Shown here: piece after piece, positions 1 to 64,000 of the stretch
Numbering within the stretch: position 1 is the first letter of the stretch
Layout: the number at the start of each line of letters is the position of its first letter
From: an alpha proteobacterium IMCC14465
Lineage (GTDB): Bacteria; Pseudomonadota; Alphaproteobacteria; RS24
Direction: 5' to 3'
Assembly: GCA_000293845.2 (NCBI GenBank)
Contig: ALYF01000002.1
Span: forward strand, 62,001-126,000
DNA: 64,000 nt
Program-made: the position numbers and the translations under genes
Notes under the pieces: generated by a model
The model's database searches: none
The model's input: the letters and a program-made list of their open reading frames with translations, nothing else
What the model was told of the DNA's origin: nothing

Positions 1-362
1 ACATCTTGCGGAAGTGCGTTACGGATTTTATCAACAGCAGATAGATTATCGGCATTATCCGTCGCATCAACTTTTTCGCCAACACGTATCAACACATCAT
101 CGGGACTACCGAATTCTTGAATTTGCACCTCGCCCAAATCAAGCTTGCCTATAACATCACGCAAATCCCCAATATTGGCAGGGCCATTCGTACCAATTTC
201 AATGAGTGTGCCGCCCTTAAAATCAATACCGAAATTTAGCCCTTGTGTGAAGAAGAGACCCAGCGAGGCAGCAACCAGAAACAACGAGACGATAAAGCTC
301 GCAATATGAAGGCGGATGAAATCTATTTTTGTTTCGGCTGGAACTAGTTTTAATGTCCGCAT
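1..362 (-). CDS. secF: Protein translocase subunit SecF (N-terminal part, cut by window start)
   Basis: This is the first 120 codons of SecF, the partner of SecD in the accessory complex that uses the proton motive force to help SecYEG-exported proteins leave the membrane. The start is the ATG at 362, 12 bases after the secD stop codon. The translation begins MRTLKLVPAETKIDF, then a single hydrophobic segment (about residues 18-38). It is followed by the conserved FGIDFKGGTLIEI motif that opens the SecF periplasmic domain. The gene continues beyond base 1, so the remaining membrane helices are not visible. Order yajC-secD-secF is the family norm. Confidence 0.95.
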   Translation of the reverse strand, partial: MRTLKLVPAETKIDFIRLHIASFIVSLFLVAASLGLFFTQGLNFGIDFKGGTLIEIGTNGPANIGDLRDVIGKLDLGEVQIQEFGSPDDVLIRVGEKVDATDNADNLSAVDKIRNALPQD

Positions 363-374
363 GATAAATCCACT

Positions 375-1988
375 TTATATTGTCAGTTTTTCAACGCGGT
401 TTTGACCGCGATATTTAAGGGCTACCATAAGGCGGGTGACGGTAAAGGCTGTAAATACAGATGTGATAATGCCAATACCCAAAGTCACTGCAAAACCACG
501 AACCGGACCCGACCCGAGATAAAATAAGATCATCGCCGAAATAAGTGTGGTGATATTGGCATCCAGAATGGTGCCAAGCGCACGGCTATAGCCGGAGTCA
601 ATCGCCACAAGCGCAGTTTTACCGTTCCTGATTTCCTCACGAATACGCTCAAAAATAAGCACATTGGCATCAACCGCCATACCAATCGTCAACACAATAC
701 CGGCAATGCCCGGCAAGGTAAGTGTTGCCTGTAGGAGCGACAAAACACCAACGATAAGCACCATATTTAATATCAGTGCGATATTGGCGAAAAGCCCAAA
801 CAACGCATAGCTGATTAAAATGAAAATCATCACAGCAACAAAGCCAATAATGGAGGCACGCGTACCCGCCTCAACCGAATCCGCGCCCAAACCGGGGCCG
901 ACTGTACGCTCTTCTAGAATGCTCAAGGGCGCAGGCAATGCACCGGCGCGGAGCAAAATAGCTAAATCATTAGCTGTCTCAACGGAGAAATTACCCGTAA
1001 TACGCCCCGACCCGCCCAGAATTGGGGATCGAATAACCGGAGCTGAAATAACCTTATCATCCAACACTATCGCAAATGGATTGCCGACATTGGCTTTTGT
1101 CACTTCACCAAATTTTCTGCCGCCTAGGGAGTCAAATCTGAAATCCACCTCTGGTGCACCAGTTTGTGGGTCAAACCCGACACTGGCATCAACCAGTCGT
1201 TCCCCACTCACCATAACACGCTTGCGGATAACATAGGGTTCTGCAGGCGACGTTTCGGAAAATACCAGCTTTGCGCCAGATGGCACACGCGCACCCCCAA
1301 CGGCATCATAACCGGACACATTTCTATCAAGCAGATGAAAATTCATTTTCGCCGTTTGCCCGAGTAGCGCTTTTAGTCTTTCAGGGTCATCTAAACCAGG
1401 CACCTGAACCAAAATACGCGAAGTTCCCTGACGCTGAATCGACGGCTCTGTTGTGCCCAACTCATCAATGCGTCGACGTACAATTTCAATTGATTGCTCG
1501 ACAGATTTTAACACTCTGTTTTGAAGCGCCGCCTCGGTTAGCTTTATATTAAACCGCCCATTCCCAATATCTTCAACCTCAAGTTCCTTCGCCGTAGCAC
1601 CGGAAAAAAGATTGGTCGCAATGGGGGTGGACAACTCGTTTAAAACCCTGCGCGCCTCATCAAGTTGAGACGCATCACGAATAACAACCGTTGCATAATC
1701 ATCCTTAACCCCAATCTGGCTATAGCCAATCCGGGCCTCACGCAGATTAAGGCGCATATCTGAAAGCAGATTCTCAAGTCTTTCCTTAACAATCGCCTCG
1801 ACTTCAACCTCAAGCAGCAAATGTGAGCCGCCTTGCAAATCAAGACCGAGATTCAGTTTGTTTTTAGGAAAAAATTCCGGCAGGTCATTTACCGACTCGT
1901 CATCATAAAGATTAGGAACGGAGAAAATAATACCTGCGAAGAGACACGCCAGTATCAGAAAGATTTTAGGTTTAGAGAAATAAAGCAT
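375..1988 (-). CDS. secD: Protein translocase subunit SecD
   Basis: SecD, 537 aa, is a multi-pass inner-membrane protein of the RND-like SecDF export complex. It has an N-terminal membrane anchor (about 8-25). The GLDLQGGSHLLLEV motif at the start of the large periplasmic P1 region lies near residue 48. A C-terminal block of five hydrophobic helices begins near residue 375 and contains GMAVDANVLIFERIREE, the signature of SecD/SecF transmembrane segment 4. The length is usual for a short alphaproteobacterial SecD. It lies 6 bases downstream of yajC and 12 bases before secF, so the three are probably cotranscribed. Confidence 0.97.
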   Translation of the reverse strand: MLYFSKPKIFLILACLFAGIIFSVPNLYDDESVNDLPEFFPKNKLNLGLDLQGGSHLLLEVEVEAIVKERLENLLSDMRLNLREARIGYSQIGVKDDYATVVIRDASQLDEARRVLNELSTPIATNLFSGATAKELEVEDIGNGRFNIKLTEAALQNRVLKSVEQSIEIVRRRIDELGTTEPSIQRQGTSRILVQVPGLDDPERLKALLGQTAKMNFHLLDRNVSGYDAVGGARVPSGAKLVFSETSPAEPYVIRKRVMVSGERLVDASVGFDPQTGAPEVDFRFDSLGGRKFGEVTKANVGNPFAIVLDDKVISAPVIRSPILGGSGRITGNFSVETANDLAILLRAGALPAPLSILEERTVGPGLGADSVEAGTRASIIGFVAVMIFILISYALFGLFANIALILNMVLIVGVLSLLQATLTLPGIAGIVLTIGMAVDANVLIFERIREEIRNGKTALVAIDSGYSRALGTILDANITTLISAMILFYLGSGPVRGFAVTLGIGIITSVFTAFTVTRLMVALKYRGQNRVEKLTI

Positions 1989-1994
1989 TTAGAT

Positions 1995-2336
1995 TTATTT
2001 TTTTTCTGCTGGTTCGGTTTTAGATCTCACTGTCAAAATCATTGACCGCACAATCGAGATACGCACATCTTTAGCGATATCAATTTGCAGCTCATCTTCG
2101 TCAACTTTGGCAATTTTACCAATAAGCCCACCCTGCGTTACGACTGTATCGCCACGTCTTAAACCATCAATCAAACTTTGATGCTCTTTTTGGCGCTTAC
2201 TCTGTGGACGGATAATCATGAAATAAACAATCAGGAAGACCATCGCCAGAGGAAAGAATAAATCAAAAAGGGATCCTGCTGGTGCTGGGGCAGATTGTGC
2301 AAAGGCTTGTGTAATAAACATAAAACTCTCAGTCAT
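1995..2336 (-). CDS. yajC: Preprotein translocase accessory subunit YajC
   Basis: YajC, 113 aa, is a small single-pass membrane protein associated with SecDF-YajC. One hydrophobic helix (about 25-42) is followed at once by the diagnostic IIRPQSKRQKEH stretch. A small soluble domain comes next, with the conserved GDTVVTQGGLIGKIAKV motif. The first ATG (MTESFMF) is used here; a second ATG six codons later (MFITQAFAQ) would also give a normal-length protein. It is directly upstream of secD. Confidence 0.95.
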   Translation of the reverse strand: MTESFMFITQAFAQSAPAPAGSLFDLFFPLAMVFLIVYFMIIRPQSKRQKEHQSLIDGLRRGDTVVTQGGLIGKIAKVDEDELQIDIAKDVRISIVRSMILTVRSKTEPAEKK

Positions 2337-2378
2337 TGAATAGATAGAAACTATATCCGTATAATTTGTTTTTGGAAA

Positions 2379-3290
2379 CTATGTAAGCAGTTTTTGCGGG
2401 TTTATCGCCCGACTTCCTTGTCTGATTTCAAAATGTAGCTGGGGTTCGGAGACATTCCCCGATTTTCCAGATTTAGCAATCACCTGCCCACGCTTCACGC
2501 GACTCCCCTGTTTCACTAAAAAAGACTGCGTATGAGCATAGGCTGTAACATACCCATTGGCGTGTTTAACAAGTAAAAGATTACCAAAACCCGGCAAATC
2601 ATTACCTGCATAGACGACGACACCATTCTCCGCAGCCTTAATCGGCGTGCCAACGGGTACAGAGAAATTTATACCGTCATTATGGAGACCGTTTTTCTTT
2701 GCGCCAAAGCCAGAAATCACCCGACCAGAGACAGGTTGCATGAAACTCCCTGATAAGGTTGGTGGCGGTGGGGAAGATTTACGACGTTTCGTGACCTGAC
2801 GCTTGGTGTTGCCCTGCGCAACAATAAGTTTTTGGTCAACATTCAGATGAAATGGGGGTTTGAGATTATTCTGTCTCGCGAGCAAATTCACATCCACGCC
2901 ATAGGTGCGAGAAATGCTGTATAGCGTATCGCCGCTCTTAATAATGATTTCCCGCTGGCTCGGCAGAGTAATGACCTGACCTTTATTTAAACGATAAGGC
3001 GGCGCGGCATTATTAACGGCAATTAAATCTTGAACGGAAATACGATTGCGTTTGGCAATTGTATAATAGCTGTCCCCTTCGCGCACACGTATCTGGTTTG
3101 AGGCGAGAGCAGACGATGTCGATGATGACTTAGAAGAAGGAGATGATGTTTGCTTGGCTTGACGGGATTTAAAAAAGACATCACCCGGGCTATCTGAACG
3201 TTCGCTGTCATACCATCTTTCACTACTCACCGGCGCGCAAGCAAGCAACGGCATAAAGAGAATAGCTATAATGACATGAATAGATTTCAT
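2379..3290 (-). CDS. LysM/LytM-domain lipoprotein, NlpD/DipM-like amidase activator
   Basis: A 303-aa predicted lipoprotein: signal peptide with lipobox LLAC (Cys18), two LysM peptidoglycan-binding modules (about 67-110 and 112-155), a basic and proline-rich linker, and a C-terminal M23/LytM domain (about 182-300). The peptidase site is degenerate. Where active enzymes have H-x3-D there is His203 with Asn208, and the H-x-H pair is Gln284-x-His286. E. coli NlpD and Caulobacter DipM have similarly degenerate LytM domains and activate cell-wall amidases rather than cutting the wall themselves. I infer the same role at the division site. It sits between serS and yajC, the usual nlpD position in alphaproteobacteria. 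Confidence 0.88.
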   Translation of the reverse strand: MKSIHVIIAILFMPLLACAPVSSERWYDSERSDSPGDVFFKSRQAKQTSSPSSKSSSTSSALASNQIRVREGDSYYTIAKRNRISVQDLIAVNNAAPPYRLNKGQVITLPSQREIIIKSGDTLYSISRTYGVDVNLLARQNNLKPPFHLNVDQKLIVAQGNTKRQVTKRRKSSPPPPTLSGSFMQPVSGRVISGFGAKKNGLHNDGINFSVPVGTPIKAAENGVVVYAGNDLPGFGNLLLVKHANGYVTAYAHTQSFLVKQGSRVKRGQVIAKSGKSGNVSEPQLHFEIRQGSRAINPQKLLT

Positions 3291-3332
3291 GTGAAATTTT
3301 TACCGTGATTCCTAGGCTTATTGTTAAGCGTA

Positions 3333-4613
3333 TTAACCGGCAATTTCGATATGTGTCTTTCCGCCCATATAGGGTTGCAAAGGTGCAGGAATGAAGACGC
3401 GCCCATCCGTGTCCTGATAGTTTTCCAGCAAGGCCACCATGGTTCTGCCAACCGCCAGCCCCGACCCGTTAAGCGTGTAGGCAAAATGCGTTTGCTTATC
3501 GCCCTTATGCCTAAATCTTGTTTTCATGCGGCGCGCTTGAAAATCGCCGCAAAGCGAACAAGAAGAGATTTCACGATAACTGTCCTGACCGGGTAACCAG
3601 ACTTCAAGATCGTAGGTCTTACGCGCTGAAAACCCCATATCGCCCGTACAAAGCATCATAACGCGATAGGGCATATCCAGTTTTTGTAATATCGTCTCGG
3701 CGCAATTGGTCATGCGCTCCAGTTCATCTGCGCCCTCTTCTGGCATCACAACCGAAACCAGCTCGACCTTGGAAAACTGATGCTGGCGTATCATCCCGCG
3801 CGTATCACGCCCCGCAGAACCGGCCTCAGAGCGAAAACAAGGCGTATAGGCTGTGTAACGTAACGGCAAGTCTTCAGCATCAAGTATCTGTTCGCGCACA
3901 AGATTACTTAACGGCACTTCCGCCGTAGGGATGAGCCAAAAGCCCTCTTCGGTGCGGAATAAATCTTCTTTGAATTTTGGTAATTGACCCGTTCCAAAGA
4001 CGGCATCATCACGCACCAGCGCAGGCGGAACGATTTCCGTATAGCCAAACTCTTCAGTATGCATATCGAGCATAAAATTAGCCAAGGCACGCTCAAGCCG
4101 AGCAAGCTGACCCTGCAAGACAACAAAACGCGCACCGGACATTTTAGCCGCAGCTTCAAAATCCATCTGCCCGAGTTCTTCGCCAATATCAAAATGTTGT
4201 TTTGGATTATCCATTGGCGTTGGCGTGCCCATCTTTCTGATCTCTATATTTGCATCTTCATCTGCGCCGACAGGAACATCCTCAAGCGGTATATTCGGCA
4301 CTGATGCGAGAACATTTTCAAGTTCTTGCGACGCCACGCGCTCTGCATCTTCAGCTGATTGAAGTTGCTCTTTCATGGCCGCAACCTCATCCATTAATTT
4401 CGTCGCGAGCTCTTCATCTTTGGCGGCTTTCGCCTGCCCGATTTGTTTTGAGGTCTCATTCCGGCGCGTTTGCAATTCTTGCGCTTGACTAACCGCCGCC
4501 CGCCGCGCTTCATCAAGGGCTATAAGGTTCTGCGCCATCGCCGCCGCACCTCTAGATGCCAGCGCTTTGTCAAATTTTTCCGGATTGTCACGAATGAAAG
4601 AAATATCGAGCAT
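3333..4613 (-). CDS. serS: Serine--tRNA ligase
   Basis: Seryl-tRNA synthetase, 426 aa, normal length for the bacterial enzyme. The N-terminal long coiled-coil arm that grips the tRNA-Ser variable loop covers about residues 25-105. Class II motif 2 ([20 protein letters not shown]) lies around residues 260-280 and motif 3 ([19 protein letters not shown]) around 380-400. It charges serine to tRNA-Ser in the cytoplasm. It lies 9 bases downstream of tatC. In many alphaproteobacteria surE and pcm follow serS; here they do not, and the LytM lipoprotein comes next. Confidence 0.97.
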
Positions 4614-4622
4614 ATCTGCACC

Positions 4623-5444
4623 CTATTCGTCTAAAGCATCATCTAGATCGGCGTCTTGGTTAGCCTGTTGTTTGGCCTGATGCTTGGTTTGCGTCATGGC
4701 GACCAACCATATTGAGATTTCGTATAAAAACAAGGTAGGGACGCCCAGCCCAATTTGACTAATTAAGTCAGGTGGGGTGAGTAGAGCCGCGACAACAAAA
4801 GTGAGGACAATGGCATATTTCCTTTTACGTCGCAGGCCATCAGCCGTGACCAACCCGACACGGCCCAAAAGAGAAAGCACAATCGGTAATTGGAAACAAA
4901 AACCAAAAGCGAGCATCAGCGTCATCACAAAACCGAGATATTCACTGACGCGGTTCATCATACGAATAGACGCGCCTTCCTGAGAGACTTGTTCCATCCC
5001 AATAAAGAATTGCAGAGCAAGCGGCATAATCAGATAAAAAACCAATGCCGCACCCGCCGTAAACAGCAAGGGCGCTGACACCAGATAAGGCAGAAAGGCA
5101 CCGCGTTCATTTTTGTAAAGTCCCGGCGCGAGAAAGCTATAAATTTGAAAAGCGATAATTGGAAAAGCCAAAAAAATCCCGCCAAATAAACCCAGCTTGA
5201 TTTGAGAAAATAAAAACTCATGCGGCGCGGTATAAATTAACTGAATGCCGGCATCCAGCGAAACAGTTGCGGCGGCAGTCTCGTAGGGCTTTAACAGATA
5301 GGTGAATATAAAATCCGCAAAATAAAAACAAACAGCAAAACCGAGTGCCAGCGCGATAAAAGATTTCAAGAGACGCGAGCGCAATTCAATAAGATGATCC
5401 ATCAATGGCGCTTCGCTGGATTTCATTAACGGGTCATCTGCCAT
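4623..5444 (-). CDS. tatC: Sec-independent protein translocase TatC
   Basis: TatC is the polytopic receptor of the twin-arginine translocase, which exports folded proteins. The sequence has the N-terminal LMDHLIELRSRLLKS motif typical of TatC and six hydrophobic segments. I chose the ATG at 5444 (MADDPLMKSS), one base after the tatB stop codon, giving 273 aa. Longer in-frame starts (5459, 5498) would overlap tatB by up to 53 bases; the 5459 start has a GGAA upstream and cannot be excluded. The acidic C-terminal tail is of no clear importance. Operon tatA-tatB-tatC-serS. Confidence 0.95.
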   Translation of the reverse strand: MADDPLMKSSEAPLMDHLIELRSRLLKSFIALALGFAVCFYFADFIFTYLLKPYETAAATVSLDAGIQLIYTAPHEFLFSQIKLGLFGGIFLAFPIIAFQIYSFLAPGLYKNERGAFLPYLVSAPLLFTAGAALVFYLIMPLALQFFIGMEQVSQEGASIRMMNRVSEYLGFVMTLMLAFGFCFQLPIVLSLLGRVGLVTADGLRRKRKYAIVLTFVVAALLTPPDLISQIGLGVPTLFLYEISIWLVAMTQTKHQAKQQANQDADLDDALDE

Positions 5445-5445
5445 C

Positions 5446-5832
5446 TTATTTGGGCCCATCTTTATTCCCATCATTAGGAATATCATCTTCATCAACATCA
5501 GAAGACGCCACAGTTTCGTTCAAAGTGTCATTCAAAGTATCGTTCAAATGATCGTCTAAAATATCAGGAGGCGTCAGGACATCGGAAATATCTTTTTCAA
5601 CTTGGTTAAGCATATTTTTAGGCGAGACATCATCCGCAAACTTTTTAAGCTCTGCCATACTGTTTTCGCGGTCGAGCGCTTTGAGATTAAGCTGAAATTG
5701 TAGAGCGGCGTTTCTGACAGTGGATGTCATCTGCCCAAGGCGGCGCATAAGCCCTGGTAGTTCCTGCGGGCCAACAACAATCAGCACCAACACGGCCAAG
5801 AACAAAAACTCAGACCACCCGATATCAAACAT
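5446..5832 (-). CDS. tatB: Sec-independent protein translocase TatB
   Basis: TatB, 128 aa, has a short periplasmic N-terminus, one transmembrane helix (about 5-22) with the conserved GPQELPGLMRRLGQ hinge, then an amphipathic helix and an acidic disordered tail. The tail contains an imperfect tandem repeat, NDTLNDTLNET, encoded by three roughly 12-base units at about 5514-5549, probably a replication-slippage product. TatB works with TatC in signal-peptide recognition. It follows tatA by 15 bases. Confidence 0.94.
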   Translation of the reverse strand: MFDIGWSEFLFLAVLVLIVVGPQELPGLMRRLGQMTSTVRNAALQFQLNLKALDRENSMAELKKFADDVSPKNMLNQVEKDISDVLTPPDILDDHLNDTLNDTLNETVASSDVDEDDIPNDGNKDGPK

Positions 5833-5847
5833 GAATAATTTTTTCCG

Positions 5848-6081
5848 CTAACTCTTGGTGTTATCTTCGGATTTATTCACATCAATCACATCGGCTTTGC
5901 TGGAAGCATTATTAGCATCATTGTCTTCACCAATCTTATCCTTTGGGTCTTCACGAAGACCTGACTGGAAGCTTTTAATGCCACGAGCAAGCTCACCCAT
6001 GAGTGAGGAAATGCGACCTCTTCCGAATAATAGAATAACGAGCAAGATGATAAGAAGTATTTGCGGCGCACCAATAGACAT
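5848..6081 (-). CDS. tatA: Sec-independent protein translocase TatA
   Basis: TatA, 77 aa, is the pore-forming subunit of the Tat system. It begins [27 protein letters not shown], a single helix ending in the conserved FG hinge. An amphipathic helix follows with [15 protein letters not shown], matching the TatA K-x-F-x-x-G(L/M) pattern. The tail is short and charged. It is first in the tatABC group, 41 bases after the upstream ABC ATPase gene. Confidence 0.95.
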
Positions 6082-6122
6082 TAATCGACCTTTTCTTTAT
6101 CTGGTTAAGTGTCTGTTTATAA

Positions 6123-7187
6123 TTAATCAGTAAATAGCATAACATCTTCGGGGTTTATTTGAAATTTAACTTCGTCCCCAATTTCAATGCGCGTTTGAGT
6201 GACATCATCCATAATGACTTCCCAAATTATATCATCCGGACATAATATATTATTCGTTAAAACAATATCCAGAGCCTGAGCATTACCGTGCTTTCTTATT
6301 GCCGATACTCTAGCGGTAAGACCACCCTCACCCTCGCCTTCCTTCAGATGATAAGGGCGTATCATCAGACATGCGGAAGCCACTGACGCATCAAGCTGAA
6401 AGTCGCCAATCGGCGTTGAAAAAACACCTTTTTCAACCTTGCCGGACCATTCATTTACCGCCCCTAATAATTTAACAATAAGCGGTGAAGAAGGGTTTTC
6501 ATAAAGCTCATCTGGCGTATCAAACTGAACAACCTGCCCCTCAGACATAACGGCAATCTTATCTGCCATAAACATCGCATCATCAGCATCATGGGTTACG
6601 ATAATCCCAGTTGCAGGTGACATATCAGCATGCTCTCCGCGCAAGAGCGAAACTGTGAGCCGGCGCATATCCGCACGCAAGGGCGGGTCAAGATTTGAAA
6701 AAGGCTCATCCATCAACACCAAACCCGGCGCAGGTGCAAGGGCGCGCGCCAAAGCAACACGCTGTTGCTCGCCACCGGAAAGCGTAGCTGGGTAACGCTC
6801 TGAAAGGTGACTGACACCTGTTAAGGCAAGCATACGCCCTGCCCGCGCCTCAGAATTTTCATATTTTTGCATTTGTAGGCCGAACATCACATTTTCCATC
6901 ACCGTTAAATGTGGAAACAGGGCAAAATCTTGAAATAGAAACCCAATGTGCCGGTCTTCTGGCGGCACGAACTGTCCTGCACCAGAAACAATCTCATCAT
7001 CAAACTCGATGGTTCCGGCATCAGGTGCGACGACGCCGCCAATTAATCTCAGACTTGTTGTTTTCCCGCACCCCGATGGCCCAAGAAAACAAATAATTTC
7101 ACCCGGCTTTATATCTAAGGAAATACCATTAACCGCGTTTTTACCTTGGATTGTGCAGGCGACATCCGAGAGCGATACAGACCTCAT
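6123..7187 (-). CDS. Orphan ABC transporter ATP-binding protein (Fe3+/spermidine/thiamine type, FbpC-like)
   Basis: A 354-aa ABC ATPase. Walker A is GPSGCGKT (about residues 36-43), the Q-loop LFQDFALFPH, the signature LSGGEQQRV (about 138), Walker B LVLMDEP and the H-loop VTHD. A C-terminal TOBE-like domain (about 245-354) ends in NPEDVMLF. This architecture belongs to the importer class that takes ferric iron, polyamines, thiamine or sulfate. There is no permease or binding-protein gene nearby, so the substrate cannot be assigned. Its ATG overlaps the scpB stop (ATGA) and has GAGG seven bases upstream, so it is translationally coupled to scpB. Its presence between scpB and tatA is unusual. 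Confidence 0.85.
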   Translation of the reverse strand: MRSVSLSDVACTIQGKNAVNGISLDIKPGEIICFLGPSGCGKTTSLRLIGGVVAPDAGTIEFDDEIVSGAGQFVPPEDRHIGFLFQDFALFPHLTVMENVMFGLQMQKYENSEARAGRMLALTGVSHLSERYPATLSGGEQQRVALARALAPAPGLVLMDEPFSNLDPPLRADMRRLTVSLLRGEHADMSPATGIIVTHDADDAMFMADKIAVMSEGQVVQFDTPDELYENPSSPLIVKLLGAVNEWSGKVEKGVFSTPIGDFQLDASVASACLMIRPYHLKEGEGEGGLTARVSAIRKHGNAQALDIVLTNNILCPDDIIWEVIMDDVTQTRIEIGDEVKFQINPEDVMLFTD

Positions 7188-7936
7188 TCATTTTCCTCGT
7201 CCGGCATATCCATCTCGAGTGGCTCATCCTCTAAAAATTCAGCGCCTGTATCCTCAGCATCAAGTGGGTCTTCATCGGGATTAAGGTCTGCATTCGGTTC
7301 AGGAATAGAGAAACCAGCCGGCAATCTGTTATCTAGCAATCCAGCGGCTTTCAACTCGTCAATGCCGGGTAAATCGGTCAATGTTTCAAGACCGAATTGT
7401 GCCAAAAACCCGTCAGACGTGCCATAAGTCACCGGACGACCTGGCACCTTACGGCGACCGCGCAATTTAACCCAGCCCGTTTCAAGCAACACATCAAGTG
7501 TACCCTTAGACACACTCACACCTCTAATATCTTCAATCTCGGCACGGGTCACAGGTTGATGATAAGCAATAATCGCCAATGTCTCCAAACCGGCGCGCGA
7601 CAGACGCCGTTGTGACACGACATGTTTTTGTAAAGCATCTGACAAATCATCTGCCGTGCGGAATGCATATTTGCGCCCGATTTTTTTGAGGTGAACTCCG
7701 CGTGCCTCATAATCCCCCTGAAGCCGAACCAACAGATCGGCAATCGGATATCCCGCTGGTAAATGCGGCGACATGCTGTTCACATCAAGCGGCTCAACAG
7801 CGGCAAATAAGACGGCCTCAATAATCCGCATGGATTTTGCAATATCCTCTTCGGATAAGTCGTCAATTAAAATCTCAACAATTTCTTCTTCAATCTCTGA
7901 AGTCATTTCAGAAGTTTTTTCAGCGCTGTCACTCAC
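7184..7936 (-). CDS. scpB: Segregation and condensation protein B
   Basis: ScpB, 250 aa, is the winged-helix kleisin-associated subunit of the SMC-ScpAB condensin that compacts and segregates the chromosome. The core (about residues 35-190) has family patterns such as RIIEAVLFAAVEPL, LETLAIIAYHQPVTRAEIEDIRGV and GRPVTYGTSDGFLAQFGL. Both ends are acidic and low in complexity. The start is a GTG at 7936 that overlaps the end of scpA by 8 bases and has GGAGAG upstream. The pair is clearly cotranscribed. Confidence 0.95.
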   Translation of the reverse strand: MSDSAEKTSEMTSEIEEEIVEILIDDLSEEDIAKSMRIIEAVLFAAVEPLDVNSMSPHLPAGYPIADLLVRLQGDYEARGVHLKKIGRKYAFRTADDLSDALQKHVVSQRRLSRAGLETLAIIAYHQPVTRAEIEDIRGVSVSKGTLDVLLETGWVKLRGRRKVPGRPVTYGTSDGFLAQFGLETLTDLPGIDELKAAGLLDNRLPAGFSIPEPNADLNPDEDPLDAEDTGAEFLEDEPLEMDMPDEENE

Positions 7937-8798
7937 CGCTCTCTCCTGTAAAATTATTATCTAGGGCAGGTTTAGGGCGCGCGCGGCGCATCAGAATTTT
8001 ACCGAAATTTGTATTCTGTTGAATTTCCAATTTACCGTCACGGGCAAACTCAAGCATGGCAGAGAAACTGCTCGCCGCCGTGGTGCGCCGCTTAACCGGA
8101 TCTTTCAGCTCATTCATGACAATCATGTCAAACTCTTCCCAGTCATCCATTTTGCCCAGCATACGCTCCAGACGCATCCGCGCCCGTTCAATGCTGAGGA
8201 TAGGCAATTCAGTCGGTTTCCAACTGGCGTAATAATTTCTTAGACGCTGTGTCGAATAAGATGTAAGCAATTCATAAAGCGATGCATCATAATGGCTTTC
8301 CCGCTTCACCCGAATGCCTTCAGGCATGCCGCGTGGGAAGAAATCTCTGCCAAGCTGGTTACGGGTCATAAGTTTTGCAGATGCATCACGCATTGCCTCA
8401 AGCCTTTGAAGCTGAAAAACAAGCCGAGCCGCCATTTCCTCGGCAGAAACATCCTCATCATCATCCTCTTTAGGCAACAATAGACGAGATTTCAGATAGG
8501 CCAGCCATGAGGCCATGACGAGATAATCAGCAGCAATTTCAATTTTTAGAGACTGAACCTTGCCAATAAAATCAAGATATTGCTCTGCGAGTTGCAAGAT
8601 AGATATTTGTTTGAGGTCAACCTTTTGAACCCGCGCCAGATTAAGGAGGATATCAAGCGGCCCTTCAAAACCGTCAACATCAACCTCAAGCACATTCTCT
8701 TCATTGGTTGCGCCCTTGACTGAAGACGGGATTTGATAGGCAGGACCTTCAATAAATCCATCTGCCTCAGAAGCCGTATTATTCATTTCTTCATTCAT
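7929..8798 (-). CDS. scpA: Segregation and condensation protein A
   Basis: ScpA, 289 aa, is the kleisin subunit bridging SMC heads. Typical family patterns are visible: FEGPLDILLNLARVQKVDLKQISILQLAEQYL near residues 44-75, DYLVMASWLAYLKSRLLLP near 86-104, and a C-terminal winged-helix segment. It lies 6 bases downstream of nagZ and overlaps scpB. The order nagZ-scpA-scpB is conserved in alphaproteobacteria. Confidence 0.95.
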   Translation of the reverse strand: MNEEMNNTASEADGFIEGPAYQIPSSVKGATNEENVLEVDVDGFEGPLDILLNLARVQKVDLKQISILQLAEQYLDFIGKVQSLKIEIAADYLVMASWLAYLKSRLLLPKEDDDEDVSAEEMAARLVFQLQRLEAMRDASAKLMTRNQLGRDFFPRGMPEGIRVKRESHYDASLYELLTSYSTQRLRNYYASWKPTELPILSIERARMRLERMLGKMDDWEEFDMIVMNELKDPVKRRTTAASSFSAMLEFARDGKLEIQQNTNFGKILMRRARPKPALDNNFTGESGE

Positions 8799-8804
8799 AA
8801 TTCT

Positions 8805-9851
8805 TTATACATTTTTCGGAGATTCGGGAAAATGGTCAGATATTAATTCCAGCCACTCTTTCTGAGCCGTTTCTTCATTGAGTGGTGACTGTTGACGCGA
8901 CAATAAAGCCATCGCTTTTTCAGCCCGCGCTAATGACTTGCCCGTTAAAACCGGAAGAGTCTCCATGAGAGGAAACATCTCTTTCGCCTCCCCGTTACAA
9001 TGCAAAACCACATCGCATCCGGCCTGAAGCGCATTTTGTGCATGCTGAGTGATACTTATAGCGGGCGACAGTGCTTTCATAGAGATGTCATCGGTCATTA
9101 AAAGCCCATCAAAACCGATATGACCGCGAATGATTTTTTCAATCAAACTTGGCGACAGGGTGGACACATTTTCAGCATCAATCGCGGAAAACACAAGATG
9201 CCCCGTCATGGCGAGTGGCAGAGCATTACATTGCCTGAAGGGGGCAAAATCATCGACCAGATCTTCAAATTCAGCCTCAACTATCGGTAGGGCTTCATGG
9301 CTATCAACCGCACCATGCCCATGACCGGGGATATGCTTCATCACAGGCAATGCTCCCTCATCAAGAAATCCTTGCGCCACTGCCTGTCCAAGATGGCCTA
9401 CAATTTCAGGATTTGCCGAAAAAGCGCGATTACCAATCACATCTGATGTTTGAGGAAGTGATAAATCAAGACAAGGCGCACAATCTACGTTTATTCCGAG
9501 ACTCAATAGCTCTTTTGCCATTAAAACAGCCCCGAGATAGGCCGCTCTTAGAGCATTTTCGGGGCTGGTTTCGTATATTTTGCCGTAAATATCTGCCGGC
9601 GGATAATCTCTAACTAATGGGGGGCGTAAACGCGCCACACGCCCACCTTCTTGATCAATCAAGATAAGCGTTTCACCTTTTTTTGTGAAAGATTTTAGGT
9701 GAGAAACAAGATGAGAAACCTGCTCTAACGATTGAATATTTCTGCTGAAAAGAATAAACCCTAAAGGATTGGATTCACGGATATAATCAATTTCATCAGG
9801 CGTGAGCTCGGGTCCGGAAACCCCATAAATAGCAGCCTGGCGCGCTGTCAT
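8805..9851 (-). CDS. nagZ: Beta-N-acetylhexosaminidase NagZ
   Basis: A 348-aa glycoside hydrolase family 3 enzyme that removes N-acetylglucosamine from muropeptides during cell-wall recycling in the cytoplasm. It has the diagnostic KHIPGHGHGAVDSHEALP motif (about residues 172-189), which carries the Asp-x-His dyad. The nucleophile region LLMTDDISMKAL lies around 250. No signal peptide is seen, as expected. The ATG overlaps the stop codon of the SPOR-domain gene (ATGA). Confidence 0.93.
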   Translation of the reverse strand: MTARQAAIYGVSGPELTPDEIDYIRESNPLGFILFSRNIQSLEQVSHLVSHLKSFTKKGETLILIDQEGGRVARLRPPLVRDYPPADIYGKIYETSPENALRAAYLGAVLMAKELLSLGINVDCAPCLDLSLPQTSDVIGNRAFSANPEIVGHLGQAVAQGFLDEGALPVMKHIPGHGHGAVDSHEALPIVEAEFEDLVDDFAPFRQCNALPLAMTGHLVFSAIDAENVSTLSPSLIEKIIRGHIGFDGLLMTDDISMKALSPAISITQHAQNALQAGCDVVLHCNGEAKEMFPLMETLPVLTGKSLARAEKAMALLSRQQSPLNEETAQKEWLELISDHFPESPKNV

Positions 9852-10924
9852 TGTGCAACCTTAACAACAAGGCAATCCTGACCATTCTCCTTTAGTTCGG
9901 CGCAAAACGCATTTGCAGCTTCCAATGTCACAAATCCGGGAATATTCACCCTATAAAACTTACCACGCTCACCTAAATCAACCTCTTTAACCAATGGTTC
10001 ACGATTTCCAATTATCTCACTGTTTTTATTTGATATTCTTGTAAATTCTCTAGAAGCCTCGGCGGGTGTTCGAACCGAAATAAGCTGAACCATATAGTTA
10101 TTCACCGCCACTAATGGAGCGACAGATTCACTTTGTTCAGGTGAAATTTCAACCTTATTCTCAGCCTTATTTTCGGATTTGGGAGACGCAAGAGGTATCA
10201 AATTTTCATCAGATTGCGTGTCTTCAATAGATGCAACATCGGCAATTTCAGCGTCCCCAGTTTTAACATCCGCAGATACAACTTCAGCAGTATCAGTTTT
10301 AGGGCTATCAACAGTCTGAGTTTCAACTTCCATGACGTCCGCCATCAAACTTTCAAGACCACCATCTCCCTCGCTTGTATCTTCCGCACTTAAATCATCC
10401 TCAAAGAGTGCGGAAATTTCATCACCCGGTTCAAGTTCAATTTCTGGCGTGACAGTTTCGGCTTGCTCCTGACCAGAGGCATTATCCTCTTTAACTTCCA
10501 AAACACCGTAAATGTTTAAATCCCCTTCTTCGGGGCGCCCAGCCGTCACATCTTCAGGGGGCGGCGTTTTAACGGGAGTTTCCTCAGCGAGTATCAAAGG
10601 TGGCATACTGCTCTGCCCGTCCTCTACGCCTTTCATGTAAGCCAGATAAACCAGTCCGGCAATCATTGCTGTGATCAGAACAGCACCAATGCCCATAAGG
10701 ATGATAGGAAGATTATTCCCGCCATCATTATAATCATAATAAGAGGCATCTGGCGGCGGCTTACCAATACCGATATCAGCATTTTGATTTGGGAGCGGTG
10801 TAAAGTTATCCCCAGAAGACACTTTTTGAGACAAATTTTGAGAAAAAGCATCTGTATCAGATCCGGAAAGCGGATCTGTGTAAGGGTCGTCTGGTGGACC
10901 TGATGGTGGTTTAGGCGGCGACAT
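9848..10924 (-). CDS. SPOR-domain membrane protein
   Basis: A 358-aa bitopic membrane protein. It has a proline-rich cytoplasmic N-terminus, one transmembrane helix (about residues 74-96) and a long acidic low-complexity periplasmic linker. A C-terminal SPOR domain (about 278-355) contains NNYMVQLISVRTPAEA and a matching FYRVNIPGF strand. SPOR domains bind glycan strands lacking stem peptides at the division site, so a role in septation is inferred. It lies between argS and nagZ (ATGA overlap with nagZ), a position typical of alphaproteobacteria. Confidence 0.9.
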   Translation of the reverse strand: MSPPKPPSGPPDDPYTDPLSGSDTDAFSQNLSQKVSSGDNFTPLPNQNADIGIGKPPPDASYYDYNDGGNNLPIILMGIGAVLITAMIAGLVYLAYMKGVEDGQSSMPPLILAEETPVKTPPPEDVTAGRPEEGDLNIYGVLEVKEDNASGQEQAETVTPEIELEPGDEISALFEDDLSAEDTSEGDGGLESLMADVMEVETQTVDSPKTDTAEVVSADVKTGDAEIADVASIEDTQSDENLIPLASPKSENKAENKVEISPEQSESVAPLVAVNNYMVQLISVRTPAEASREFTRISNKNSEIIGNREPLVKEVDLGERGKFYRVNIPGFVTLEAANAFCAELKENGQDCLVVKVAQ

Positions 10925-12679
10925 TTATCGCATTTCCTCCTCTGGGCGAACCCCCAAAATATCTAAACCGGAAGCAATCACGAACGCACAGGAACGAATC
11001 ATAGAAACACGAGCCATAGTAACATTTTTTTGCTCTTCGATAATAAATTTCAAATCTGGGCGCTCCTTACCAAGATTCCAAAGGCTATGAAACGACGACG
11101 CTAAATCCTGAAGATAGAACGCAATTCGGTGCGGCTCATGGTTCACCGCCGCACTTTCAAGTACACGAGGGAAAGCGGATATAGTTTTCAATAGCGAAAT
11201 CTCTGCCGGGTCAACAATCAGGCTCATATCAGAGTCTGTTAAATCGTCATCGTGAATAGCCCCAAACATCTCACCAGCATTTCGGATGACCGAACAAATA
11301 CGCGCATGTGCATATTGAACGTAAAACACCGGATTATCCCGACTTTGCTCCTGAACCTTCACAAAATCAAATTCCAAAGGGGCGTCGTTTTTGCGTGTCA
11401 GCATCATAAAGCGCACAACATCCTTGCCGACTTCATCCACAACTTCTCTCAGCGTAATAAATTGTCCGGCTCTTTTGGACATTTTGACCGGTTCACCATT
11501 ACGCATCAGCTTGACCATCTGACAAATCTTGACGTCCAAATCTCCCGCCCCGGCTGTCACGGCTGTAACTGCTGATTTCATTCTTTTAATATAGCCGGCA
11601 TGGTCAGCACCCCAGACGTCAATCATCTGCGCATAGCCGCGCTCAAACTTATCCAAATGGCAGGCGATATCTGGCGCGAAATATGTCCAACTCCCATCAG
11701 ATTTTTTCAAGGCGCGATCACTATCATCGCCAAATTGTGAGGATTTAAACAATGTTTGTGGTGAAGGCTCCCAATCCGGCGGTGGTGTCTTGCCTTTCGG
11801 CGGCTCCAACACACCCTCGTAAATCAGCCCCATCTCATCCAAACGGACAAGGCTCTTATCCACCGCGCCACTATCATGTAGCGACTGCTCCGACAAAAAC
11901 ACATCATGACGCACACCAAGCGCATCAAGGTCGTCTTTAATCAACTCCATCATCATTGGAAGCGCTATAGGCTTTACAGCAGCAATCTGGTCTGCTTCGG
12001 GTTTTTCCATAAGGCTCGCGCCATATTTTTCTGCTAATACCTGACCGACACTCACCAGATAATCCCCCGGATACAGCCCTTCTGGAATATCGCCAATATC
12101 CTCCCCTAAAGCCTCACGCATGCGCAGTAATGCCGAACGCGCAAGTGTATCTATCTGACTGCCGGCATCGTTGATATAATATTCTCGCGTGACCTGATAA
12201 TTCGCACGCTCCAATAAGCGCGCCAAAGCATCTCCGACAACAGCCCCCCGCGCATGTCCAACATGCATCGGACCTGTCGGATTGGCAGAGACATATTCCA
12301 CATTAATCTTTTTCTCCGCGCCAATATCGCTGTTGCCATAGGCTTTACCAGCTTTTAAGACATGCGCTATCTGCCCCTGCCAAACCGAAGGTGACAGCGA
12401 CAGATTAATAAAGCCCGGCCCGGCAATATCAACTGAGGCAATATCCGCATCCTTAGAAAGCAAATCCGCAATTTTACCCGCAAGGTCACGCGGCGGCAGT
12501 TCTGAAAACTTGCCCAGCACCATGGCAGCATTGGTCGCCATGTCACCGTGTGAAGGGTCACGTGGCGGTTCAACAGAAATGCGGGACAAATCCGTCCCCT
12601 CGCCAATCACCCCTTCTTGGATAAGCGTTCTAATACATGTTTCGATACGCGCTCTAAAGGCCGCAAATATATTCATCAT
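10925..12679 (-). CDS. argS: Arginine--tRNA ligase
   Basis: Arginyl-tRNA synthetase, about 584 aa. The class I HIGH motif is seen as [19 protein letters not shown] and the KMSK-like loop as [11 protein letters not shown]. The C-terminal DALR anticodon-binding domain includes [16 protein letters not shown]. An in-frame GTG/ATG-rich extension to 12736 exists but overlaps dgt. I prefer the ATG at 12679 (or 12676), which follows the dgt stop by one base and is preceded by AGG. Confidence 0.96.
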
Positions 12680-12680
12680 C

Positions 12681-13874
12681 TTACCTGTAATTATGCTCTG
12701 AGAGATTAAAGAGTGTTTTATGTTCTTCCACAGCAAATCTGTCGGTCATACCCGCAATATAATCACAAATGATACGCGCGGTTTTTTCGCTTCCTGGCGC
12801 ATCACAAAGCACCAACCATTCCTCTGGTAAAAGTTCCGGCTCATCATAAAAAAGATTAAAGAGATCCGTCACAACACGCCTTGCCTTGCTCATTGATCTA
12901 TTCACCTCATAATGACGATACATTTTAGCATGCAGAAATTTTTTCAATGCCAAATGACTTTCTTGCATCCCTGCCGAAAATTCCGCAACGGGGTGCGATA
13001 ATCCTCGGATGTCTGCGGCGCTTTGAATATTATTCTCACGGATACGCTTTTGTGTCTCAGCGACGACATCACTCACCATTTCTGAAATGAGGCGGCGAAT
13101 AACTTCATGTCGCAATCGCCGCGGCTCAAGGTCAGGATAAATTGTCATAACTTGGGAAAATATATCCCCGACCAAGGGAAGCTCTAATAAGTCGTCAGCC
13201 GTGAATAGACCGGCGCGTAACCCGTCATCAATATCGTGATTATTATAAGCAATATCATCCGATATGGCGGCAATTTGCGCTTCAATGCCAGCATGACCAT
13301 TTAATTCCAGATCATGTTTCTCGGAATATTTCCGTATAGCGTAAGGCGCATGAGAAATCGGATTATCCACACTCACGACCGGGCCATTATGCTTAACAAG
13401 CCCTTCAAGCGTTTCCCATGTCAAATTGAGACCATCAAAATTGGCATAGCGTTGCTCAAGATGCGTCACAATTCTTAAGGATTGGGCGTTATGGTCAAAA
13501 CCCCCATGATTTTGCATCGCGGCATTAAGGGCATCTTCGCCCGCATGACCAAAAGGTGTGTGACCTAAATCGTGACAGAGGGCTAAGGTCTCAGCCAAAT
13601 CCTCATTGACCTTTAACTCGCGAGAAATTGACCGCGCAATTTGAGCAACTTCGAGCGAATGCGTGAGGCGTGTGCGGTAATAATCACCAACATGGGCGAT
13701 AAAAACCTGCGTTTTATGAATAAGTCTACGAAAGGCACCAGAATGCAACACACGGTCACGGTCGCGTTGAAAAGGAGACCGGGTCGAACTTTCCGGCTCA
13801 TCATAAAGACGTCCACGCGTTTCGTCAGATTGTGAGGCAAAATTAGCCAGCTGATACACCTTATTCAGACCCAA
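12681..13874 (-). CDS. dgt: Deoxyguanosinetriphosphate triphosphohydrolase-like protein
   Basis: A 397-aa HD-domain dNTP triphosphohydrolase. It has the family N-terminus [33 protein letters not shown] with the first His, and the HD pair in [34 protein letters not shown] supplies the later Asp. Such enzymes hydrolyse dNTP to deoxynucleoside and triphosphate, and the alphaproteobacterial type is usually annotated dgt-like. The start is uncertain: TTG at 13874 is given, and a GTG five codons later is possible. The gene is divergent from erpA. Confidence 0.92.
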
Positions 13875-13909
13875 ATATTATTCTGTTTTCTTAATCTAGT
13901 TCGTAAAAA

Positions 13910-13929
13910 GAGTCACTCACTAGAGTCAC
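13910..13929. repeat. Two GAGTCAC direct repeats between dgt and erpA
   Basis: GAGTCAC occurs at 13910-13916 and again at 13923-13929, a 13-base period, in the 104-base region between two divergent genes. Position and spacing would suit an operator, but no regulator can be named. Confidence 0.4.
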
Positions 13930-13943
13930 GGCATGATGACACC

Positions 13944-13972
13944 TTGAAAAACAATATAAATCTGCCTATTTA
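13944..13972 (+). promoter_or_regulatory. Candidate sigma-70 promoter of erpA
   Basis: TTGAAA (13944-13949), 17 bases, then TATTTA (13967-13972). The expected transcription start would fall on or next to the erpA ATG at 13979, so the message may be almost leaderless. Only a weak AAGAG precedes the start. Confidence 0.4.
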
Positions 13973-13978
13973 AGAGAT

Positions 13979-14305
13979 ATGGAAAATTTCTCTGTTACTG
14001 AAAACGCAGCCAGCCAAATCAAAAAGATTTTGGAACATGAAGCACCAGGGTCAATGCTCAGAATTTCTGTGCAAGGTGGCGGGTGTTCTGGCTTCTCTTA
14101 TTCATTTTCTATTGATGACACGGCAACTCTTGATGACAAGAAGTTTACACGCAATGACATTATTGTTTTGGTCGACGACTTATCCTTACAATATATGGAT
14201 GGAGCGGAAATTGACTGGGTCGATGATTTGATTGGTGCCAGTTTTAAAATCAATAATCCCGTTGCCACATCTTCATGCGGTTGCGGCACTTCTTTCTCAG
14301 TTTAA
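13979..14305 (+). CDS. erpA: Iron-sulfur cluster insertion protein ErpA (A-type carrier)
   Basis: A 108-aa A-type Fe-S carrier. The three cluster-binding cysteines are in GGGCSGFSY and the C-terminal SSCGCGTSF. Such proteins receive a cluster from the assembly scaffold and pass it to targets. Alphaproteobacteria commonly encode erpA divergent from dgt and beside xth, exactly as here. The distinction from IscA/SufA rests on that context. Confidence 0.93.
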   Translation: MENFSVTENAASQIKKILEHEAPGSMLRISVQGGGCSGFSYSFSIDDTATLDDKKFTRNDIIVLVDDLSLQYMDGAEIDWVDDLIGASFKINNPVATSSCGCGTSFSV

Positions 14306-14306
14306 A

Positions 14307-15089
14307 ATGCTAATTGCCAGCTGGAACGTTAATTCGGTTAAAGCACGCCTGCAAAACCTTCTGGCATGGCTGGAAGAAGCCAAGCCGGATATTGTCGGCC
14401 TTCAAGAACTCAAATGCATTGATGAGGCTTTTCCGAGAGCCGAAATTGAAGCACTGGGCTATAATATCGAAACCTTTGGTCAAAAAACCTATAATGGGGT
14501 TGCCCTATTATCCCGCTACCGTCTGGAAGATGTGACACGCGGCATTCCAGGCTTTGAAGACGAACAAAGCCGCTATATTGAAGCCGTTGTTTCAACGTCA
14601 TCTGGTGCTTTGCGGGTGGCATCACTTTATTTGCCGAACGGTAATCCCGTTGATACACCCAAATACCCCTATAAGCTGGCTTGGATGGCTGCTTTCGAGA
14701 AACATGCCGCGTCACTCCTTAATAATGAAGAAGCCTTTGTGCTGGCAGGTGATTATAACGCCATTCCAACGCCGCAGGATGTCCATGCGCCAGATGCGTG
14801 GGAAGGTGATGCATTGTATCGCCCTGAAACCCGCGAAGCTTTCCGGCGGCTTGTTAATCTTGGTCTGACAGAAGCTGTCGGTACGCTCGCAACAACGGGG
14901 CCCGATACATACACATTTTGGGATTATCAAGGTGGTGCATGGCCTAAAAATAAAGGCATCCGCATTGATCACCATTTATTATCACCGCTCGCGGCTGATA
15001 AGCTTGTGAATGTGCGCATCGACAAACATACACGTGACTGGGAAAAGCCAAGCGACCATGTGCCTGTTTTGATTGAACTGGATATATAA
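14307..15089 (+). CDS. xth: Exodeoxyribonuclease III
   Basis: A 260-aa exonuclease III/AP endonuclease family protein that repairs abasic sites and blocked 3' ends. It starts MLIASWNVNSVKARL. Catalytic patterns seen are GLQELKC (metal-binding Glu), YLPNGNP, LAGDYNAIP, DYQGGAWPKNKGIRIDHHL, and the terminal SDHVPVLIEL with the catalytic His. The ATG at 14307 is one base after the erpA stop. A longer in-frame ORF from 14232 would overlap erpA and is rejected. The stop overlaps the next ATG (TAATG). Confidence 0.95.
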   Translation: MLIASWNVNSVKARLQNLLAWLEEAKPDIVGLQELKCIDEAFPRAEIEALGYNIETFGQKTYNGVALLSRYRLEDVTRGIPGFEDEQSRYIEAVVSTSSGALRVASLYLPNGNPVDTPKYPYKLAWMAAFEKHAASLLNNEEAFVLAGDYNAIPTPQDVHAPDAWEGDALYRPETREAFRRLVNLGLTEAVGTLATTGPDTYTFWDYQGGAWPKNKGIRIDHHLLSPLAADKLVNVRIDKHTRDWEKPSDHVPVLIELDI

Positions 15090-15457
15090 TGAAGCAAACC
15101 ACGCTCTTGGCATACATCATGGTTATCTTCTTAGCAGGGTGCGCATCTTTCCCTAGCGATATAGAGCCTTATGCTCACTCAGCTTTACAATATGAAACAG
15201 CAAGCTGCCAACAGATTGAAGCCGATCATAATCGCTTGATGAAACGAGTTGACGTCATTAGAGGGGATATGAAAAGCACAGCTCAAAATGACATCTGGCA
15301 GGTCGGGGCGAGCATCATCTTCTGGCCGTTTTTGTTTTTGCTCGGCGATAAAGATGATTTTGGCAAACGTGAACTCGCCGATATTACCGGACGCTTAGAC
15401 GCCCTTGAAGAAGCCGCGAGACTCAAAGGGTGTGAATTAACCGATAGAACGCAGTAA
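15089..15457 (+). CDS. Small lipoprotein of unknown function
   Basis: A 122-aa predicted lipoprotein: signal peptide with lipobox LAGC (Cys18). A mostly helical region follows, then a hydrophobic stretch IIFWPFLFLLG near residues 72-82, and a charged helix containing ADITGRLDALEEAARLKGC. I do not recognise a named family. The ATG overlaps the xth stop by one base, so it is the third gene of the erpA-xth operon. It ends 3 bases before the convergent SDR gene. Confidence 0.8.
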   Translation: MKQTTLLAYIMVIFLAGCASFPSDIEPYAHSALQYETASCQQIEADHNRLMKRVDVIRGDMKSTAQNDIWQVGASIIFWPFLFLLGDKDDFGKRELADITGRLDALEEAARLKGCELTDRTQ

Positions 15458-15460
15458 GTC

Positions 15461-16240
15461 TTAAAAAGAAACTGATACCGCGTGGTTCCACCAAGCTTCA
15501 TCGGAAAAACTTCTTAAATCCAGCTCATGTGTCCAGACCGAACGATGCTGCTGAGCAATATGGAAATAAGTGTCAGCAATATGAGAAGGTAGCATCAAGC
15601 CATCTTCATTCCCTTTTTCCTGACGAAGCTTGTCAAACGCATTCTCCCCAAGCATTTTGCCTAGCGTATCCGGTGCATCTACTGCACCGTCAATAACGAT
15701 ATGCGCCACATGAATATTCTGCGCCGCAAATTCGGCATTAAGAGACTGGCAGAGCATGCGCCGCCCGCCCATAGCCGCTGCATGTGAGTGTTGCCCCGCA
15801 TTGCCGCGCCGTGCCGCTGTTGAGGACGTCACTAATAACGTCCCCTTGCCGCGTTCTGCCATAATCGGCAGCACCGCATGGGCCAGTCTAAAGAGTGAAA
15901 AACATGATAATCGCCAGCCAAGCTCAAATGTTTTGAGCGGTGTGTCTGTTAAACTGCGATTGCCGATTTGCGCGCCAATATTGTGAACAACCACCTCTAT
16001 CGGACCGGTGTTTTTCTCAACATCCAAAACCAGCTCTTCGACCGCGTTCTCCTCAACAATATTTAACAGCCGACCATCTGCACTGCCGCCATCACTCTCA
16101 ATCTCTGCAATAAGACTTTCAAGCCCTTGCGCGTTACCTCGACGACACAGAACAACATGATACCCGTCGCGTGCAAACCGTTTGCCAACATGCCCGCCGA
16201 TGCCCGCACCTGCACCAATAATCAAACAAACAGGCTTCAT
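15461..16240 (-). CDS. Atypical short-chain dehydrogenase/reductase lacking the catalytic Tyr and Lys
   Basis: A 259-aa SDR-fold protein. The cofactor-binding GAGAGIGG (residues 9-16) and the Ser of TSS (138-140) are present. The usual Y-x3-K is replaced: His153-AAA-Met157 occupies its position in HAAAMGGRRML. The C-terminal part has HVVIDGAV-like and ELDLR patterns. Loss of both catalytic residues suggests it does not reduce a carbonyl in the normal way; it may bind NAD(P)H in another role. No partner gene is obvious; nhaA lies just upstream on the same strand. Confidence 0.8.
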   Translation of the reverse strand: MKPVCLIIGAGAGIGGHVGKRFARDGYHVVLCRRGNAQGLESLIAEIESDGGSADGRLLNIVEENAVEELVLDVEKNTGPIEVVVHNIGAQIGNRSLTDTPLKTFELGWRLSCFSLFRLAHAVLPIMAERGKGTLLVTSSTAARRGNAGQHSHAAAMGGRRMLCQSLNAEFAAQNIHVAHIVIDGAVDAPDTLGKMLGENAFDKLRQEKGNEDGLMLPSHIADTYFHIAQQHRSVWTHELDLRSFSDEAWWNHAVSVSF

Positions 16241-16271
16241 AACTTCCCCAAAATTAACACGTCATACCGTA

Positions 16272-17441
16272 TTAGTTTTTTCGGCTTGCCATCCACAAAA
16301 CACCAACACCGCAAATACCCGAAAGCGCAGACCCGAGCAAAACGCCAAGTCGCACAGCATTTTGATTTACAACATCGTCATAAGCGAGCGTGCCAATAAA
16401 TAAGCTCATTGTGAACCCAACACCCATTAATAATGCCATGCCATAAAATTGAAACCAGCTTACTTGATGCGGTAATTTACAAAGCTTAAGTGCAACGCCA
16501 AGAGCCGTTAAGGCAAATACCCCAATTTGATTTCCAACAAACAAGCCAGCCGCAATACCAAGCGTGAGCGGTTGGAGAAAAACTTCCAAAGATAAACCAG
16601 AAAAAGAAACACCAGCATTAGCAAAAGCAAAAACGGGCAAAATTGCATAAGCTACCCAAGGGTGAAGTGAGTGTTCTAATTTACGCAATGGTGACACGCT
16701 GGTTGCGCCGGTTGTTAATCGCAAAGGAATAAAGAATGCCAAAACCACACCTGCAAGCGTGCTATGCACCCCGGATTTTAAGACGCAAGCCCATAGCACA
16801 ACACCGACAAGCATATATGGCGTGAGCGACGCAATGCGCCGCCAATTAAGAAGTGCCAGAATAAAAATACACAGCGCAGCAATACCAAGCGATGTAAGGG
16901 ATAAATTATCCGTATAGAAAATCGCAATAATTACTATCGCCACAAGATCATCAATAATGGCAATCGCTGTCAGTGCAATTTTCAAACTTTCCGGAATACG
17001 CTTGCCCAGTAAAGAAATAATACCCAATGCAAAGGCAATATCCGTGGCAACGGGTATTGCCCAGCCACGCATCGCATCGCCATCTTGCCAATTAATGGAA
17101 CTAAAAACCACAGCCGGCATAATAATGCCGCCAAGTGCGGCAATCACAGGCAGGCTAATTTGTTCGCGGGTGGTGAGTTGACCCTCTAAGACTTCGCGTT
17201 TTATCTCCAACCCAATAAGCAGGAAAAACAAAGCCATCAGGCCATCATTAATCCATAACAACATTGGCTTGCTAATAATGAACTCGCCAATCTGTATCAT
17301 GATTGGCACCGTCAGCAATTTGTCATAAACCACATAAAGCGGTGAGTTTTCAACAATCAGAGCCAAAGCTGCGGTAGCAAACAGAAGCAGCCCTCCAATT
17401 GAACCAAACCGGAGAAACTCTCTTATCATTGCCATGGGCAT
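16272..17441 (-). CDS. nhaA: Na+/H+ antiporter NhaA
   Basis: A 389-aa inner-membrane antiporter of the NhaA family. It has about 12 hydrophobic segments, the DGLMALFFLLIGLEIKREVL motif, PVATDIAFALG, and the paired aspartates of the ion site in AIAIIDDLVAIVIIA. NhaA expels Na+ in exchange for protons and keeps cytoplasmic pH and sodium low. The protein is of normal length. NhaD is encoded about 28 kb away. Confidence 0.95.
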   Translation of the reverse strand: MPMAMIREFLRFGSIGGLLLFATAALALIVENSPLYVVYDKLLTVPIMIQIGEFIISKPMLLWINDGLMALFFLLIGLEIKREVLEGQLTTREQISLPVIAALGGIIMPAVVFSSINWQDGDAMRGWAIPVATDIAFALGIISLLGKRIPESLKIALTAIAIIDDLVAIVIIAIFYTDNLSLTSLGIAALCIFILALLNWRRIASLTPYMLVGVVLWACVLKSGVHSTLAGVVLAFFIPLRLTTGATSVSPLRKLEHSLHPWVAYAILPVFAFANAGVSFSGLSLEVFLQPLTLGIAAGLFVGNQIGVFALTALGVALKLCKLPHQVSWFQFYGMALLMGVGFTMSLFIGTLAYDDVVNQNAVRLGVLLGSALSGICGVGVLWMASRKN

Positions 17442-17482
17442 TTTAATTCTTCTTTCTGCTTATTAATTAAATTTTCAGGGAC

Positions 17483-19201
17483 TTAAACATCAGCATATTG
17501 ACGTTTTTCTTTCGCGCCGCCGGGATGCGTAACCGCGCCTTTACTGGCAGGACCAACACCTTGCGCATACTTCCATAATGTCCCAGAGGTGAAATCAGTT
17601 TCTTTGGCCTGCCAATTTTTATGTCGCTCTGCAAGAACATCGTCTTCAACCAGTAAATCCAGCGTGCCTTTATCAGCATCAATGCGGATGATATCGCCAT
17701 CTTCAATCAAGGCAATCGGTCCACCCTCAGCCGCTTCAGGGCCAACATGACCAATGCAGAAGCCGCGTGTCGCACCGGAGAAACGACCATCCGTGATAAG
17801 CGCAACCTTATCGCCGTTACCCTGCCCGTAAATTGCCGCTGTCGTGGACAACATTTCGCGCATACCGGGGCCACCTTTTGGACCTTCATAACGGATAATA
17901 ATCACATCGCCAGCTTTATAATCACCAGCTTCAACGGCTTTAAAAGCATCTTCTTCACAATCAAAACAACGTGCCGCGCCTTCAAAATGAAGTTTTTCCA
18001 TACCTGCAACTTTTACAATCGCTCCATCAGGCGCAAGCGAACCCGTGAGACCCACAACGCCGCCGGTCGGCGATAGCGGGTTCGTTACCGGATAAATAAC
18101 TTTTTGCTCTGGATTAAAGGTAATGTCCTCAAGATTATCACCCAGTGTCTTCCCCGTTACGGTCATGCAATCGCCGTGAAGATATCCGCCCTCAAGTAAC
18201 GTTTTCAGAAGCATTGGCACACCACCAGCCTCATACATATCTTTCGCGACATACTGCCCACCTGGTTTCAAGTCAGCGACATAAGGCGTTTTCTTGAAGA
18301 TTTCAGCAACCTCAAGCAAATCAAAATCAATACCAATCTCATGCGCCATTGCCGGCAAATGCAGTCCCGCATTGGTTGAACCGCCGGTTGCCGCTACAAC
18401 AGTCGCGGCATTTTCCATTGCTTTTCGGGTTACAATATCGCGCGGGCGAATATTATGCTCAATAAGCGACATCACGGCCCTGCCCGAAGCTTCCGCATAG
18501 GCATCACGGCTTTCATAAGGCGCAGGCGCCCCCGCAGAATTAGGCAATGCCAGACCAATAGCTTCGGATACACAAGCCATTGTATTCGCAGTAAACTGAC
18601 CACCACATGCCCCCGCACTCGGACAAGCCACACATTCAAGCGCGTATAAATCTTCATCCGGCATATTGCCGGCGGCGTGCTGTCCTACCGCTTCAAACAC
18701 ATCCAGAACGGTAACATCTTTACCTTTAAATTCTCCCGGCATGATTGAGCCGCCATACATAAAGACGCTCGGCACATTGAGCCTCAGCATCGCCATCATA
18801 AGACCCGGTAAGGATTTATCACATCCCGCCAGACCAACCATGGCATCATAGCAATGCCCGCGCATGGTCAGCTCTACACTATCAGCAATCACCTCACGTG
18901 ATACGAGCGAGGATTTCATTCCCTCATGCCCCATAGCAATACCATCCGTCACACTAATCGTGCAAAATTCGCGCGGCGTGCCATCGGCAGCTTTGACCCC
19001 TGCTTTGGCTGCCTGCGCCTGACGCATCAGCGCGATATTACAAGGTGCGGCTTCGTTCCAGCAAGACACAACCCCGACAAACGGTTGTGCAATTTCCTCT
19101 TCAGTCATCCCCATCGCATAATAGTAAGAGCGATGCGGCGCACGTTCTGGACCGACAGATACATGGCGACTTGGAAGTTTGGATTTATCGAATTTTGTCA
19201 T
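17483..19201 (-). CDS. ilvD: Dihydroxy-acid dehydratase
   Basis: A 572-aa IlvD/Edd family enzyme that dehydrates dihydroxy acids to 2-keto acids in valine, leucine and isoleucine synthesis. Cluster and substrate-binding patterns are present: [33 protein letters not shown], and the C-terminal [21 protein letters not shown]. Length and motifs fit dihydroxy-acid dehydratase better than phosphogluconate dehydratase. It lies 13 bases downstream of valS. Confidence 0.95.
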
Positions 19202-19214
19202 CTGGCGCTCCGTA

Positions 19215-21890
19215 TTAACCTAACCGATTTAAAGCTGTTGCAAGTTTTTCTAGCTTGCTTTGTTCATCCTGCAAACGGGATTTGTTTTCTTCTATAACCT
19301 CATTGGGTGCTTTTTCAAGAAAGCCTTTATTATTCAACTTACCCGATATTTTTGAGATTTCTTTTTCTACCTTGGTGATTTCTTTTTTTAACCTGTCAGA
19401 CTCGGCAGTAAAATCAATCACCTCATTAAGCGGCAAAGCAAAAACCGCCTCTTCAACAATAGATTGTATCGCGCCTTCAGGAAAATCATCCTGCACCGTG
19501 ATTGTATCAAGCCGCGCAAGGCGCTTTAAAACATCTTCATGCGTGGTGAGGCGTTGTTGAGTGAGCTCATGACTTCCCGAGACAATCAGAGGAATTTTTG
19601 AACCAGCCGGCACATTCATTTCCGACCTCACTGAACGAATACCGGTAATCGCTTTTATCAACCAGTTAATTTCAGCATCAGCGTCTTTATTCAACAGCTC
19701 TGCCGAAACTTCAGGCCAGCGATCAAGCATCAAAAATTTTGCGTCTGCATCCGTAGGTTTAATTTCCTGCCATAATTCTTCCGTCACATATGGCATAAAG
19801 GGATGAAGTAATTTCATCGCGTTTTGAAGACCCCATTGTGCAGCCGCTTGCACCTCGCGCTTTGCCGCGTCATCATCCCCTTGTAAAATCGGTTTGGATA
19901 ACTCAATAAACCAATCGCAAAAACCATCCCAGATGAATTGATAAACAGCCGTCGCCGCATCATTAAACCGATAAGCTTTAAGCGCACCTGTAATCGCTTC
20001 TGTTGCACGATATGTTTCACCAATCAGCCATTGCGTTAAAGGCAGCTTAGCATCTGCAGGGTTGAAGGCTTCTGCAGTGAAGCATTCATTTATCTCGCAA
20101 AAACGGGTTGCATTTCTGAGTTTCGTGGCGAAATTCCGATACCCCTCAACACGGCTTTCAGAAAGCTTGATGTCGCGCCCCATAGCCGCCATTGCCGCCA
20201 GCGTAAACCGTAACGCATCAGCGCTGTATTTATCCGCCAGTTCCAGAGGGTCAATCACATTGCCCTTGGACTTCGACATTTTCGCGCCTTTTTCATCTCT
20301 TACAAGCGCGTGAATATAAACAGTATGGAAAGGCACTTCATCTTTGAAATGCAGACCCATCATCATCATGCGGGCAACCCAAAAGAAAATAATGTCAAAT
20401 CCGGTGACCAATACATCTGTTTTGTAATGCTTCTGCAGTTCGGGCGTTTCATCAGGCCAGCCAAGTGTCGAGAACGGCCAAAGCGCAGAAGAAAACCAAG
20501 TATCGAGAACATCCTCATCACGCGTGAGCTCTGTCTCCTCCCCATAATGGGCTTTGGCGGCTTTATTGGCATCTTGCTCGCTTTCAGCGACAAAAATCTC
20601 TCCATCCGGGCCATACCAAGCTGGGATTTGATGCCCCCACCAAAGTTGGCGTGAAATACACCAAGGCTGGATATTCTCCATCCATTCAAAATAAGTTTTT
20701 TCCCAATTTGCAGGAACAAATTTCGTCTTGCCGGTTTTGACCGCTTCAATCGCCGGTTGTGCGAGGGTCGCCGCATCGACATACCACTGGTCAGTCAACC
20801 AAGGTTCAATGACAACATCCGAACGGTCACCAAACGGCACCATATGCGTGTTCTCTTCAATCTTATCGAGTAAACCAAGAGCCGTGATTTCATCAATCAC
20901 TTTTTTACGCGCCTCAAAACGCTCAAGACCTTGCCAGTTCTCTCGGTTTTCCATATCGGCAAAATCGTCGTCATTCAGATCAATACAGGCTGTTTTATCG
21001 AGAATATTTATCGATTTAAGGTCACAACGCCGCCCGACTTCAAAATCGTTAAAGTCGTGCGCCGGGGTAATTTTGACGGCACCTGAGCCCTGCTCTGGAT
21101 CTGCATAGCTATCTGCAACAATCGGAATTTTCCGACCGACAATTGGGAGTATCACATGCTTACCTACCAGCGCGGCATAACGTTCATCGTCTGGATGAAC
21201 CGCAACGCCCGTATCGCCAAGCATCGTTTCAGGCCGTGTTGTCGCGACGGTGATATGTCCCGACCCATCTTCCAGCGGATAATTAAAATGCCAAAGATGA
21301 GAGGTTACTTCTTTTTGCACCACCTCAAGGTCAGAAATTGCGGTGAGTAATTTTGGATCCCAGTTTACTAGGCGTTTATCTTTGTAAATCAACCCTTGCT
21401 GATGCAGGCTCACAAAAACTTTGAGAACAGCTTTTGACAGTCCCTCATCCATGGTGAAGCGTTCACGGCTCCAATCGCATGACGCGCCAAGGCGACGGAG
21501 CTGTTGGGTGATGGTGGAGCCGCTTTCCTCTTTCCATTGCCACACACGCTCAAGAAAAGCTTCCCGCCCCATATCACGCCGAGAGGGGGCACCCGCTTCG
21601 GCGAGTTGACGTTCCACAACCATTTGCGTTGCAATGCCCGCATGGTCCGTTCCAACCTGCCACAGCACATCTCTCCCACGCATACGCTCAAAACGGCATA
21701 GCACATCCTGAAGCGTATTGTTCAGGGCGTGCCCCATATGCAAATTACCGGTGACATTAGGCGGCGGAATAACAATCGTGTAAGGGTCGCCATCCACACG
21801 GCCAGCTTTAAAGCAGCCCTGCTCTTCCCATTCAGCGTATAGCCGCTTTTCTGTATCTTTTACATTAGATGGGGATGACGTATCTGACAT
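19215..21890 (-). CDS. valS: Valine--tRNA ligase
   Basis: Valyl-tRNA synthetase, about 891 aa. HIGH motif: [24 protein letters not shown] motif: [17 protein letters not shown]. The editing domain and the C-terminal coiled-coil arm (about residues 825-890) that contacts the tRNA are present. The ATG at 21890 (MSDTSS) is preferred over a GTG three codons earlier. It follows popZ, the usual alphaproteobacterial order. Confidence 0.97.
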
Positions 21891-21973
21891 ATACCGCACT
21901 CATTATCGGTCAAAGAATAATCTTATTCCCGTGGGTACTACAATCTTTTATAGGCTTCAATGGCTTATAGAGC

Positions 21974-22489
21974 TCAAGATGAGTTTTTCATCTCCTTTGA
22001 CCAGACTTTCGCGACTGCATCATGCAAGGCATCGCGTCTAATCATCTCAGCGGCAATCGCCTCCATGTTATTATCCATCCAGTCTTTGAGTAAGTCCGGC
22101 AAAGCTTCACGTATCATCAACTCAAGGACAGTCATTTGTGGGCTGGATGTATCGTGAAGCTCATCTTGAGGCTCATCTTGAAGATGTGGATTTTTATCTT
22201 CTTCCAAAATCTGGTCAATCGCCCAGACCTCGTTATGTGTTGCAATATTATCCTCAACAGCTTGAACGACTTCTTCAACCGCTTGCGGGGCTTCATTTTC
22301 ATCAGGGGCTGGCGTATAGCGCTTATTCTGATTCCCGACAAGTATTTCAACGGCTTTAACAATATCCTCAAATTGCCGGTCATCCCCTTGTGTGAAGTAT
22401 CCGGGTGAGGATGCGCCAATTTTAGGATCTTTTTCTATTATATCCGCGAGCTTTTGCGCTTCGTCTTCATTATTCATTTTATCGTCCAT
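21974..22489 (-). CDS. popZ: Polar organizing protein PopZ (DUF2497 family)
   Basis: A 171-aa acidic protein with a long disordered, charged middle and a conserved C-terminal helical domain (about residues 122-170): TVLELMIREALPDLLKDWMD and the following helices. This matches the PopZ oligomerisation region. PopZ forms a polar condensate that anchors ParB-bound centromeres and cell-cycle regulators in alphaproteobacteria. Its place between tolC and valS supports the call. Low sequence complexity limits certainty about the N-terminus. Confidence 0.85.
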   Translation of the reverse strand: MDDKMNNEDEAQKLADIIEKDPKIGASSPGYFTQGDDRQFEDIVKAVEILVGNQNKRYTPAPDENEAPQAVEEVVQAVEDNIATHNEVWAIDQILEEDKNPHLQDEPQDELHDTSSPQMTVLELMIREALPDLLKDWMDNNMEAIAAEMIRRDALHDAVAKVWSKEMKNSS

Positions 22490-22583
22490 TGTTCGTTTGA
22501 GACTTACGAATTGAACGCAACATACATTCGTTAATGTTTAATCAAATTAACAGAAGACACCCAGAATAAGCAAAGTAAATTGA

Positions 22584-23930
22584 TTAGTCCGAAAGAGGCG
22601 CGGGGATAAGATTGAGATTATCTCCCGATAATCTCCCAATCGCAGATAGCAATCGATAGGCAGATAATATCTGGTCACGCTCGGCCTGCACCTGCGCGAC
22701 ACGCGCATCAAGTAGTTCCTGCTCGGCATTCAAGACATCTAAAGTTGTGCGGGTGCCAAGCTCCCGCTCTTGTTGAACACCTTCCAAAGCAATTTTAGAC
22801 GCTAATATTTGCCCTTTAGAAGCCTCAACGCGTCCACCTGCCGCATTAAAATCGAACCATGCAATCGTCACGAGCCTTTGCACCTGACTGGATGCGGCAT
22901 GGACGTTATATTTGGAATTATTAGAAACATGGCGTGACGCGTTAATAGCGGCAAGAGATCTCCCGCCTGTAAACACCGGCATGGTGACTTCCACGCCGAA
23001 ATTCGTCACTTCCTCTTGAAGGCCAAGCTTCATACGGTTCGGGTCATCCATGACAGAGTAATTCCCGAACAAACGAACTTGCGGCAAACTTGCGGCAACC
23101 GTGCTGTAAGTTGCGTATTTTGCCCCGCGTGCAACCTCTTGTGCAGAACGTAAAATTGGGCTGTTTGAGCGAGCTGTAATAAGCGCTTGTTCCAGCAATT
23201 CAGGTAATGCCGGCAAATTTTCCGGCGGGATAAGTTTGCCGGGTGGTTGGCCGATAACCTCTTGATAAGTAGCGCGGGACGCTGAAAGCGATGCGTTTTG
23301 CACCAGAAGATTTGATTGCGCTTGCTTGAGACGCGACTCGGATTGCGCCACATCGGTGCGGGTCACGATACCAACCTCAAACTGATCATTAACAGCCTGA
23401 AATTGCCTTTCAAGGACTTCAACATTTTTTTGCCGCAAATTGGTCAGTGCCTGGTCACGCAACACATCCAAAAAAGCCTGCGCGGCACTCAGCAAGACAG
23501 TCTGTTCGGTGTTTTGAAGGCTGATTCTCTGGGCGGCAATATCGGCGCGCGCTTTGCGAAAATCATTAAAATTCTTACCACTGGTGAAAACACTCATGCT
23601 GGCATTTACACCCCAGCCTTCACTATCATGTTCTTCCAGAAATGGCGGCACTTCCTCATCAACCGCGGCACCATTACAAATGCCATTTAAATCGACAAGG
23701 CAATTCGTTTTCATGTCATTGGTAGAACTGCGCGCATAGGCTTCAACTTGCGGGAGGCTCGCACTTAAAGCCACATATTGTGTCTGCCGGACAGCTTTAT
23801 ATTCAGACTCAGCCGCCAATAATTGCGGATTATTGCCCAAGGCAAGCGCCATGGCCTCCTCAAAAGTCTGGGCAAAGCTATCTCCAACCGTAAAAAAGGT
23901 CAGGAAAAATAATGTAAGAAGTCGGGTCAT
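22584..23930 (-). CDS. tolC: TolC-family outer membrane efflux protein
   Basis: A 448-aa outer-membrane factor. It has an N-terminal signal peptide ending near FTVGDSFAQ, then the typical FEEAMALALGNNPQLLAAE repeat start. The paired coiled-coil halves of the family follow (second half near ELLEQALITARSNSPILRSAQ). It forms the trimeric exit duct for type I secretion or multidrug efflux. No efflux pump genes are in the window. It lies 40 bases downstream of the pcm homologue, a conserved alphaproteobacterial pairing. Confidence 0.93.
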   Translation of the reverse strand: MTRLLTLFFLTFFTVGDSFAQTFEEAMALALGNNPQLLAAESEYKAVRQTQYVALSASLPQVEAYARSSTNDMKTNCLVDLNGICNGAAVDEEVPPFLEEHDSEGWGVNASMSVFTSGKNFNDFRKARADIAAQRISLQNTEQTVLLSAAQAFLDVLRDQALTNLRQKNVEVLERQFQAVNDQFEVGIVTRTDVAQSESRLKQAQSNLLVQNASLSASRATYQEVIGQPPGKLIPPENLPALPELLEQALITARSNSPILRSAQEVARGAKYATYSTVAASLPQVRLFGNYSVMDDPNRMKLGLQEEVTNFGVEVTMPVFTGGRSLAAINASRHVSNNSKYNVHAASSQVQRLVTIAWFDFNAAGGRVEASKGQILASKIALEGVQQERELGTRTTLDVLNAEQELLDARVAQVQAERDQILSAYRLLSAIGRLSGDNLNLIPAPLSD

Positions 23931-23970
23931 TACTGAAATATGTATATCTTTTTGAATGCTTTACGAATGT

Positions 23971-24636
23971 TCAAAAAGAAAACTGCTCTTCTTTCTCAAA
24001 GCCTAACATTTTTGGTGCAGTTACATCTAACGCAGCATTTACAGAAAAACTGTCTCCATGGCGGGAAATAATTATACCGCGGCTCGCATTATCGTAAGTC
24101 GACACACAGACAAGGCGTCCATCTTCATCTAGCTGTTCCAATAAGGCATGTGGAACTTCATCAACCATACCGCCGATAAAAATCACGTTAAACGGGCCTT
24201 GCTTGGGTTGCCCCTCCGCATGTGCGCCCTGAACGACAACGGCATTATCAATATTTTGATTCTGAAGCACCGTGTTAGCGCTCTCAACAAAGGCTGGGTC
24301 ATTTTCAAGCGCCACTACCGTACCGGCAAGCATGGCTAAAACGGCTGTCGAATAACCAAGCCCGCAACCAATATCGAGAACCAAATCATCTGATTGAATC
24401 TCTGCCAGCTCAAGCAGCATCGATAAAACCAGCGGATTTAAAACCTCACGACCACCCGTTAAAGGAATGTTTTTATCCATATAGGCAAGGTTTTTGTACT
24501 TTTCAGGCACATAAGCTTCACGAGGAATACTCTTTAAAACGCGGCAGAGCTTGGTATCACGCACACCACCGGGCAAAACCTGACATTCCACCATTGCTTC
24601 TCTGGCGACTTCAAAATCTATAATCTGTTCGATCAT
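23971..24636 (-). CDS. Protein-L-isoaspartate O-methyltransferase family protein, altered active site
   Basis: A 221-aa Rossmann-fold methyltransferase of the PCMT family. The SAM-binding motif is VLDIGCGLGYSTAVLA (about residues 86-101). Classical enzymes have a TISQP loop carrying the catalytic Ser/Thr; here the aligned residues are EVLNP (64-68), with Leu66 at that place. Alphaproteobacteria often carry this tolC-linked version. Whether it still repairs isoaspartate is doubtful. It is first in the pcm-tolC group. Confidence 0.85.
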   Translation of the reverse strand: MIEQIIDFEVAREAMVECQVLPGGVRDTKLCRVLKSIPREAYVPEKYKNLAYMDKNIPLTGGREVLNPLVLSMLLELAEIQSDDLVLDIGCGLGYSTAVLAMLAGTVVALENDPAFVESANTVLQNQNIDNAVVVQGAHAEGQPKQGPFNVIFIGGMVDEVPHALLEQLDEDGRLVCVSTYDNASRGIIISRHGDSFSVNAALDVTAPKMLGFEKEEQFSF

Positions 24637-24735
24637 GGTAACCTCTAGATGGGATTCTCTGCTTATACGATTATAGGGCTTATACGATTGCAGGCTTTGG
24701 AAAACAAGAAATTAGCATTGAAAAGAATGAAAAGA

Positions 24736-24764
24736 TTGTTTTGTTTTTCCGGCTTTGTTATAGC
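24736..24764 (+). promoter_or_regulatory. Candidate sigma-70 promoter of tRNA-Cys
   Basis: TTGTTT (24736-24741), a 17-base spacer, then TATAGC (24759-24764), about 20 bases before the mature tRNA 5' end. Position suits a short tRNA leader. Match to consensus is moderate. Confidence 0.4.
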
Positions 24765-24784
24765 ATGCCTCACCTTTGTATAAT

Positions 24785-24858
24785 GGCCACGTGGCGGAGT
24801 GGTTACGCAGCGGCCTGCAAAGCCGTGTACCCCGGTTCGAGTCCGGGCGTGGCCTCCA
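24785..24858 (+). tRNA. tRNA-Cys (anticodon GCA)
   Basis: A 74-base cloverleaf. The acceptor GGCCACG pairs with CGTGGCC, the anticodon loop is CTGCAAA (GCA), the T-loop is GTTCGAG, and the 3' CCA is encoded. It is followed 92 bases later by tRNA-Asn. Confidence 0.96.
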
Positions 24859-24950
24859 AAGGATAAAAAGATATTTTTAGCGGGGCGCTGATGCTTTTTA
24901 ACTTGGCGTATGCGCCATGCTTTGATATATCCACCATTCCGGTAGGCTGA

Positions 24951-25026
24951 TCCGCCTTAGCTCAGTTGGTAGAGCAAATGACTGTTAATCATTGGGTCGC
25001 TGGTTCGAGCCCAGCAGGCGGAGCCA
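24951..25026 (+). tRNA. tRNA-Asn (anticodon GTT)
   Basis: A 76-base cloverleaf. The acceptor TCCGCCT pairs with AGGCGGA, the D-arm is GCTCAGTTGGTAGAGC, the anticodon loop is CTGTTAA (GTT), and CCA is encoded at the 3' end. Confidence 0.96.
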
Positions 25027-25078
25027 CCGGAAATTTTTCAGCTCCTCCGCTGCCCCTAACCTCACCTGCACCAAAATA

Positions 25079-25108
25079 TTGACCACTGCCGGATAAGCGC
25101 TGTTATAT
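25079..25108 (+). promoter_or_regulatory. Candidate promoter of the photolyase operon
   Basis: TTGACC (25079-25084), 18 bases, TTATAT (25103-25108), 53 bases before the photolyase ATG. I see no clear match to the Rhodobacter RpoE type (TGATCC/TAAGA) in this region, which leaves regulation by an ECF sigma factor open. Confidence 0.35.
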
Positions 25109-25160
25109 CATCCAATCTATTTGCATAATCGTATGTTCATATACATATGGAGAGTTTCGC

Positions 25161-26585
25161 ATGTCCAAATCTGTCATTTATTGGTTTCGCCAAGACCTTC
25201 GCCTAGCTGATAATCCTGCCCTTCTTCACGCCGCACATTCTGGCAAGACTGTTATTCCCATTTTCATTTTTGACCCAGATGATAGATCTTTGGGTATGGC
25301 AGCCTCATGGTGGCGCCAGCAAAGTCTCGCCAAACTGGAGGCCGCGCTCAAAAAAATCGGGGGGAAGCTCTCTTTTTATGAAGGACGCCCTGTTGAGGTT
25401 TTGCAAAAGCTGAGTGATTTTTATGAGGCTGATGAAATTGTTTGGAATCGTCAATATGACGGCTATAGCGTGTCGCGCGATAAGGAAATCAAACAAACGC
25501 TCCCCAATAGCGGCACGGGAAATATCGAGTGTAAAAGCTTCAATGCTTCCTTGCTGTTTGAGCCATGGTTGATACAAAACAAATCAGGATCATATTTTAA
25601 GGTTTTCACCCCTTACTGGCGGCAATGTATGGCTGGAAACGCCCCTGAAGCCCCCTGCCCTCCACCAACAGAATTACGCAGTCATCCAGATGTCGACCCT
25701 TTTCAAATTCCCTTACCGGCATCCCCTCTAACTGCAGATGCGGATTTAATTGCTGAGGAATGGACACCCGGTGAAGCGGGTGCCTATCAGCAATTTGAAA
25801 ATTTTATCGAAGAAGGGTTAGAGATTTATGCCGAGTTTCGTGATTTTCCTGACCGTCCTGCAACATCGCGGCTGTCCCCCTATCTCCGTTGGGGTGAAAT
25901 AAGCCCCCGTCAGATTTGGTCAAAAATACAATTTGTGAAGTCACATGAAAAATTTTCAGAGCAAACAATTAGCAAATTCCTGGCCGAAATCGGATGGCGC
26001 GAATTTTCTCATCATCTGATCTATCATGTACCGGAGATGGCGACACAAAATCTGCAGCCTTCTTTCAATGATTTCCCATGGTTAGAAAACGAAGAAGCTT
26101 TGCTACAATGGCAGGCCGGCAATACTGGCTATCCGCTCGTTGATGCGGGGATGCGTGAATTACGCCGCACCGGATATATGCATAATCGTGTCCGCATGAT
26201 TACAGCCAGTTTTTTGATAAAGCATTTGATGATTGATTGGCGCGCAGGAGAAAAATATTTCTGGGATCGCTTGCTCGACGCCTGCCCGGCCAATAATATT
26301 ACCGGGTGGCAATGGGTTGCAGGGAGCGGCGCAGATGCCGCGCCATTTTTCAGAATTTTTAATCCCATTATTCAAGGGGAAAAATTTGACCCGCAAGGCG
26401 CCTACACGAAGCGATTTATTCCCGAGCTTAGCCATCTGGAGCAGAAACATTTATTTTCCCCATGGAAAGTAAAATCAGATAATATGGATTTGGACTTTCA
26501 GGAAGGGCAATATCCCGACCCGATTGTCGAACACGGATATGCTCGCAATCGCGCTTTAGATGCCTTTCAGCAAATTCGGCGTTAA
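25161..26585 (+). CDS. phr: Deoxyribodipyrimidine photo-lyase (class I photolyase/cryptochrome family)
   Basis: A 474-aa flavoprotein that uses blue light to split UV-induced pyrimidine dimers. The N-terminal antenna domain begins VIYWFRQDLRLADNPAL. The C-terminal FAD domain has the class I patterns WREFSHHLIYHVPEMA, RELRRTGYMHNRVRM and NNITGWQWVAGSGADAAPFFRIFNP. Normal length. It is the first gene of a plus-strand run with the COG2907 flavoprotein, DUF1365, Cfa and DUF3833 genes. In Rhodobacter a photolyase is part of the RpoE-ChrR singlet-oxygen response, so the linkage is meaningful. Confidence 0.94.
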   Translation: MSKSVIYWFRQDLRLADNPALLHAAHSGKTVIPIFIFDPDDRSLGMAASWWRQQSLAKLEAALKKIGGKLSFYEGRPVEVLQKLSDFYEADEIVWNRQYDGYSVSRDKEIKQTLPNSGTGNIECKSFNASLLFEPWLIQNKSGSYFKVFTPYWRQCMAGNAPEAPCPPPTELRSHPDVDPFQIPLPASPLTADADLIAEEWTPGEAGAYQQFENFIEEGLEIYAEFRDFPDRPATSRLSPYLRWGEISPRQIWSKIQFVKSHEKFSEQTISKFLAEIGWREFSHHLIYHVPEMATQNLQPSFNDFPWLENEEALLQWQAGNTGYPLVDAGMRELRRTGYMHNRVRMITASFLIKHLMIDWRAGEKYFWDRLLDACPANNITGWQWVAGSGADAAPFFRIFNPIIQGEKFDPQGAYTKRFIPELSHLEQKHLFSPWKVKSDNMDLDFQEGQYPDPIVEHGYARNRALDAFQQIRR

Positions 26586-26656
26586 GTTTAGTTGCGTATC
26601 TGTGAATATCTTGCCGGTACACTTCTGCTCAATGAATTTGGTGAAAGAGGGAAGCG

Positions 26657-27946
26657 TTGAAAATAGCAATTATTGGTGCCGGCATATCTGGTAATTTTGC
26701 GGCATATAAACTTTCCAAAAATCATGACGTGACTGTTTACGAAAAGCGTAACCGGCTTGGCGGACATAGTGCTACGATTGATGTTGATTATGACGGTGAG
26801 CAAATCGCTGTCGATACCGGTTTTATTGTCTATAACGAATTAAATTATCCCGGCCTGACGTCGCTTTTTGCCGAACTTGGTGTGGAAACCACGCCGAGCA
26901 ATATGAGTTTTGCTTTTAGCTCTGCCTTTGACAGAGATAAAGGCGGTCTCGAATGGTCTGGTGACTCGTTAAACACCATATTTGCACAACGAAAAAATCT
27001 ATTCTCTCCCTCTTTTTGGCTGATGCTGAAGGAGATTCTGAGATTTAATAAAATCGCCAATAGCGGAGATTTTAGCGGCGCGGCTGACGAAAGCCTCGGC
27101 GACTGGTTAAAGCGTCATAACTTCTCGGAGAATTTCAAAAACAGATACCTCATCCCCATGGGGGCGGCGATTTGGTCAACACCCAGTGAGGCGATGAATG
27201 ATTTTCCTGCAAAGAGTTTTCTGCATTTTTTCATTAACCATAAGCTGACCTACCAAGACCGTCCTGAATGGCGGACTGTAAAGGGCGGTAGCCGCGAATA
27301 TGTAAAAAAACTAACCGCGGCCAGCTCTGCCGATTTCAGGGTGAATGCGGAAGTCACCAAAGTGACGCGTCAAAACGCGCAGGTGCAGGTCTATACAAAT
27401 CAATCAGATAATTTTGAGATATATGATGCCGTAGTTTTTGCCGCACATACCAACCAGTCGCTCTGTGTATTAGAGGATACGGATAAAAATGAACGAGATG
27501 TGCTGTCAGATATTAAATACCTTCCCAATCAAGTGTATTTGCACCGCGATCGTCGCCTAATGCCTAAACGTGAAAAAGTGTGGTCTTCCTGGAACTATTT
27601 AAACAGTCAGGACGCAGGAAATAACATCATCGTAACAGTAAGTTACTGGATGAATCGTTTGCAAAATATTAACAAAAAACTCCCTCTTTTTGTGACGCTC
27701 AACCCATCCGAACCGCCGGCACCCGAACTTACATTCGGACATTATGAATATGACCACCCCCAATTTGATGGCGCGGCATTTCACGCACAGTCCAAACTTG
27801 CCAAAATTCAGGGCAACAAAAATACATGGTTTTGCGGCGCATGGGCTGGCTTCGGCTTTCATGAGGATGGCTTGCAATCCGCCCAAACAATCGTCAATGA
27901 TATTGAAAGCCGAAATTTCAAAGAAAATAAAACGAATGCCTCGTAA
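26657..27946 (+). CDS. FAD-dependent amine oxidase-like flavoprotein (COG2907)
   Basis: A 429-aa NAD(P)/FAD-binding flavoprotein. The N-terminal dinucleotide fold is IAIIGAGISGNFAAYKL (about residues 3-19), followed by YEKRNRLGGHSATID. The motif VDTGFIVYNELNYPGL is characteristic of the group. A C-terminal FAD-binding strand lies in FCGAWAGFGFHEDGLQSA. The start is TTG at 26657 with GAGGGAAG upstream. This family is regularly found next to DUF1365 and Cfa-type genes and is thought to act on lipid acyl chains; desaturation or oxidation of phospholipid-bound chains is an inference. It overlaps the next gene by 11 bases. Confidence 0.85.
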   Translation: MKIAIIGAGISGNFAAYKLSKNHDVTVYEKRNRLGGHSATIDVDYDGEQIAVDTGFIVYNELNYPGLTSLFAELGVETTPSNMSFAFSSAFDRDKGGLEWSGDSLNTIFAQRKNLFSPSFWLMLKEILRFNKIANSGDFSGAADESLGDWLKRHNFSENFKNRYLIPMGAAIWSTPSEAMNDFPAKSFLHFFINHKLTYQDRPEWRTVKGGSREYVKKLTAASSADFRVNAEVTKVTRQNAQVQVYTNQSDNFEIYDAVVFAAHTNQSLCVLEDTDKNERDVLSDIKYLPNQVYLHRDRRLMPKREKVWSSWNYLNSQDAGNNIIVTVSYWMNRLQNINKKLPLFVTLNPSEPPAPELTFGHYEYDHPQFDGAAFHAQSKLAKIQGNKNTWFCGAWAGFGFHEDGLQSAQTIVNDIESRNFKENKTNAS

Positions 27947-28715
27947 TGATGTGACAGAAAATGCTTATTCCGCCATTTATCATGGCATTGTGCGTCATGC
28001 CCGTTACATGCCCAAAAAACACCGTTTTGCCTATAAGGTTTTTTCTTTGTTGCTTGATATTGATGAGCTTGACGCCCTATCAGAGAAATTAAGATTATTT
28101 TCCCATAACCGATTTAATATTTTTGGGTTTCGGACATCTGACCATGGCGCAAAAGATGGCTCACCTTTACGCCCTTTTATCGAAAACCTGCTGACTGAGA
28201 AGAAAATCAAAGCCCCGGAGCGCATATTAATTATGTGCTATCCGCGAATCTTTGGTTATGTGTTTAACCCAATCACTGTTTATTACTGCCTCACAAATAA
28301 CAAAATTTCAGCCATGATTTATGAAGTTAATAATACTTTTGGCGAAGACCATATTTATGTTGTCCCGATAAACAAATCTGACCGCCCTGCCAAACATGAC
28401 CGAATTAAACAACTCCATGTCTCGCCATTTATTTCAATGGATGCGGAATATTCATTCACGACAGATATCCCTGATGAGGAACTCAAAGTGATTATCAGAG
28501 AAAAAAGTAATGGCGCGCCCTTATTATTGGCGAGCTTTATTGGCCAACGCGCACCATTGACCGATAAAGAATTATTCAAAGCATTTTTCGGCTACCCGTT
28601 AATGACAATTAAAATCGTCATTGGTATACATTACGAGGCTTTGAGACTAATTTTAAAAGGTGTACGCTATATAAATCGGCCATCAAAGCTGTCCTCCAGA
28701 ATAACCTATCTATAG
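27936..28715 (+). CDS. DUF1365 family protein
   Basis: A 259-aa protein of the DUF1365 (COG3496) family. It starts MPRNDVTENAYSAIYHGIVRHARYMPKKHRFAYKVF-like, with the signature YHGIVRHAR near the N-terminus. Later patterns are CYPRIFGYVFNPITVYYCL and YEVNNTFGEDHIY. The function is unknown; it is almost always beside the COG2907 flavoprotein and a Cfa-type methyltransferase, so a role in fatty-acyl modification is inferred. I chose ATG 27936 inside the end of the flavoprotein gene; a longer ORF from 27744 overlaps it too far. Basic and hydrophobic C-terminus, possibly membrane-associated. Confidence 0.87.
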   Translation: MPRNDVTENAYSAIYHGIVRHARYMPKKHRFAYKVFSLLLDIDELDALSEKLRLFSHNRFNIFGFRTSDHGAKDGSPLRPFIENLLTEKKIKAPERILIMCYPRIFGYVFNPITVYYCLTNNKISAMIYEVNNTFGEDHIYVVPINKSDRPAKHDRIKQLHVSPFISMDAEYSFTTDIPDEELKVIIREKSNGAPLLLASFIGQRAPLTDKELFKAFFGYPLMTIKIVIGIHYEALRLILKGVRYINRPSKLSSRITYL

Positions 28716-28734
28716 TCCCAATTAGTAATATAAT

Positions 28735-29964
28735 ATGAGCTCCTCCCAAGAATCATCACCAAACAAACCACCGCCCAGAGGAACCAAGGCCCTCATAAGC
28801 ATTGTTGAGTTTCTTTTCAAAAATTTGAGTTATGGCGTCGTTAATGTGCAATGGCCAGATGGCAGAACCGAGACATATCAAGGGAAAGAAAGCCTCCACC
28901 TTAAAGGGGATATACTCATTCATGATTGGTCGCTTTTTAAACAAATTGTAAGCGGCGGCGCCAATGGTTTCGCTGACGGATACCTCGCCAATAGATGGTC
29001 AACACCTGATCTCTCCGCCTTGCTTGAAGTTCTAAGCCTTAATCTTGATGAAATGAATAATCATATCGGGAAAAATAAATTTATTAAGCTCATCTCAAGG
29101 CTATCGCATCTATTACGTCCAAATTCACGCGCTGGCTCAAAGAAGAATATCTATGAGCATTATGATTTGGGGAATAGCTTTTACGAAAAATGGCTTGACC
29201 CAAGCATGACGTACTCATCTGCCAAGTTTAAAACAAAGAAAAACTCACTCGAAGCCGCACAATTTGAAAAATATAAGTTACTGGCAGATTCCATTGATTT
29301 GAAGAAAGAGCATCATGTTCTGGAGATTGGCTGTGGTTGGGGCGGTTTTGCGGAATATGCAGCAACCCATATCGGGTGTCGTGTTACCGGACTGACTATC
29401 AGTCAAGCGCAATATGATTATGCCCAAGAACGTATGCGCCAAAAAGGTTTGACGGATAAAGTCGAGATAAAATTGCAGGATTACCGAGATGTTATAGGCA
29501 ATTTTGATAGAATTGCCTCCATCGAGATGTTTGAAGCTGTCGGAGAACAATATTGGCCAACTTTTTTCAATAAGGTTTCCAGTATTCTCAAACCAGGCGG
29601 CAAAGCCGGCCTACAGATTATCACAATAGATAATGATAAATTTAAGACCTATCGTAAAAATGTTGATTTCATTCAAAAATATATCTTTCCAGGCGGCATG
29701 CTGCCTTCAAAAGAGATTTTGAAGAGTGAATTTGACAAGGCACAGCTTAAATTACTCGAAACGGTTGATTTTCGACTGGACTACGCAGAGACACTTGCAA
29801 GGTGGCGAGAGCGCTTCCACGACCAGTGGCATGATATACAGCCTCTAGGCTTTGACATGCGTTTTAAGCGCATGTGGGAGTATTATTTAAGCTATTGTGA
29901 AGCCGGCTTTAAAAGAGGCACAATAGACGTTTCACAATTCTTTATTACTAAAAACCCAAGCTAA
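28735..29964 (+). CDS. Cyclopropane-fatty-acyl-phospholipid synthase family methyltransferase
   Basis: A 409-aa SAM-dependent methyltransferase. The family motif HYDLGNSFYEKWLDPSMTYS (142-161) precedes the SAM site VLEIGCGWGGFAEYA (195-209). Compared with E. coli Cfa, whose bicarbonate ion is held by Cys139, Glu239, His266 and Tyr317 (from memory), the aligned residues are Ser162, Glu267, Gln294 and Arg358. Three of four are changed, so it may methylate unsaturated phospholipid chains without forming a cyclopropane, as proposed for UfaM-like enzymes of furan fatty acid synthesis. Fourth gene of the photolyase operon. Confidence 0.88.
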   Translation: MSSSQESSPNKPPPRGTKALISIVEFLFKNLSYGVVNVQWPDGRTETYQGKESLHLKGDILIHDWSLFKQIVSGGANGFADGYLANRWSTPDLSALLEVLSLNLDEMNNHIGKNKFIKLISRLSHLLRPNSRAGSKKNIYEHYDLGNSFYEKWLDPSMTYSSAKFKTKKNSLEAAQFEKYKLLADSIDLKKEHHVLEIGCGWGGFAEYAATHIGCRVTGLTISQAQYDYAQERMRQKGLTDKVEIKLQDYRDVIGNFDRIASIEMFEAVGEQYWPTFFNKVSSILKPGGKAGLQIITIDNDKFKTYRKNVDFIQKYIFPGGMLPSKEILKSEFDKAQLKLLETVDFRLDYAETLARWRERFHDQWHDIQPLGFDMRFKRMWEYYLSYCEAGFKRGTIDVSQFFITKNPS

Positions 29965-30034
29965 TCCAGTTACGTTTGCATAACGTATAAAAGTTAATTG
30001 CCGGCATTGACTACTGCGGCGCCAGGAGGTCTAT

Positions 30035-30496
30035 ATGTCTACCGCAGAGTCTTTAAATACCAGTTTTCGCCTAGAAAACTTCTTTATCGGGGAGTTCATC
30101 TCTGACGGCATTATTGCCAAACCTAATGGACAACTCATCCGACGCTTTAAGGTCGAAGGACAAGCCAGCTTCAAAAAAGGCACGCTCACTTTAAACGAAA
30201 GTTTTACCTATGATGATGGTGAAATCGATAATCGGATTTGGCAAATTTTATGCCTACCGGATGGGTCTTATGAAGGCTACACAACTGATTTAGTTGGTCC
30301 ACCTCCACGTGATTACCCAAGAGATGATCTTTTTACTTGGTCTTATCGTCTGAAATTACCCGTCAAAAACATTCCGGTGACCTTGCGATTTACCGATATG
30401 ATGCATTTCAAAAATGATAGTATCAGCAATATGGCAACCATCAGCAAATTCGGATTGCCTGTTTTGAAGATTTTTCAAACCTTCCATAAAGTCTAA
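30035..30496 (+). CDS. DUF3833 family protein
   Basis: A 153-aa protein matching DUF3833: FRLENFFIGEFISDGI at the start, TLTLNESFTYDDGEIDNRIW near residues 49-68, then WSYRLKLPV and a C-terminal SKFGLPVLKIF. Many relatives carry a lipoprotein signal; this one shows none. The family is found in ChrR/Cfa gene clusters of several Proteobacteria; its reaction is unknown. A strong AGGAGG lies 7 bases before the ATG. It ends directly against the convergent SDR gene, with no gap. Confidence 0.85.
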   Translation: MSTAESLNTSFRLENFFIGEFISDGIIAKPNGQLIRRFKVEGQASFKKGTLTLNESFTYDDGEIDNRIWQILCLPDGSYEGYTTDLVGPPPRDYPRDDLFTWSYRLKLPVKNIPVTLRFTDMMHFKNDSISNMATISKFGLPVLKIFQTFHKV

Positions 30497-31261
30497 TTAA
30501 CGCGAGAGTAACCGCACATAGAGTTGACGCGGTAAAAACGTCATTAATCTGAGCCAAAATGTAAAACGTTTTGGAAAAGTTATGCGTGTTCGGTTCTTTT
30601 CCAACCCGTCAACCATAGCCCGTGCCGCTTTCGTAACATCCATGAGAGCCGGCATGTGGAATGTGTTTTTCTGGGTTGCGGGCGTGTCAATAAAGCCCGG
30701 CGCGACCATATTTACGCTTAAACCATATTGCGCAAGATCAACCGCTAGGGCTTCCCCCATATTGAGTAAACCCGCTTTGGTGGCCCCATAAGCGGCAGAT
30801 GTCGGCAGGCCATTATAGCCTGCCACTGACGATACGAGCACAATCTGGCCTTGCTTGCGCTCAATCATAAAGGGATAAGCCGCCGCAATCATATTAACTG
30901 CGCCGGTTAAATTGACATCAAAACTTTTGTCAAAAATCGATACATCAAATTCTGGAAAATTAGTTGGAAGGTAAATCCCTGCATTGGCGATAATCATCGC
31001 AAGTGAACCCATTTCAGTCTCAATTTTTTGAGCAGTTTTTTGCATGCCCTTCCTGTCTGTAACATCACAGGCGTAAGAGACAATATTGTCATGCTGGGAA
31101 GCTAGCGCATCAAGCTTGTCACTGCTGCGGGCGGAAATAGACACCTGCCACCCGCGCCGGGCCATTTCGAGAGCAACAGCCGCGCCGATACCTGAACTCG
31201 CACCCGTAATCCATACAACACCGTCAGAGGGGCGCATGGCTGATAGTTTTCGTTTACTCAA
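30497..31261 (-). CDS. Short-chain dehydrogenase/reductase, ChrR-cluster type
   Basis: A 254-aa classical SDR. It has GASSGIG (about residues 20-26), NAGIY (about 91-95), SSVAGYNG, and an intact Y-x3-K in YGATKAGLL (about 158). The C-terminus after residue 225 is basic and hydrophobic (FWLRLMTFLPRQLYVRLL), suggesting membrane attachment. NAD(P)-dependent reduction or oxidation of a lipid-derived carbonyl or alcohol is inferred from the cluster. It overlaps the DUF6134 gene by 8 bases. A start at residue 9 (31237) is possible. Confidence 0.87.
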   Translation of the reverse strand: MSKRKLSAMRPSDGVVWITGASSGIGAAVALEMARRGWQVSISARSSDKLDALASQHDNIVSYACDVTDRKGMQKTAQKIETEMGSLAMIIANAGIYLPTNFPEFDVSIFDKSFDVNLTGAVNMIAAAYPFMIERKQGQIVLVSSVAGYNGLPTSAAYGATKAGLLNMGEALAVDLAQYGLSVNMVAPGFIDTPATQKNTFHMPALMDVTKAARAMVDGLEKNRTRITFPKRFTFWLRLMTFLPRQLYVRLLSR

Positions 31262-32015
31262 AAGGGTTATCCTTCAACAGAATTTCAGAAGCGTAATGCC
31301 ATTTCTTTTTTGGCGGAATTTTATCCGGACTGCATATCTCATAAATAGCATCCCGTTTCTTGCGGAAAGCACCGCCGACCCACTCACCCTGAGGGGTATA
31401 ATAGGCATCTCCCTTGGCAAAGCTGTAGGTCAGAACATCCTTTACCTCACCCAGCACATTAAGCTGTTGGCGGCCCAAAAAAGTGGTTTCCACGTCAATT
31501 TTTTTACCGCTTTGATGGTTAACCAACTGTTTTTCCGTGAGTGACTCAGGATTCCAGAAAGTTGCGGGCATGAGCGCCTTATCCATGGTGCCGCTAAATT
31601 TACTTCCCTCAACAACCAGCCCCTCTTCACCCAATACGCCTCTGGCAAAAAGCCTTTTATCCTGCTCTTTCGTATCTGTAATAAAGGCAACCAAAATCCC
31701 ATTTTTCCAATATTCAACCGCGTCATGGCGGAAATCTGCGACTTTAATGAAACCAAGCTTCACGATAATTTCAAAATGGGTTTTAACAACTAGATTATCT
31801 CCATCTGGAAAAAATTCCATATGATGAAACCCAACATCCTTGCCCTTATATTTAACGCGGAATGATTTTGTCCCCTCCGAGGGAACAGCAGCACGCCAGT
31901 CAAGCGCTGGATACTCAAAAGCAGCGTTTTTAACGCCTTGAGCAAATGCAAAAGAACATAAAAAAAGAAAAATTATTAAAGCGAGAAAGCTAGGATATAA
32001 AATCCTTGAGGACAC
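31254..32015 (-). CDS. DUF6134 family exported protein
   Basis: About 253 aa with a signal peptide (hydrophobic segment ending FAFAQ). It resembles DUF6134: FRVKYKGKDVGFHHMEF followed by VVKTHFEIIVKLGFIKVADFRHDAVEYW, then an all-beta body. The function is unknown; a periplasmic lipid or small-molecule binding fold is a guess. I chose the GTG at 32015, because AGG lies seven bases upstream; a TTG two codons earlier has its AGG too close. The gene overlaps the end of the chrR-like gene, which indicates translational coupling. Confidence 0.75.
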   Translation of the reverse strand: MSSRILYPSFLALIIFLFLCSFAFAQGVKNAAFEYPALDWRAAVPSEGTKSFRVKYKGKDVGFHHMEFFPDGDNLVVKTHFEIIVKLGFIKVADFRHDAVEYWKNGILVAFITDTKEQDKRLFARGVLGEEGLVVEGSKFSGTMDKALMPATFWNPESLTEKQLVNHQSGKKIDVETTFLGRQQLNVLGEVKDVLTYSFAKGDAYYTPQGEWVGGAFRKKRDAIYEICSPDKIPPKKKWHYASEILLKDNPFE

Positions 32016-32649
32016 GGCCAAACCTGTCTTTGAATTTCAATGAACCGGTAGTAACGGCTAAACATAGGCAAACTTCATCACCCACAGCTTTAGGGCGATG
32101 CTCAACCTTACCGTCAGCAATAGCAAGATCACCACGACTATAAACCTCGCCACCATCGATAAAAGCCCCTCTCAGTACGAGTGTGGCTTCGATACCCTCA
32201 TGTGCGTGACGCGGGGCAGATTTACCGGGCTGAATTTTCAAAAGACGAATATCGCTTGTCGCGTCATCAGCTTTAATTTTTGATGATTTCACGCCAGGAT
32301 AGGAAAACGACCACTTTAAACCATCAATATCGGTGGATAAAGCACGGCGAAGTGGCAGTGGCAGATCAACATCTGAACATGACATAAGATTATCAACAGG
32401 CGCCGGCTCTTCAGCAATGAGTTCAACAGGTTCATCATCAAGCGCGTCCATAAGCGACTGCACACTATCTTCGGACATGCCAACAGGCTCAGCACTATCA
32501 ATGATGGAGGCATTTAAATCATCGGCAAAATAGAGTTTTTTGCGGGCTTCAGGCTCAAGCGTTAGATAGCTGGCGACAAGAATGCTCATCGGCGTATCAA
32601 GCGTGCCTGCTGAATATTGTAAAAGTAATGTGTCGATGTCTGCTGACAT
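31990..32649 (-). CDS. ChrR-like cupin protein with degenerate anti-sigma domain
   Basis: 219 aa from ATG 32649. The N-terminal part aligns with the anti-sigma domain of Rhodobacter ChrR (LLLQYSAGTL, then VASYLTLEPEAR). The zinc ligands His6, His31, Cys35 and Cys38 of ChrR (from memory) correspond here to Ala3, Tyr28, Glu32 and Ala35, so the site is gone. The C-terminal cupin keeps its ligands: His148, His150, Glu154 and His184, with the same relative spacing as ChrR 141/143/147/177. ChrR restrains the ECF sigma factor RpoE until singlet oxygen appears. No sigma gene is adjacent here. First gene of an operon with DUF6134 and the SDR. Confidence 0.85.
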   Translation of the reverse strand: MSADIDTLLLQYSAGTLDTPMSILVASYLTLEPEARKKLYFADDLNASIIDSAEPVGMSEDSVQSLMDALDDEPVELIAEEPAPVDNLMSCSDVDLPLPLRRALSTDIDGLKWSFSYPGVKSSKIKADDATSDIRLLKIQPGKSAPRHAHEGIEATLVLRGAFIDGGEVYSRGDLAIADGKVEHRPKAVGDEVCLCLAVTTGSLKFKDRFGRVLKDFIS

Positions 32650-32709
32650 AAATAAACCTATAAAATGACTGCCTATTAACAACTGATTAAAAGAAAAGTT
32701 AAGTCTATA

Positions 32710-32769
32710 TTTCAGTTTGTTAACTACATTACGATATATATTTCATTTTGGTTCACAGACAAACTGAAA
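32710..32769. promoter_or_regulatory. Inverted repeat in the divergent chrR-like/cysK region
   Basis: TTTCAGTTTGT (32710-32720) and its exact reverse complement ACAAACTGAAA (32759-32769) flank a 38-base AT-rich spacer that contains TTTCATTTTG. The pair lies in the 182-base region between two divergent genes. It may be a two-site operator or a looping site; the regulator is unknown. Confidence 0.5.
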
Positions 32770-32831
32770 ATATCACCTCTTGCGTGTTTATTGCTGTCCC
32801 ATTAAGAAAAAAACTGTGAAGGAGACAAAAA

Positions 32832-33830
32832 ATGACTATCCGGGACACTATGATTGACGCAATCGGCAATACACCGCTGATTAAACTTCAAAAAGCGTCT
32901 GAACTCACAGGATGTACCATTCTCGGCAAAGCTGAGTTTATGAATCCCGGTCAGTCCGTAAAAGACCGCGCTGCCCTGCAAATCATCCGAGACGCGGAAG
33001 CCAAAGGACACTTAAAACCCGGCGGTAAAATTGTCGAAGGCACAGCAGGTAATACCGGTATTGGCATTGCCCTGGTCGCTAATGCCTTGGGATATAAATC
33101 CGTCATCGTTATTCCTGAAACCCAAAGTCAGGAAAAGAAAGACATGTTGCGGTTATGTGGCGCAGAATTGATTGAAGTCCCTGCCGTGCCGTATAAAGAC
33201 GATAATAATTACGTTAAATATTCCGGTCGGCTAGCAGAAAAACTCGCATCAGAAAGCGAGAATGGCGCGATATGGGCCAATCAATTTGATAATACGGCAA
33301 ACCGTGATGCCCATATTTTGACAACCGGCCCCGAAGTCTGGTCGCAGACAGATGGCAAAGTCGATGGCTTTACATGCGCTATCGGTACGGGCGGCACATT
33401 GGCGGGAACAGGCATGTATCTGAAAGAGAAAAATGCCAATATCAAAATCGCTGCCGCTGATCCTATGGGTGCCTCAATGTATCACTGGTACAAGCATGGT
33501 GAATTAAAATCTGAAGGCACGTCTATTACAGAAGGCATTGGCCAAGGGCGGGTTACTGCCAATCTGGAGGATGCCCCCATTGATGATGCCTATCAAATCT
33601 CAGATGAAGAGGCTCTACCCATTGTTTTTGATTTATTGCAACATGAAGGCCTGTGCCTCGGCGGGTCGAGCGGCATTAATATTGCTGGCGCCATGCGCAT
33701 GGCTAACGACCTAGGCCCCGGGCATACAATTGTAACAATTCTTTGCGATTACGGCACGCGCTATCAAAGTAAATTGTTTAACGCAAGTTTTTTGAAAGAG
33801 AAAAACCTCCCCTGCCCAGAATGGTTATAG
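32832..33830 (+). CDS. cysK: Cysteine synthase (O-acetylserine sulfhydrylase)
   Basis: A 332-aa PLP enzyme that makes cysteine from O-acetylserine and sulfide. The PLP lysine lies in NPGQSVKDRAALQII (about residues 38-52). Other motifs are EGTAGNTGIGIALVA, GTGGTLAGTGMYL (phosphate loop) and GGSSGINIAGA. The PETQSQEKKDMLRLCGAE segment is also normal for the family. GGAG lies 6-9 bases before the ATG. It is divergent from the chrR-like operon and upstream of a GNAT gene. Confidence 0.94.
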   Translation: MTIRDTMIDAIGNTPLIKLQKASELTGCTILGKAEFMNPGQSVKDRAALQIIRDAEAKGHLKPGGKIVEGTAGNTGIGIALVANALGYKSVIVIPETQSQEKKDMLRLCGAELIEVPAVPYKDDNNYVKYSGRLAEKLASESENGAIWANQFDNTANRDAHILTTGPEVWSQTDGKVDGFTCAIGTGGTLAGTGMYLKEKNANIKIAAADPMGASMYHWYKHGELKSEGTSITEGIGQGRVTANLEDAPIDDAYQISDEEALPIVFDLLQHEGLCLGGSSGINIAGAMRMANDLGPGHTIVTILCDYGTRYQSKLFNASFLKEKNLPCPEWL

Positions 33831-33875
33831 AAGAACGAGTATAGGAGATATGGCGTAAAGAATTGGCTACTGTAA

Positions 33876-34397
33876 ATGATGCGTGAAGAAAAAATTACTG
33901 CTGATGTTACCATGCTCGAGATGCTTGCACCGCCGGCACTTAATCTATCATGGCCGGCAAACGGATTATCTTTTATCGACATAACCGAACCTGAAATTGA
34001 CCAATATCGCGCGCTCTATCACGCTGTGGGGGATGCACATTTTTGGGTAAATAGAAAACGACTGACGGATGGGCAATTACGCACCCTGCTCTATCATCCC
34101 GAAAATTATGTTACCCAGCTGTGGAAAGGCGATAAATGTATCGGCTTTACTGAATATCACGCTCGGCATTTCCCGCAGATGGAGATTGTCTTTGTCGGGC
34201 TGGTGGCGTCTGAAACCGGCAAGGGCCTAGGGCGCGCTATGCTCTCCCATACCTTACACAAAATTTGGCACCGCAACCCTTCGCGTGTGATTATTGAAAC
34301 CAACACGCTGGACCATCCCTCCGCATTGCCTCTTTATCAAAAAATAGGCTTCCGCCCTTATGGGCGCAAAAAAGTATCGATTAAAAACCCGCGCTAA
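33876..34397 (+). CDS. GNAT family N-acetyltransferase
   Basis: A 173-aa acetyltransferase-like protein. The acetyl-CoA binding region is VFVGLVASETGKGLGRAML (about residues 108-126), and ALPLYQKIGFRPYGR near the C-terminus is the usual fold end. The substrate is unknown. Start at the first of two adjacent ATGs. It lies 45 bases after cysK and ends 12 bases before the convergent aapP. Confidence 0.85.
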   Translation: MMREEKITADVTMLEMLAPPALNLSWPANGLSFIDITEPEIDQYRALYHAVGDAHFWVNRKRLTDGQLRTLLYHPENYVTQLWKGDKCIGFTEYHARHFPQMEIVFVGLVASETGKGLGRAMLSHTLHKIWHRNPSRVIIETNTLDHPSALPLYQKIGFRPYGRKKVSIKNPR

Positions 34398-34409
34398 AAT
34401 TCGAATAAT

Positions 34410-35153
34410 CTAATCGCCGATTATCTGGCTCAAGAAAAGTTTTGTCCGGTCATTTTGAGGGTTATCAAAAAATGCTGCCGGCGTATTTTCTTCAATAATC
34501 TCACCTTCATCCATAAAAATCACACGATCCGCAACACGTCTCGCAAATCCCATTTCATGTGTCACGCAGAGCATCGTCATACCCTGCTCTGCCAAATCAA
34601 CCATCACCTCAAGCACTTCCTTAATCATCTCAGGGTCAAGCGCAGAGGTCGGCTCATCAAACAGCATGATACGCGGCTGCATACATAGTGACCGAGCAAT
34701 CGCCACACGTTGCTGTTGACCGCCGGAAAGTTGACCGGGATATTTATCGGCTTGGTCGGGAATACGAACACGCTCCAAATATTGCAGGGCAAGCATTTCT
34801 GCCTCGGCGCGTGGCACACCCTTTACCCAGACGGGCGCCAATATGCAATTTTCAAGAACCGTCATATGCGGAAACAAATTAAATTGCTGGAACACCATGC
34901 CGACCTCAGAACGGATAAAGTCGATATTTTTCACACTGTCATTAAGCGGTATGCCTTCGACAATAATCTCGCCGCCATCATGTTGCTCGAGATGATTAAT
35001 ACACCTGATAAGTGTTGATTTACCCGAGCCGGAAGGACCACAAATAACAATCCTCTCCCCAGCCGCTACAGACAGATTAATGTTTTTGAGAACATGAAAA
35101 TCACCGAAATATTTATCCAGATGGGTAATCTCGATAATATGTTTTTCACTCAT
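34410..35153 (-). CDS. aapP: General L-amino acid ABC transporter, ATP-binding protein
   Basis: A 247-aa polar amino-acid class ABC ATPase: Walker [10 protein letters not shown] (about 38-46), signature [15 protein letters not shown], Walker [15 protein letters not shown] and H-loop VTHE. Alphaproteobacterial AapJQMP imports many L-amino acids. Its start overlaps the aapM stop (ATGA). Last gene of the J-Q-M-P operon. Confidence 0.94.
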
Positions 35154-36217
35154 TTATTTTCTCCTGTGACTGAAAAACGCCGTTCAACCGATTTGGAATA
35201 ATGTGACATGGCAAAGCAAAATACCCAGAACACCAGACCCGCAAACACAAATCCGGTTATCGGAACTTGTGGTGACGTCCAGTTCGGGTCGGTAAAATGA
35301 AAACTGATAATGCCCAACAAATCAAAGATACCAACAATCATGACCAAAGTCGTATCCTTAAACAGGCCGATAAATGTATTCACAATGCCCGGAATAGAGA
35401 CCACCAAAGCCTGAGGCAGAATAATCAGCCGCATGGACTTCCAATAAGACAGACCAAGTGACTTTGCAGCCTCATATTGTCCTTTCGGGATAGCCTGTAG
35501 GCCACCCCTAATGACCTCTGCCATATAAGCAGAAGCAAACATAGAAACCCCAATCAGACACCGCAACAGCGCATCAAAATTCATCCCTTCAGGCAAGAAT
35601 AAGGGCAACATCACACTCGCCATAAACAAAACCGTAATTAATGGCACACCGCGCCAAAACTCAATAAAGCCGATAGACATTATGCGAATGATAGGAAGTT
35701 CTGACCGGCGCCCTAAAGCCAATAAAATACCGAGCGGAAGCGAAACGACAATACCCGTAACCGCAATCACCAATGTCACGAGCAGACCGCCCCATTGGTT
35801 AGTTTCCACATAGCTCAGACCCAGAAAACCACCTGAAAGGAGGATAAAAGTCAGCACCGGATAGACCGTCAGCATCAGAACCGCCACTTCTTTTTTGAAG
35901 CTGACACGCTTTGTCATTAACAGCCCTAATCCGAATGCGCCAAGGGCAAACACAATATTAACGCGCCATTGCTCGCCCATCGGATAGTTTCCATATACAA
36001 ACTGATTTAATTTAGCCGTCACAAACGGCCAGCAGGCGCCATGCGGGTTAGCCGCGCAGCTTGCCTTATCCGTTCCAATAAAGCTGGCATTGATGAGTGC
36101 CCATGAGAACACCCCCTCAATGGCAACATATACCAGCCAGATGCTTAATACGCTCATCACAGCATTCATGCGCGTTGCAAATAGGTTTTCCCGAGACCAT
36201 TTAAGAATAGACCGCAT
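35150..36217 (-). CDS. aapM: General L-amino acid ABC transporter, permease AapM
   Basis: A 355-aa inner-membrane permease. N-terminal helices are followed by the HisM-type domain starting [20 protein letters not shown]. The coupling EAA-like loop is [28 protein letters not shown]. The long N-terminal extension with a periplasmic loop is typical of AapM. It is adjacent to aapQ with no gap. Confidence 0.94.
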
Positions 36218-37381
36218 CTACTTCTCCACCAAAGCGACCCGCGCATTATAGATATTCATCAAAAATGACGTGAGGAGACTCAAGAAGAGATAAATACTCA
36301 TCGTGATGAAAATAATTTCTACCGCCTGACCGGTCTGGTTCAGCGCCGTTCCTGCAAAAACCGACACTAATTCAGGATAAGCAATCGCCGCCGCCAGCGA
36401 TGAGTTTTTAGTCAGGTTCAAATATTGACTGGTGAGCGGAGGTATAATGACCCGCATTGCTTGGGGAATTATCACCTTATTCATAGCGACGTTAGTGGGA
36501 AGACCTAACGCTTTTGCGGCTTCAAACTGCCCTTTAGCAACACACAAAACCCCTGCCCGCACAATCTCAGCAATAAAAGACGCTGTGTAGAGCGACAGAG
36601 CAACCAATAAGGCCACAAATTCCGGCGTGAAACTTAACCCACCACGAAAATTAAACCCTTTCAGCGCCGGTAGATTGGGTTCAAAAGGCACGCCCCATAG
36701 GCTTAGATAGCCAGCCAAGGCGATGACACCAAGAATGAAATAATGTCGCGTATAGCTTGATTTCTGGCCGGTGAGTTCGCGTCTTTTTTGAGCCTGACGG
36801 GAAACGAAAAACCAACCCACACCAAATAATGCAATCGCCCAAAGCACAATATTGCCGCCTGAGAGCGACGTGAACCAGGGGAGATAAAGCCCGCGATTAT
36901 TCAGGAAAAACATGTCCCCTAGAGCAAAGCTATTTCTTGGATGAGGCAAAATTTCAATCAGCAAGACATACCAAAAAAGAATTTGTATCAATAAGGGCAG
37001 ATTTCTGAATATCTCAACATAAAGAAACGCCAGCTTGGACACCAACCAGTTATCCGATAGACGTGCCAAGCCGACCATAAAACCAATAAGCGTCGCGAAG
37101 AAAATCCCTAGAACCGATACAATTGCCGTGTTTAAAAGCCCGACCAGTAAAAGCCGTTGATAGCTCGAGCTTTCATCATAGGCAATCAGCTTTTGATTAA
37201 TGTCAAAACCAGTATTGTTCTCGAGAAAACCGAAACCTGTCGCCACATTTTGTCGTGCCAAATTAGCGACTGTATTATCCACGAGCCACCAGACAAGCCC
37301 GAGAAAGCCTGCCACCATGAGCAGTTGAACAATGAGGTTACGGCCTTTTTGGCTCGACCATAATGAGAAAACAGTGTTCAT
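36218..37381 (-). CDS. aapQ: General L-amino acid ABC transporter, permease AapQ
   Basis: About 387 aa from ATG 37381, just after the aapJ stop and with AGG seven bases upstream. A longer ORF to 37426 would run into aapJ. It has several hydrophobic helices, with the permease domain starting LLVGLLNTAIVSVLGIFFATLIG. The EAA-like loop is EIVRAGVLCVAKGQFEAAKALGLP. It forms the membrane channel with AapM. Confidence 0.94.
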   Translation of the reverse strand: MNTVFSLWSSQKGRNLIVQLLMVAGFLGLVWWLVDNTVANLARQNVATGFGFLENNTGFDINQKLIAYDESSSYQRLLLVGLLNTAIVSVLGIFFATLIGFMVGLARLSDNWLVSKLAFLYVEIFRNLPLLIQILFWYVLLIEILPHPRNSFALGDMFFLNNRGLYLPWFTSLSGGNIVLWAIALFGVGWFFVSRQAQKRRELTGQKSSYTRHYFILGVIALAGYLSLWGVPFEPNLPALKGFNFRGGLSFTPEFVALLVALSLYTASFIAEIVRAGVLCVAKGQFEAAKALGLPTNVAMNKVIIPQAMRVIIPPLTSQYLNLTKNSSLAAAIAYPELVSVFAGTALNQTGQAVEIIFITMSIYLFLSLLTSFLMNIYNARVALVEK

Positions 37382-37383
37382 GT

Positions 37384-38442
37384 TTACCTGATGGGTGGTG
37401 CGAATTGGAGGCCGCCATTCGACCATAAAGCATTAAGGCCGCGTTCAATTTTGAGTTGTGAACCCGCGCCAAGATTGCGATCAAAACTTTCGCCATAATT
37501 GCCAACTTTGCGAATGATGCGCGCTGCCCATTTATTATCAAGACCGAGGCTTTCGCCATATGCCCCCTCAACACCGAGTAAACGCCGGATGGAGGGGTTA
37601 ATGCTTTCTTGCAGCTTATCGACATTTTGCGCATTAACACCCAACTCCTCGGCATTCAACATGGCGTAATGCACCCAGCGGACAACATCCGCCCAGACAT
37701 CATCCCCTTGACGCACGACTGGCGATAGAGGCTCCTTCGAAATCACATCGGGTAAAACCATATGCGCGTCAGGGTCAATGAGGCGTTGGCGTTGCGCGTA
37801 AAGACCGGACTGATCTGTTGTATAGGCATCACAGCGCCCTGCATCATAAGCGGCAACAGCTTCTTCTGATTTTTCATAAGAACTGATTTCATAATCCATG
37901 CCATTGCTTCTGAAAAAATCAGCAACATTAAGTTCAGTCGTTGTTCCGGCATTGACACAAATAGAGGCGCCATCGAGTTCACGTGCATTGGTGACACCAA
38001 TATCTTTTCTAACAATAAAACCCTGCCCGTCATAATAATTGACACCGACAAATTGAATGCCCAACGCCGTATCACGGTGCATGGTCCATGTTGTGTTGCG
38101 CGCCAGCAAATCAATCTCACCCGATTGCAAGGCCGTAAATCTTACCTTTGCTGAGAGCGGTACAATTTTCACCGCTTCGGCATCGCCCAAAACAGCAACA
38201 GCTACGGCACGACAGAAATCAACATCAATGCCATGCCATCTGCCTTTATCATCCGGGGCTGAAAAACCCTGTAAACCTTGTGAAACACCGCATGAAAGTT
38301 CGCCGCGCTTTTTTACGAGATCAAGCGTCGTATCCGCTTTCGCCGATTGGAGATGAGCCAGTGCCAAAAAGAGAAAAAACGACACAAATGAAAACAATCC
38401 AACTTTTGAAACTTTTACACCGGGCCACTTTAAAAAATTCAT
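37384..38442 (-). CDS. aapJ: General L-amino acid ABC transporter, periplasmic binding protein
   Basis: About 352 aa from ATG 38442; the signal peptide ends near SAKADTTLD. Solute-binding family 3 patterns are present: VKKRGELSCGVSQGLQGFSAPDDKGRWHGIDVDFCRAVAVAVLG, split over residues about 40-85, and the terminal GLDNKWAARIIRKVGNYGE and NALWSNGGLQFAPPIR that mark the AapJ group. A longer ORF to 38523 is not supported. It is the first gene of the aap operon, divergent from the lyase gene at 38578. Confidence 0.95.
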   Translation of the reverse strand: MNFLKWPGVKVSKVGLFSFVSFFLFLALAHLQSAKADTTLDLVKKRGELSCGVSQGLQGFSAPDDKGRWHGIDVDFCRAVAVAVLGDAEAVKIVPLSAKVRFTALQSGEIDLLARNTTWTMHRDTALGIQFVGVNYYDGQGFIVRKDIGVTNARELDGASICVNAGTTTELNVADFFRSNGMDYEISSYEKSEEAVAAYDAGRCDAYTTDQSGLYAQRQRLIDPDAHMVLPDVISKEPLSPVVRQGDDVWADVVRWVHYAMLNAEELGVNAQNVDKLQESINPSIRRLLGVEGAYGESLGLDNKWAARIIRKVGNYGESFDRNLGAGSQLKIERGLNALWSNGGLQFAPPIR

Positions 38443-38577
38443 GATCTTCTTCTTTCTCAAAATCAAAGCTAATTGTAGAGTAATAAATCCTAACATTAAT
38501 AAACAGGCAAAGCCTAGCCGCAAAGCCGAGTATTAAGTTGTTTTACAAAAGATTAACGAGGCGTTTAAGATAAACAC

Positions 38578-39753
38578 ATGACAAAAGAAAAAGATAAGGC
38601 AAAAGATAAAAATAAAACGCCTACTCTGCTCGCACATAGAGGCCGCGCAGGTAGTTCAGACTTTGGTGCCGTTAACCCACCTGTCTATCATGCTTCAACC
38701 ATTCTGTTCGACAGCTATGAAGACATTATCAACAATCGAGGCGCTTTCACCTATGGTAGGCGCGGTACGCCCACAACCAAGGCTCTGGAGGATGTTATTT
38801 CTAGCCTTGAGAATGCCGACGGGACGCTTCTTGTGCCAAGCGGGCTGGCCGCCTGCACACTAACGCTTCTTGCCTTATGCAAACAGGGTGATCATGTGCT
38901 GGTACCTGATAATGCCTACGAGTCCACGCGCTCTTTCAGCCAGAAAGTCTTGCCTGATTTCGGCATTGAGGCAGAAATCTATGACCCAACCATTAAGGAC
39001 ATCTCGCCCTTGATACGCGATAACACGGCGCTTATTTTTCTCGAAAGTCCGGGGTCTCAGACTTTTGAGGTTATGGATTTACAGATGATTATCAAAATAG
39101 CGCAGGAAAATAATATCCTGACAGCCATGGATAACACCTGGGCATCGCCATTATTTTGCAAGCCGCTTGATATGGACATTGATGTATCCGTCCAATCCGC
39201 GACCAAATATGTATCTGGTCATGCGGATTGCCTGCTGGGTTATGTATCGGCGCACCAAAATGTTTATAATCGTCTCAAAAGAATGTATGGCCTGCTTGGT
39301 CTGTGCGTTGGGCCGGATGATGTAGCCCTAACACTCCGCGGCGTTCGTACATTAGACGTCAGACTGAAGCGCCATCAAGAAAGCGCTTTAAAAATTGCGC
39401 GCTGGCTTGAGCAACAAGAGCAAGTGCTTCGGGTGCATCACCCCGCACTGGAAAGTCACCCGCAACATCACTTATGGAAACGCGATTTCACAGGCTCAGG
39501 TGGCTTATTCGCAATAGAACTCAATCCGTGTCGCGAAGCGCAAATCGCCGCCATGCTGGATGATATGTCACTATTTGGCATAGGATATAGCTGGGGCGGA
39601 TATGAAAGCCTGATGATACCCGTCATCTTGTTACGCGAATTAGGCCCTGCTCGCGGACCCTTACTGCGCCTTCATATTGGTCTTGAGGATGTGGAAGATT
39701 TACTTGAAGATTTATCCGAAGGTTTTAAAAGATTTGATAAGGCCAGAACTTAA
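38578..39753 (+). CDS. metC: Cystathionine beta-lyase (Cys/Met metabolism PLP enzyme)
   Basis: A 391-aa trans-sulfuration family enzyme. The PLP lysine is in QSATKYVSGHADCLLG (about residues 203-218). Other patterns are GRRGTPTTKALE, SGLAACTLTLLAL, DNTWASPLFCKPL, and the late SWGGYESL. The SWGG-ESL pattern fits the MetC branch, which splits cystathionine to homocysteine, pyruvate and ammonia. The N-terminus is very rich in lysine. It is divergent from aapJ and 22 bases upstream of a C26 amidotransferase gene. Confidence 0.9.
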   Translation: MTKEKDKAKDKNKTPTLLAHRGRAGSSDFGAVNPPVYHASTILFDSYEDIINNRGAFTYGRRGTPTTKALEDVISSLENADGTLLVPSGLAACTLTLLALCKQGDHVLVPDNAYESTRSFSQKVLPDFGIEAEIYDPTIKDISPLIRDNTALIFLESPGSQTFEVMDLQMIIKIAQENNILTAMDNTWASPLFCKPLDMDIDVSVQSATKYVSGHADCLLGYVSAHQNVYNRLKRMYGLLGLCVGPDDVALTLRGVRTLDVRLKRHQESALKIARWLEQQEQVLRVHHPALESHPQHHLWKRDFTGSGGLFAIELNPCREAQIAAMLDDMSLFGIGYSWGGYESLMIPVILLRELGPARGPLLRLHIGLEDVEDLLEDLSEGFKRFDKART

Positions 39754-39775
39754 GTAACGAACCGGAAATACACGC

Positions 39776-40504
39776 ATGACCAAGATTGTCGGTATTATTG
39801 CAGATACAGGAAACCTCCACGGCAATCGGGTTTTCTTTTCTGGCGAGCGTTATCTAAAGGCTCTCACCGAACTCACGGAAGTCCACCCCATTCTCATCCC
39901 ACCTTTGGGGAAGAACATCTTTTCCCTGCTTGATAGGCTTGATGGGGTCATGCTCACGGGAAACGTGTCCAATGTTCACCCGTCCCTCTATGGGCAAGCC
40001 GAAACAGAAAAACACCCCCCCTATGATGAAGACCGAGACAGCACTGCTATTCCCTATCTTGAAAAAATTATCGAACAGGAAATTCCATTGATTGCGATAT
40101 GCCGTGGGTTTCAGGAATTAAACGTTGCCTTTGGCGGCACACTTCATCCCGCCATTCATGATATTGAAGGTAGGTTGGATCATAGACGCATACAAACGGA
40201 TGACGCCGCCATACGCTATGCACCTCGGCATCGTGTGACGTTGACTGAAGGCGGTCTTTTTAAAAGCTGGGTCAAGACAGATGAAATCATGGTTAATAGC
40301 CTGCATTTTCAAGGCGTAGAAAAACTTGGCGACGGGCTTAAGGTTGAGGCTACCGCCGAAGACGGCACGATAGAAGGTTTCACCGTTGAAAATGCCAAAG
40401 GGTTTACCGCTGCCGTGCAATGGCATCCTGAATATGAACCAGCAACAAATATATTTTCTAAATGTTTTTATGAAGCTTTCGCAGAAGCCGTCTTATCACG
40501 ATAA
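39776..40504 (+). CDS. Gamma-glutamyl-gamma-aminobutyrate hydrolase family protein (peptidase C26)
   Basis: A 242-aa class I glutamine amidotransferase-like hydrolase. The nucleophile Cys is in IAICRGFQELNVAFGGTLHP (about residues 107-126), after GVMLTGNVSNVHPSLYG. The catalytic His is in AVQWHPEYEP near the C-terminus. PuuD-type enzymes hydrolyse gamma-glutamyl conjugates in polyamine breakdown; the substrate here is not proven. The oxyanion region reads TGNVSN where many relatives have a GG pair, a minor deviation. Confidence 0.85.
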   Translation: MTKIVGIIADTGNLHGNRVFFSGERYLKALTELTEVHPILIPPLGKNIFSLLDRLDGVMLTGNVSNVHPSLYGQAETEKHPPYDEDRDSTAIPYLEKIIEQEIPLIAICRGFQELNVAFGGTLHPAIHDIEGRLDHRRIQTDDAAIRYAPRHRVTLTEGGLFKSWVKTDEIMVNSLHFQGVEKLGDGLKVEATAEDGTIEGFTVENAKGFTAAVQWHPEYEPATNIFSKCFYEAFAEAVLSR

Positions 40505-40626
40505 CAGGCAAAATAATGGGCGCGTTGATGACGTGCAAGCATGGGTACATGGCATCTTTAACCCGACCCAATAAAGCCAAAATTTGCAGTTTGTTACACG
40601 CTTGGTCTGTGAATAGTTTTTTAAAT

Positions 40627-40663
40627 TTTTAGTCCCACACAAGTCCCAAGCAGCTTTTGGCTG
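40627..40663. repeat. AGTCC-repeat motif downstream of tRNA-Arg
   Basis: TTTT followed by AGTCCC (40631-40636) and AGTCCC (40642-40647), 11 bases apart, then AA, GCAGCTTTT. A closely similar block lies at 43559-43597 downstream of tRNA-Pro. It is 53 bases beyond the tRNA-Arg 3' end. It may be the remains of an integrase arm or attachment site. The rest of 40505-40715 shows nothing I can call. Confidence 0.45.
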
Positions 40664-40715
40664 TTTGCACCAAAAACATAAAACCCATTAACTCACTGAT
40701 AATATTAAGAAATAA

Positions 40716-40792
40716 TGGTGACCCCGGCAGGACTTGAACCTGCAACCTACGGATTAGAAGTCCGTCGCTCTATCCAGTTGAGCTACGGGGCC
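40716..40792 (-). tRNA. tRNA-Arg (anticodon TCT)
   Basis: A 77-base cloverleaf on the minus strand. Acceptor GGCCCCG/CGGGGTC, D-arm GCTCAACTGGATAGAGC, anticodon loop CTTCTAA (TCT, reading AGA), T-loop GTTCAAG, encoded CCA. Confidence 0.96.
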
Positions 40793-40818
40793 GAACTAAA
40801 AAGTCTCAAAATAAACAG

Positions 40819-41124
40819 TTAGTGAGTCCACGCAGTCTGTCTTTCATAGCTGAAATTAGCCGCATAGGACTTGGTGACTTTTTTGCGAGAATGAGGCTTT
40901 AAGACGCGGTAAGCAATGCCGTTATTCTCAGCATAAGACTTGGCATCATCAAGCGTTTCAAAACGCAGCTTAACTTGCGTTTTAGTTTCAGACGCGCTGT
41001 TCCACCCCATTAGCGGGTCTTTGGCGCGCGCAGACTCAGCATCAAATTCGAGAATCCAGTTTTTGGTCTTCGCCATACCGGATTGCATTGCTGTTTTGCC
41101 GGGTTGATAAATTTTTGCAGACAT
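40819..41124 (-). CDS. NADH dehydrogenase accessory subunit (NDUFS4/ETC complex I family)
   Basis: A 101-aa homologue of the mitochondrial complex I 18-kDa subunit. It starts MSAKIYQPGKTAMQSG. It has the family patterns KNWILEFDAESAR, PLMGWNSASET and the C-terminal KSYAANFSYERQT. Alphaproteobacterial complex I contains this supernumerary subunit. ATG 41124 is chosen because GAGGTG sits four bases upstream; a GTG two codons earlier overlaps that site. It lies 26 bases upstream of tRNA-Arg on the same strand, far from any nuo genes here. Confidence 0.92.
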   Translation of the reverse strand: MSAKIYQPGKTAMQSGMAKTKNWILEFDAESARAKDPLMGWNSASETKTQVKLRFETLDDAKSYAENNGIAYRVLKPHSRKKVTKSYAANFSYERQTAWTH

Positions 41125-41178
41125 AATCACCTCTTGGTCACTATATCGCCAAAGTCACAAAGATTTTCAACTGAAATT

Positions 41179-41274
41179 TTAGATACCTGGAATAATCGGC
41201 ACATCGACAAACGGCACGCCGCAAGACGTCATTGGCACTACCAGTATCAAAAGTATAAAAACACGACGAAGCAT
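41179..41274 (-). CDS. Tiny predicted lipoprotein (31 aa)
   Basis: An ORF below the usual length cut-off. ATG at 41274, stop TAA at 41179. The peptide is a short basic start (MLRR), a hydrophobic stretch, lipobox MTSC (Cys18) and a 13-residue mature tail rich in valine, proline and isoleucine. AGAGGAA lies five bases before the ATG, an excellent ribosome binding site. Function unknown; entericidin-like tiny lipoproteins are a loose comparison. It lies between the DUF962 gene and the NDUFS4-like gene, all on the minus strand. Confidence 0.65.
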   Translation of the reverse strand: MLRRVFILLILVVPMTSCGVPFVDVPIIPGI

Positions 41275-41370
41275 AGCGTTTCCTCTCTAGAATTTAAGAA
41301 AGACAAAAAACATGATTCGGATGACATAATGATGAATAAAGCTGAAGGTCACCTATCAGCATCAGTAGAA

Positions 41371-41730
41371 TTATTCGTATACGCTTTCTTCGAGTACGCC
41401 GGCTTTTTTAAGCTCGTCATTCATCTGCCCAGTCAACCAGCAATAAAACATTCGAAAATCGCTAATGAGCGACCAGAATGGATAGTCGAAAGTTGCGGGC
41501 TTATTTTTCTCGATTGTGAGATGGCTGAACCAGGCAAAACCATATCCGACAACGGGCATCAGCCAGAGGATATAAAAATTTCCGCTTATAAAGGCCGCTA
41601 AAACGACAGCCATGAGGCCGATGACACCGAGATAATGATAACCCCGCGTTGCAGGCTGCGCATGCTCCTGCAAGTAATAGGGCCAAAATTCAGAATAGGT
41701 TTTAATCGGCTTAGACATCAAACTAGACAT
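41371..41730 (-). CDS. DUF962/Mpo1-like membrane protein
   Basis: A 119-aa small membrane protein with DUF962 features: FWPYYLQEHAQPATRGYHYLG at the start, two hydrophobic helices (about 33-65), and GYGFAWFSHLTIEKNKPATFDYP (about 68-90). Yeast Mpo1 of this family is a dioxygenase that alpha-oxidises 2-hydroxy fatty acids. The conserved His residues are present here, so a lipid-related oxidase role is possible but unproven. Start at 41730, or at the internal ATG 41718. It lies 12 bases downstream of sodC. Confidence 0.85.
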   Translation of the reverse strand: MSSLMSKPIKTYSEFWPYYLQEHAQPATRGYHYLGVIGLMAVVLAAFISGNFYILWLMPVVGYGFAWFSHLTIEKNKPATFDYPFWSLISDFRMFYCWLTGQMNDELKKAGVLEESVYE

Positions 41731-41742
41731 CTGAAAAGCCTA

Positions 41743-42246
41743 TCATTCAATAACACCGCAAGCAATACGCATCCCGGCGGCACCGGAGGGCTGGCTGATA
41801 TAATCATCACCGTCAGCATGAATAATAAGCGCACCCGGGCGCGGCATGCTTGATAGGTTCAGCCCGCGAATGAAATATTCAATTTTCAGTTCACCTGTAT
41901 CGCCAATATGGATATTTGGCATATCTCCGAGATGGAACGACTCACCGCTTAACAAACCATGCGGCACGCCCGTCGGATTGTAATGCCCACCAGCCGCTTT
42001 AAAGTTTTTGGCACAACTTGGATTGGCATGAAGATGAAACGCATGTTGACCGGCTGGCATATTCTCAAGATTAGCCGAGACGAGCAAACCACCCGGCGCA
42101 GGAGTAAGCGTGAACACGCCTCTATTCTCCCCATCAGGTGAAAGCAAAACACCCCCCAAAACAGTCTCCTTAGCAAATGAGTCAATGACTGAACCAAACA
42201 TGACCAAAAAGAAAGTGATAACAAAAAATAATCTCGAAGCAATCAT
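41743..42246 (-). CDS. sodC: Superoxide dismutase [Cu-Zn], periplasmic
   Basis: A 167-aa Cu/Zn superoxide dismutase with a signal peptide (cleavage near DSFAKE). Metal ligands are seen in HAFHLHA, GGHYNPTG, HLGDMPNI and IIHADGDDY. The disulfide cysteines are in NPSCAKNF and RIACGVIE. It removes superoxide in the periplasm. Its ATG overlaps the stop codon of a 39-codon membrane-protein gene (ATGA), so the two are translationally coupled. Confidence 0.94.
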   Translation of the reverse strand: MIASRLFFVITFFLVMFGSVIDSFAKETVLGGVLLSPDGENRGVFTLTPAPGGLLVSANLENMPAGQHAFHLHANPSCAKNFKAAGGHYNPTGVPHGLLSGESFHLGDMPNIHIGDTGELKIEYFIRGLNLSSMPRPGALIIHADGDDYISQPSGAAGMRIACGVIE

Positions 42247-42362
42247 GACTCATCCTTCTCAAGGTTTTTCACACGATTACTCAAATCCGAAATCTTCATA
42301 ACCATCCAAGCCTGAGTAGCTACAAACAAAACGATAAAAAACAAGGCAATAATCAATCCCAT
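42243..42362 (-). CDS. Tiny membrane protein coupled to sodC (39 aa)
   Basis: ATG at 42362, stop TGA at 42243-42245, sharing ATGA with the sodC start. The peptide is one hydrophobic helix (about residues 2-21) followed by a short charged amphipathic helix (KISDLSNRVKNLEKDES), which looks like a small coiled coil. GGGGAAAA precedes the ATG at a good distance. The shape (helix plus short coiled coil) resembles many small bacterial membrane proteins of unknown function. No family recognised. Confidence 0.68.
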   Translation of the reverse strand: MGLIIALFFIVLFVATQAWMVMKISDLSNRVKNLEKDES

Positions 42363-42468
42363 TATTTTCCCCACGTTAAAATTTTATATAAATCTATGTA
42401 ACGCAGCCAGATTACACGGCAAGTTAAAACCGCAACAACCACAATAGTTCTAGAGATAGAATGCGATA

Positions 42469-43491
42469 TTAAAAATTTTTCTTGAAATATTTTTTATTAC
42501 GACGGCGATGACTGGTTTTGTCAAAAGCATAGCGCAGAAAAGTTGGAATATCGCGGCGCATTATGGCATGGCGACTCAAAATCTTTCCGTTCCCACGATG
42601 CTCTGGCTCAGGCCTATCGAGGATATATGTTGCAAGCATTGTGTGAATATTATGATCTTCAACAACACGCCTTCGAGCTTCAATAATGGCATCCAGTCGT
42701 TTCTCGTACTCATTATTGGCAATAGCCTGCTGGATAATATCAACCGAGCCCTCAACATCTTTAATATCCAATGCAATAAAACTTTCGGCTGGAAAATAAT
42801 CCGAAACATTCGGACAGCCAAAATAAAACGGCAGACAATATCCTAAATAAGCATCTGATAATTTTTCGGTCCAGTGATGAGGCGCAACGTGATTTTCAAT
42901 CGCAATTTGATAACGATAGTTATCCGTACCTTCGGCCTTATGTTCGACAAATTTCAAATCACGCCCGAACAAATCAACCTGATCACCAAGCCTATCAGCC
43001 AAGGCTTGCATGAAACTGGCACGTAGATGATGCATTGTATGCTTCTGCGCCTTAAAGGACATAAACATGGAAAGGTCTGCTGTTTTTTTTGAAGGGGTTG
43101 GGTGGGCTTTGACATGATCTATTGTGCCGTAATACCAGATACCAACTGGCGGAACGAAATGTCTATTCGGATGCTTCAGGATTTCAGGCTCATGGCTGGT
43201 GAGCACTGTACCAAACTGGTTCACATAATCCCTACCGTAAAATTTTACGGATGACGGCTCGTAAGTCAGCAAAATCGTCCGATTTTGGGGACACTGTAAA
43301 TCCTCAACCCTCAAACTGAGGCGTTCACCCCCTATTGGTGGTAAATCATCATAAACAACAAACCAGTCATAATCTGTTGCGTCTTTATCAAGAACCCAGT
43401 CGATATTTTTATGAGTAAATTCAGGATGCCTTAAAGCTTTTTCAATTCTCTGGTATTTGGAGAGCAGTTTGACACGTATTTTGCTTGGCAT
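42469..43491 (-). CDS. Glycosyltransferase family 10 (fucosyltransferase-like)
   Basis: A 340-aa cytoplasmic protein with the GT10 alpha-1,3/4-fucosyltransferase core: YRYQIAIENHVAPHHWTEKLSDAYLG (about 192-217) followed by LPFYFGCPNVSDYFPAESFI. These residues bind the GDP-sugar. The C-terminus is very basic (RRRNKKYFKK), as in membrane-associated bacterial members. Donor and acceptor are unknown; O-antigen or capsule decoration is the usual role. No other polysaccharide gene is nearby, so it stands alone between sodC and tRNA-Pro. Confidence 0.82.
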   Translation of the reverse strand: MPSKIRVKLLSKYQRIEKALRHPEFTHKNIDWVLDKDATDYDWFVVYDDLPPIGGERLSLRVEDLQCPQNRTILLTYEPSSVKFYGRDYVNQFGTVLTSHEPEILKHPNRHFVPPVGIWYYGTIDHVKAHPTPSKKTADLSMFMSFKAQKHTMHHLRASFMQALADRLGDQVDLFGRDLKFVEHKAEGTDNYRYQIAIENHVAPHHWTEKLSDAYLGYCLPFYFGCPNVSDYFPAESFIALDIKDVEGSVDIIQQAIANNEYEKRLDAIIEARRRVVEDHNIHTMLATYILDRPEPEHRGNGKILSRHAIMRRDIPTFLRYAFDKTSHRRRNKKYFKKNF

Positions 43492-43554
43492 ACAAAAACC
43501 TTAAGAAATTGCAGTTAGAAAAAACCTGAGGCTAAGGGTATATCAACTTTTTTG

Positions 43555-43597
43555 GGACTTTTAGTCCTGAATTAGTCCTAAAGCACTTTTTAACAGC
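43555..43597. repeat. AGTCC-repeat motif downstream of tRNA-Pro
   Basis: AGTCCT at 43563-43568 and AGTCCT at 43574-43579, again 11 bases apart, then AAAGCACTTTTT. The block closely resembles that beside tRNA-Arg. The first copy is also half of a small palindrome, GGACT-TTT-AGTCC (43555-43567). It lies 52 bases beyond the tRNA-Pro 3' end. Confidence 0.45.
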
Positions 43598-43648
43598 TTC
43601 AAAACTAATCAGAAAAAACCTAAGGCATTGTTTTTACTTAGATTTATA

Positions 43649-43725
43649 TGGTCGGGGCTGCAGGATTCGAACCTGCGACCCCCTGGTCCCAAACCAGGTG
43701 CGCTACCAGACTGCGCCAAGCCCCG
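43649..43725 (-). tRNA. tRNA-Pro (anticodon TGG)
   Basis: A 77-base cloverleaf on the minus strand. Acceptor CGGGGCT/AGCCCCG, anticodon loop TTTGGGA (TGG), T-loop GTTCGAA, encoded CCA. The initial C and the C1-G72 pair are typical of tRNA-Pro. Confidence 0.96.
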
Positions 43726-43781
43726 CCAATATCTGGTTGACTTACCTTTTCGGTGGAAAATTATCAAGCGAATTTAGAGCT

Positions 43782-44477
43782 TCATTCAGAAATATTATCG
43801 CTTGGGCCTGCAAATAGGTTTGGTTCTATCATTTGAACCCGTGTGACCATCAGACCTTTCGGGCCTTGACCATAGGCTACAAGCAATCTATCACCCGGCT
43901 GGATTTCAAATATGCCTGCATCTCTGAGGGTTTCCATATGCATAAAAATATCCGGCTCACCTGAGTCGATATTCACAAAACCATAGCCTCTAATGCGATT
44001 AAACCATTTAACTTGAGCAGGCTGTAATTCGCTAATTTCTTCAATATCCGGCAAAATGGATGTTGGTCGGGGCGGTGGCCTGGGAATTTGAGCCTGAGAA
44101 TTATCAACTGCGATAATTTGCTCTGCCTGAAGCCCTTGATTGCGCTGAACAACCATGCATTTCAAGGTCGCACCCGGATAAATAATGTCATGTCCTGCAA
44201 ATTTCAGAACAGTCTGGTGTACGAGAACATCAGCCCCCCCATCATTCGGCACAACAAACCCAAAACCCTTTTTAGGATCGAACCATTTAACGGTTCCTTC
44301 GACAATATATCCTTCGGGTTGGACGGGGGTGAGTGACGCCGCCATTGGCGCTTCGGCAATTCCGATATGACTGGCATGAGGATAACCACCTGTTTCCATT
44401 TCACCGGAAATAGTGCTTTCCTGACTTTCATTCACATCATTACTTTCATTCTTATCTGCTATTTCGTTATCTGGCAT
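43782..44477 (-). CDS. Double cold-shock-domain protein
   Basis: A 231-aa protein with two cold-shock domains. The first (about 57-123) has [20 protein letters not shown] and DVLVHQTVL. The second (about 155-222) has [18 protein letters not shown] and DIFMHMETL. The RNP1 and RNP2 motifs are recognisable in both. Alphaproteobacteria have such double-CSD proteins (Caulobacter CspC/CspD type) that bind single-stranded nucleic acid, often in stationary phase. The N-terminus is acidic and disordered. Confidence 0.9.
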
Positions 44478-44575
44478 GAAACTTTCTTCACTTTATTATT
44501 ATTAGGCCACTATTATTATAAGCCATGAGGCAAATACCAAGAATTAAGCTACCTGCAACTCTCATGGGTATAGCA

Positions 44576-44618
44576 TAATAAAAACCGCTGAAGGAATGGT
44601 TAATTCACTTCAGCGGTT
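44576..44618 (-). terminator. Intrinsic terminator downstream of nhaD
   Basis: On the minus strand AACCGCTGAAG and CTTCAGCGGTT (44583-44593 and 44608-44618) form an 11-base-pair stem with a 14-base loop. The stem is followed by TTTTATTAT. It lies 41 bases after the nhaD stop. Confidence 0.75.
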
Positions 44619-44658
44619 AAAATTAGTAAATAATATCAGTAATATTTATACTTAATAT

Positions 44659-46068
44659 TTACTTCAATGTTAGCGCAACATTGTCAAAAAGGTGTTTATT
44701 TACATATAGATGCGTAACAATGCTCGCCGCGTACCCAATGGCGATAGCCCAGGTCCACTTCAAGTGCGAGAAGAATGTATACATACCCCGTGCCTGTCCC
44801 ATAAGCGCCACACCTGCGGCAGAACCAATTGAAAGCATGGAACCACCAACACCTGCAGTCAGAGTTGCGAGCAACCATTGCCCCTCATCCATTGCCGGGA
44901 ACATTGTTAAAACGGCAAACATGACTGGGATATTGTCGACAAGCGCCGAGAGAATACCAACCAATATATTGGCATTTGTTGCCCCTAGATCGCCATACAT
45001 AAATTCGGAAGCAAGAGTTAAATATCCAAATGTCGCAAGACCACCAACACACATAAGAACGCCATAGAAGAATAAAAGCGTATCCCATTCGGCGCCGCCG
45101 ACCATTTCGAAAATATCGAATTTTTTGCCATTGGCAAAAATCTCACCGGAATATTTCAGGAAGAAGCTATAAAAACCAAGAACACCAAGTCCGGTCATCA
45201 TGCCAAAAGTTGGCGGGATATGGAAAAACTGGTGACCGGATACCGTGAAAGCAATAGTCCCTAGGAATAGAAAAATAACCGGAATACCACCCTTTTTAAT
45301 TGAAACAGATTCATTCATCGCCTCGGGTTGTTCATCCGGAATAGCAAAATGCATAATCGCTGCCGGAACAATATAATTCACAACTGAGGGGATAAAGATT
45401 TGGAAAAAGCCGAAGAAATCGATAACGCCTTTTTGCCATACCATCAGGGTTGTAATATCGCCAAACGGGCTAAACGCACCGCCTGCATTGGCCGCAACAA
45501 CAATATTGATACATGCGAGTGCAACAAATTTTGTATGACCAACACCTACAGCCATAACAACAGCGCACATTAAGAGCGCAGTCGTGAGATTATCGGCAAT
45601 AGGAGAGATAAAGAAAGAGAGGATACCTGTTATCCAGAAGACTTTTCGGAAGCTGAAATTGCGCGCAACCAGCCATGACCGAAGATACTCAAATACATTT
45701 CGCTCGGTCATTGTATTGATGAAGGTCATCGCAACCAGCAAGAACATAAATAGTTCTGCAAATTCGAGGAAAACATGCCTAAAAGCACCCTGTGTGACAT
45801 GCGTGTCATAATCAGTCTGACCGACAGCAAGCCCCACAAGAAGCCAGATAATACCAGCCGCCAGCAAAACAGGCTTAGATTTTCTCAGGTGGGTAACTTC
45901 CTCCACCATGACAAGCACATAGGCCGAAACAAAAACAAAAATCGCCGTAATCGCATAAGCTGAAGACGTCATTTCAAGATTAAGAATCCCGCTTTCAGCT
46001 GCCATAGCCGGAAACGACATAAAAGCCATTAGAACAATGGCCGGAAGTCCATAGAAGAATTTAGGCAT
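44659..46068 (-). CDS. nhaD: Na+/H+ antiporter NhaD
   Basis: About 469 aa with an N-terminal signal-like segment (MPKFFYGL to MAAES) and 11-12 membrane helices. NhaD patterns include LVGLAVGQTDYDTHV, FMFLLVAMTFINTMTERNVFEYLRSWL, SFFISPIADNLTTALLM, NAGGAFSPFGDITTLMVWQKG and LVDNIPVMFAVLTM. It exchanges Na+ or Li+ for H+ at alkaline pH and is frequent in marine and halophilic bacteria. Two adjacent ATGs (46071, 46068) follow GAGGG; the second has the better spacing. A longer ORF to 46122 lacks such a site. Confidence 0.93.
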   Translation of the reverse strand: MPKFFYGLPAIVLMAFMSFPAMAAESGILNLEMTSSAYAITAIFVFVSAYVLVMVEEVTHLRKSKPVLLAAGIIWLLVGLAVGQTDYDTHVTQGAFRHVFLEFAELFMFLLVAMTFINTMTERNVFEYLRSWLVARNFSFRKVFWITGILSFFISPIADNLTTALLMCAVVMAVGVGHTKFVALACINIVVAANAGGAFSPFGDITTLMVWQKGVIDFFGFFQIFIPSVVNYIVPAAIMHFAIPDEQPEAMNESVSIKKGGIPVIFLFLGTIAFTVSGHQFFHIPPTFGMMTGLGVLGFYSFFLKYSGEIFANGKKFDIFEMVGGAEWDTLLFFYGVLMCVGGLATFGYLTLASEFMYGDLGATNANILVGILSALVDNIPVMFAVLTMFPAMDEGQWLLATLTAGVGGSMLSIGSAAGVALMGQARGMYTFFSHLKWTWAIAIGYAASIVTHLYVNKHLFDNVALTLK

Positions 46069-46157
46069 CATACCCTCAGATAATTGGAAAAAACTAAAGT
46101 GAATCAATAGTACCAAGACCATCGAAACAAATATAGTAAAATCGGGTAATTTCGCGC

Positions 46158-46889
46158 CTAATTCTCAGTCAAAAAAGCGAAAACGTCACTGATTTCATTA
46201 TTCAAAATCATATCAGCATATCCATCCAAATCGGTCTCATCACGGTTAACAATAACAAATTTAGCGCCATTTTGTTTAGCAAGAAGCGGGAATCCCGCCG
46301 CTGGAAACACTTTTAGGGACGACCCGACAGCAATGAATAACTCACAAGCCAAACTTGCTTCCTCAGCAGCTTGCATTGCCTCGGGGGGCATGGATTGACC
46401 GAAAGAAACAGTCGCAGATTTGATATAGCCACCGCAGGCACATACCGGCGCAAGATTATCTCTTTTAAACTGCTCTTTTATAACATCAATCTGATACTGC
46501 TTGTTACAACTCGTACACTTAGCGAAAGTACCATTGCCATGCAGTTCAATCACCTTATCCGCCGACAGGCCTGATTTCTGATGGAGATTATCAATATTTT
46601 GGGTGATGACCTTATGCACCTTCCCTTCCCCCACCAGTTGAGAAATAACACTATGAGCTTTGTTGGGCTCAGGTTTGCCGATTTCCTGATCAAGAAGAAT
46701 TTTCCGTCGCCAGGTTTCAACACGCATCTCATCTGAGGCCATAAAATCCCTGAAATCTATTGGCGCCAGTCGGCTCCACAACCCGCCTGGGCTCCGAAAA
46801 TCCGGAATACCAGAATCGGTGCTGATACCTGCGCCAGTGAAAATAACCGTATAAGCGGACTCATCCATCCATTGTTTGAGCTCTTCCAT
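46158..46889 (-). CDS. cobB: Sir2 family NAD-dependent protein deacylase
   Basis: About 243 aa. NAD-binding motifs are FTGAGISTDSGIPDFRS and TQNIDNLHQKSG, and the catalytic His is in IELHGNGTFAKC. A four-Cys zinc site is formed by CTSC and CAC (three cysteines plus the preceding Cys in the FAKC turn). The later GSSLKVFPAAGFP and VNRDETDLD loops are normal. It removes acyl groups from lysines. ATG 46889 is preferred over 46922 because AAGGGGG lies about seven bases upstream. Confidence 0.9.
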   Translation of the reverse strand: MEELKQWMDESAYTVIFTGAGISTDSGIPDFRSPGGLWSRLAPIDFRDFMASDEMRVETWRRKILLDQEIGKPEPNKAHSVISQLVGEGKVHKVITQNIDNLHQKSGLSADKVIELHGNGTFAKCTSCNKQYQIDVIKEQFKRDNLAPVCACGGYIKSATVSFGQSMPPEAMQAAEEASLACELFIAVGSSLKVFPAAGFPLLAKQNGAKFVIVNRDETDLDGYADMILNNEISDVFAFLTEN

Positions 46890-46998
46890 TTGTCGCCCCC
46901 TTAACCCCGCCCTTAATGACATGGTGCGCTTTGCAAAAAATTAATTAAATGAGAGTATGTGTAACTTAGTTTGCTTTACATTAATTTGTTAGGGTTGC

Positions 46999-47655
46999 AT
47001 GACAATACATAAGAACATCACAGCAGGTTTGTGCTTAGGCTTTGCGCTGGCAATTGTACCAGTGACAATATTGCTAGCGACTATCCCCGCCATAAGCAAA
47101 GCAAACGCCCAAATGCAACAACCTTCAAGCCGACCACCTAAAGCGCCAAGCTATTACAGCGCCCCCTATTGGGAAGGCTTTAAATTAAAGCAGGAAGGTA
47201 AATGTGATGAAGCTCTTGAAAAACTACTGCCTATTGCCCGCCAAGGCCACGGTTTTGAAGATGCCCAACTTGCGACCGGACTTTGTATGCTGCGCGTTGC
47301 CGGTCTAAAAATTTCAACGACACCAGAAACCCCGCCTCAAAACATAATGGATGATGTGACTTTCAAAAAAGGATTCAATTGGATTTTAAAGGCCGCCAAT
47401 GCCGGCAATTTCCAAGCACAGGCCAGCCTTGTATCGCTTTATGCAGATAATCTTGTGCCAGAAGCTAATATGCGCAACAGCAACGTAATCGGGGCCATGT
47501 GGGCACATCTGTATTTAACGAACCCGCTAAGGCTTCAAATTGGGGCACCACTCATTGAAGAAAAACAACTCAAAAGGCTTGAAAATAAAATGACAAAAAA
47601 TCAATGGTTATCAGGAAAAGAATTGGCAAGAAACTGGATTCCTGTTTATAAGTAG
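46999..47655 (+). CDS. Exported Sel1-like repeat protein of unknown function
   Basis: A 218-aa protein with a signal peptide (hydrophobic stretch ending near SKANAQ). A proline-rich linker follows, then helical repeats of Sel1/TPR type (about 58-185): APYWEGFKLKQEGKCDEALEKLLPIARQGHG and FNWILKAANAGNFQAQASLVSLYADN. Such repeats mediate protein binding in the periplasm. Function not assigned. AGGG lies five bases before the ATG. It stands alone, divergent from the Sir2 gene. Confidence 0.75.
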   Translation: MTIHKNITAGLCLGFALAIVPVTILLATIPAISKANAQMQQPSSRPPKAPSYYSAPYWEGFKLKQEGKCDEALEKLLPIARQGHGFEDAQLATGLCMLRVAGLKISTTPETPPQNIMDDVTFKKGFNWILKAANAGNFQAQASLVSLYADNLVPEANMRNSNVIGAMWAHLYLTNPLRLQIGAPLIEEKQLKRLENKMTKNQWLSGKELARNWIPVYK

Positions 47656-47736
47656 TAATGTTTTCATGGCTCTAGCGCATTAACTGACGAATTAAAGTCG
47701 CCACAAAAATAAAATAAAAATAAATAAGAGAAAAAA

Positions 47737-48345
47737 ATGAAAAATTATTTATTAATCGTTCTGATATGTATGTTTGTATTTTTTTTCCCCCAGCAAACAC
47801 GAGCCGCTGAGAAAATTGCCTATTTTGGGGGGGGCTGTTTTTGGTGTACCGAGAATGATTTTGCCAAAATTCACGGCGTGAAAGATGTCGTTTCTGGTTA
47901 TATGGGCGGGCATGTCGCTCATCCGGCCTATAGGGATGTCAGTCAAGGCAAAACCGGTCACTATGAAATCGTCAAGGTTGTTTATGACGACGCGAAAGTC
48001 TCATTCCAAAACCTCGTATCAGCTTTTTGGCGCATGATTGACCCCACAGATGCAGGCGGTTCATTTTGTGATAGAGGCCAGCAATATAGCAGTGTGATTT
48101 TTTATAATTCAGAACATCAAAAAAAGGTGTCAGAAAAAGCACTTATGGCGTTAGAAAATTCAAGGAAATTTTTAAAACCTGTTGCAACTCAGATACTTAC
48201 CTCTCAGACTTTTTATCCGGCTGAAAATTATCATCAGGACTATGCCAAAAATAATCCTATTCGCTATAAATTTTATCGCAGCCGATGTGGGCGCGATAAC
48301 TTCATATCACGTCACTGGGATGGCGATAAAAATGTCTATAGGTAA
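47737..48345 (+). CDS. msrA: Peptide-methionine (S)-S-oxide reductase MsrA, exported
   Basis: A 202-aa MsrA with a signal peptide (MKNYLLIVLICMFVFFFPQ, cleavage near RAAEK). The catalytic motif GGGCFWCTENDFAKIHGV is at about residues 31-48, with the family patterns SGYMGGHVAHPAY, VSQGKTGHYEIVKV and DRGQQYSSVIFY. It reduces methionine-S-sulfoxide in periplasmic proteins. It follows a Sel1-like gene by 81 bases on the same strand. Confidence 0.93.
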   Translation: MKNYLLIVLICMFVFFFPQQTRAAEKIAYFGGGCFWCTENDFAKIHGVKDVVSGYMGGHVAHPAYRDVSQGKTGHYEIVKVVYDDAKVSFQNLVSAFWRMIDPTDAGGSFCDRGQQYSSVIFYNSEHQKKVSEKALMALENSRKFLKPVATQILTSQTFYPAENYHQDYAKNNPIRYKFYRSRCGRDNFISRHWDGDKNVYR

Positions 48346-48371
48346 ATGATTTGAGAAGTGTTTTTCAATGA

Positions 48372-48446
48372 TGGCACGCCCTAGGGGAATCGAACCCCTC
48401 TTTCCAGGTTGAAAACCTGGCGTCCTAACCGATAGACGAAGGGCGC
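48372..48446 (-). tRNA. tRNA-Glu (anticodon TTC)
   Basis: A 75-base cloverleaf on the minus strand. Acceptor GCGCCCT/AGGGCGT, D-arm CGTCTATCGGTTAGGACG, anticodon loop TTTTCAA (TTC), T-loop GTTCGAT, encoded CCA. Confidence 0.96.
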
Positions 48447-48504
48447 ATCACACTGAGTGAAAGGGATATAACTCAGTCATTACATGATTTCAAGGCATGA
48501 TTGA

Positions 48505-50289
48505 CTAAATCGTTGCGACGTCTTGAACCATGAACTGAACGCCGTTCCTACCGCGCCAATTATCTGCCTTGAGTGTGCCTGCAACATGCAATACGCGCGC
48601 TCCCGATAAAATCATATTTCTGACCGGCTCATCAACGGAGGCGAAAGCCATTGCCGATAATTTTCCTCCCTGATCATCCCCAAATCGACACCGAACATGC
48701 CCGGCACCAATGATTTCAGCGTGCAGAACATTCACAGCTGGTAATACCATGCGTGGCTCTGGGTTTCCGGCACCAAAAGGCCCTATACGCGCTAATAAAT
48801 CGTGAAATTCTCGTATTGCGCCGGATGGACTGACCGCACAATCAAAAACCATCTCCCGTGGGCCTGAAAAGCTCATCTCGCCCAGCTCCTGTGAGAGATA
48901 ATTCTCAAAATCTGCCAGCTGGTCAATATGTGTCGACACCCCTGCGGCCATAGCATGACCGCCGCCAGCCTTCAGAACATCTTGCTGAACCGCGCCAGCC
49001 ACAAGCTGGCCAATATCAACTGATTTGATAGACCGCGCCGACCCCTTTCCTGACCCGTCTTCTTCGAGGGCTATAACAAAAGTCGGGCGGTTATATTTAT
49101 CTTTGAGCCGACCAGCAACAATGCCAATCACCCCAGCATGAAACTCACGATGCGATAATAAGATATAAGGCGGCAGACCATTACGGTGGCTGATAATGTC
49201 TTCAATCATTTTCTCTGCCAAAGACAGGTTCTCATCTCCGAGACTGCGTCGATGTGTGTTCAATTCATCCATACGCAAAGCCAGACCCGCGGCCTCATCA
49301 GGATTGTCAGCAATCAATAATCGTGTCCCAAGGTCGCTTTCACCTACCCGCCCACCGGCGTTAATTCGTGGCCCAAGCTTGAACCCGCAATCCGACGCTT
49401 CAGGCGCGTTTTCCAACTTGCACAAATCGGACATGGCTTTAATGCCAATATTCTCCCGCCGCGCCATGACCCGCAATCCTTGGCTAACCAACGCCCTGTT
49501 GAGCCCTTCTAGCGGTACAACATCACAAACCGTTCCCAATGCCACAAGATCCGTTAGAGCCATCAAATTCGGCTCTTCTTTGATTGAAAAATATCCCCGA
49601 TTACGAAGCTCTCGGCGTAAACCGACCAGCAACATAAACGTAACACCGACAGCCGCTAGATGACCTAACCCGCTTAAATCATCACCGCGACGCGGATTCA
49701 CCAGCGCATAACAATCCGGTAAGGACGTCCCTGTCTGGTGATGGTCTGCAACGATAACATCTACAGATTGCTCATGCGCATAAGCCAGCGCCTCATGGGC
49801 CATCGTCCCGCAATCTACTGTCAGGATAACCCCAACACCATCATCTATAAGGCTTTTAAAAGCAGGAACAGTTGGCCCATAACCCTCCGTCATGCGGTTC
49901 GGAACGTAAAGGTCAACATTCACACCGATGTCCCGCATAAACTTAATAAAACACGCAGCAGAAGTCGCACCATCCACATCATAATCACCAAACACGGCGA
50001 TTTTTTCATCATGAATAATGGCGTCCGCCAGCCGAGCCGACGCTTTTTCTAAGTCCATTAAAACAGACGGGTCTGGCATCACATCGGCAAGATTGGGATT
50101 CAGATAATCAGTGACAAGCTCAGTCGTAATGCCGCGTTGAGAGAGTATACGACTAACAGCATCGGGCAGGCCATGCCTTTGAGCAATCGTCAGAGCAAGA
50201 CGCTCATCATAAGGCCGCATGACCCATCGTCGTCCGGCGGCAGATTGCTCAACCCCTAACAGGGTTTCACGCACCGGTTCTGATGTCAT
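48505..50289 (-). CDS. recJ: Single-stranded-DNA-specific exonuclease RecJ
   Basis: A 594-aa DHH-family 5'-3' exonuclease of recombination and mismatch repair. Metal-binding motifs include AVFGDYDVDGATSAA (about 98-112), LTVDCGT, VIVADHHQTGTSLP (about 175-188) and VNPRRGDD. The DHHA1 half carries GGGHAMAAGVS. The gene overlaps glpX by 4 bases (ATGA-type), a common alphaproteobacterial pairing. Confidence 0.96.
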   Translation of the reverse strand: MTSEPVRETLLGVEQSAAGRRWVMRPYDERLALTIAQRHGLPDAVSRILSQRGITTELVTDYLNPNLADVMPDPSVLMDLEKASARLADAIIHDEKIAVFGDYDVDGATSAACFIKFMRDIGVNVDLYVPNRMTEGYGPTVPAFKSLIDDGVGVILTVDCGTMAHEALAYAHEQSVDVIVADHHQTGTSLPDCYALVNPRRGDDLSGLGHLAAVGVTFMLLVGLRRELRNRGYFSIKEEPNLMALTDLVALGTVCDVVPLEGLNRALVSQGLRVMARRENIGIKAMSDLCKLENAPEASDCGFKLGPRINAGGRVGESDLGTRLLIADNPDEAAGLALRMDELNTHRRSLGDENLSLAEKMIEDIISHRNGLPPYILLSHREFHAGVIGIVAGRLKDKYNRPTFVIALEEDGSGKGSARSIKSVDIGQLVAGAVQQDVLKAGGGHAMAAGVSTHIDQLADFENYLSQELGEMSFSGPREMVFDCAVSPSGAIREFHDLLARIGPFGAGNPEPRMVLPAVNVLHAEIIGAGHVRCRFGDDQGGKLSAMAFASVDEPVRNMILSGARVLHVAGTLKADNWRGRNGVQFMVQDVATI

Positions 50290-51278
50290 TTTCCGTCCTG
50301 AGTAAACTTATCTGTCATATGATGGCGCGCGCGAATCCAGCGCGTGGTCGAGGTGGGTGTTTCCCCCAATGATCGGCGCATAACAAGGCTGTCGGTGATA
50401 ATCGCATTTTCCTCATAAGACACACCCTGAACCAACGCCCCACTTGTGACACCAGTCATTGAGAGAATGATGTCTCCCTTTGCCATGTCATCAAGGGTAT
50501 ATTTTCTATCAAAGTCTGACACACCCATTTGCGCGGCACGCTCTTTTTGATGGTCGCTATCCGTCACAAGTCGTCCTTGCATTTGACCACCTATACAAGC
50601 CAGTGCCGCTGCCGCCAGCACACCCTCAGGCGCACCCCCCGTCCCCATATAGAGGTCAATACCCGATGCCGGATTGGTTGTATGAATAATACCTGCCACA
50701 TCACCGTCTGAGATTAGGCTCACCTTCGCACCCGCACTTCGGATACCTTCCATAATATCCTGATGACGAGGGCGGTCCAGCACACAAACTGTAATATGTT
50801 CTGGGCTGACGCCTTTGGCTTTGGCTAGCTCTTTAATATTCTCTTGTGGTGACGCGTCGAGATCAACCACCCCGTCAGGCAAGCCACCACCAACAGCAAT
50901 TTTTTGCATATAGGTATCCGGCGCATTAAGCAGATTATTATGTTCCGCCAACGCAATCACGGCCAGCGCATTCGGCATGCCTTTGGCTGTGAGTGTTGTG
51001 CCTTCTAAGGGGTCAAGCGCAATATCAATTTTTGGCCCCTGCCCGGTGCCGACCTTCTCGCCAATATATAACATCGGCGCCTCGTCACGTTCACCTTCGC
51101 CAATAACGATTTTACCATCTATATCGAGCTTGTTCAGTTCTGTCCGTGTTGCATTAACGGCAGCCTGATCAGCGGCTTTCTCGTCTCCGCGACCAATTAA
51201 CGGCGCACAGGCTACTGCCGCAGCTTCCGTTACTCTGACAAGCTCAAGCGTAAGGCTACGATTAATTCCAGAGGTCAT
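50286..51278 (-). CDS. glpX: Fructose-1,6-bisphosphatase class II
   Basis: A 330-aa GlpX-type phosphatase of gluconeogenesis. Patterns: LVRVTEAAAVACAPLIGRGDEKAAD, KIVIGEGERDEAPMLYIGE, ALDPLEGTTLTAKGMPNALAV (metal and phosphate site), and GTGGAPEGVLAAAAL. Its ATG is preceded by three exact copies of a GGATAAA heptamer, each able to act as a Shine-Dalgarno sequence. It lies between hom and recJ. Confidence 0.95.
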   Translation of the reverse strand: MTSGINRSLTLELVRVTEAAAVACAPLIGRGDEKAADQAAVNATRTELNKLDIDGKIVIGEGERDEAPMLYIGEKVGTGQGPKIDIALDPLEGTTLTAKGMPNALAVIALAEHNNLLNAPDTYMQKIAVGGGLPDGVVDLDASPQENIKELAKAKGVSPEHITVCVLDRPRHQDIMEGIRSAGAKVSLISDGDVAGIIHTTNPASGIDLYMGTGGAPEGVLAAAALACIGGQMQGRLVTDSDHQKERAAQMGVSDFDRKYTLDDMAKGDIILSMTGVTSGALVQGVSYEENAIITDSLVMRRSLGETPTSTTRWIRARHHMTDKFTQDGK

Positions 51279-51280
51279 TC

Positions 51281-51301
51281 TTTATCCTTTATCCTTTATC
51301 C
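51281..51301 (-). repeat. Triplicated GGATAAA heptamer (ribosome binding region of glpX)
   Basis: On the minus strand GGATAAA is repeated three times without interruption, ending two bases before the glpX ATG. Each unit carries an AGGA-like Shine-Dalgarno core. Copy number could change by slippage and so tune translation. Confidence 0.7.
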
Positions 51302-51336
51302 TGAAGCGCCCAAATATGCCTGCTTTCAACAAGCCC

Positions 51337-52629
51337 TTAAATTACGGGCATATAATTGACATCTTTGGCAATAACATCAATAGCCTCGAGGGCTTCTAAA
51401 GCACTTTTAATAGCTGATTTCTCACATTTATGGGTGATAAACACAACCGGCCGATGCTCTTCACCATTTTGCGGCCCTCTTTGAACAGCTTCTTCAATCG
51501 ACACATCATGGTCGGCGAGAATTGATGTCACCTTTGCCATGCTGCCGGGCGCATCTTTAAGATTAAGCCTAATATACCATTGAGACGGCATAAGTTCTGC
51601 CGCACCTTGAGCCGCATAAAGTTCCGAAACAGCCTGAGCAAACACATAAGGCGATTTTTGCATACCAGATGACACAAAACGGCTGAGGTCAGAAATATCA
51701 GCCAGCACAGCAGAGGCCGTAGCTTCGCCGCCTGCCCCCGGGCCTTGCAGCATAACATCAACCATATCCGTCTCAATCTGCACTGCATTGGTCACGCCAT
51801 TAATTCGTGATAGCGCGGCAGATTTTCTAACAAGACATGGCTCTACCGATTGAACAATCTCACTTGCAGCCCCCTGCGCCTGCGTTTTTTCAGCCCGCGC
51901 AATCAGCCTGATAACCGCGTCAAAACCCTTGGCAAATTCAAAATCCATAGCTGACACATCTTTAATACCGCGCGTTAACACATCTTTTTCATCGGGCTTT
52001 TGACCAAAGGCAATAGCCGATAAAAGGCTTAGCTTTTGCGCAGCATCAATGCCCTCAACATCAAATGTCGGGTCAGCTTCGGCATAGCCAAGTTCTTGTG
52101 CGACACGCAGTGTTTCTTCATACCCCGCCCCTTTTGTTTCCATCTCGGTAAGAATGAAATTGCATGTTCCGTTCAATATGCCGTTTATGCGGAAAATATT
52201 ATTCGCAGCCAGCCCATCAGATAGTGCCTTAATCACCGGAATACCACCCGCAACCGCCGCTTCATAAGCCAAAGTACAATTATGAGCTTCTGCTAATTCA
52301 GCCAGCTCAACACCATGCTTTGCCAAAAGCGCTTTATTTGCTGTGACGACATGTTTTTTGTTATTCAATGCCGCACGCACCAAATCTAACGCAACGCCAT
52401 CCGCACCGCCAATAAGTTCTACGATAACATCAACATCATCAGCCTCGGCTAACTCAAGCGGGTTTTGCGTCCATTGCGCATCAGGCACTTTAAATCCGCG
52501 GTCCTTATCAAGATTTCTGGCAGAAAGGCGGGTAATAACCGTATTTGTGACCGCCGCATCCAGCAGTTTAGTGACCACGCAAGCACCCACTGTTCCGACA
52601 CCGGCAATCCCAATCTTCAAGGCATTCAT
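51337..52629 (-). CDS. hom: Homoserine dehydrogenase
   Basis: A 430-aa NAD(P)-dependent homoserine dehydrogenase with a C-terminal ACT domain (about 350-430). Patterns: GIAGVGTVGACVV (cofactor), VTANKALLAKHG, YEAAVAGGIPVIK, LNGTCNFILTEM, GYAEADPTFDVEGIDAAQKL. It produces homoserine for threonine and methionine; the ACT domain implies feedback control. TGGAG lies 8-12 bases before the ATG. It lies 15 bases downstream of the aminotransferase gene. Confidence 0.96.
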   Translation of the reverse strand: MNALKIGIAGVGTVGACVVTKLLDAAVTNTVITRLSARNLDKDRGFKVPDAQWTQNPLELAEADDVDVIVELIGGADGVALDLVRAALNNKKHVVTANKALLAKHGVELAELAEAHNCTLAYEAAVAGGIPVIKALSDGLAANNIFRINGILNGTCNFILTEMETKGAGYEETLRVAQELGYAEADPTFDVEGIDAAQKLSLLSAIAFGQKPDEKDVLTRGIKDVSAMDFEFAKGFDAVIRLIARAEKTQAQGAASEIVQSVEPCLVRKSAALSRINGVTNAVQIETDMVDVMLQGPGAGGEATASAVLADISDLSRFVSSGMQKSPYVFAQAVSELYAAQGAAELMPSQWYIRLNLKDAPGSMAKVTSILADHDVSIEEAVQRGPQNGEEHRPVVFITHKCEKSAIKSALEALEAIDVIAKDVNYMPVI

Positions 52630-52644
52630 TATTGTCTCCAGAGA

Positions 52645-53856
52645 TTAAGCGGCAGAAATTTGATGCTTATCGAGAAATTTTTTCAAGTTGCGCGCAGCTT
52701 GACGAATACGTTGTTCATTTTCAACAAGGGCAATTCTGACATGCGTGTCACCATATTCACCAAAACCTATACCCGGTGAGACGGCAATATCGGCCTCCTG
52801 CAAAAGAAGTTTTGAGAATTCAAGCGACCCTAGCTTCTTAAGTGGCTCAGGTATCGGCGCCCATGCGAACATTGTTGCTTCCGGCGCAGGCACATGCCAC
52901 CCCACCCTCTCAAATGCATCGATAAGCACATCTCGGCGATGCTTATAAACATCCCTAATTTCCTGAATAACACTGTCAGGACTATCCAACGCCGCTGAAG
53001 CTGCCACCTGAATGGGGGTAAACGCTCCATAATCAAGATAGGATTTGATGCGCGTCAAAGCCCCAATCAGACGCTCATTACCTACCGCAAAGCCCATACG
53101 CCAGCCAGGCATAGAATAAGTCTTTGAAAGAGAGGTAAATTCAACCGCAATATCTTTCGCCCCCTCAACCTGCAAAATAGACGGCGGGGGGTTATTCGAG
53201 TCGTAGTATATCTCAGCATATGCAAGGTCTGATAAAATCAAAATATCATATTTTTTACAATAGCTTACAACTTCTTTGTAAAAATCTAGGTCAACCACTT
53301 CAGCTGTCGGATTTCCCGGAAAATTTAACACGAGTGCTTTGGGCGGCGGCACAGAATTACGCACATTCTGATCCAAAACCTCAAAGAAACCATCCGGTGT
53401 GGACATGGTGTCAGGGAGAATGGGTAAATGCTGAATTGTGGCGCCGGAGATGATGAAGCCAAAAGCATGAATGGGGTATGTCGGGTTCGGTACCAGAATA
53501 ACATCACCTGGATTAACCATAGCCTGCGCCATATTAGCAAAGCCCTCTTTCGACCCAAGAGTGGCGATGATTTCAGTATCAGGGTTTAGCTTAACGCCGA
53601 AGCGGCGTTCGTAATAGCGCGCTTGCGACTGGCGCAGACCCGGTATGCCTTTAGAGGCAGAGTATCTATGGGTTTTAGGGTTATTAACCGTTTCCACCAA
53701 TTTATCGACAATATGCTTAGGGGTCGGCAAATCCGGATTCCCCATACCAAAATCAATAATATCTGCCCCATCTGAACGCGCCTGATATTTGAGCTTATTA
53801 ACCTGCTCAAACACATATGGGGGAAGTCTTTGTATTCTTTGAAAATCTTGAACCAT
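52645..53856 (-). CDS. alaC: Pyridoxal-phosphate aminotransferase, AlaC/LL-diaminopimelate aminotransferase type
   Basis: A 403-aa class I/II aminotransferase. The PLP lysine is in TSLSKTYSMPGWRMGF (about residues 234-249). Other patterns are DFGMGNPDLPTP, YSASKGIPGLRQ, LNFPGNPTAEV and VRIALVENEQRIRQA. It belongs to the group annotated as AlaC or LL-diaminopimelate aminotransferase. Its neighbour hom is a common partner in alphaproteobacteria, where the enzyme is thought to make alanine. Exact amino donor unknown. Confidence 0.88.
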   Translation of the reverse strand: MVQDFQRIQRLPPYVFEQVNKLKYQARSDGADIIDFGMGNPDLPTPKHIVDKLVETVNNPKTHRYSASKGIPGLRQSQARYYERRFGVKLNPDTEIIATLGSKEGFANMAQAMVNPGDVILVPNPTYPIHAFGFIISGATIQHLPILPDTMSTPDGFFEVLDQNVRNSVPPPKALVLNFPGNPTAEVVDLDFYKEVVSYCKKYDILILSDLAYAEIYYDSNNPPPSILQVEGAKDIAVEFTSLSKTYSMPGWRMGFAVGNERLIGALTRIKSYLDYGAFTPIQVAASAALDSPDSVIQEIRDVYKHRRDVLIDAFERVGWHVPAPEATMFAWAPIPEPLKKLGSLEFSKLLLQEADIAVSPGIGFGEYGDTHVRIALVENEQRIRQAARNLKKFLDKHQISAA

Positions 53857-53924
53857 GTGAATTTCTTAATTGTCGATAATAATAAGTCTATAATAACCTT
53901 AATTGCGGCAAGCTTATGGCAACT

Positions 53925-54329
53925 CTACTGCACCACACCAGATAAACCGGGAAATGACAGATTTTTTTCCGCACTTTCAGCAACTGGCTCAGACAGAGCG
54001 TCAGAAAGTGGTTTTGTTTCAACAGGCTCTGATGGCTGAGGCGTAATCCCCTCATTGGTTTGCAATGACGGTAATCTGGATAACGCCCCACCCCTTAAAA
54101 TAAAATCAGAATGAGCGCGGTTTTCAACATCAGCCTTCAATACATCAGAGCGAGATGATTTGTTTTGAAACACATCACCGTAAATATTACTGGGATTTAA
54201 AATATCTGGCACCGACGAACATCCCATAAGCCCAGCAGCCAGCCCGATAGAAATGGTGACGACAAAAACCGCACGTCTTGGTAAGCGAGAAGAATAAGCA
54301 GAAAATATATTCATTAAGCGTGTTTCCAA
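53925..54329 (-). CDS. Predicted lipoprotein of unknown function
   Basis: A 134-aa protein. After a basic start there is a hydrophobic segment and lipobox LMGC (Cys37 if the first start is used). The mature part is polar and probably disordered, rich in serine, proline and glutamate. The motif FILRGGALSRLPSL is notable but I cannot place it in a family. A second ATG at 54314 (MNIFSAYSS) may be the true start. It lies 7 bases after argC and may be cotranscribed with it. Confidence 0.7.
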   Translation of the reverse strand: METRLMNIFSAYSSRLPRRAVFVVTISIGLAAGLMGCSSVPDILNPSNIYGDVFQNKSSRSDVLKADVENRAHSDFILRGGALSRLPSLQTNEGITPQPSEPVETKPLSDALSEPVAESAEKNLSFPGLSGVVQ

Positions 54330-54336
54330 TTCTAAA

Positions 54337-55380
54337 TCATGGGTAAAGCGGCAATTGCGTCAAGCCGCTTGTTTCGTCAAATCCGCACATTAAATTCAAA
54401 TTCTGTACCGCCTGCCCGCTTGACCCCTTCACCAGATTATCAAGCGTTGCCACCAATATAACCCTATTCGGCACACGGTCTTGATAAACACCGACATGAC
54501 AATAATTCGACCCCCGCACATGGCGGGTGGCAGGCGTTTCATTCTCACCGACAATAGTCACAAAAGGTTTATCATTATAAAATGCTGCCAGCGTCGATCT
54601 CATATCATCAGCGTTTGCACCATTGGTCTTGGCGTAAATAGTCACCAACTCGCCCCTATTCATTGGAACAAGATGCGGGGTAAAATTAATTGTGACATTA
54701 TCCAATCCGGCAGCCAAACCAAGCTCTTGCTCGATTTCAGGCGCGTGACGATGCCGCGCGATACCATAAGGCGCAAGCCCTTCGGCAATCTCACTAAACA
54801 GATTGGCTTCTTTCAAGCTCCGCCCAGCGCCTGTTACACCGGATTTCGCGTCGATAATCAAATCTTCACAACTCACCTGCCCCGCTTTGATAACTGGCAA
54901 TAAAGCCGTCAATACGGCTGTCGGATAGCACCCCGGGCAAGCGACAAGGCGGGATGAAGCAATGGCCTCAGCATAATGCTCACTCAACCCGTAAACAGCT
55001 TCTGACAGCAAATCCGGGAAGTCATGGGACAGGCCATACCAATCCTGATAAGTGGTCTGGTTTTTAAGTCTAAAATCAGCCGACATATCAATAATTTTTA
55101 CAGTATCTGGAATCGCGGCAATGAGTTTTTGGGACGTACCATGCGGCAAGCCACAAATCGCAATATCGACATTCGACCAATCAATCTCGTCAGTGGTTTG
55201 TAAAATTTGAGGCGAAACGCTGGCAAATTGCGGGTAAATATCGGAAAGGTTTTTGCCGGCATGCTGATGCGCCGTAAGTGCCGTAATATTGGCAAAAGGA
55301 TGTTCACTCAGCAACCGAATAGCATCGGCTCCAGTATATCCGGAAGCTCCAATTATCACTACATTTACAATTTTTTCCAT
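54337..55380 (-). CDS. argC: N-acetyl-gamma-glutamyl-phosphate reductase
   Basis: A 347-aa ArgC, third step of arginine synthesis (NADPH-dependent reduction to the semialdehyde). It has GASGYTGADAIRLLSEHP (cofactor) and the active-site Cys in RLVACPGCYPTAVLTAL (about residues 146-162). Other patterns are SGVTGAGRSLKEANLF and HRHAPEIEQEL with the catalytic His. Normal length. It lies between the FabZ-like gene and the lipoprotein gene. Confidence 0.95.
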   Translation of the reverse strand: MEKIVNVVIIGASGYTGADAIRLLSEHPFANITALTAHQHAGKNLSDIYPQFASVSPQILQTTDEIDWSNVDIAICGLPHGTSQKLIAAIPDTVKIIDMSADFRLKNQTTYQDWYGLSHDFPDLLSEAVYGLSEHYAEAIASSRLVACPGCYPTAVLTALLPVIKAGQVSCEDLIIDAKSGVTGAGRSLKEANLFSEIAEGLAPYGIARHRHAPEIEQELGLAAGLDNVTINFTPHLVPMNRGELVTIYAKTNGANADDMRSTLAAFYNDKPFVTIVGENETPATRHVRGSNYCHVGVYQDRVPNRVILVATLDNLVKGSSGQAVQNLNLMCGFDETSGLTQLPLYP

Positions 55381-55391
55381 CAGCTCAACGA

Positions 55392-55859
55392 CTACTCTTT
55401 GGGTTCGTAATTCATAGCGGACACTTCAGCTTGTGCCACAACATCACCATCAACTTTTGCAATACCTTTATATTTCCAGACAGGGCCTCTGCGATGAATA
55501 AGAACAACGTCAATTCTAATTTCAGAACCTGGGAAAACTGGTTTTCTAAATTTAACTTTATCAACTCCTAAAAAATAAATAACCGAAGCTGAAATTTCAT
55601 CTTTTCTAAAATACCCAACAAGCGCACCGGCTGTTTGCGCAATGGCCTCAACAATCAAAACTCCGGGTAACACAGGATGAGTCGGAAAATGATCGGGCAC
55701 CCAAAAAGCATCCTCAGACACTTTACAAATACCCGTACAACTATCTTCACCATTCATATTTTCCAGAGCATCAATCAACTGAAAAGTTCCGCGATGGGGA
55801 AGAATTTCCAGTATCTCATCTCGTTCAACACGTACTATATTTTTATTTTCTTCATTCAT
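55392..55859 (-). CDS. 3-hydroxyacyl-ACP dehydratase FabZ-like
   Basis: A 155-aa hot-dog fold dehydratase. The catalytic His is in DHFPTHPVLPGVLIVEAIAQTAG (about residues 56-77), with the catalytic Glu in VEAIAQ. The N-terminal ILPHRGTFQLIDALE is normal for FabZ. It dehydrates beta-hydroxyacyl-ACP in fatty acid synthesis. FabZ is usually encoded between lpxD and lpxA; this copy is between argC and rpsI, so it may be a second FabZ or a specialised paralogue. It starts 15 bases past the rpsI terminator. Confidence 0.85.
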   Translation of the reverse strand: MNEENKNIVRVERDEILEILPHRGTFQLIDALENMNGEDSCTGICKVSEDAFWVPDHFPTHPVLPGVLIVEAIAQTAGALVGYFRKDEISASVIYFLGVDKVKFRKPVFPGSEIRIDVVLIHRRGPVWKYKGIAKVDGDVVAQAEVSAMNYEPKE

Positions 55860-55872
55860 GTCTTAAACCTAT

Positions 55873-55900
55873 AAAAAAAGGAGCCACAAGGCTCCTTTTT
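55873..55900 (-). terminator. Intrinsic terminator of the rplM-rpsI operon (bidirectional shape)
   Basis: GGAGCC (55880-55885), loop ACAA, GGCTCC (55890-55895), flanked by A-run and T-run on either side. Read on the minus strand it follows the rpsI stop by 21 bases. The stem can extend through the A/T flanks. Confidence 0.85.
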
Positions 55901-55921
55901 AAACGAGTCTCGTGAAATTCA

Positions 55922-56431
55922 CTAGCGTTTAGAGAACTGGAAGCTTCTACGCGCTTTGGCACGACCAAACTTCTTACGTTCAACAACACGGCTATCACGG
56001 GTCAAGAAACCACCCGATTTCAATACACCGCGTAGTTCTGGTTCATAATAGGTAAGGGCTTTGGAAATACCATGGCGCACCGCACCGGCCTGGCCTGAAA
56101 GACCACCACCGCTAACAGTTGCGATAACATCGTAAGATTCAGGGCGTCCGGCAGCAACCAGAGGCTGACGAAGAATCATACGCAGCACCGGACGTGCAAA
56201 ATAGATTTCCTCATCTTTACCATTGACGTTGATCCGACCTGCACCAGGCTTAATCCAAACACGGGCAATCGCATTTTTACGCTTACCGGTAGCATAAGAA
56301 CGGCCTTGCGCGTCAATTTGAGGTTCTGCAGGTGTTGCTGATGTCGCTTCAACTGCATCATCAACAGGCTGTTCAGGTGTTTGACCTTTAAGAGCCTGAT
56401 CAAGATTTTCGAGAGTTGTTTCTTCGCTCAT
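55922..56431 (-). CDS. rpsI: 30S ribosomal protein S9
   Basis: A 169-aa S9 with the conserved core [39 protein letters not shown], and the terminal [19 protein letters not shown]. It has about 40 extra acidic N-terminal residues ([14 protein letters not shown] and so on), as in many alphaproteobacteria. The ATG overlaps the rplM stop by one base. It follows rplM, the universal order. Confidence 0.97.
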
Positions 56432-56907
56432 TATGATGACCTCAGATTTCTTGGAAGATTTTTACTATTCATGGACATAACGTCCAGAACTTCGGGGTTT
56501 TGGGCTTCATGAGGATGCTCATTACCCTGATAGATTCTTAAATTTGTAAGCTGCTGGCGTGTCAAAGGACCACCTGGCATCATTCTTTTAACCGCGAGTT
56601 CCAAAACCCGTTCAGGGAATTTACCCTCCAGAATTTTTTCAGGTGTGGTCTCTTTAATGCCGCCCGGATAGCCGGTGTGACGGTAATAGGTTTTATCAGC
56701 GGTTTTATTTCCGGTGAATTTAACCTTTTCAGCATTGATAACAATGATGTTATCGCCACAATCCATATGGGGCGTGAAAGTCGGCAAATGCTTACCTCTT
56801 AAACGCATGGCAATCACAGATGCTAGGCGACCGACAACCATGTTTTCGGCATCAATCAGCACCCATTTCTTTTCAATATCAGCAGGTTTTGCAGAATAAG
56901 TTTTCAT
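56431..56907 (-). CDS. rplM: 50S ribosomal protein L13
   Basis: A 158-aa L13 with [58 protein letters not shown] and the late [20 protein letters not shown]. It is the first gene of rplM-rpsI and has a good sigma-70 promoter 43 bases upstream. Confidence 0.97.
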
Positions 56908-56949
56908 AAGTCAAAATCCAATAAATTTGAACGGAACAAACTTTTGGCG

Positions 56950-56978
56950 TTTTTAGGTTGTCATAGCCATGATGTCAA
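56950..56978 (-). promoter_or_regulatory. Sigma-70 promoter of rplM-rpsI
   Basis: On the minus strand TTGACA (56978-56973), a 17-base spacer and TAAAAA (56955-56950). The -35 is perfect; the -10 is fair. It lies 43 bases before the rplM ATG. Confidence 0.6.
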
Positions 56979-57026
56979 CACGCGAAACACCAAATTTATA
57001 TAATTTTATCAGCTATTTAGAATTAT

Positions 57027-57040
57027 GGTAATATATTACC
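57027..57040. promoter_or_regulatory. 14-base perfect palindrome upstream of rplM
   Basis: GGTAATATATTACC, its own reverse complement, lies between the ctaA stop (57060) and the rplM promoter. It may be an operator or part of a ctaA 3' end. Nothing else in the region supports either. Confidence 0.35.
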
Positions 57041-57059
57041 GCAATCTAAGCTATTGGTA

Positions 57060-58118
57060 TTAAACAGCTTGGGGCAAGAACGGCGTATGTCGCAATTTGT
57101 AGATATGAAAAACTGCAATCGCCAGCACGAAAACCGCGCCTAACTGATGCAAAGCACCTAAATGCATGGGAACTGCCAGCATTAGGGTAATAATACCCAG
57201 AACAGCCTGTCCAATAACGCCCAGCATTAACAATCCGGCTGTCATTCGCGTAGGCGCGCCCGTTTTAACTTGCGACCAGAAATGCGCAATCACCAGAACC
57301 AGTAACAAATAAGCCCCGATGCGATGGTCAAATTGAACGGTAAGATGATTTTCGAAGAAATTATCCATCACTGGCTGCATATCCACCAAACCGGAGGGGA
57401 TAAGATCACCATCCATAAAAGGCCAATCCGTATAGGTCTTCCCCGCATTCAACCCTGCGACCAAAGCGCCGAGTAATGACTGCATGAAAACCATGAAAAT
57501 GAGGAAATAGCCAAAATATATCTGACGTGATCTCACTGCGGCAGCTTGCGCCGGTTGCAACAAACGCAAGGCTTGCCAAAAAATCAGACAAAATATGATA
57601 AGGGCAAGCCCCAAATGCATGGCGAGGCGATACTGACTGACATCAACACGGTCGGTCAGCCCGCTTTGAACCATATACCAGCCCATAAAGCCCTGAAGTC
57701 CGCCGAGAAAGAAAATACCCGTTAGCGGCAGAATATGTTGTCTGGCAATAAACCCTCGCATGAGAAAAAACACGAAGGGAAAAAAGTAGACGAGACCAAT
57801 CACACGACCCAGTTGACGATGTGCCCACTCCCACCAGTAAATATATTTGAATTCCTCAAGGCTGAAACCTTTATTTACCAGCTGATATTCTGGAATGGCC
57901 TTATATTTATCAAATTCAGATAACCAATCCGCTTGAGATAGAGGCGGCAAAGCACCCGTCACGGGCCGCCATTCGGTGATGGAGAGACCCGAATCCGTCA
58001 AGCGTGTCAGCCCCCCAACGATAACCATGAGGATAATCAAGGCAGCAACACTTAGAAGCCAGATACCCACCAATCGGCTTTCCCGCGAAACATGATTTTC
58101 AGAAGACGTTATTTCCAT
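57060..58118 (-). CDS. ctaA: Heme A synthase (COX15/CtaA)
   Basis: A 352-aa inner-membrane protein with eight hydrophobic segments. It oxidises heme O to heme A for cytochrome c oxidase. Heme-binding histidines are in WEWAHRQLGRVIG, MHLGLALI, QFDHRIGAYLLL and LHQLGAVFVL. The N-terminal GGLTRLTDSGLSITEWRPVTGALPP is diagnostic for the alphaproteobacterial/mitochondrial type. No other cytochrome oxidase gene lies nearby. Confidence 0.95.
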   Translation of the reverse strand: MEITSSENHVSRESRLVGIWLLSVAALIILMVIVGGLTRLTDSGLSITEWRPVTGALPPLSQADWLSEFDKYKAIPEYQLVNKGFSLEEFKYIYWWEWAHRQLGRVIGLVYFFPFVFFLMRGFIARQHILPLTGIFFLGGLQGFMGWYMVQSGLTDRVDVSQYRLAMHLGLALIIFCLIFWQALRLLQPAQAAAVRSRQIYFGYFLIFMVFMQSLLGALVAGLNAGKTYTDWPFMDGDLIPSGLVDMQPVMDNFFENHLTVQFDHRIGAYLLLVLVIAHFWSQVKTGAPTRMTAGLLMLGVIGQAVLGIITLMLAVPMHLGALHQLGAVFVLAIAVFHIYKLRHTPFLPQAV

Positions 58119-58245
58119 GCTACGGATTTAAACCCGTGCACATATCAGGGCAAGATGAAGACTTGCGACAAATTAACCAAGCCAGTCTTGCTGTGATGAA
58201 TTGTCAAACCGAAACTGTCTGCTATATCAGGCTCAGGAGATTGTT

Positions 58246-58467
58246 ATGAGATTACCCGTTCGCTTGAGAAAATTTATCGGCATGTTGCTTTTACTGGCCG
58301 TGCTTTTCTTTTATGCAATGATTGTCATGACGATTGCGGTAAGCGGTTGGATGCCCGCTAACGGTTTTATTGAATTTTTGTTTTATCTGATTACCGGCCT
58401 GTCTTGGACATTCCCGGCGGGGCTCATCATCTGGTGGATGCAAAAGCCTGAAAAAGAAACTGACTAA
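58246..58467 (+). CDS. DUF2842 family small membrane protein
   Basis: A 73-aa protein, MRLPVRLRKFIGMLLLL, with two hydrophobic helices (about 11-32 and 40-62). Between them lies a PANGF-like turn, then SWTFPAGLIIWWMQKPE. This matches DUF2842, found almost only in alphaproteobacteria and of unknown function. The ATG at 58246 follows AGGAGA by five bases; the ORF extends upstream to 58201 without such a site. Confidence 0.82.
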   Translation: MRLPVRLRKFIGMLLLLAVLFFYAMIVMTIAVSGWMPANGFIEFLFYLITGLSWTFPAGLIIWWMQKPEKETD

Positions 58468-58498
58468 TCAGCGTCTCATTTTTTATTATTCTATTATC

Positions 58499-58645
58499 TT
58501 AATCAATGCTGCCGAACTGGGTAATGTTGAGAATAATGATAACAGCAATAAAAATAACAATCGGCAAAATAGAAAACATAACGCGCACCAAACTTAAACC
58601 TGTTGAAACTGCACTCGGGTTAGCATGCGTCGAATATGGCGGCAA
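58499..58645 (-). CDS. Possible small membrane protein (48 aa) downstream of the ABC-F gene
   Basis: A short ORF whose best start is TTG at 58645, with GGAAGGG about 10 bases upstream at the end of the ABC-F gene. It encodes a polar start and one strongly hydrophobic helix (residues about 20-40, VMFSILPIVIFIAVIIILNI). An ATG at residue 23 is an alternative. Gene status rests only on the ribosome site and the helix. Confidence 0.4.
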   Translation of the reverse strand: MPPYSTHANPSAVSTGLSLVRVMFSILPIVIFIAVIIILNITQFGSID

Positions 58646-58652
58646 GAAAATT

Positions 58653-60488
58653 TTACCCTTCCAACTCCTCGCGCAAAATCTCAAGCTCCAACCATTCCGC
58701 CTCAGCTTCAATTAGCCTTGCTTCAGACTTATCAAGCGCGGCCGCCGTTTTGCTGAAGAGGTCAGGATCTTTCGTAAAAAGCGTGCTGTCCGATAAAAGT
58801 TTTTTGCTTTCCTCAATAAGCTTTTCCAACTCAGCCATTTCAAGTGGCAGTTGTTCAAGCGCATATTTTTGCTTGTAGCTTAATTTGGTCACAGCCTTCA
58901 ATATTGGCGGGCCAGCCTTCACATCTCTTTCCAGATTTTTACTTTCCGTCGATTTGGAAATCTCTTTCGCATTCTCCTGAATGCGCGGCTCTTGCCCCGC
59001 CTTTCGCTGTATCAACATATCGCTATACCCGCCGGCATATTCAATCCACAGCCCTTCACCCTCCGAGTAAATGACAGATGATACAGTACGGTCGAGAAAG
59101 TCTCTATCGTGACTGACAAGGATGACTGTCCCCTGATAGTCGGCAATCAGCTCTTGAAGCAAATCCAATGTCTCTAAATCAAGATCATTTGTCGGCTCAT
59201 CCATAATCAACACATTGGACGGATGACGCAGACCTCGTGCCAGTAATAAGCGGGCCAATTCTCCGCCGGAGAGAACATTGGCGGGTGTGCGCATCTGTGA
59301 AGGGTGAAACAGAAAATCTTTCATATAACCAATGACATGCATCTTATCTTCGCCAATGGTTACATAATCTCCTGCCCCATCGGTGAGCGCGTCTTTAATC
59401 GTCCAATCGCGTTTAATGCCTGCCCGTGCCTGATCTAAAACCAGCATTTGAAGGTTTTTCCCAAGACGCACATTGCCAATATCCGGCGCCATTTCACCAA
59501 TCAGCATATTCAGTAAGGTCGTCTTACCCACCCCATTTGCCCCAACGAGACCAACCCTATCGCCGCGTTTAATTTGCGTCGAAAACTGCGTAACAATCGT
59601 TTTGCCCTCGAAGCTTTTGGCAATCTTATCGGCCTTAATGACCAGCTTGCCCGACATTTCAGCATCGCTAATTTGCGCTTTCATATTGCCGGCCGGCCCT
59701 TGATGGTCACGGCGCTGTTTTTTAAGCATGGCCAAGTCGGCAAGACGTTTCACATTTCTTTTACGCCGCCCTGATACGCCGTGGCGAACCCAGTGTTCTT
59801 CGCGCTCGATTTTACGGTCTAGTTTTTCAACCCGTGTCAATTCAAGCTCAAGCTCTTCATCGCGCCAATCCTCAAAATAACCGAAACCCTTTTTGAGCAA
59901 GCTGGTTTTGCCTCTATCCAACCAAAGCGTCGATTGAGACATATTGCTCAAAAATCTGCGGTCATGGCTGATAAGAACCAGTGCTGAACGTAAAGACTTT
60001 AAAGCATTCTCAAGCCATTCAATAGCCGGTAAATCCAGATGGTTGGTTGGCTCATCAAGCAAAAGTATATCAGGGTCAGGCGCCATAACTTTCGCCAAGG
60101 CGACCCGTCGTCTCTCCCCACCCGAAAGGTTTTCAAGCCCCTGTTCCGGCGTGAGACGCAAATCTGCCATAAGCTGGTAAGCCCGTTGCTTATCCTCATT
60201 ATCCATCAAATCAGACAGCACATAATCGCCAATAGTCGATGACCCTGTAAAAATCGGGTCTTGGTCAAGATAGCTAACCATGATACCGGGCTGAACGAAT
60301 CTTTCGCCGCTATCGGGCTCGACTAGACCTGCAGCAATTTTTAGTAGCGTCGATTTGCCGGAACCGTTGCGCCCGACAACACAAAGCCTTTCGCCTTGTG
60401 CAACAGATAAGTCCGCCCCTTCAAGAAGCGGCGTCACACCAAAAGTCAGGCTCACATCCTGAAGATATAAAATGGGTGGGCTCGACAT
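58653..60488 (-). CDS. uup: ABC-F family ATPase, Uup type
   Basis: About 611 aa with two ABC domains and no membrane segment. Walker A motifs are GRNGSGKST (about 38-46) and GANGVGKTT (about 315-323). Signatures are LSGGERRRVALA and LSGGELARLLLA, and Walker B motifs LLLDEPTNHLD and LIMDEPTNDLD. A C-terminal coiled coil (about 545-611) fits Uup. ABC-F proteins act on ribosomes or DNA branch structures. ATG 60488 is preferred over a GTG one codon earlier. Confidence 0.9.
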   Translation of the reverse strand: MSSPPILYLQDVSLTFGVTPLLEGADLSVAQGERLCVVGRNGSGKSTLLKIAAGLVEPDSGERFVQPGIMVSYLDQDPIFTGSSTIGDYVLSDLMDNEDKQRAYQLMADLRLTPEQGLENLSGGERRRVALAKVMAPDPDILLLDEPTNHLDLPAIEWLENALKSLRSALVLISHDRRFLSNMSQSTLWLDRGKTSLLKKGFGYFEDWRDEELELELTRVEKLDRKIEREEHWVRHGVSGRRKRNVKRLADLAMLKKQRRDHQGPAGNMKAQISDAEMSGKLVIKADKIAKSFEGKTIVTQFSTQIKRGDRVGLVGANGVGKTTLLNMLIGEMAPDIGNVRLGKNLQMLVLDQARAGIKRDWTIKDALTDGAGDYVTIGEDKMHVIGYMKDFLFHPSQMRTPANVLSGGELARLLLARGLRHPSNVLIMDEPTNDLDLETLDLLQELIADYQGTVILVSHDRDFLDRTVSSVIYSEGEGLWIEYAGGYSDMLIQRKAGQEPRIQENAKEISKSTESKNLERDVKAGPPILKAVTKLSYKQKYALEQLPLEMAELEKLIEESKKLLSDSTLFTKDPDLFSKTAAALDKSEARLIEAEAEWLELEILREELEG

Positions 60489-60555
60489 CACAGCTTCTCA
60501 ATTAGTGTTTTAAATTCCGAATGGGCTTCATATCACGTTCAGTCAATCCATCCAA

Positions 60556-60621
60556 TTGTCAAACATGCCTATACAAAGCTAAATTGGCAGTTGAACTGGC
60601 GCACAAAATTTGAAATTGTGC
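60556..60621 (+). promoter_or_regulatory. Candidate promoter and palindrome upstream of mutA
   Basis: TTGTCA (60556-60561), 18 bases, TAAATT (60580-60585) could be a promoter. Just downstream GCACAA and TTGTGC (60601-60606 and 60616-60621) form an interrupted palindrome in the leader, a possible operator. The 183-base region holds nothing else I can name. Confidence 0.35.
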
Positions 60622-60674
60622 CGTGTAAATGTTATGTGGCTATCACCCAATTCTATGAAATCGAGTCCCCATTA

Positions 60675-62504
60675 ATGACGCAAGAAACAAATCTATCACT
60701 AGGAAATGATTTTCCGGATGCCGATAAAGCAGATTGGCTCAAAGCCGTGGAGAAAGCACTGCGCGGGGCAGCCTATGAAACTTTGCAGAGCCGTCATAAT
60801 GGCTTGAACCGCGAGCCTCTTTATACAAATGAGACGGTTGATTTGCCGGAAGCCACACAAGGCATGCCTGGATATGCGCCATTTTTGCGCGGTAGCACTG
60901 CGCTGACCAACTCATTTCTACCTTGGCATATCGCCTCGCGCTTTACCCCAGGGCGAAAAGGCAATGCTAATGAGGATGTGCTGACTGACCTCGAAGGCGG
61001 CGTGAGCGCAATTCTGCTTGAGTGTCGTTTGGATACGGTAACACCAAAACAGTTAGATGCCTTATTGGAAGGTGTTGACCTGAATATCGCCCCATTATTT
61101 TTGCGCGCAGGCGAAGATGCCATCTCGCTTGCGACGCATCTGGTGAACAAAACCAGTGAGGATGCCGCACTCTATCTTGACCTCGACCCTGTTGGCCATG
61201 CCGCTTTATTAGGCAAGACGGATGATGATATTGAGACGATTTTCCCCGGCATAAGCGCGCTGGTCGCCCAAACTAAATCGGCAAAAAACATTCGCCTCAT
61301 GACCGCAAGCGGCGTGCCCTATCACAATGCGGGGGCAGACGCGATAACCGAGCTTGCCGCCATCATCGCCACGGCCACGCATTATATGCTTTATTTGGAA
61401 AAGTCAGGATTTGAGCTGACCGATTTACTTAACCGACTGACTTTGACGGTTAGCGCCGATACGGATTTTTTCGGCACAATTGCCAAGCTCCGCGCCCTGC
61501 GGCTCCTCTGGGGAAATATTTGCGCCGCGCTTGGGGAAAAAGAAATCGCCGCACCGTTTATTCATGCGGAAGGGTCAGAAAGATATTTCTCACTCGCCGA
61601 CCCATGGGTGAATATGTTGCGCGCTACAATGTCAACATTGGCGGCGGGCATTGGCGGTGCGAATGTTGTTACGTCCCTCCCCTGCACATCTATTGCTGAA
61701 AGCGATAATCTACTAACACGCCGTGTCGCTAGAAACACGCAAGTTATTTTGCAGGAAGAAAGCCATATTGGGCAAGTTATGGATCCTGCCGGTGGCTCTT
61801 GGTATGTCGAGTCCTTGTCTGAATCTCTCGCCGCGGATAGCTGGGCGCTGTTTCAAAATATCGAAAAAGCTGGCGGCATCACCTCAGTAGAAGGCATGGC
61901 AATTATCACCAACCTTATTGAGGCTAACCGCGCCGCTGAAACGAAAGATGTCGCAAAGCGCAAAATGTCAGTTCTTGGCGCTGGAGATTTCGCTAATTTG
62001 GAAGAAGCGTTGCTCAAGCCTCGTCCCACTTATGGAACTGGCGCACTGCAAGAAACAAGGCCTGCGGCCGCGTTTGAGCAATTACGCTTTGCCGCTGAAA
62101 ATAAAAAGCCCAAAATTTATTTGGCCGTATTGGGAGAACCCGCCGAATATACAGCGCGCTCCAACTTTGCGACAAACCTCTTCGCCGCTGGCGGCATAGA
62201 AAGTCATCTTGGTTGTGGCGGCAATAATATAAATGCAATTATAGAGGACTTCACTTCTGAGGGCTTTTCTGTTGCCGTTATTTGCGGAACGGATACGGCT
62301 TATCAAGAGCAAGCTGACACCTTGGCGCAAGGACTTGTTGACGCCGGATGTGCGCATGTCTGGCTAGCTGGAAAATACGCGTCTGATGCGATTAATGGCC
62401 AAGTTTATATGGGCTGTGACACCATCTCTGTTTTGCAATCAACACTGAAGCTTTTAGGCATTTCTTTTGAAGAGGGCCACTCATATGAAGAGGTTCCGTC
62501 ATGA
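60675..62504 (+). CDS. mutA: Methylmalonyl-CoA mutase small (beta) subunit
   Basis: About 609 aa, the non-catalytic partner of the two-subunit mutase. The TIM-barrel half is recognisable by [30 protein letters not shown] (about 375-405). The C-terminal B12-type domain (about 495-609) lacks the D-x-H-x-x-G cobalt-ligand motif, as expected for this subunit. ATG 60675 ([10 protein letters not shown]) is used; a longer ORF from 60591 has no support. The stop overlaps the mutB ATG (ATGA). Confidence 0.93.
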
Positions 62505-64000
62505 GCCGTTTACCCGATTTTAGCAACATCGCTTTTAATGCTGACGCATCTATAGATATAGATAATCAGAAACAGGATTGGCAAGAAGCCATTACACAGA
62601 ATAATGACCGCCAATCCCGAGAGACACCTGAAGGCCTGACTCTTAAAAGATTATACACTGAGGAAGACATCAAGGATTTACCGCATCTCGATGGCTATCC
62701 GGGCATCCCGCCTTATATTCGCGGCCCCTATGCGACCATGTATGTCAACAAGCCTTGGACAGTTCGACAATATGCAGGCTTCTCAACTGCTGAAGCATCT
62801 AATGCCTTTTATCGCCGCAATCTTAAATCAGGGCAAAAAGGACTCTCAGTTGCTTTCGACCTTGCCACCCATAGAGGTTATGACAGTGACCACCCGCGTG
62901 TTGCTGGCGATGTCGGCATGGCGGGTGTCGCGATTGACTCGATTTATGATATGCGCATGTTATTTGATGGCATCCCGTTGGACGAGATGAGCGTTTCCAT
63001 GACCATGAATGGTGCGGTTTTGCCAATTATGGCGCTTTATATTACCGCCGCCGAGGAGCAAGGTGTCGGCCCTGAAAAACTTGCAGGCACTATTCAGAAT
63101 GACATTCTGAAAGAGTTTATGGTGCGGAATACTTATATTTATCCGCCGCGACCTTCAATGCGGATTATCTCAGATATTTTTGCCTATACGTCTGCCCATA
63201 TGCCGAAATTCAATTCGATTTCCATATCCGGCTATCACATGCAAGAAGCTGGCGCGACGGCTGACCTTGAGCTGGCTTACACACTCGCAGACGGCGTTGA
63301 ATATGTCCGCGCCGGTATGGATGCGGGGCTAGATATCGACACTTTTGCCCCGCGCATGTCTTTCTTCTGGGCGATTGGCATGGATTTCTTTATGGAAATT
63401 GCCAAAATGCGTGCGGGTCGGCTTTTATGGTCACAGCTCATGCAAGGGTTGGGAGCGAAAAACCCGAAATCTCTCGCGCTTAGAACGCACTGCCAGACAT
63501 CCGGCTGGAGCCTGACTGCGCAAGATATTTATAATAATATCACGCGCACATGCGTTGAAGCCATGGCTGCCACACAAGGCCATACCCAATCGCTACATAC
63601 AAATAGCTTTGATGAAGCCCTTGCCCTACCGACAGATTTTTCGGCACGAATTGCCAGAAATACCCAGTTGCTTTTACAAATGGAAAGTCGCACGACCAAT
63701 GTCATTGACCCGTGGGGTGGCAGTTATTTTGTCGAACGCTTGACCCATGATCTCGCCGCCAAAGCACTTGAACATATCAAAGAAGTTGAAGGCTCCGGAG
63801 GCATGACCAAGGCGATTGAACAAGGTCTCCCCAAAATGCGGATTGAAGAAGCCGCAGCCCATACACAAGCGCGCATTGATAGCGGTAAACAGACAGTTGT
63901 TGGCGTTAATAAATTCCGTCTCGCACAAGAAGATGATGTGGATGTGCTGAAAGTCGATAATAGCGCTGTACGTAAATCTCAGATTGAGCGCCTACAGAAA
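62501..64000 (+). CDS. mutB: Methylmalonyl-CoA mutase large (alpha) subunit, 3' end outside window
   Basis: The first 500 codons of the catalytic subunit, which interconverts methylmalonyl-CoA and succinyl-CoA with adenosylcobalamin. Substrate and barrel motifs include [80 protein letters not shown] and [12 protein letters not shown]. The B12 domain lies beyond base 64000. It is translationally coupled to mutA. A two-subunit mutase in an alphaproteobacterium is less common than the single-chain form. Confidence 0.96.

Follow-up and report, generated by a model that had tools for sequence, protein, structure and literature searches.

A predicted furan fatty acid locus in alphaproteobacterium IMCC14465 with an unlinked, zinc-site-free ChrR

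A 64,000-nucleotide stretch of DNA from alphaproteobacterium IMCC14465 (hereafter the window) contains a photolyase gene, three lipid-enzyme genes and a gene for a ChrR-family anti-sigma factor side by side. This arrangement raises two questions: what response does the locus serve, and how is that response controlled? The original prediction, made from the DNA letters, was that two convergent operons form one lipid photo-oxidation module, part of whose chemistry is undescribed. Gene content, gene order, motifs, ligand loss and conservation were established here computationally. In other bacteria, the homologous genes are induced by singlet oxygen, and the UfaM–UfaD–UfaO chemistry has been demonstrated (PMC7380195).

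Results

Family matches and coordinates placed all eight predicted genes in the expected order (Table 1). DUF3833 ends at 30496 and the gene for the short-chain dehydrogenase/reductase (SDR) at 30497, so the plus- and minus-strand operons join with zero gap, as had been claimed. The flavoprotein is of the amino-oxidase type, its closest solved structure being the amine oxidase LkcE, and the photolyase matched five NCBIfam models, each below its cut-off. The start of ufaO was set at the ATG that overlaps the end of ufaD, based on a genus homologue and the sequence. A 10-base inverted repeat flanking the box before chrR (32710 and 32760) was dropped as a candidate element; it is absent from three genus relatives.

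Table 1. Genes and sigma-E-type boxes of the locus, in window coordinates.
Feature	Coordinates	Strand	Basis or remark
phr, class I-type DNA photolyase	25161..26585	+	Pfam PF03441/PF00875, FAD_binding_7 5.9e-80
UfaD-type FAD/NAD-binding acyl desaturase (COG2907 in the original prediction)	26657..27946	+	PF01593, PF13450
UfaO (DUF1365), predicted O2-dependent furan-forming enzyme	27936..28715	+	PF07103 2.6e-77
UfaM-type methylase, CFA-synthase superfamily (CMAS/Cfa)	28735..29964	+	PF02353 1e-87
DUF3833	30035..30496	+	PF12915 5.7e-32
SDR	30497..31261	-	PF00106
DUF6134	31254..32021	-	PF19630 6.9e-39; start approximate
ChrR-family anti-sigma factor	31990..32649	-	TIGR02451 162.4 bits (cut-off 124.5)
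Box TCATC-N17-CGTA(T), sigma-E (ECF11) type, before phr	25108..25133	+	4/4 genus members examined
Box TAATC-N17-CGTA(T), sigma-E type, before DUF3833, overlaps ufaM stop	29962..29987	+	4/4 genus members examined
Box TGAAC-N17-CGTA, sigma-E type, before chrR-DUF6134-SDR	32730..32755	-	motif search

We then compared neighbourhoods, taking those of 20 of the 24 genomes with a ChrR match in the order of the window (records titled PS1 clade). The arrangement phr-ufaD-ufaO-ufaM facing SDR-DUF6134-chrR was complete in 16/20 loci and agreed as far as the contig end in the other four; DUF3833 belonged to the module only in the 3 loci from the window's own genus. Among the matches listed, we also took the 80 named DUF1365 loci most like the window protein, 74 of which gave a DUF1365 ORF. 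The flavoprotein lay immediately 5' of DUF1365 in 72/74 and the methylase immediately 3' in 67/74, in line with the predicted neighbourhood, and an SDR was nearby in 51/74. Across 289 alphaproteobacteria, DUF1365 occurred in 97 of the 100 genomes whose ChrR is over the cut-off versus 45 of the 189 others (Fisher p 3e-37, kinship ignored). From the 142 genomes with DUF1365, 60 neighbourhoods outside the order were taken by score and contig size, a non-random selection. The co-occurrence of the module genes is beyond chance.

The ufaD-ufaO-ufaM stretch has the same three families and gene order as RPA2571-2570-2569 of Rhodopseudomonas palustris, and the same families as the furan pathway of Rhodobacter sphaeroides (RSP1091-1090 and RSP2144) (PMC7380195). 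Together, UfaD, UfaO (which is DUF1365) and UfaM produce the 9M5 furan fatty acid (9M5-FuFA) on phospholipids; the reactions were demonstrated in 2020, genetically and in vitro, and the three R. palustris genes suffice for 9M5-FuFA (PMC7380195). DUF1365 had been predicted to have no assigned reaction, which this publication contradicts, and it also rules out a pathway of wholly undescribed chemistry. Judged by these homologues, the furan chemistry of the locus would be largely known already, and the idea that part of it is undescribed stands for DUF3833 and DUF6134 (and the SDR). Compared with the R. palustris and R. sphaeroides furan genes, the locus has no transporter gene in its cluster, and its predicted furan genes adjoin phr and DUF3833 and face chrR-DUF6134-SDR, an operon that converges on them.

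The sigma-E/ChrR regulon of R. sphaeroides contains phrA, cfaS (RSP2144), RSP1091-1087, rpoHII and folE2 (PMC7074977), and its likeness to what we find extends over phr, ufaM, ufaD, ufaO, SDR, chrR, rpoH, folE-type genes and an ECF11 sigma factor (PMC6852236, PMC7074977). Computed sigma-E-type boxes precede regulon genes here as well. The claim of a single photo-oxidation and lipid module was thus well placed: the families co-occur, their homologues make up the R. sphaeroides regulon, and three boxes lie in the module. Differences from R. sphaeroides concern control, in that rpoE is unlinked and boxless, chrR sits inside the lipid operon, and the anti-sigma domain has no zinc ligands. The blue-light sigma-E/ChrR regulon of Vibrio cholerae has a kindred content, with CFA-type and photolyase-family genes induced, but its chrR shares an operon with the sigma gene and its box is TGATC-N18-CGTAT (PMC5241685), whereas the locus chrR has no such partner and the locus boxes have a spacing of 17 and a degenerate -35 part.

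We aligned the window ChrR to 2z2s and found the zinc ligands of its anti-sigma domain replaced (H31Y, C35E, C38A), so that the ZAS motif H-X24-H-X3-C-X2-C is not matched, and its cupin ligands H, H, E and H intact. The new element of the locus is its control circuit: chrR has moved, and the anti-sigma zinc site is lost. (That this chrR has neither an adjacent sigma gene nor an anti-sigma zinc site had been overlooked in the original prediction.) The triad was absent, with the cupin ligands retained, in 23/23 readable ChrR copies of the order (including the 20 fetched loci and two further anti-sigma domains; the remaining copies are too short there). In a class sample of 101 ChrR loci over the cut-off, from which the three order genomes and one genome that reaches the cut-off only together with its neighbour (G138) were excluded, the cupin ligands were complete in 101/101 and the triad in 78/101; a triad counted as incomplete once any of its three residues was missing. 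By reading, all three residues were gone in 9 of the 23 incomplete copies outside the order. The zinc finger is gone in the PS1-clade order and, separately, elsewhere, and the cupin metal site was never lost in the class sample. Incomplete triads occurred in 6/13 unlinked versus 17/88 linked chrR (p 0.07), and on the tree (FastTree, 121 rows, best tree only) zinc loss was not associated with unlinking, triad state having changed at least 12 times and linkage at least 11 times; we take these to be two separate events.

We were concerned that a ChrR without zinc might no longer act as an anti-sigma factor, and that the lipid operon might have taken it over as a cupin enzyme or as a sensor of lipid peroxides, with sigma-E otherwise controlled or constitutive. 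In R. sphaeroides the anti-sigma-domain zinc is needed for inhibition (PMC6852236), which counts against an active inhibitor here, and the required triad is missing from every readable order copy. Neither the window nor the 20 order loci have a sigma gene adjacent to chrR, and two order genomes (G003, 99% complete; G009, 90%) carry sigma-E with no ChrR match, so sigma-E is unrestrained or under other control there. Against this explanation, chrR retains a sigma-E-type box, and among the 88 rpoE-linked chrR genes, for which an anti-sigma role is expected, 17 also have an incomplete triad. Purifying selection acts on the zinc-free anti-sigma domain at a level similar to that on the enzymes (dN/dS about 0.06-0.16, rough values since dS exceeds 1 in every group mean). 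RseA and RskA are membrane proteins not known to carry a cupin, unlike the ChrR of the locus, which has two domains and whose cupin retains its metal site intact. Both are likewise zinc-free, and their class I anti-sigma domains function in that state (PMC7406223). Weighing these points, we regard loss of the anti-sigma role as unlikely, yet as the most serious challenge to our reading.

A ChrR that still acts on sigma-E would do so at a distance. The gene lies in the DUF6134-SDR operon and is unlinked from rpoE in the window genome and in 20/20 order loci. The gene for the ECF11 sigma factor is an orphan located elsewhere in the window genome (G000:C3:465561-466310); among solved structures, its product matches sigma-E best (2q1z_A, 3.1e-49). 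A clear ortholog of it was found in 22/28 order genomes, including all 15 with at least 90% completeness and at most 5% contamination.

We asked of the boxes whether they could be chance matches, with the furan pathway constitutively expressed and outside sigma-E control. The box patterns, which are degenerate in the -35 part and were written after the first sites were known, gave three matches in the 64-kb window where 0.39 were expected, all of them inside the module. A stricter pattern gave 4 matches in the genome, one without an evident target, versus 3 for the reversed control, a result that favours chance, as does the finding of a phr box in just 8/16 order loci under a fixed criterion; under the same criterion chrR had its box in 17/21. 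The positions of boxes elsewhere argue the other way: one preceded rpoH in 23/23 order loci, always at -46 to -49 (of the 25 closest matches, two without a gene start were excluded, as were four distant matches), and one preceded folE in 13/22, at -259 to -316 in 12/22 (three fragments excluded). By contrast, rpoE had a box in 0/22 order loci, one of which (L152) has only 346 bases upstream. In the class sample, a chrR with its own sigma-E-type box was found in 13/13 unlinked versus 0/88 linked cases. The rpoE gene showed the reverse: it had a box in 63/83 where the genome lacks an orphan chrR (one of the boxless cases has just 50 bases of sequence) versus 1/14 where the genome has one, and in the latter genomes a linked rpoE had its box in 1/5. 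With these contrasts in hand, we judge that chance boxes are an improbable explanation.

Assignment of the three enzymes as orthologs of the biochemically tested RSP and RPA proteins is suggested by family, gene order and an active-site signature. The bicarbonate ligands of Escherichia coli CFA synthase are Glu239, His266 and Tyr317 (PMC11387697). Aligned to 6bqc and 5z9o, the UfaM-type enzyme retains Glu and Tyr, has Gln for the His ligand, and has Ser for an aligned Cys. Glu and Gln at the Glu/His ligand positions were found in 131/131 ORFs immediately 3' of DUF1365 (rows under 250 residues excluded; the two locus sets share a few genomes) and also in 8/17 CMAS ORFs that do not directly follow DUF1365, so the signature does not prove operon function. 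No other CMAS match in the genome is strong. The product of the gene falls under the NCBIfam CFA equivalog cut-offs (NF008686, 271.6 of 400 bits; NF053839, 264.2 of 600); the Gln ligand and these cut-offs rule out a strictly defined CFA synthase. It is very improbable that we are looking at a standard CFA stress locus that includes a photolyase, in which the enzyme makes cyclopropane chains that DUF1365 and the flavoprotein modify: the CMAS family match, the CFA synthase E-values (1e-53 to 1e-55) and the former annotation of RSP1090/1091 as cyclopropane/cyclopropene proteins (PMC7074977) speak for it, but the ligand changes, the sub-threshold scores and the origin of furan chains from the homologous gene set (PMC7380195) speak against it. 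DUF1365 matched no solved structure in a profile search.

Of the remaining proteins, DUF3833 was modelled (pLDDT 92) as a small beta-barrel resembling nitrobindin and fatty-acid-binding proteins; its fold matches include a designed barrel (8uzl, Z 14.9), BFA1 (14.8), nitrobindin (Z 14.0, rmsd 3.0, 136 aligned) and fatty-acid-binding proteins (Z ~9). No signal peptide was seen for it in the window sequence. DUF6134 (pLDDT 88) has a predicted fold like DUF1849, LolA and RseB, with matches to DUF1849 (6ntr_D, Z 12.4), an axonemal protein chain (9fqr_Xh, 12.2), RseB (8.4) and LolA (7.4), and its N terminus suggests that it is exported. Both proteins are probably binders or carriers of lipids or their oxidation products, and DUF6134 would act in the periplasm. 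The SDR is a possible counterpart of RSP1087; single deletion of RSP1087, 1088 or 1089 left the fatty acid profile of R. sphaeroides unaltered (PMC7380195).

Discussion

We consider it probable that this locus is the furan-fatty-acid arm of an ECF11 (sigma-E/ChrR) singlet-oxygen response under a rewired, chrR-only negative-feedback control. UfaM would methylate unsaturated phospholipid chains (cis-vaccenoyl in Rhodobacter), UfaD would desaturate the methylated product to a methyl-diene, and UfaO would insert oxygen from O2, giving a methylated furan chain, a scavenger of singlet oxygen. In bacteria known to use this gene set, such membrane chains protect against singlet oxygen generated by light. 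The photolyase would repair DNA, and DUF3833 and DUF6134 would probably handle lipid or oxidised-lipid cargo, the latter in the periplasm. The orphan ECF11 sigma-E would read the promoters before phr, DUF3833 and chrR, so that ChrR would be expressed from a sigma-E promoter within the lipid operon in place of the autoregulated rpoE-chrR operon. It would restrain sigma-E in trans through a helical anti-sigma domain free of zinc, stress or a lipid signal would be sensed at the metal site of its cupin, and the circuit would be left with negative feedback only. We infer that the proteins act here as they do in the tested systems, that zinc-free ChrR binds sigma-E and that the feedback is solely negative.

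The class sample suggests that chrR-only negative feedback has repeatedly replaced the autoregulated rpoE-chrR operon, and that the cupin is the sensory part that cannot be dispensed with; the orphan-chrR genomes would then represent another way of wiring feedback into this much-studied stress circuit. More tentatively, and with somewhat less than even confidence, we propose a second recurrent alphaproteobacterial architecture in which chrR enters the furan-lipid target operon, the sigma-E promoter of rpoE is lost, negative feedback is wired to the lipid and the cupin is the true sensor. The cupin may in that case bind a furan-lipid oxidation product, perhaps delivered via DUF6134 or DUF3833. 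If true, control would be wired to the lipid product, with the cupin rather than the zinc finger as sensor.

The zinc finger of the anti-sigma domain reacts quickly with singlet oxygen and is a proposed sensor. Its part in singlet-oxygen sensing by ChrR is described as debated (PMC6432622). Loss of the finger in all readable order copies, together with a cupin complete throughout the class sample, provides a natural experiment that makes the sensor question directly testable.

Among the papers searched, just one pairs 'furan fatty acid' with 'SAR11', and its title concerns dinoflagellate volatiles. Among the 80 best named DUF1365 loci listed, the ufaD-ufaO-ufaM set occurred in Pelagibacteraceae as well as in the PS1 clade, both of them small-genome bacteria living in the ocean; marine bacterioplankton may thus widely make furan fatty acids.

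Gene content and probable furan fatty acid genes of the module

The module is real and is mostly known already. All eight genes named in the original prediction, namely the plus-strand photolyase (phr), flavoprotein (ufaD), DUF1365 (ufaO), methylase (ufaM) and DUF3833 genes and the minus-strand chrR-DUF6134-SDR operon facing them, were present as described by family matches and ORF annotation in this 1.92-Mb, 99.75% complete genome, and the operons do converge without a gap, the DUF3833 and SDR ends abutting at 30496/30497. For ufaO, the ATG at 27936 is the more likely start, which makes ufaD and ufaO overlap. Two tRNA genes lie directly upstream of phr. UfaM, UfaD and UfaO convert 18:1 phospholipid chains (cis-vaccenate) to the 9M5 furan fatty acid; DUF1365 is a domain of UfaO, and O2 is the source of the furan oxygen (Lemke et al. 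2020, PMC7380195). The same report describes Rhodopseudomonas palustris RPA2571-2570-2569 (ufaD-ufaO-ufaM) as sufficient for the pathway, and the window agrees with it in all three families and in their order.

A scan of the window's genome gave no second strong CMAS match besides the module's own (295 bits, then 39 and 31). Aligned to the CFA structures 5z9o and 6bqc, the latter of which we take to be the Escherichia coli enzyme with chain numbering one higher, the window methylase keeps the active-site Glu and Tyr, has Gln in place of His, and carries Ser at the position of a Cys common to both structures. In E. coli CFA, the catalytic bicarbonate is held by Glu239, His266 and Tyr317 (PMC11387697). 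Loss of the His ligand of this base would fit a methyl-alkene product, not a ring. We typed six positions in CMAS-family ORFs longer than 250 residues from two locus sets. Glu and Gln occupied the Glu/His positions in 131/131 ORFs directly behind DUF1365, and 126 of these carried the full signature [S/A/G/C]EAQIY; among the other five, three end before the Tyr column and two read AERQIY or SESQIY. The 17 CMAS ORFs not directly behind DUF1365 comprised seven with xEHHFY, eight with SEAQIY or AEAQIY and two others.

Co-occurrence of the families in other genomes, put forward as a test in the original prediction, was borne out by both of our counts. DUF1365 was found in 142 of 289 genomes of the class (Alphaproteobacteria) and ChrR above the cut-off in 100; 97 genomes had both, and 45 had DUF1365 without such a ChrR. 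From the named loci, which are the best 80 of a longer list of DUF1365 matches, a DUF1365 ORF was obtained in 74, with a ufaD-type flavoprotein directly upstream in 72, a ufaM-type methylase directly downstream in 67, and SDR (51/74), DUF3833 (38/74), ChrR (32/74), RpoE (23/74), DUF6134 (18/74) and photolyase (14/74) within a few genes. The ufaD-ufaO-ufaM-DUF3833 order also occurs in Pelagibacteraceae (SAR11) loci, including L193, L198 and L200, most of them with a convergent SDR gene. Neither chrR nor rpoE was among the nearby genes shown at these loci, so other control of any furan fatty acid synthesis is possible, and SAR11 may make furan fatty acids in that way.

A ChrR lacking its anti-sigma-domain zinc ligands and an isolated sigma-E gene

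The chrR gene of the module is the only ChrR match in its genome. In an alignment with the solved ChrR 2z2s, it reads VASYLTLEPEAR where 2z2s has VATHLSLCDECR, so the anti-sigma-domain zinc ligands H31, C35 and C38 are lost; H6 is likewise lost in an ungapped extension of the alignment, and the cupin ligands H141, H143, E147 and H177 are retained (numbering from PMC6852236). The triad H31/C35/C38 was entirely gone and no rpoE was adjacent in 21/21 copies from the window's order, RS24 (fetched loci plus window), and all three residues were also missing from two further copies in smaller loci. The ECF11 sigma gene of the window's genome stands isolated, has 2q1z_A as its best match, and has clear orthologs (at least 61% identity) in 22 of 28 order genomes. 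Among the order genomes searched, G003 and G009 gave no ChrR match although sigma-E is present, and they count against reading the window ChrR as an altered anti-sigma factor. In G003 (loci L151, L357 and L372), a 99% complete relative, sigma-E is retained and rpoH is preceded by a sigma-E-type box; DUF1365 likewise gave no match there.

Outside the order, the cupin ligands were complete in 101/101 class ChrR loci, a count from a search model that covers both domains and so possibly missed cupin-less relatives, and the triad was complete in 78/101; by our reading, 9 of the remaining 23 lacked all three residues. Anti-sigma groups are reported to mix zinc-free and zinc-binding domains (PMC7406223), which means that losing zinc is by itself no novelty. 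Within three genera, and with dS saturated throughout, the zinc-free domain had dN/dS values of 0.062, 0.163 and 0.125 and the cupin 0.023, 0.065 and 0.032; in two of these genera the five enzymes gave about 0.06-0.13 and DUF6134 gave 0.07-0.20.

Sigma-E-type promoter boxes

The reported Rhodobacter sphaeroides RpoE regulon includes rpoE, chrR, cfaS (RSP2144, which is ufaM), phrA and RSP1091-1087, the last of which is an SDR gene, together with rpoHII, a fasciclin gene, folE2, cycA and others, and singlet oxygen induces 13/15 of it (PMC7074977). Single deletion of RSP1087, 1088 or 1089 reportedly changed no fatty acid (PMC7380195), and the rise in sigma-E activity is described as defective in mutants without furan fatty acid genes (PMC6852236). 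The Vibrio cholerae sigma-E box is reported as TGATC-N18-CGTAT (PMC5241685), whereas TGATC-N17-CGTA(T) recurs here.

The pattern TVAWCC-N16-CGTA, drawn up after the first sites had been seen, occurs three times in the window, upstream of phr, DUF3833 and chrR, against 0.39 expected; three occurrences were reached in 1 of 100 shuffles. All three boxes are retained in the four genus members examined. Across order loci, a box lay 46-49 bases upstream of rpoH in 23/23, upstream of folE in 13/22 (12 of these at -259 to -316) and before rpoE in none of 22, with shuffled controls at 2-5%; by the same criterion, the phr box was found in 8/16 and the chrR box in 17/21. The rpoH-family and folE-type genes are probably further regulon members. 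Genome-wide, a stricter pattern gave four matches, phr, chrR and folE among them, versus three for a reversed control, so the motif by itself does not define the regulon. The fourth match is close to another ECF sigma gene, and no gene on its strand is an obvious target. The chrR box lies between the arms of a perfect 10-base inverted repeat that genus relatives do not conserve.

Coordinates of features in the window (G000:C2:62001-126000) and elsewhere in its genome (G000; C, contig; L, locus)
Feature	Position	Locus
rpoH-family gene with sigma-E-type box	G000:C6:47114-48010	L366
GTP cyclohydrolase I (folE-type; named by eye from sequence) with sigma-E-type box	G000:C3:896801-897445	L395
ECF11 sigma gene	G000:C3:465561-466310	
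Fourth stricter-pattern match	G000:C2:478318-478343	L174, L006
tRNA-Cys and tRNA-Asn genes	window 24785-25026	
Inverted repeat, intergenic	window 32710-32719 and 32760-32769	

Two circuit layouts in the class

In the class sample, a box of its own preceded 13/13 unlinked chrR genes versus 0/88 behind rpoE, and where the genome had no orphan chrR, 63/83 rpoE genes carried a box, against 1/14 in the 13 genomes that had one; Fisher tests on these contrasts ignore phylogeny. An SDR or DUF6134 gene followed on the same strand behind 8/13 orphan chrR genes. Four of the 13 genomes (G068, G147, G149 and G250) also keep an rpoE-linked chrR whose rpoE has no box, and in G220 the rpoE next to the retained linked chrR does carry one. 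A limited search of titles and abstract beginnings in the ChrR literature gave no published account of this layout, nor did passages of PMC8999054. In the window's module, as read from sequence, the control might surprise a specialist: an anti-sigma factor without its zinc finger would have moved into a lipid operon and would be expressed through the very sigma factor that it ought to hold back. Such control would be a useful test case for the debated question of how ChrR senses singlet oxygen.

Predicted folds of DUF3833 and DUF6134

By eye, a lipoprotein-like N terminus is present in 19/22 aligned DUF3833 relatives and absent in the window protein. The DUF3833 model (pLDDT 92, 23 sequences) is a closed beta-barrel matching a designed barrel (Z 14.9), BFA1 (14.8), OssO (14.7) and nitrobindin (14.0), and fatty-acid-binding proteins at Z about 9. 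The DUF6134 model (pLDDT 88, 21 sequences) matched DUF1849 6ntr_D (Z 12.4, rmsd 3.8 over 186 residues), an axonemal chain (Z 12.2), and LmcA, RseB, LolA and LprG chains (Z 6-9). From fold and context, our guess is that DUF6134 and DUF3833 might bind lipid.

Follow-up and report, generated by a model that had tools for sequence, protein, structure and literature searches.

A ChrR-family protein without anti-sigma zinc ligands in the marine PS1 clade and its probable pairing with an unlinked ECF11 sigma factor

Whether singlet oxygen is sensed by the Zn(Cys)2(His)2 site in the anti-sigma domain (ASD) of ChrR or by its cupin domain is under debate. Chabert et al. (2019) argued that a key step in sensing may be the photooxidation of the zinc-binding cysteines in the ASD, with the cupin required in vivo (PMC6432622), while Donohue (2019) regarded the function of this zinc as unknown (PMC6852236). 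The stretch of DNA analysed here, 64 kb in length and referred to as the window, encodes a ChrR homolog that bears on this choice. According to the original prediction, which was made from the sequence, the protein had lost the zinc site of the ASD, had kept the metal site of the cupin and had no sigma factor gene beside it. This raises the question of what the protein acts on, and how. Three answers had been put forward: that it holds a sigma factor without zinc, that its partner is encoded elsewhere, or that it now works alone as a sensor or enzyme. The analysis supports the first two in combination and disfavours the third.

The window ChrR scores 162.6 bits against TIGR02451, the NCBIfam profile for ChrR-family anti-sigma factors (cut-off 124.5), and 133 bits against NF051881, the equivalog profile for the cadmium/peroxide/UV-responsive anti-sigma factor ChrR, which is below its cut-off of 300. 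Its ATG start codon is kept in close relatives. The top match among PDB entries is Rhodobacter sphaeroides ChrR (2z2s_B, E 3e-28), and chains of this protein are the only strong structural relatives. The AlphaFold2 model (pLDDT 88.9) has the fold of the ChrR family, a four-helix ASD (residues 5-14, 19-31, 33-52 and 62-72) followed by a cupin, and superposes over its full length on the sigma-bound ChrR 2z2s_B with an rmsd of 2.7 Å for 197 columns. The sequence alignment with 2z2s_B is free of gaps up to about residue 70, including the ASD, and places Ala3, Tyr28, Glu32 and Ala35 at the positions of the zinc ligands His6, His31, Cys35 and Cys38. Because residues 1-90 contain neither histidine nor cysteine, no other alignment register can restore the site, and the proposed loss of all four ligands is upheld. 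The protein is thus a member of the ChrR family but not a ZAS protein, since the defining motif H/C-x24/25-H-x3-C-x2-C was tested for and is absent. The cupin ligands, His141, His143, Glu147 and His177 in R. sphaeroides ChrR, are intact, as had been claimed; they correspond to His148, His150, Glu154 and His184 and do not vary among 82 aligned homologous sequences. Cys194 (residues 194-196 are at 32062-32070), equivalent to ChrR Cys187, is also invariant in these 82 homologs. Substitution of Cys187 in R. sphaeroides ChrR reportedly has no effect on the singlet-oxygen response.

Table 1. Features of the chrR region; positions are those of the window.
Feature	Position	Strand	Basis
phr operon promoter, candidate ECF11-type, ATCC-N16-CGTAT	25110..25134	+	motif scan
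Photolyase/cryptochrome-like, phr	25161..26585	+	sequence and synteny; regulon member in PMC5507510
FAD amine-oxidase-like, UfaD (RSP_1091)-like	26657..27946	+	domain match; UfaD in PMC7380195
DUF1365 protein, presumably UfaO (RSP_1090)-like	27933..28715	+	position and DUF; UfaO in PMC7380195
Cyclopropane-fatty-acid-synthase-like (CFA) methyltransferase, UfaM (RSP_2144)-like	28735..29964	+	profiles; PMC7380195
DUF3833 protein, end of the phr-ufa run	30035..30496	+	domain, synteny
Short-chain dehydrogenase (SDR), RSP_1087-like	30497..31261	-	profiles; regulon list in PMC5507510
DUF6134 protein, gene overlapping chrR at the chrR 3' end, probably cotranscribed	31254..32021	-	ORF, domain, synteny
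ChrR-family anti-sigma factor (219 aa) that lacks the ASD zinc ligands and retains those of the cupin	31990..32649	-	profile, PDB match, alignment
Cupin domain, residues 97-207, with His148, His150, Glu154, His184	32029..32361	-	domain search, alignment, AlphaFold2
Anti-sigma domain, residues 1-75	32425..32649	-	AlphaFold2 model, fold match to 2z2s_B; no His/Cys
chrR promoter, candidate ECF11-type, AACC-N16-CGTAA (TGAACC in context)	32729..32753	-	motif scan; published motif

The source genome (1.92 Mb, 99.75% complete) belongs to a GTDB family that is a marine PS1-clade group, its nearest named relatives being 'PS1 clade bacterium MED-G50' and 'Rhodobiaceae bacterium UBA6963'. The ASD ligands are missing in all 21 other genomes of this family with a readable ASD, so their loss is not an error of a single assembly; G393, with an ASD alignment that looks frame-damaged, was excluded from the ligand counts. 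At the ligand positions of ChrR the family proteins have Ala, Ser, Pro or Glu (position 6), Tyr or Phe (31), Ser or Glu (35, Ser in most) and, without exception, Ala (38). The cupin ligands are present in every family ChrR for which the gene is complete. Loss of the ASD ligands is thus fixed in the PS1-clade family, with the cupin ligands kept. Two family genomes yielded no chrR: in G002 the ufaD gene beside the expected place runs off the contig end, and G013 also lacks ufaD and cysK. Both cases are most likely assembly gaps rather than gene losses.

The identity of the genes around chrR (Table 1) as the ECF11 regulon was overlooked in the original prediction. The conserved core of the R. sphaeroides sigmaE-ChrR regulon comprises RSP_1087-1091 and RSP_2143-2144 (PMC5507510), to which phr, the UfaD-, UfaO- and UfaM-like genes and the SDR gene of the window correspond. 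Judged by sequence, the genes from 25161 to 32021 are the conserved ECF11 regulon, and this match to the core regulon marks the window as a putative singlet-oxygen defence cluster without a sigma factor of its own. The gene order ABC-GNAT-cysK / chrR-DUF6134-SDR / CFA-DUF1365-FAD oxidase-phr is uniform throughout the PS1-clade family. We take the DUF1365 protein to be the UfaO counterpart, and its start at 27933 was placed inside a longer open reading frame that begins at 27744. The furan-fatty-acid enzymes of the R. sphaeroides regulon are required for the turnover of ChrR under singlet oxygen (PMC6852236). The DUF6134 gene located between chrR and the SDR gene shows 23-30% identity across the genera of the family and a conserved position.

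Among the sigma factor matches within the window there is no ECF sigma gene, which agrees with the earlier statement that rpoE is absent. A genome-wide search revealed one ECF11-like sigma gene in the source genome, located on another contig (C3:465768-466307; G000); the closest solved structure of its product is R. sphaeroides RpoE (E 3e-49). Orthologs occur in most PS1-clade family genomes, with 62-67% identity outside the genus, and the gene was never found beside chrR in the family genomes examined. Outside the family, the ECF11 sigma gene was 3-80 bp from chrR in a first sample, and an ECF11-like sigma gene was present at the chrR locus and on the same strand in 113 of 127 alphaproteobacterial loci (median gap 23 bp). 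A second ChrR was searched for in the source genome and not found; the same holds for a zinc-type (zf-HC2) anti-sigma factor, and no obvious anti-sigma gene adjoins the C3 sigma gene. In a tree of 135 sigma factors, the PS1-clade family sequences form one clade that nests among the paired ECF11 sigma factors, beside the f121, f123 and f42 pairs, and a ChrR tree computed without the ligand columns places the family ChrRs beside the same three. Support for these positions is moderate (SH-aLRT 75-94), and the agreement of the two trees is consistent with joint inheritance of two partners whose genes are unlinked. The nearest sigma-ChrR pairs, G147b and G252, have already lost ligands with the sigma gene still adjoining, so that ligand decay may have preceded unlinking. 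Position 38 of the sigma factor, presumably important for ChrR binding according to older literature, is Lys in all 22 family sequences. The family sigma factors are also extended at the N-terminus by roughly 40-50 residues, a low-complexity segment that is partly conserved within genera (L075:9800-9969) and absent from R. sphaeroides RpoE.

Upstream regions within the PS1-clade family yielded the promoter motif AWCC-N16-CGTA, which was then compared with the published ECF11 consensus TGATCC-N16-CGTA of P. syringae (PMC5507510) and agrees with it. The motif lies 5' of chrR in 14 of 18 family genomes and 5' of phr in 11 of 15, with 0.02-0.06 expected from shuffled sequences, and no occurrences were found 5' of these genes with spacings from 12 to 21 other than 16. 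It also precedes 77 of the 113 sigma genes from ordinary ECF11 pairs, where 0.45 would be expected, as compared to none of the sigma genes in 18 PS1-clade family genomes. The window contains exactly two copies, before phr and before chrR, as compared to 0.28 expected. Because the motif alone is not specific on a genome-wide scale (7 matches, against 11 for a reversed control), the promoter case rests on position and conservation, and further regulon genes are not listed. The presence of the motif before chrR and its absence before the sigma gene lead to the prediction that chrR is in the ECF11 regulon and the sigma gene outside it. A scan with the pattern TGATC...TAA, which we took to represent the R. 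sphaeroides promoter, gave nothing useful. An 11-bp inverted repeat (TTTCAGTTTGT / ACAAACTGAAA) that is not conserved in sister genomes flanks the chrR promoter (32710-32769).

If the ASD had lost its function together with its zinc ligands, relaxed constraint would be visible in its codons. In four groups within the PS1-clade family, pN/pS was 0.07-0.12 for ASD helices 1-3, 0.06-0.11 for the cupin and 0.31-0.64 for the linker. Helices 1-3 are thus under purifying selection as strong as that on the cupin, and the domain is in use. Conservation is lower in helix 4, the contact helix for sigma region 2, which has an intermediate ratio of 0.16-0.34. The helix 1 consensus LLxxY-x-x-G-x-L and the helix 4 motif are kept in the family. 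Residues around the former zinc site are conserved as well: position 31 is Tyr or Phe throughout, position 38 is Ala, and Leu34, Leu27 and Met24 are fixed. This conservation suggests that hydrophobic packing substitutes for zinc, similar to the protein packing proposed to stand in for the metal in RseA (PMC6852236).

Loss of ASD ligands is not confined to the PS1-clade family. Among 126 usable alphaproteobacterial ChrRs from outside the family, 24 have lost at least one of His31, Cys35 and Cys38; the sigma gene adjoins 19 of these 24, and 15 of those 19 lack both cysteines. In f39 (four genomes), G133 and G340 none of the four ligands remains and the sigma gene is still adjacent. By parsimony the trees require 11-16 label changes, of which at least 3-6 are forced by strongly supported branches. 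In a smaller sample from outside the class Alphaproteobacteria the full motif was found in 28 of 28 ChrRs. The cupin HHEH ligands are present in all of about 190 complete ChrR proteins surveyed. The two metal sites thus differ greatly in evolutionary fate, the ASD ligands decaying repeatedly and the cupin never varying. Six loci (L209, L212 and L274-L277, from G096, G214, G643, G444, G487 and G498) encode ChrRs that have lost the ASD cysteines and have no ECF11 sigma gene nearby.

On this evidence, the window ChrR is probably a zinc-independent anti-sigma factor that controls the ECF11 sigma factor in trans, from an unlinked locus, and senses through its cupin; we put the probability of this reading at about 0.74. 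It is supported by the existence of an unlinked ECF11 sigma gene, the ECF11-type promoters, the conserved ASD and the occurrence of ligand-less ChrRs beside sigma genes. In particular, 15 of the surveyed non-family ChrRs lack both cysteines and yet are encoded directly beside a sigma gene. The ASDs of RseA and RskA function without zinc, and the binding of sigma factor by RsiW is zinc-independent (PMC7406223; PMC6852236). Against this reading stands the finding that individual replacement of the ASD ligands of R. sphaeroides ChrR is enough to abolish inhibition (Newman 2001, cited in PMC6852236), so that a zinc-free ChrR-type ASD must carry compensating changes. By analogy with R. sphaeroides, sigma binding, signal and degradation would be as follows, with zinc-free packing and expression of the system inferred. 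In the unstressed cell, a metal-free four-helix ASD would hold the sigma factor, hydrophobic contacts of Tyr/Phe 31, Ala 38 and the surrounding Leu and Met residues replacing the zinc. Singlet oxygen or organic peroxide would then act on the metal site of the cupin, upon which ChrR would release the sigma factor or be degraded. Free sigma factor would transcribe the phr-ufaD-ufaO-ufaM and chrR-DUF6134-SDR operons from their ECF11 promoters, and freshly made ChrR would end the response. Autoregulation of the sigma gene would be lost, leaving the inhibitor alone inside the feedback loop.

The conserved ASD also weighs against the view that the window ChrR is a stand-alone cupin sensor or enzyme within the singlet-oxygen regulon, with the ECF11 sigma factor controlled in another way. 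The loss of the ASD ligands, the unlinked sigma gene and the retention of all cupin ligands would suit such a protein, and the six loci without an adjacent sigma gene listed above show that ligand-losing ChrRs do occur apart from a sigma gene. However, an idle domain would be expected to drift or vanish, whereas helices 1-3 are as constrained as the cupin and the helix 1 consensus and helix 4 motif are retained. Moreover, sigma factor and ChrR are kept together in the family with congruent tree placements, no alternative inhibitor was recognised by the searches for zf-HC2 proteins in the genome and for an obvious anti-sigma gene next to the C3 sigma gene, and the ECF11-type promoters point in the same direction. 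We therefore regard a stand-alone role as unlikely.

Inhibition of the unlinked sigma factor might also proceed with zinc or another metal still bound to the ASD, through non-homologous ligands such as Asp or Glu or residues contributed by the sigma factor. Glu32 and Glu34 are near the old site, but the N-terminal 90 residues offer no histidine or cysteine and the family has no conserved replacement ligand set, none being visible with position 35 mostly Ser and 38 always Ala; this makes a substitute metal site highly improbable. The genome encodes three other non-housekeeping ECF-like sigma factors, to one of which ChrR could have switched, leaving the ECF11 sigma factor free. The ECF11-type promoter on chrR and its neighbours and the agreement of the ECF11 sigma tree with the ChrR tree speak against such an exchange, to which we give hardly any weight.

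The window ChrR resembles the R. sphaeroides sigmaE-ChrR system (ECF11; PDB 2Q1Z, 2Z2S) in domain order, fold, cupin metal ligands, core regulon genes (phr, ufaM/D/O, SDR) and promoter type, and presumably in a cupin-dependent response. Unlike R. sphaeroides ChrR it lacks the ASD zinc ligands, its sigma gene is unlinked and without an ECF11 promoter, and chrR heads an operon within the regulon. With E. coli RseA and M. tuberculosis RskA it would share a zinc-free class I ASD bundle in which protein contacts presumably take the place of the metal (PMC6852236, PMC7406223); both of these are membrane proteins that belong to other ECF groups and have no cupin, whereas the window ChrR is soluble and descended from zinc-bearing relatives. 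Class I ASDs without zinc are known in other groups, and groups with mixed zinc and non-zinc ASDs have been reported (PMC7406223). In the open literature, which does not cover most subscription papers, no report of a zinc-free ChrR or an unlinked ECF11-ChrR pair was found.

The PS1-clade family is a natural experiment on which of the two halves of ChrR does the sensing, since the zinc site thought necessary for the grip on the sigma factor is lost and the oxidant-sensing half is kept. A natural ChrR without the ASD site, with a conserved ECF11 regulon and an unvarying cupin, separates the two candidate sensing sites; a persisting response to singlet oxygen would mean that sensing does not require the ASD zinc. 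We consider the chances evenly balanced that the PS1-clade family and several other ligand-less alphaproteobacterial lineages run their singlet-oxygen response without ASD cysteines or zinc, with the cupin as sole sensor and the textbook ASD zinc a dispensable structural aid, and that the PS1 circuit is in addition rewired so that ECF11 control lies on the anti-sigma gene and not on the sigma gene. On the probable pairing with the C3 sigma factor, an inhibitor and its sigma gene can lie apart in the genome with a rewired feedback loop, and searches that pair them by adjacency only will miss such systems.

The ligand-decayed ChrRs of other Alphaproteobacteria (f39, G133, G340, G252, G054 and others) are similar to those of the PS1 clade in having lost ASD ligands and kept the cupin HHEH, and differ in that the sigma gene is still adjacent and on the same strand. 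Three f22 proteins (L240, L245 and L247, from G620, G566 and G591) have a half-decayed site: His6 and His31 are kept, both ASD cysteines are replaced by Ser/Asn and Ala, the sigma gene is adjacent, and intact f22 members are available for comparison. Two genomes (L204 in G250 and L205 in G147) encode two ChrRs each, one of them paired with a sigma factor (H/C/A), the other with Y/N/Q at the ligand positions and no sigma factor beside its gene.
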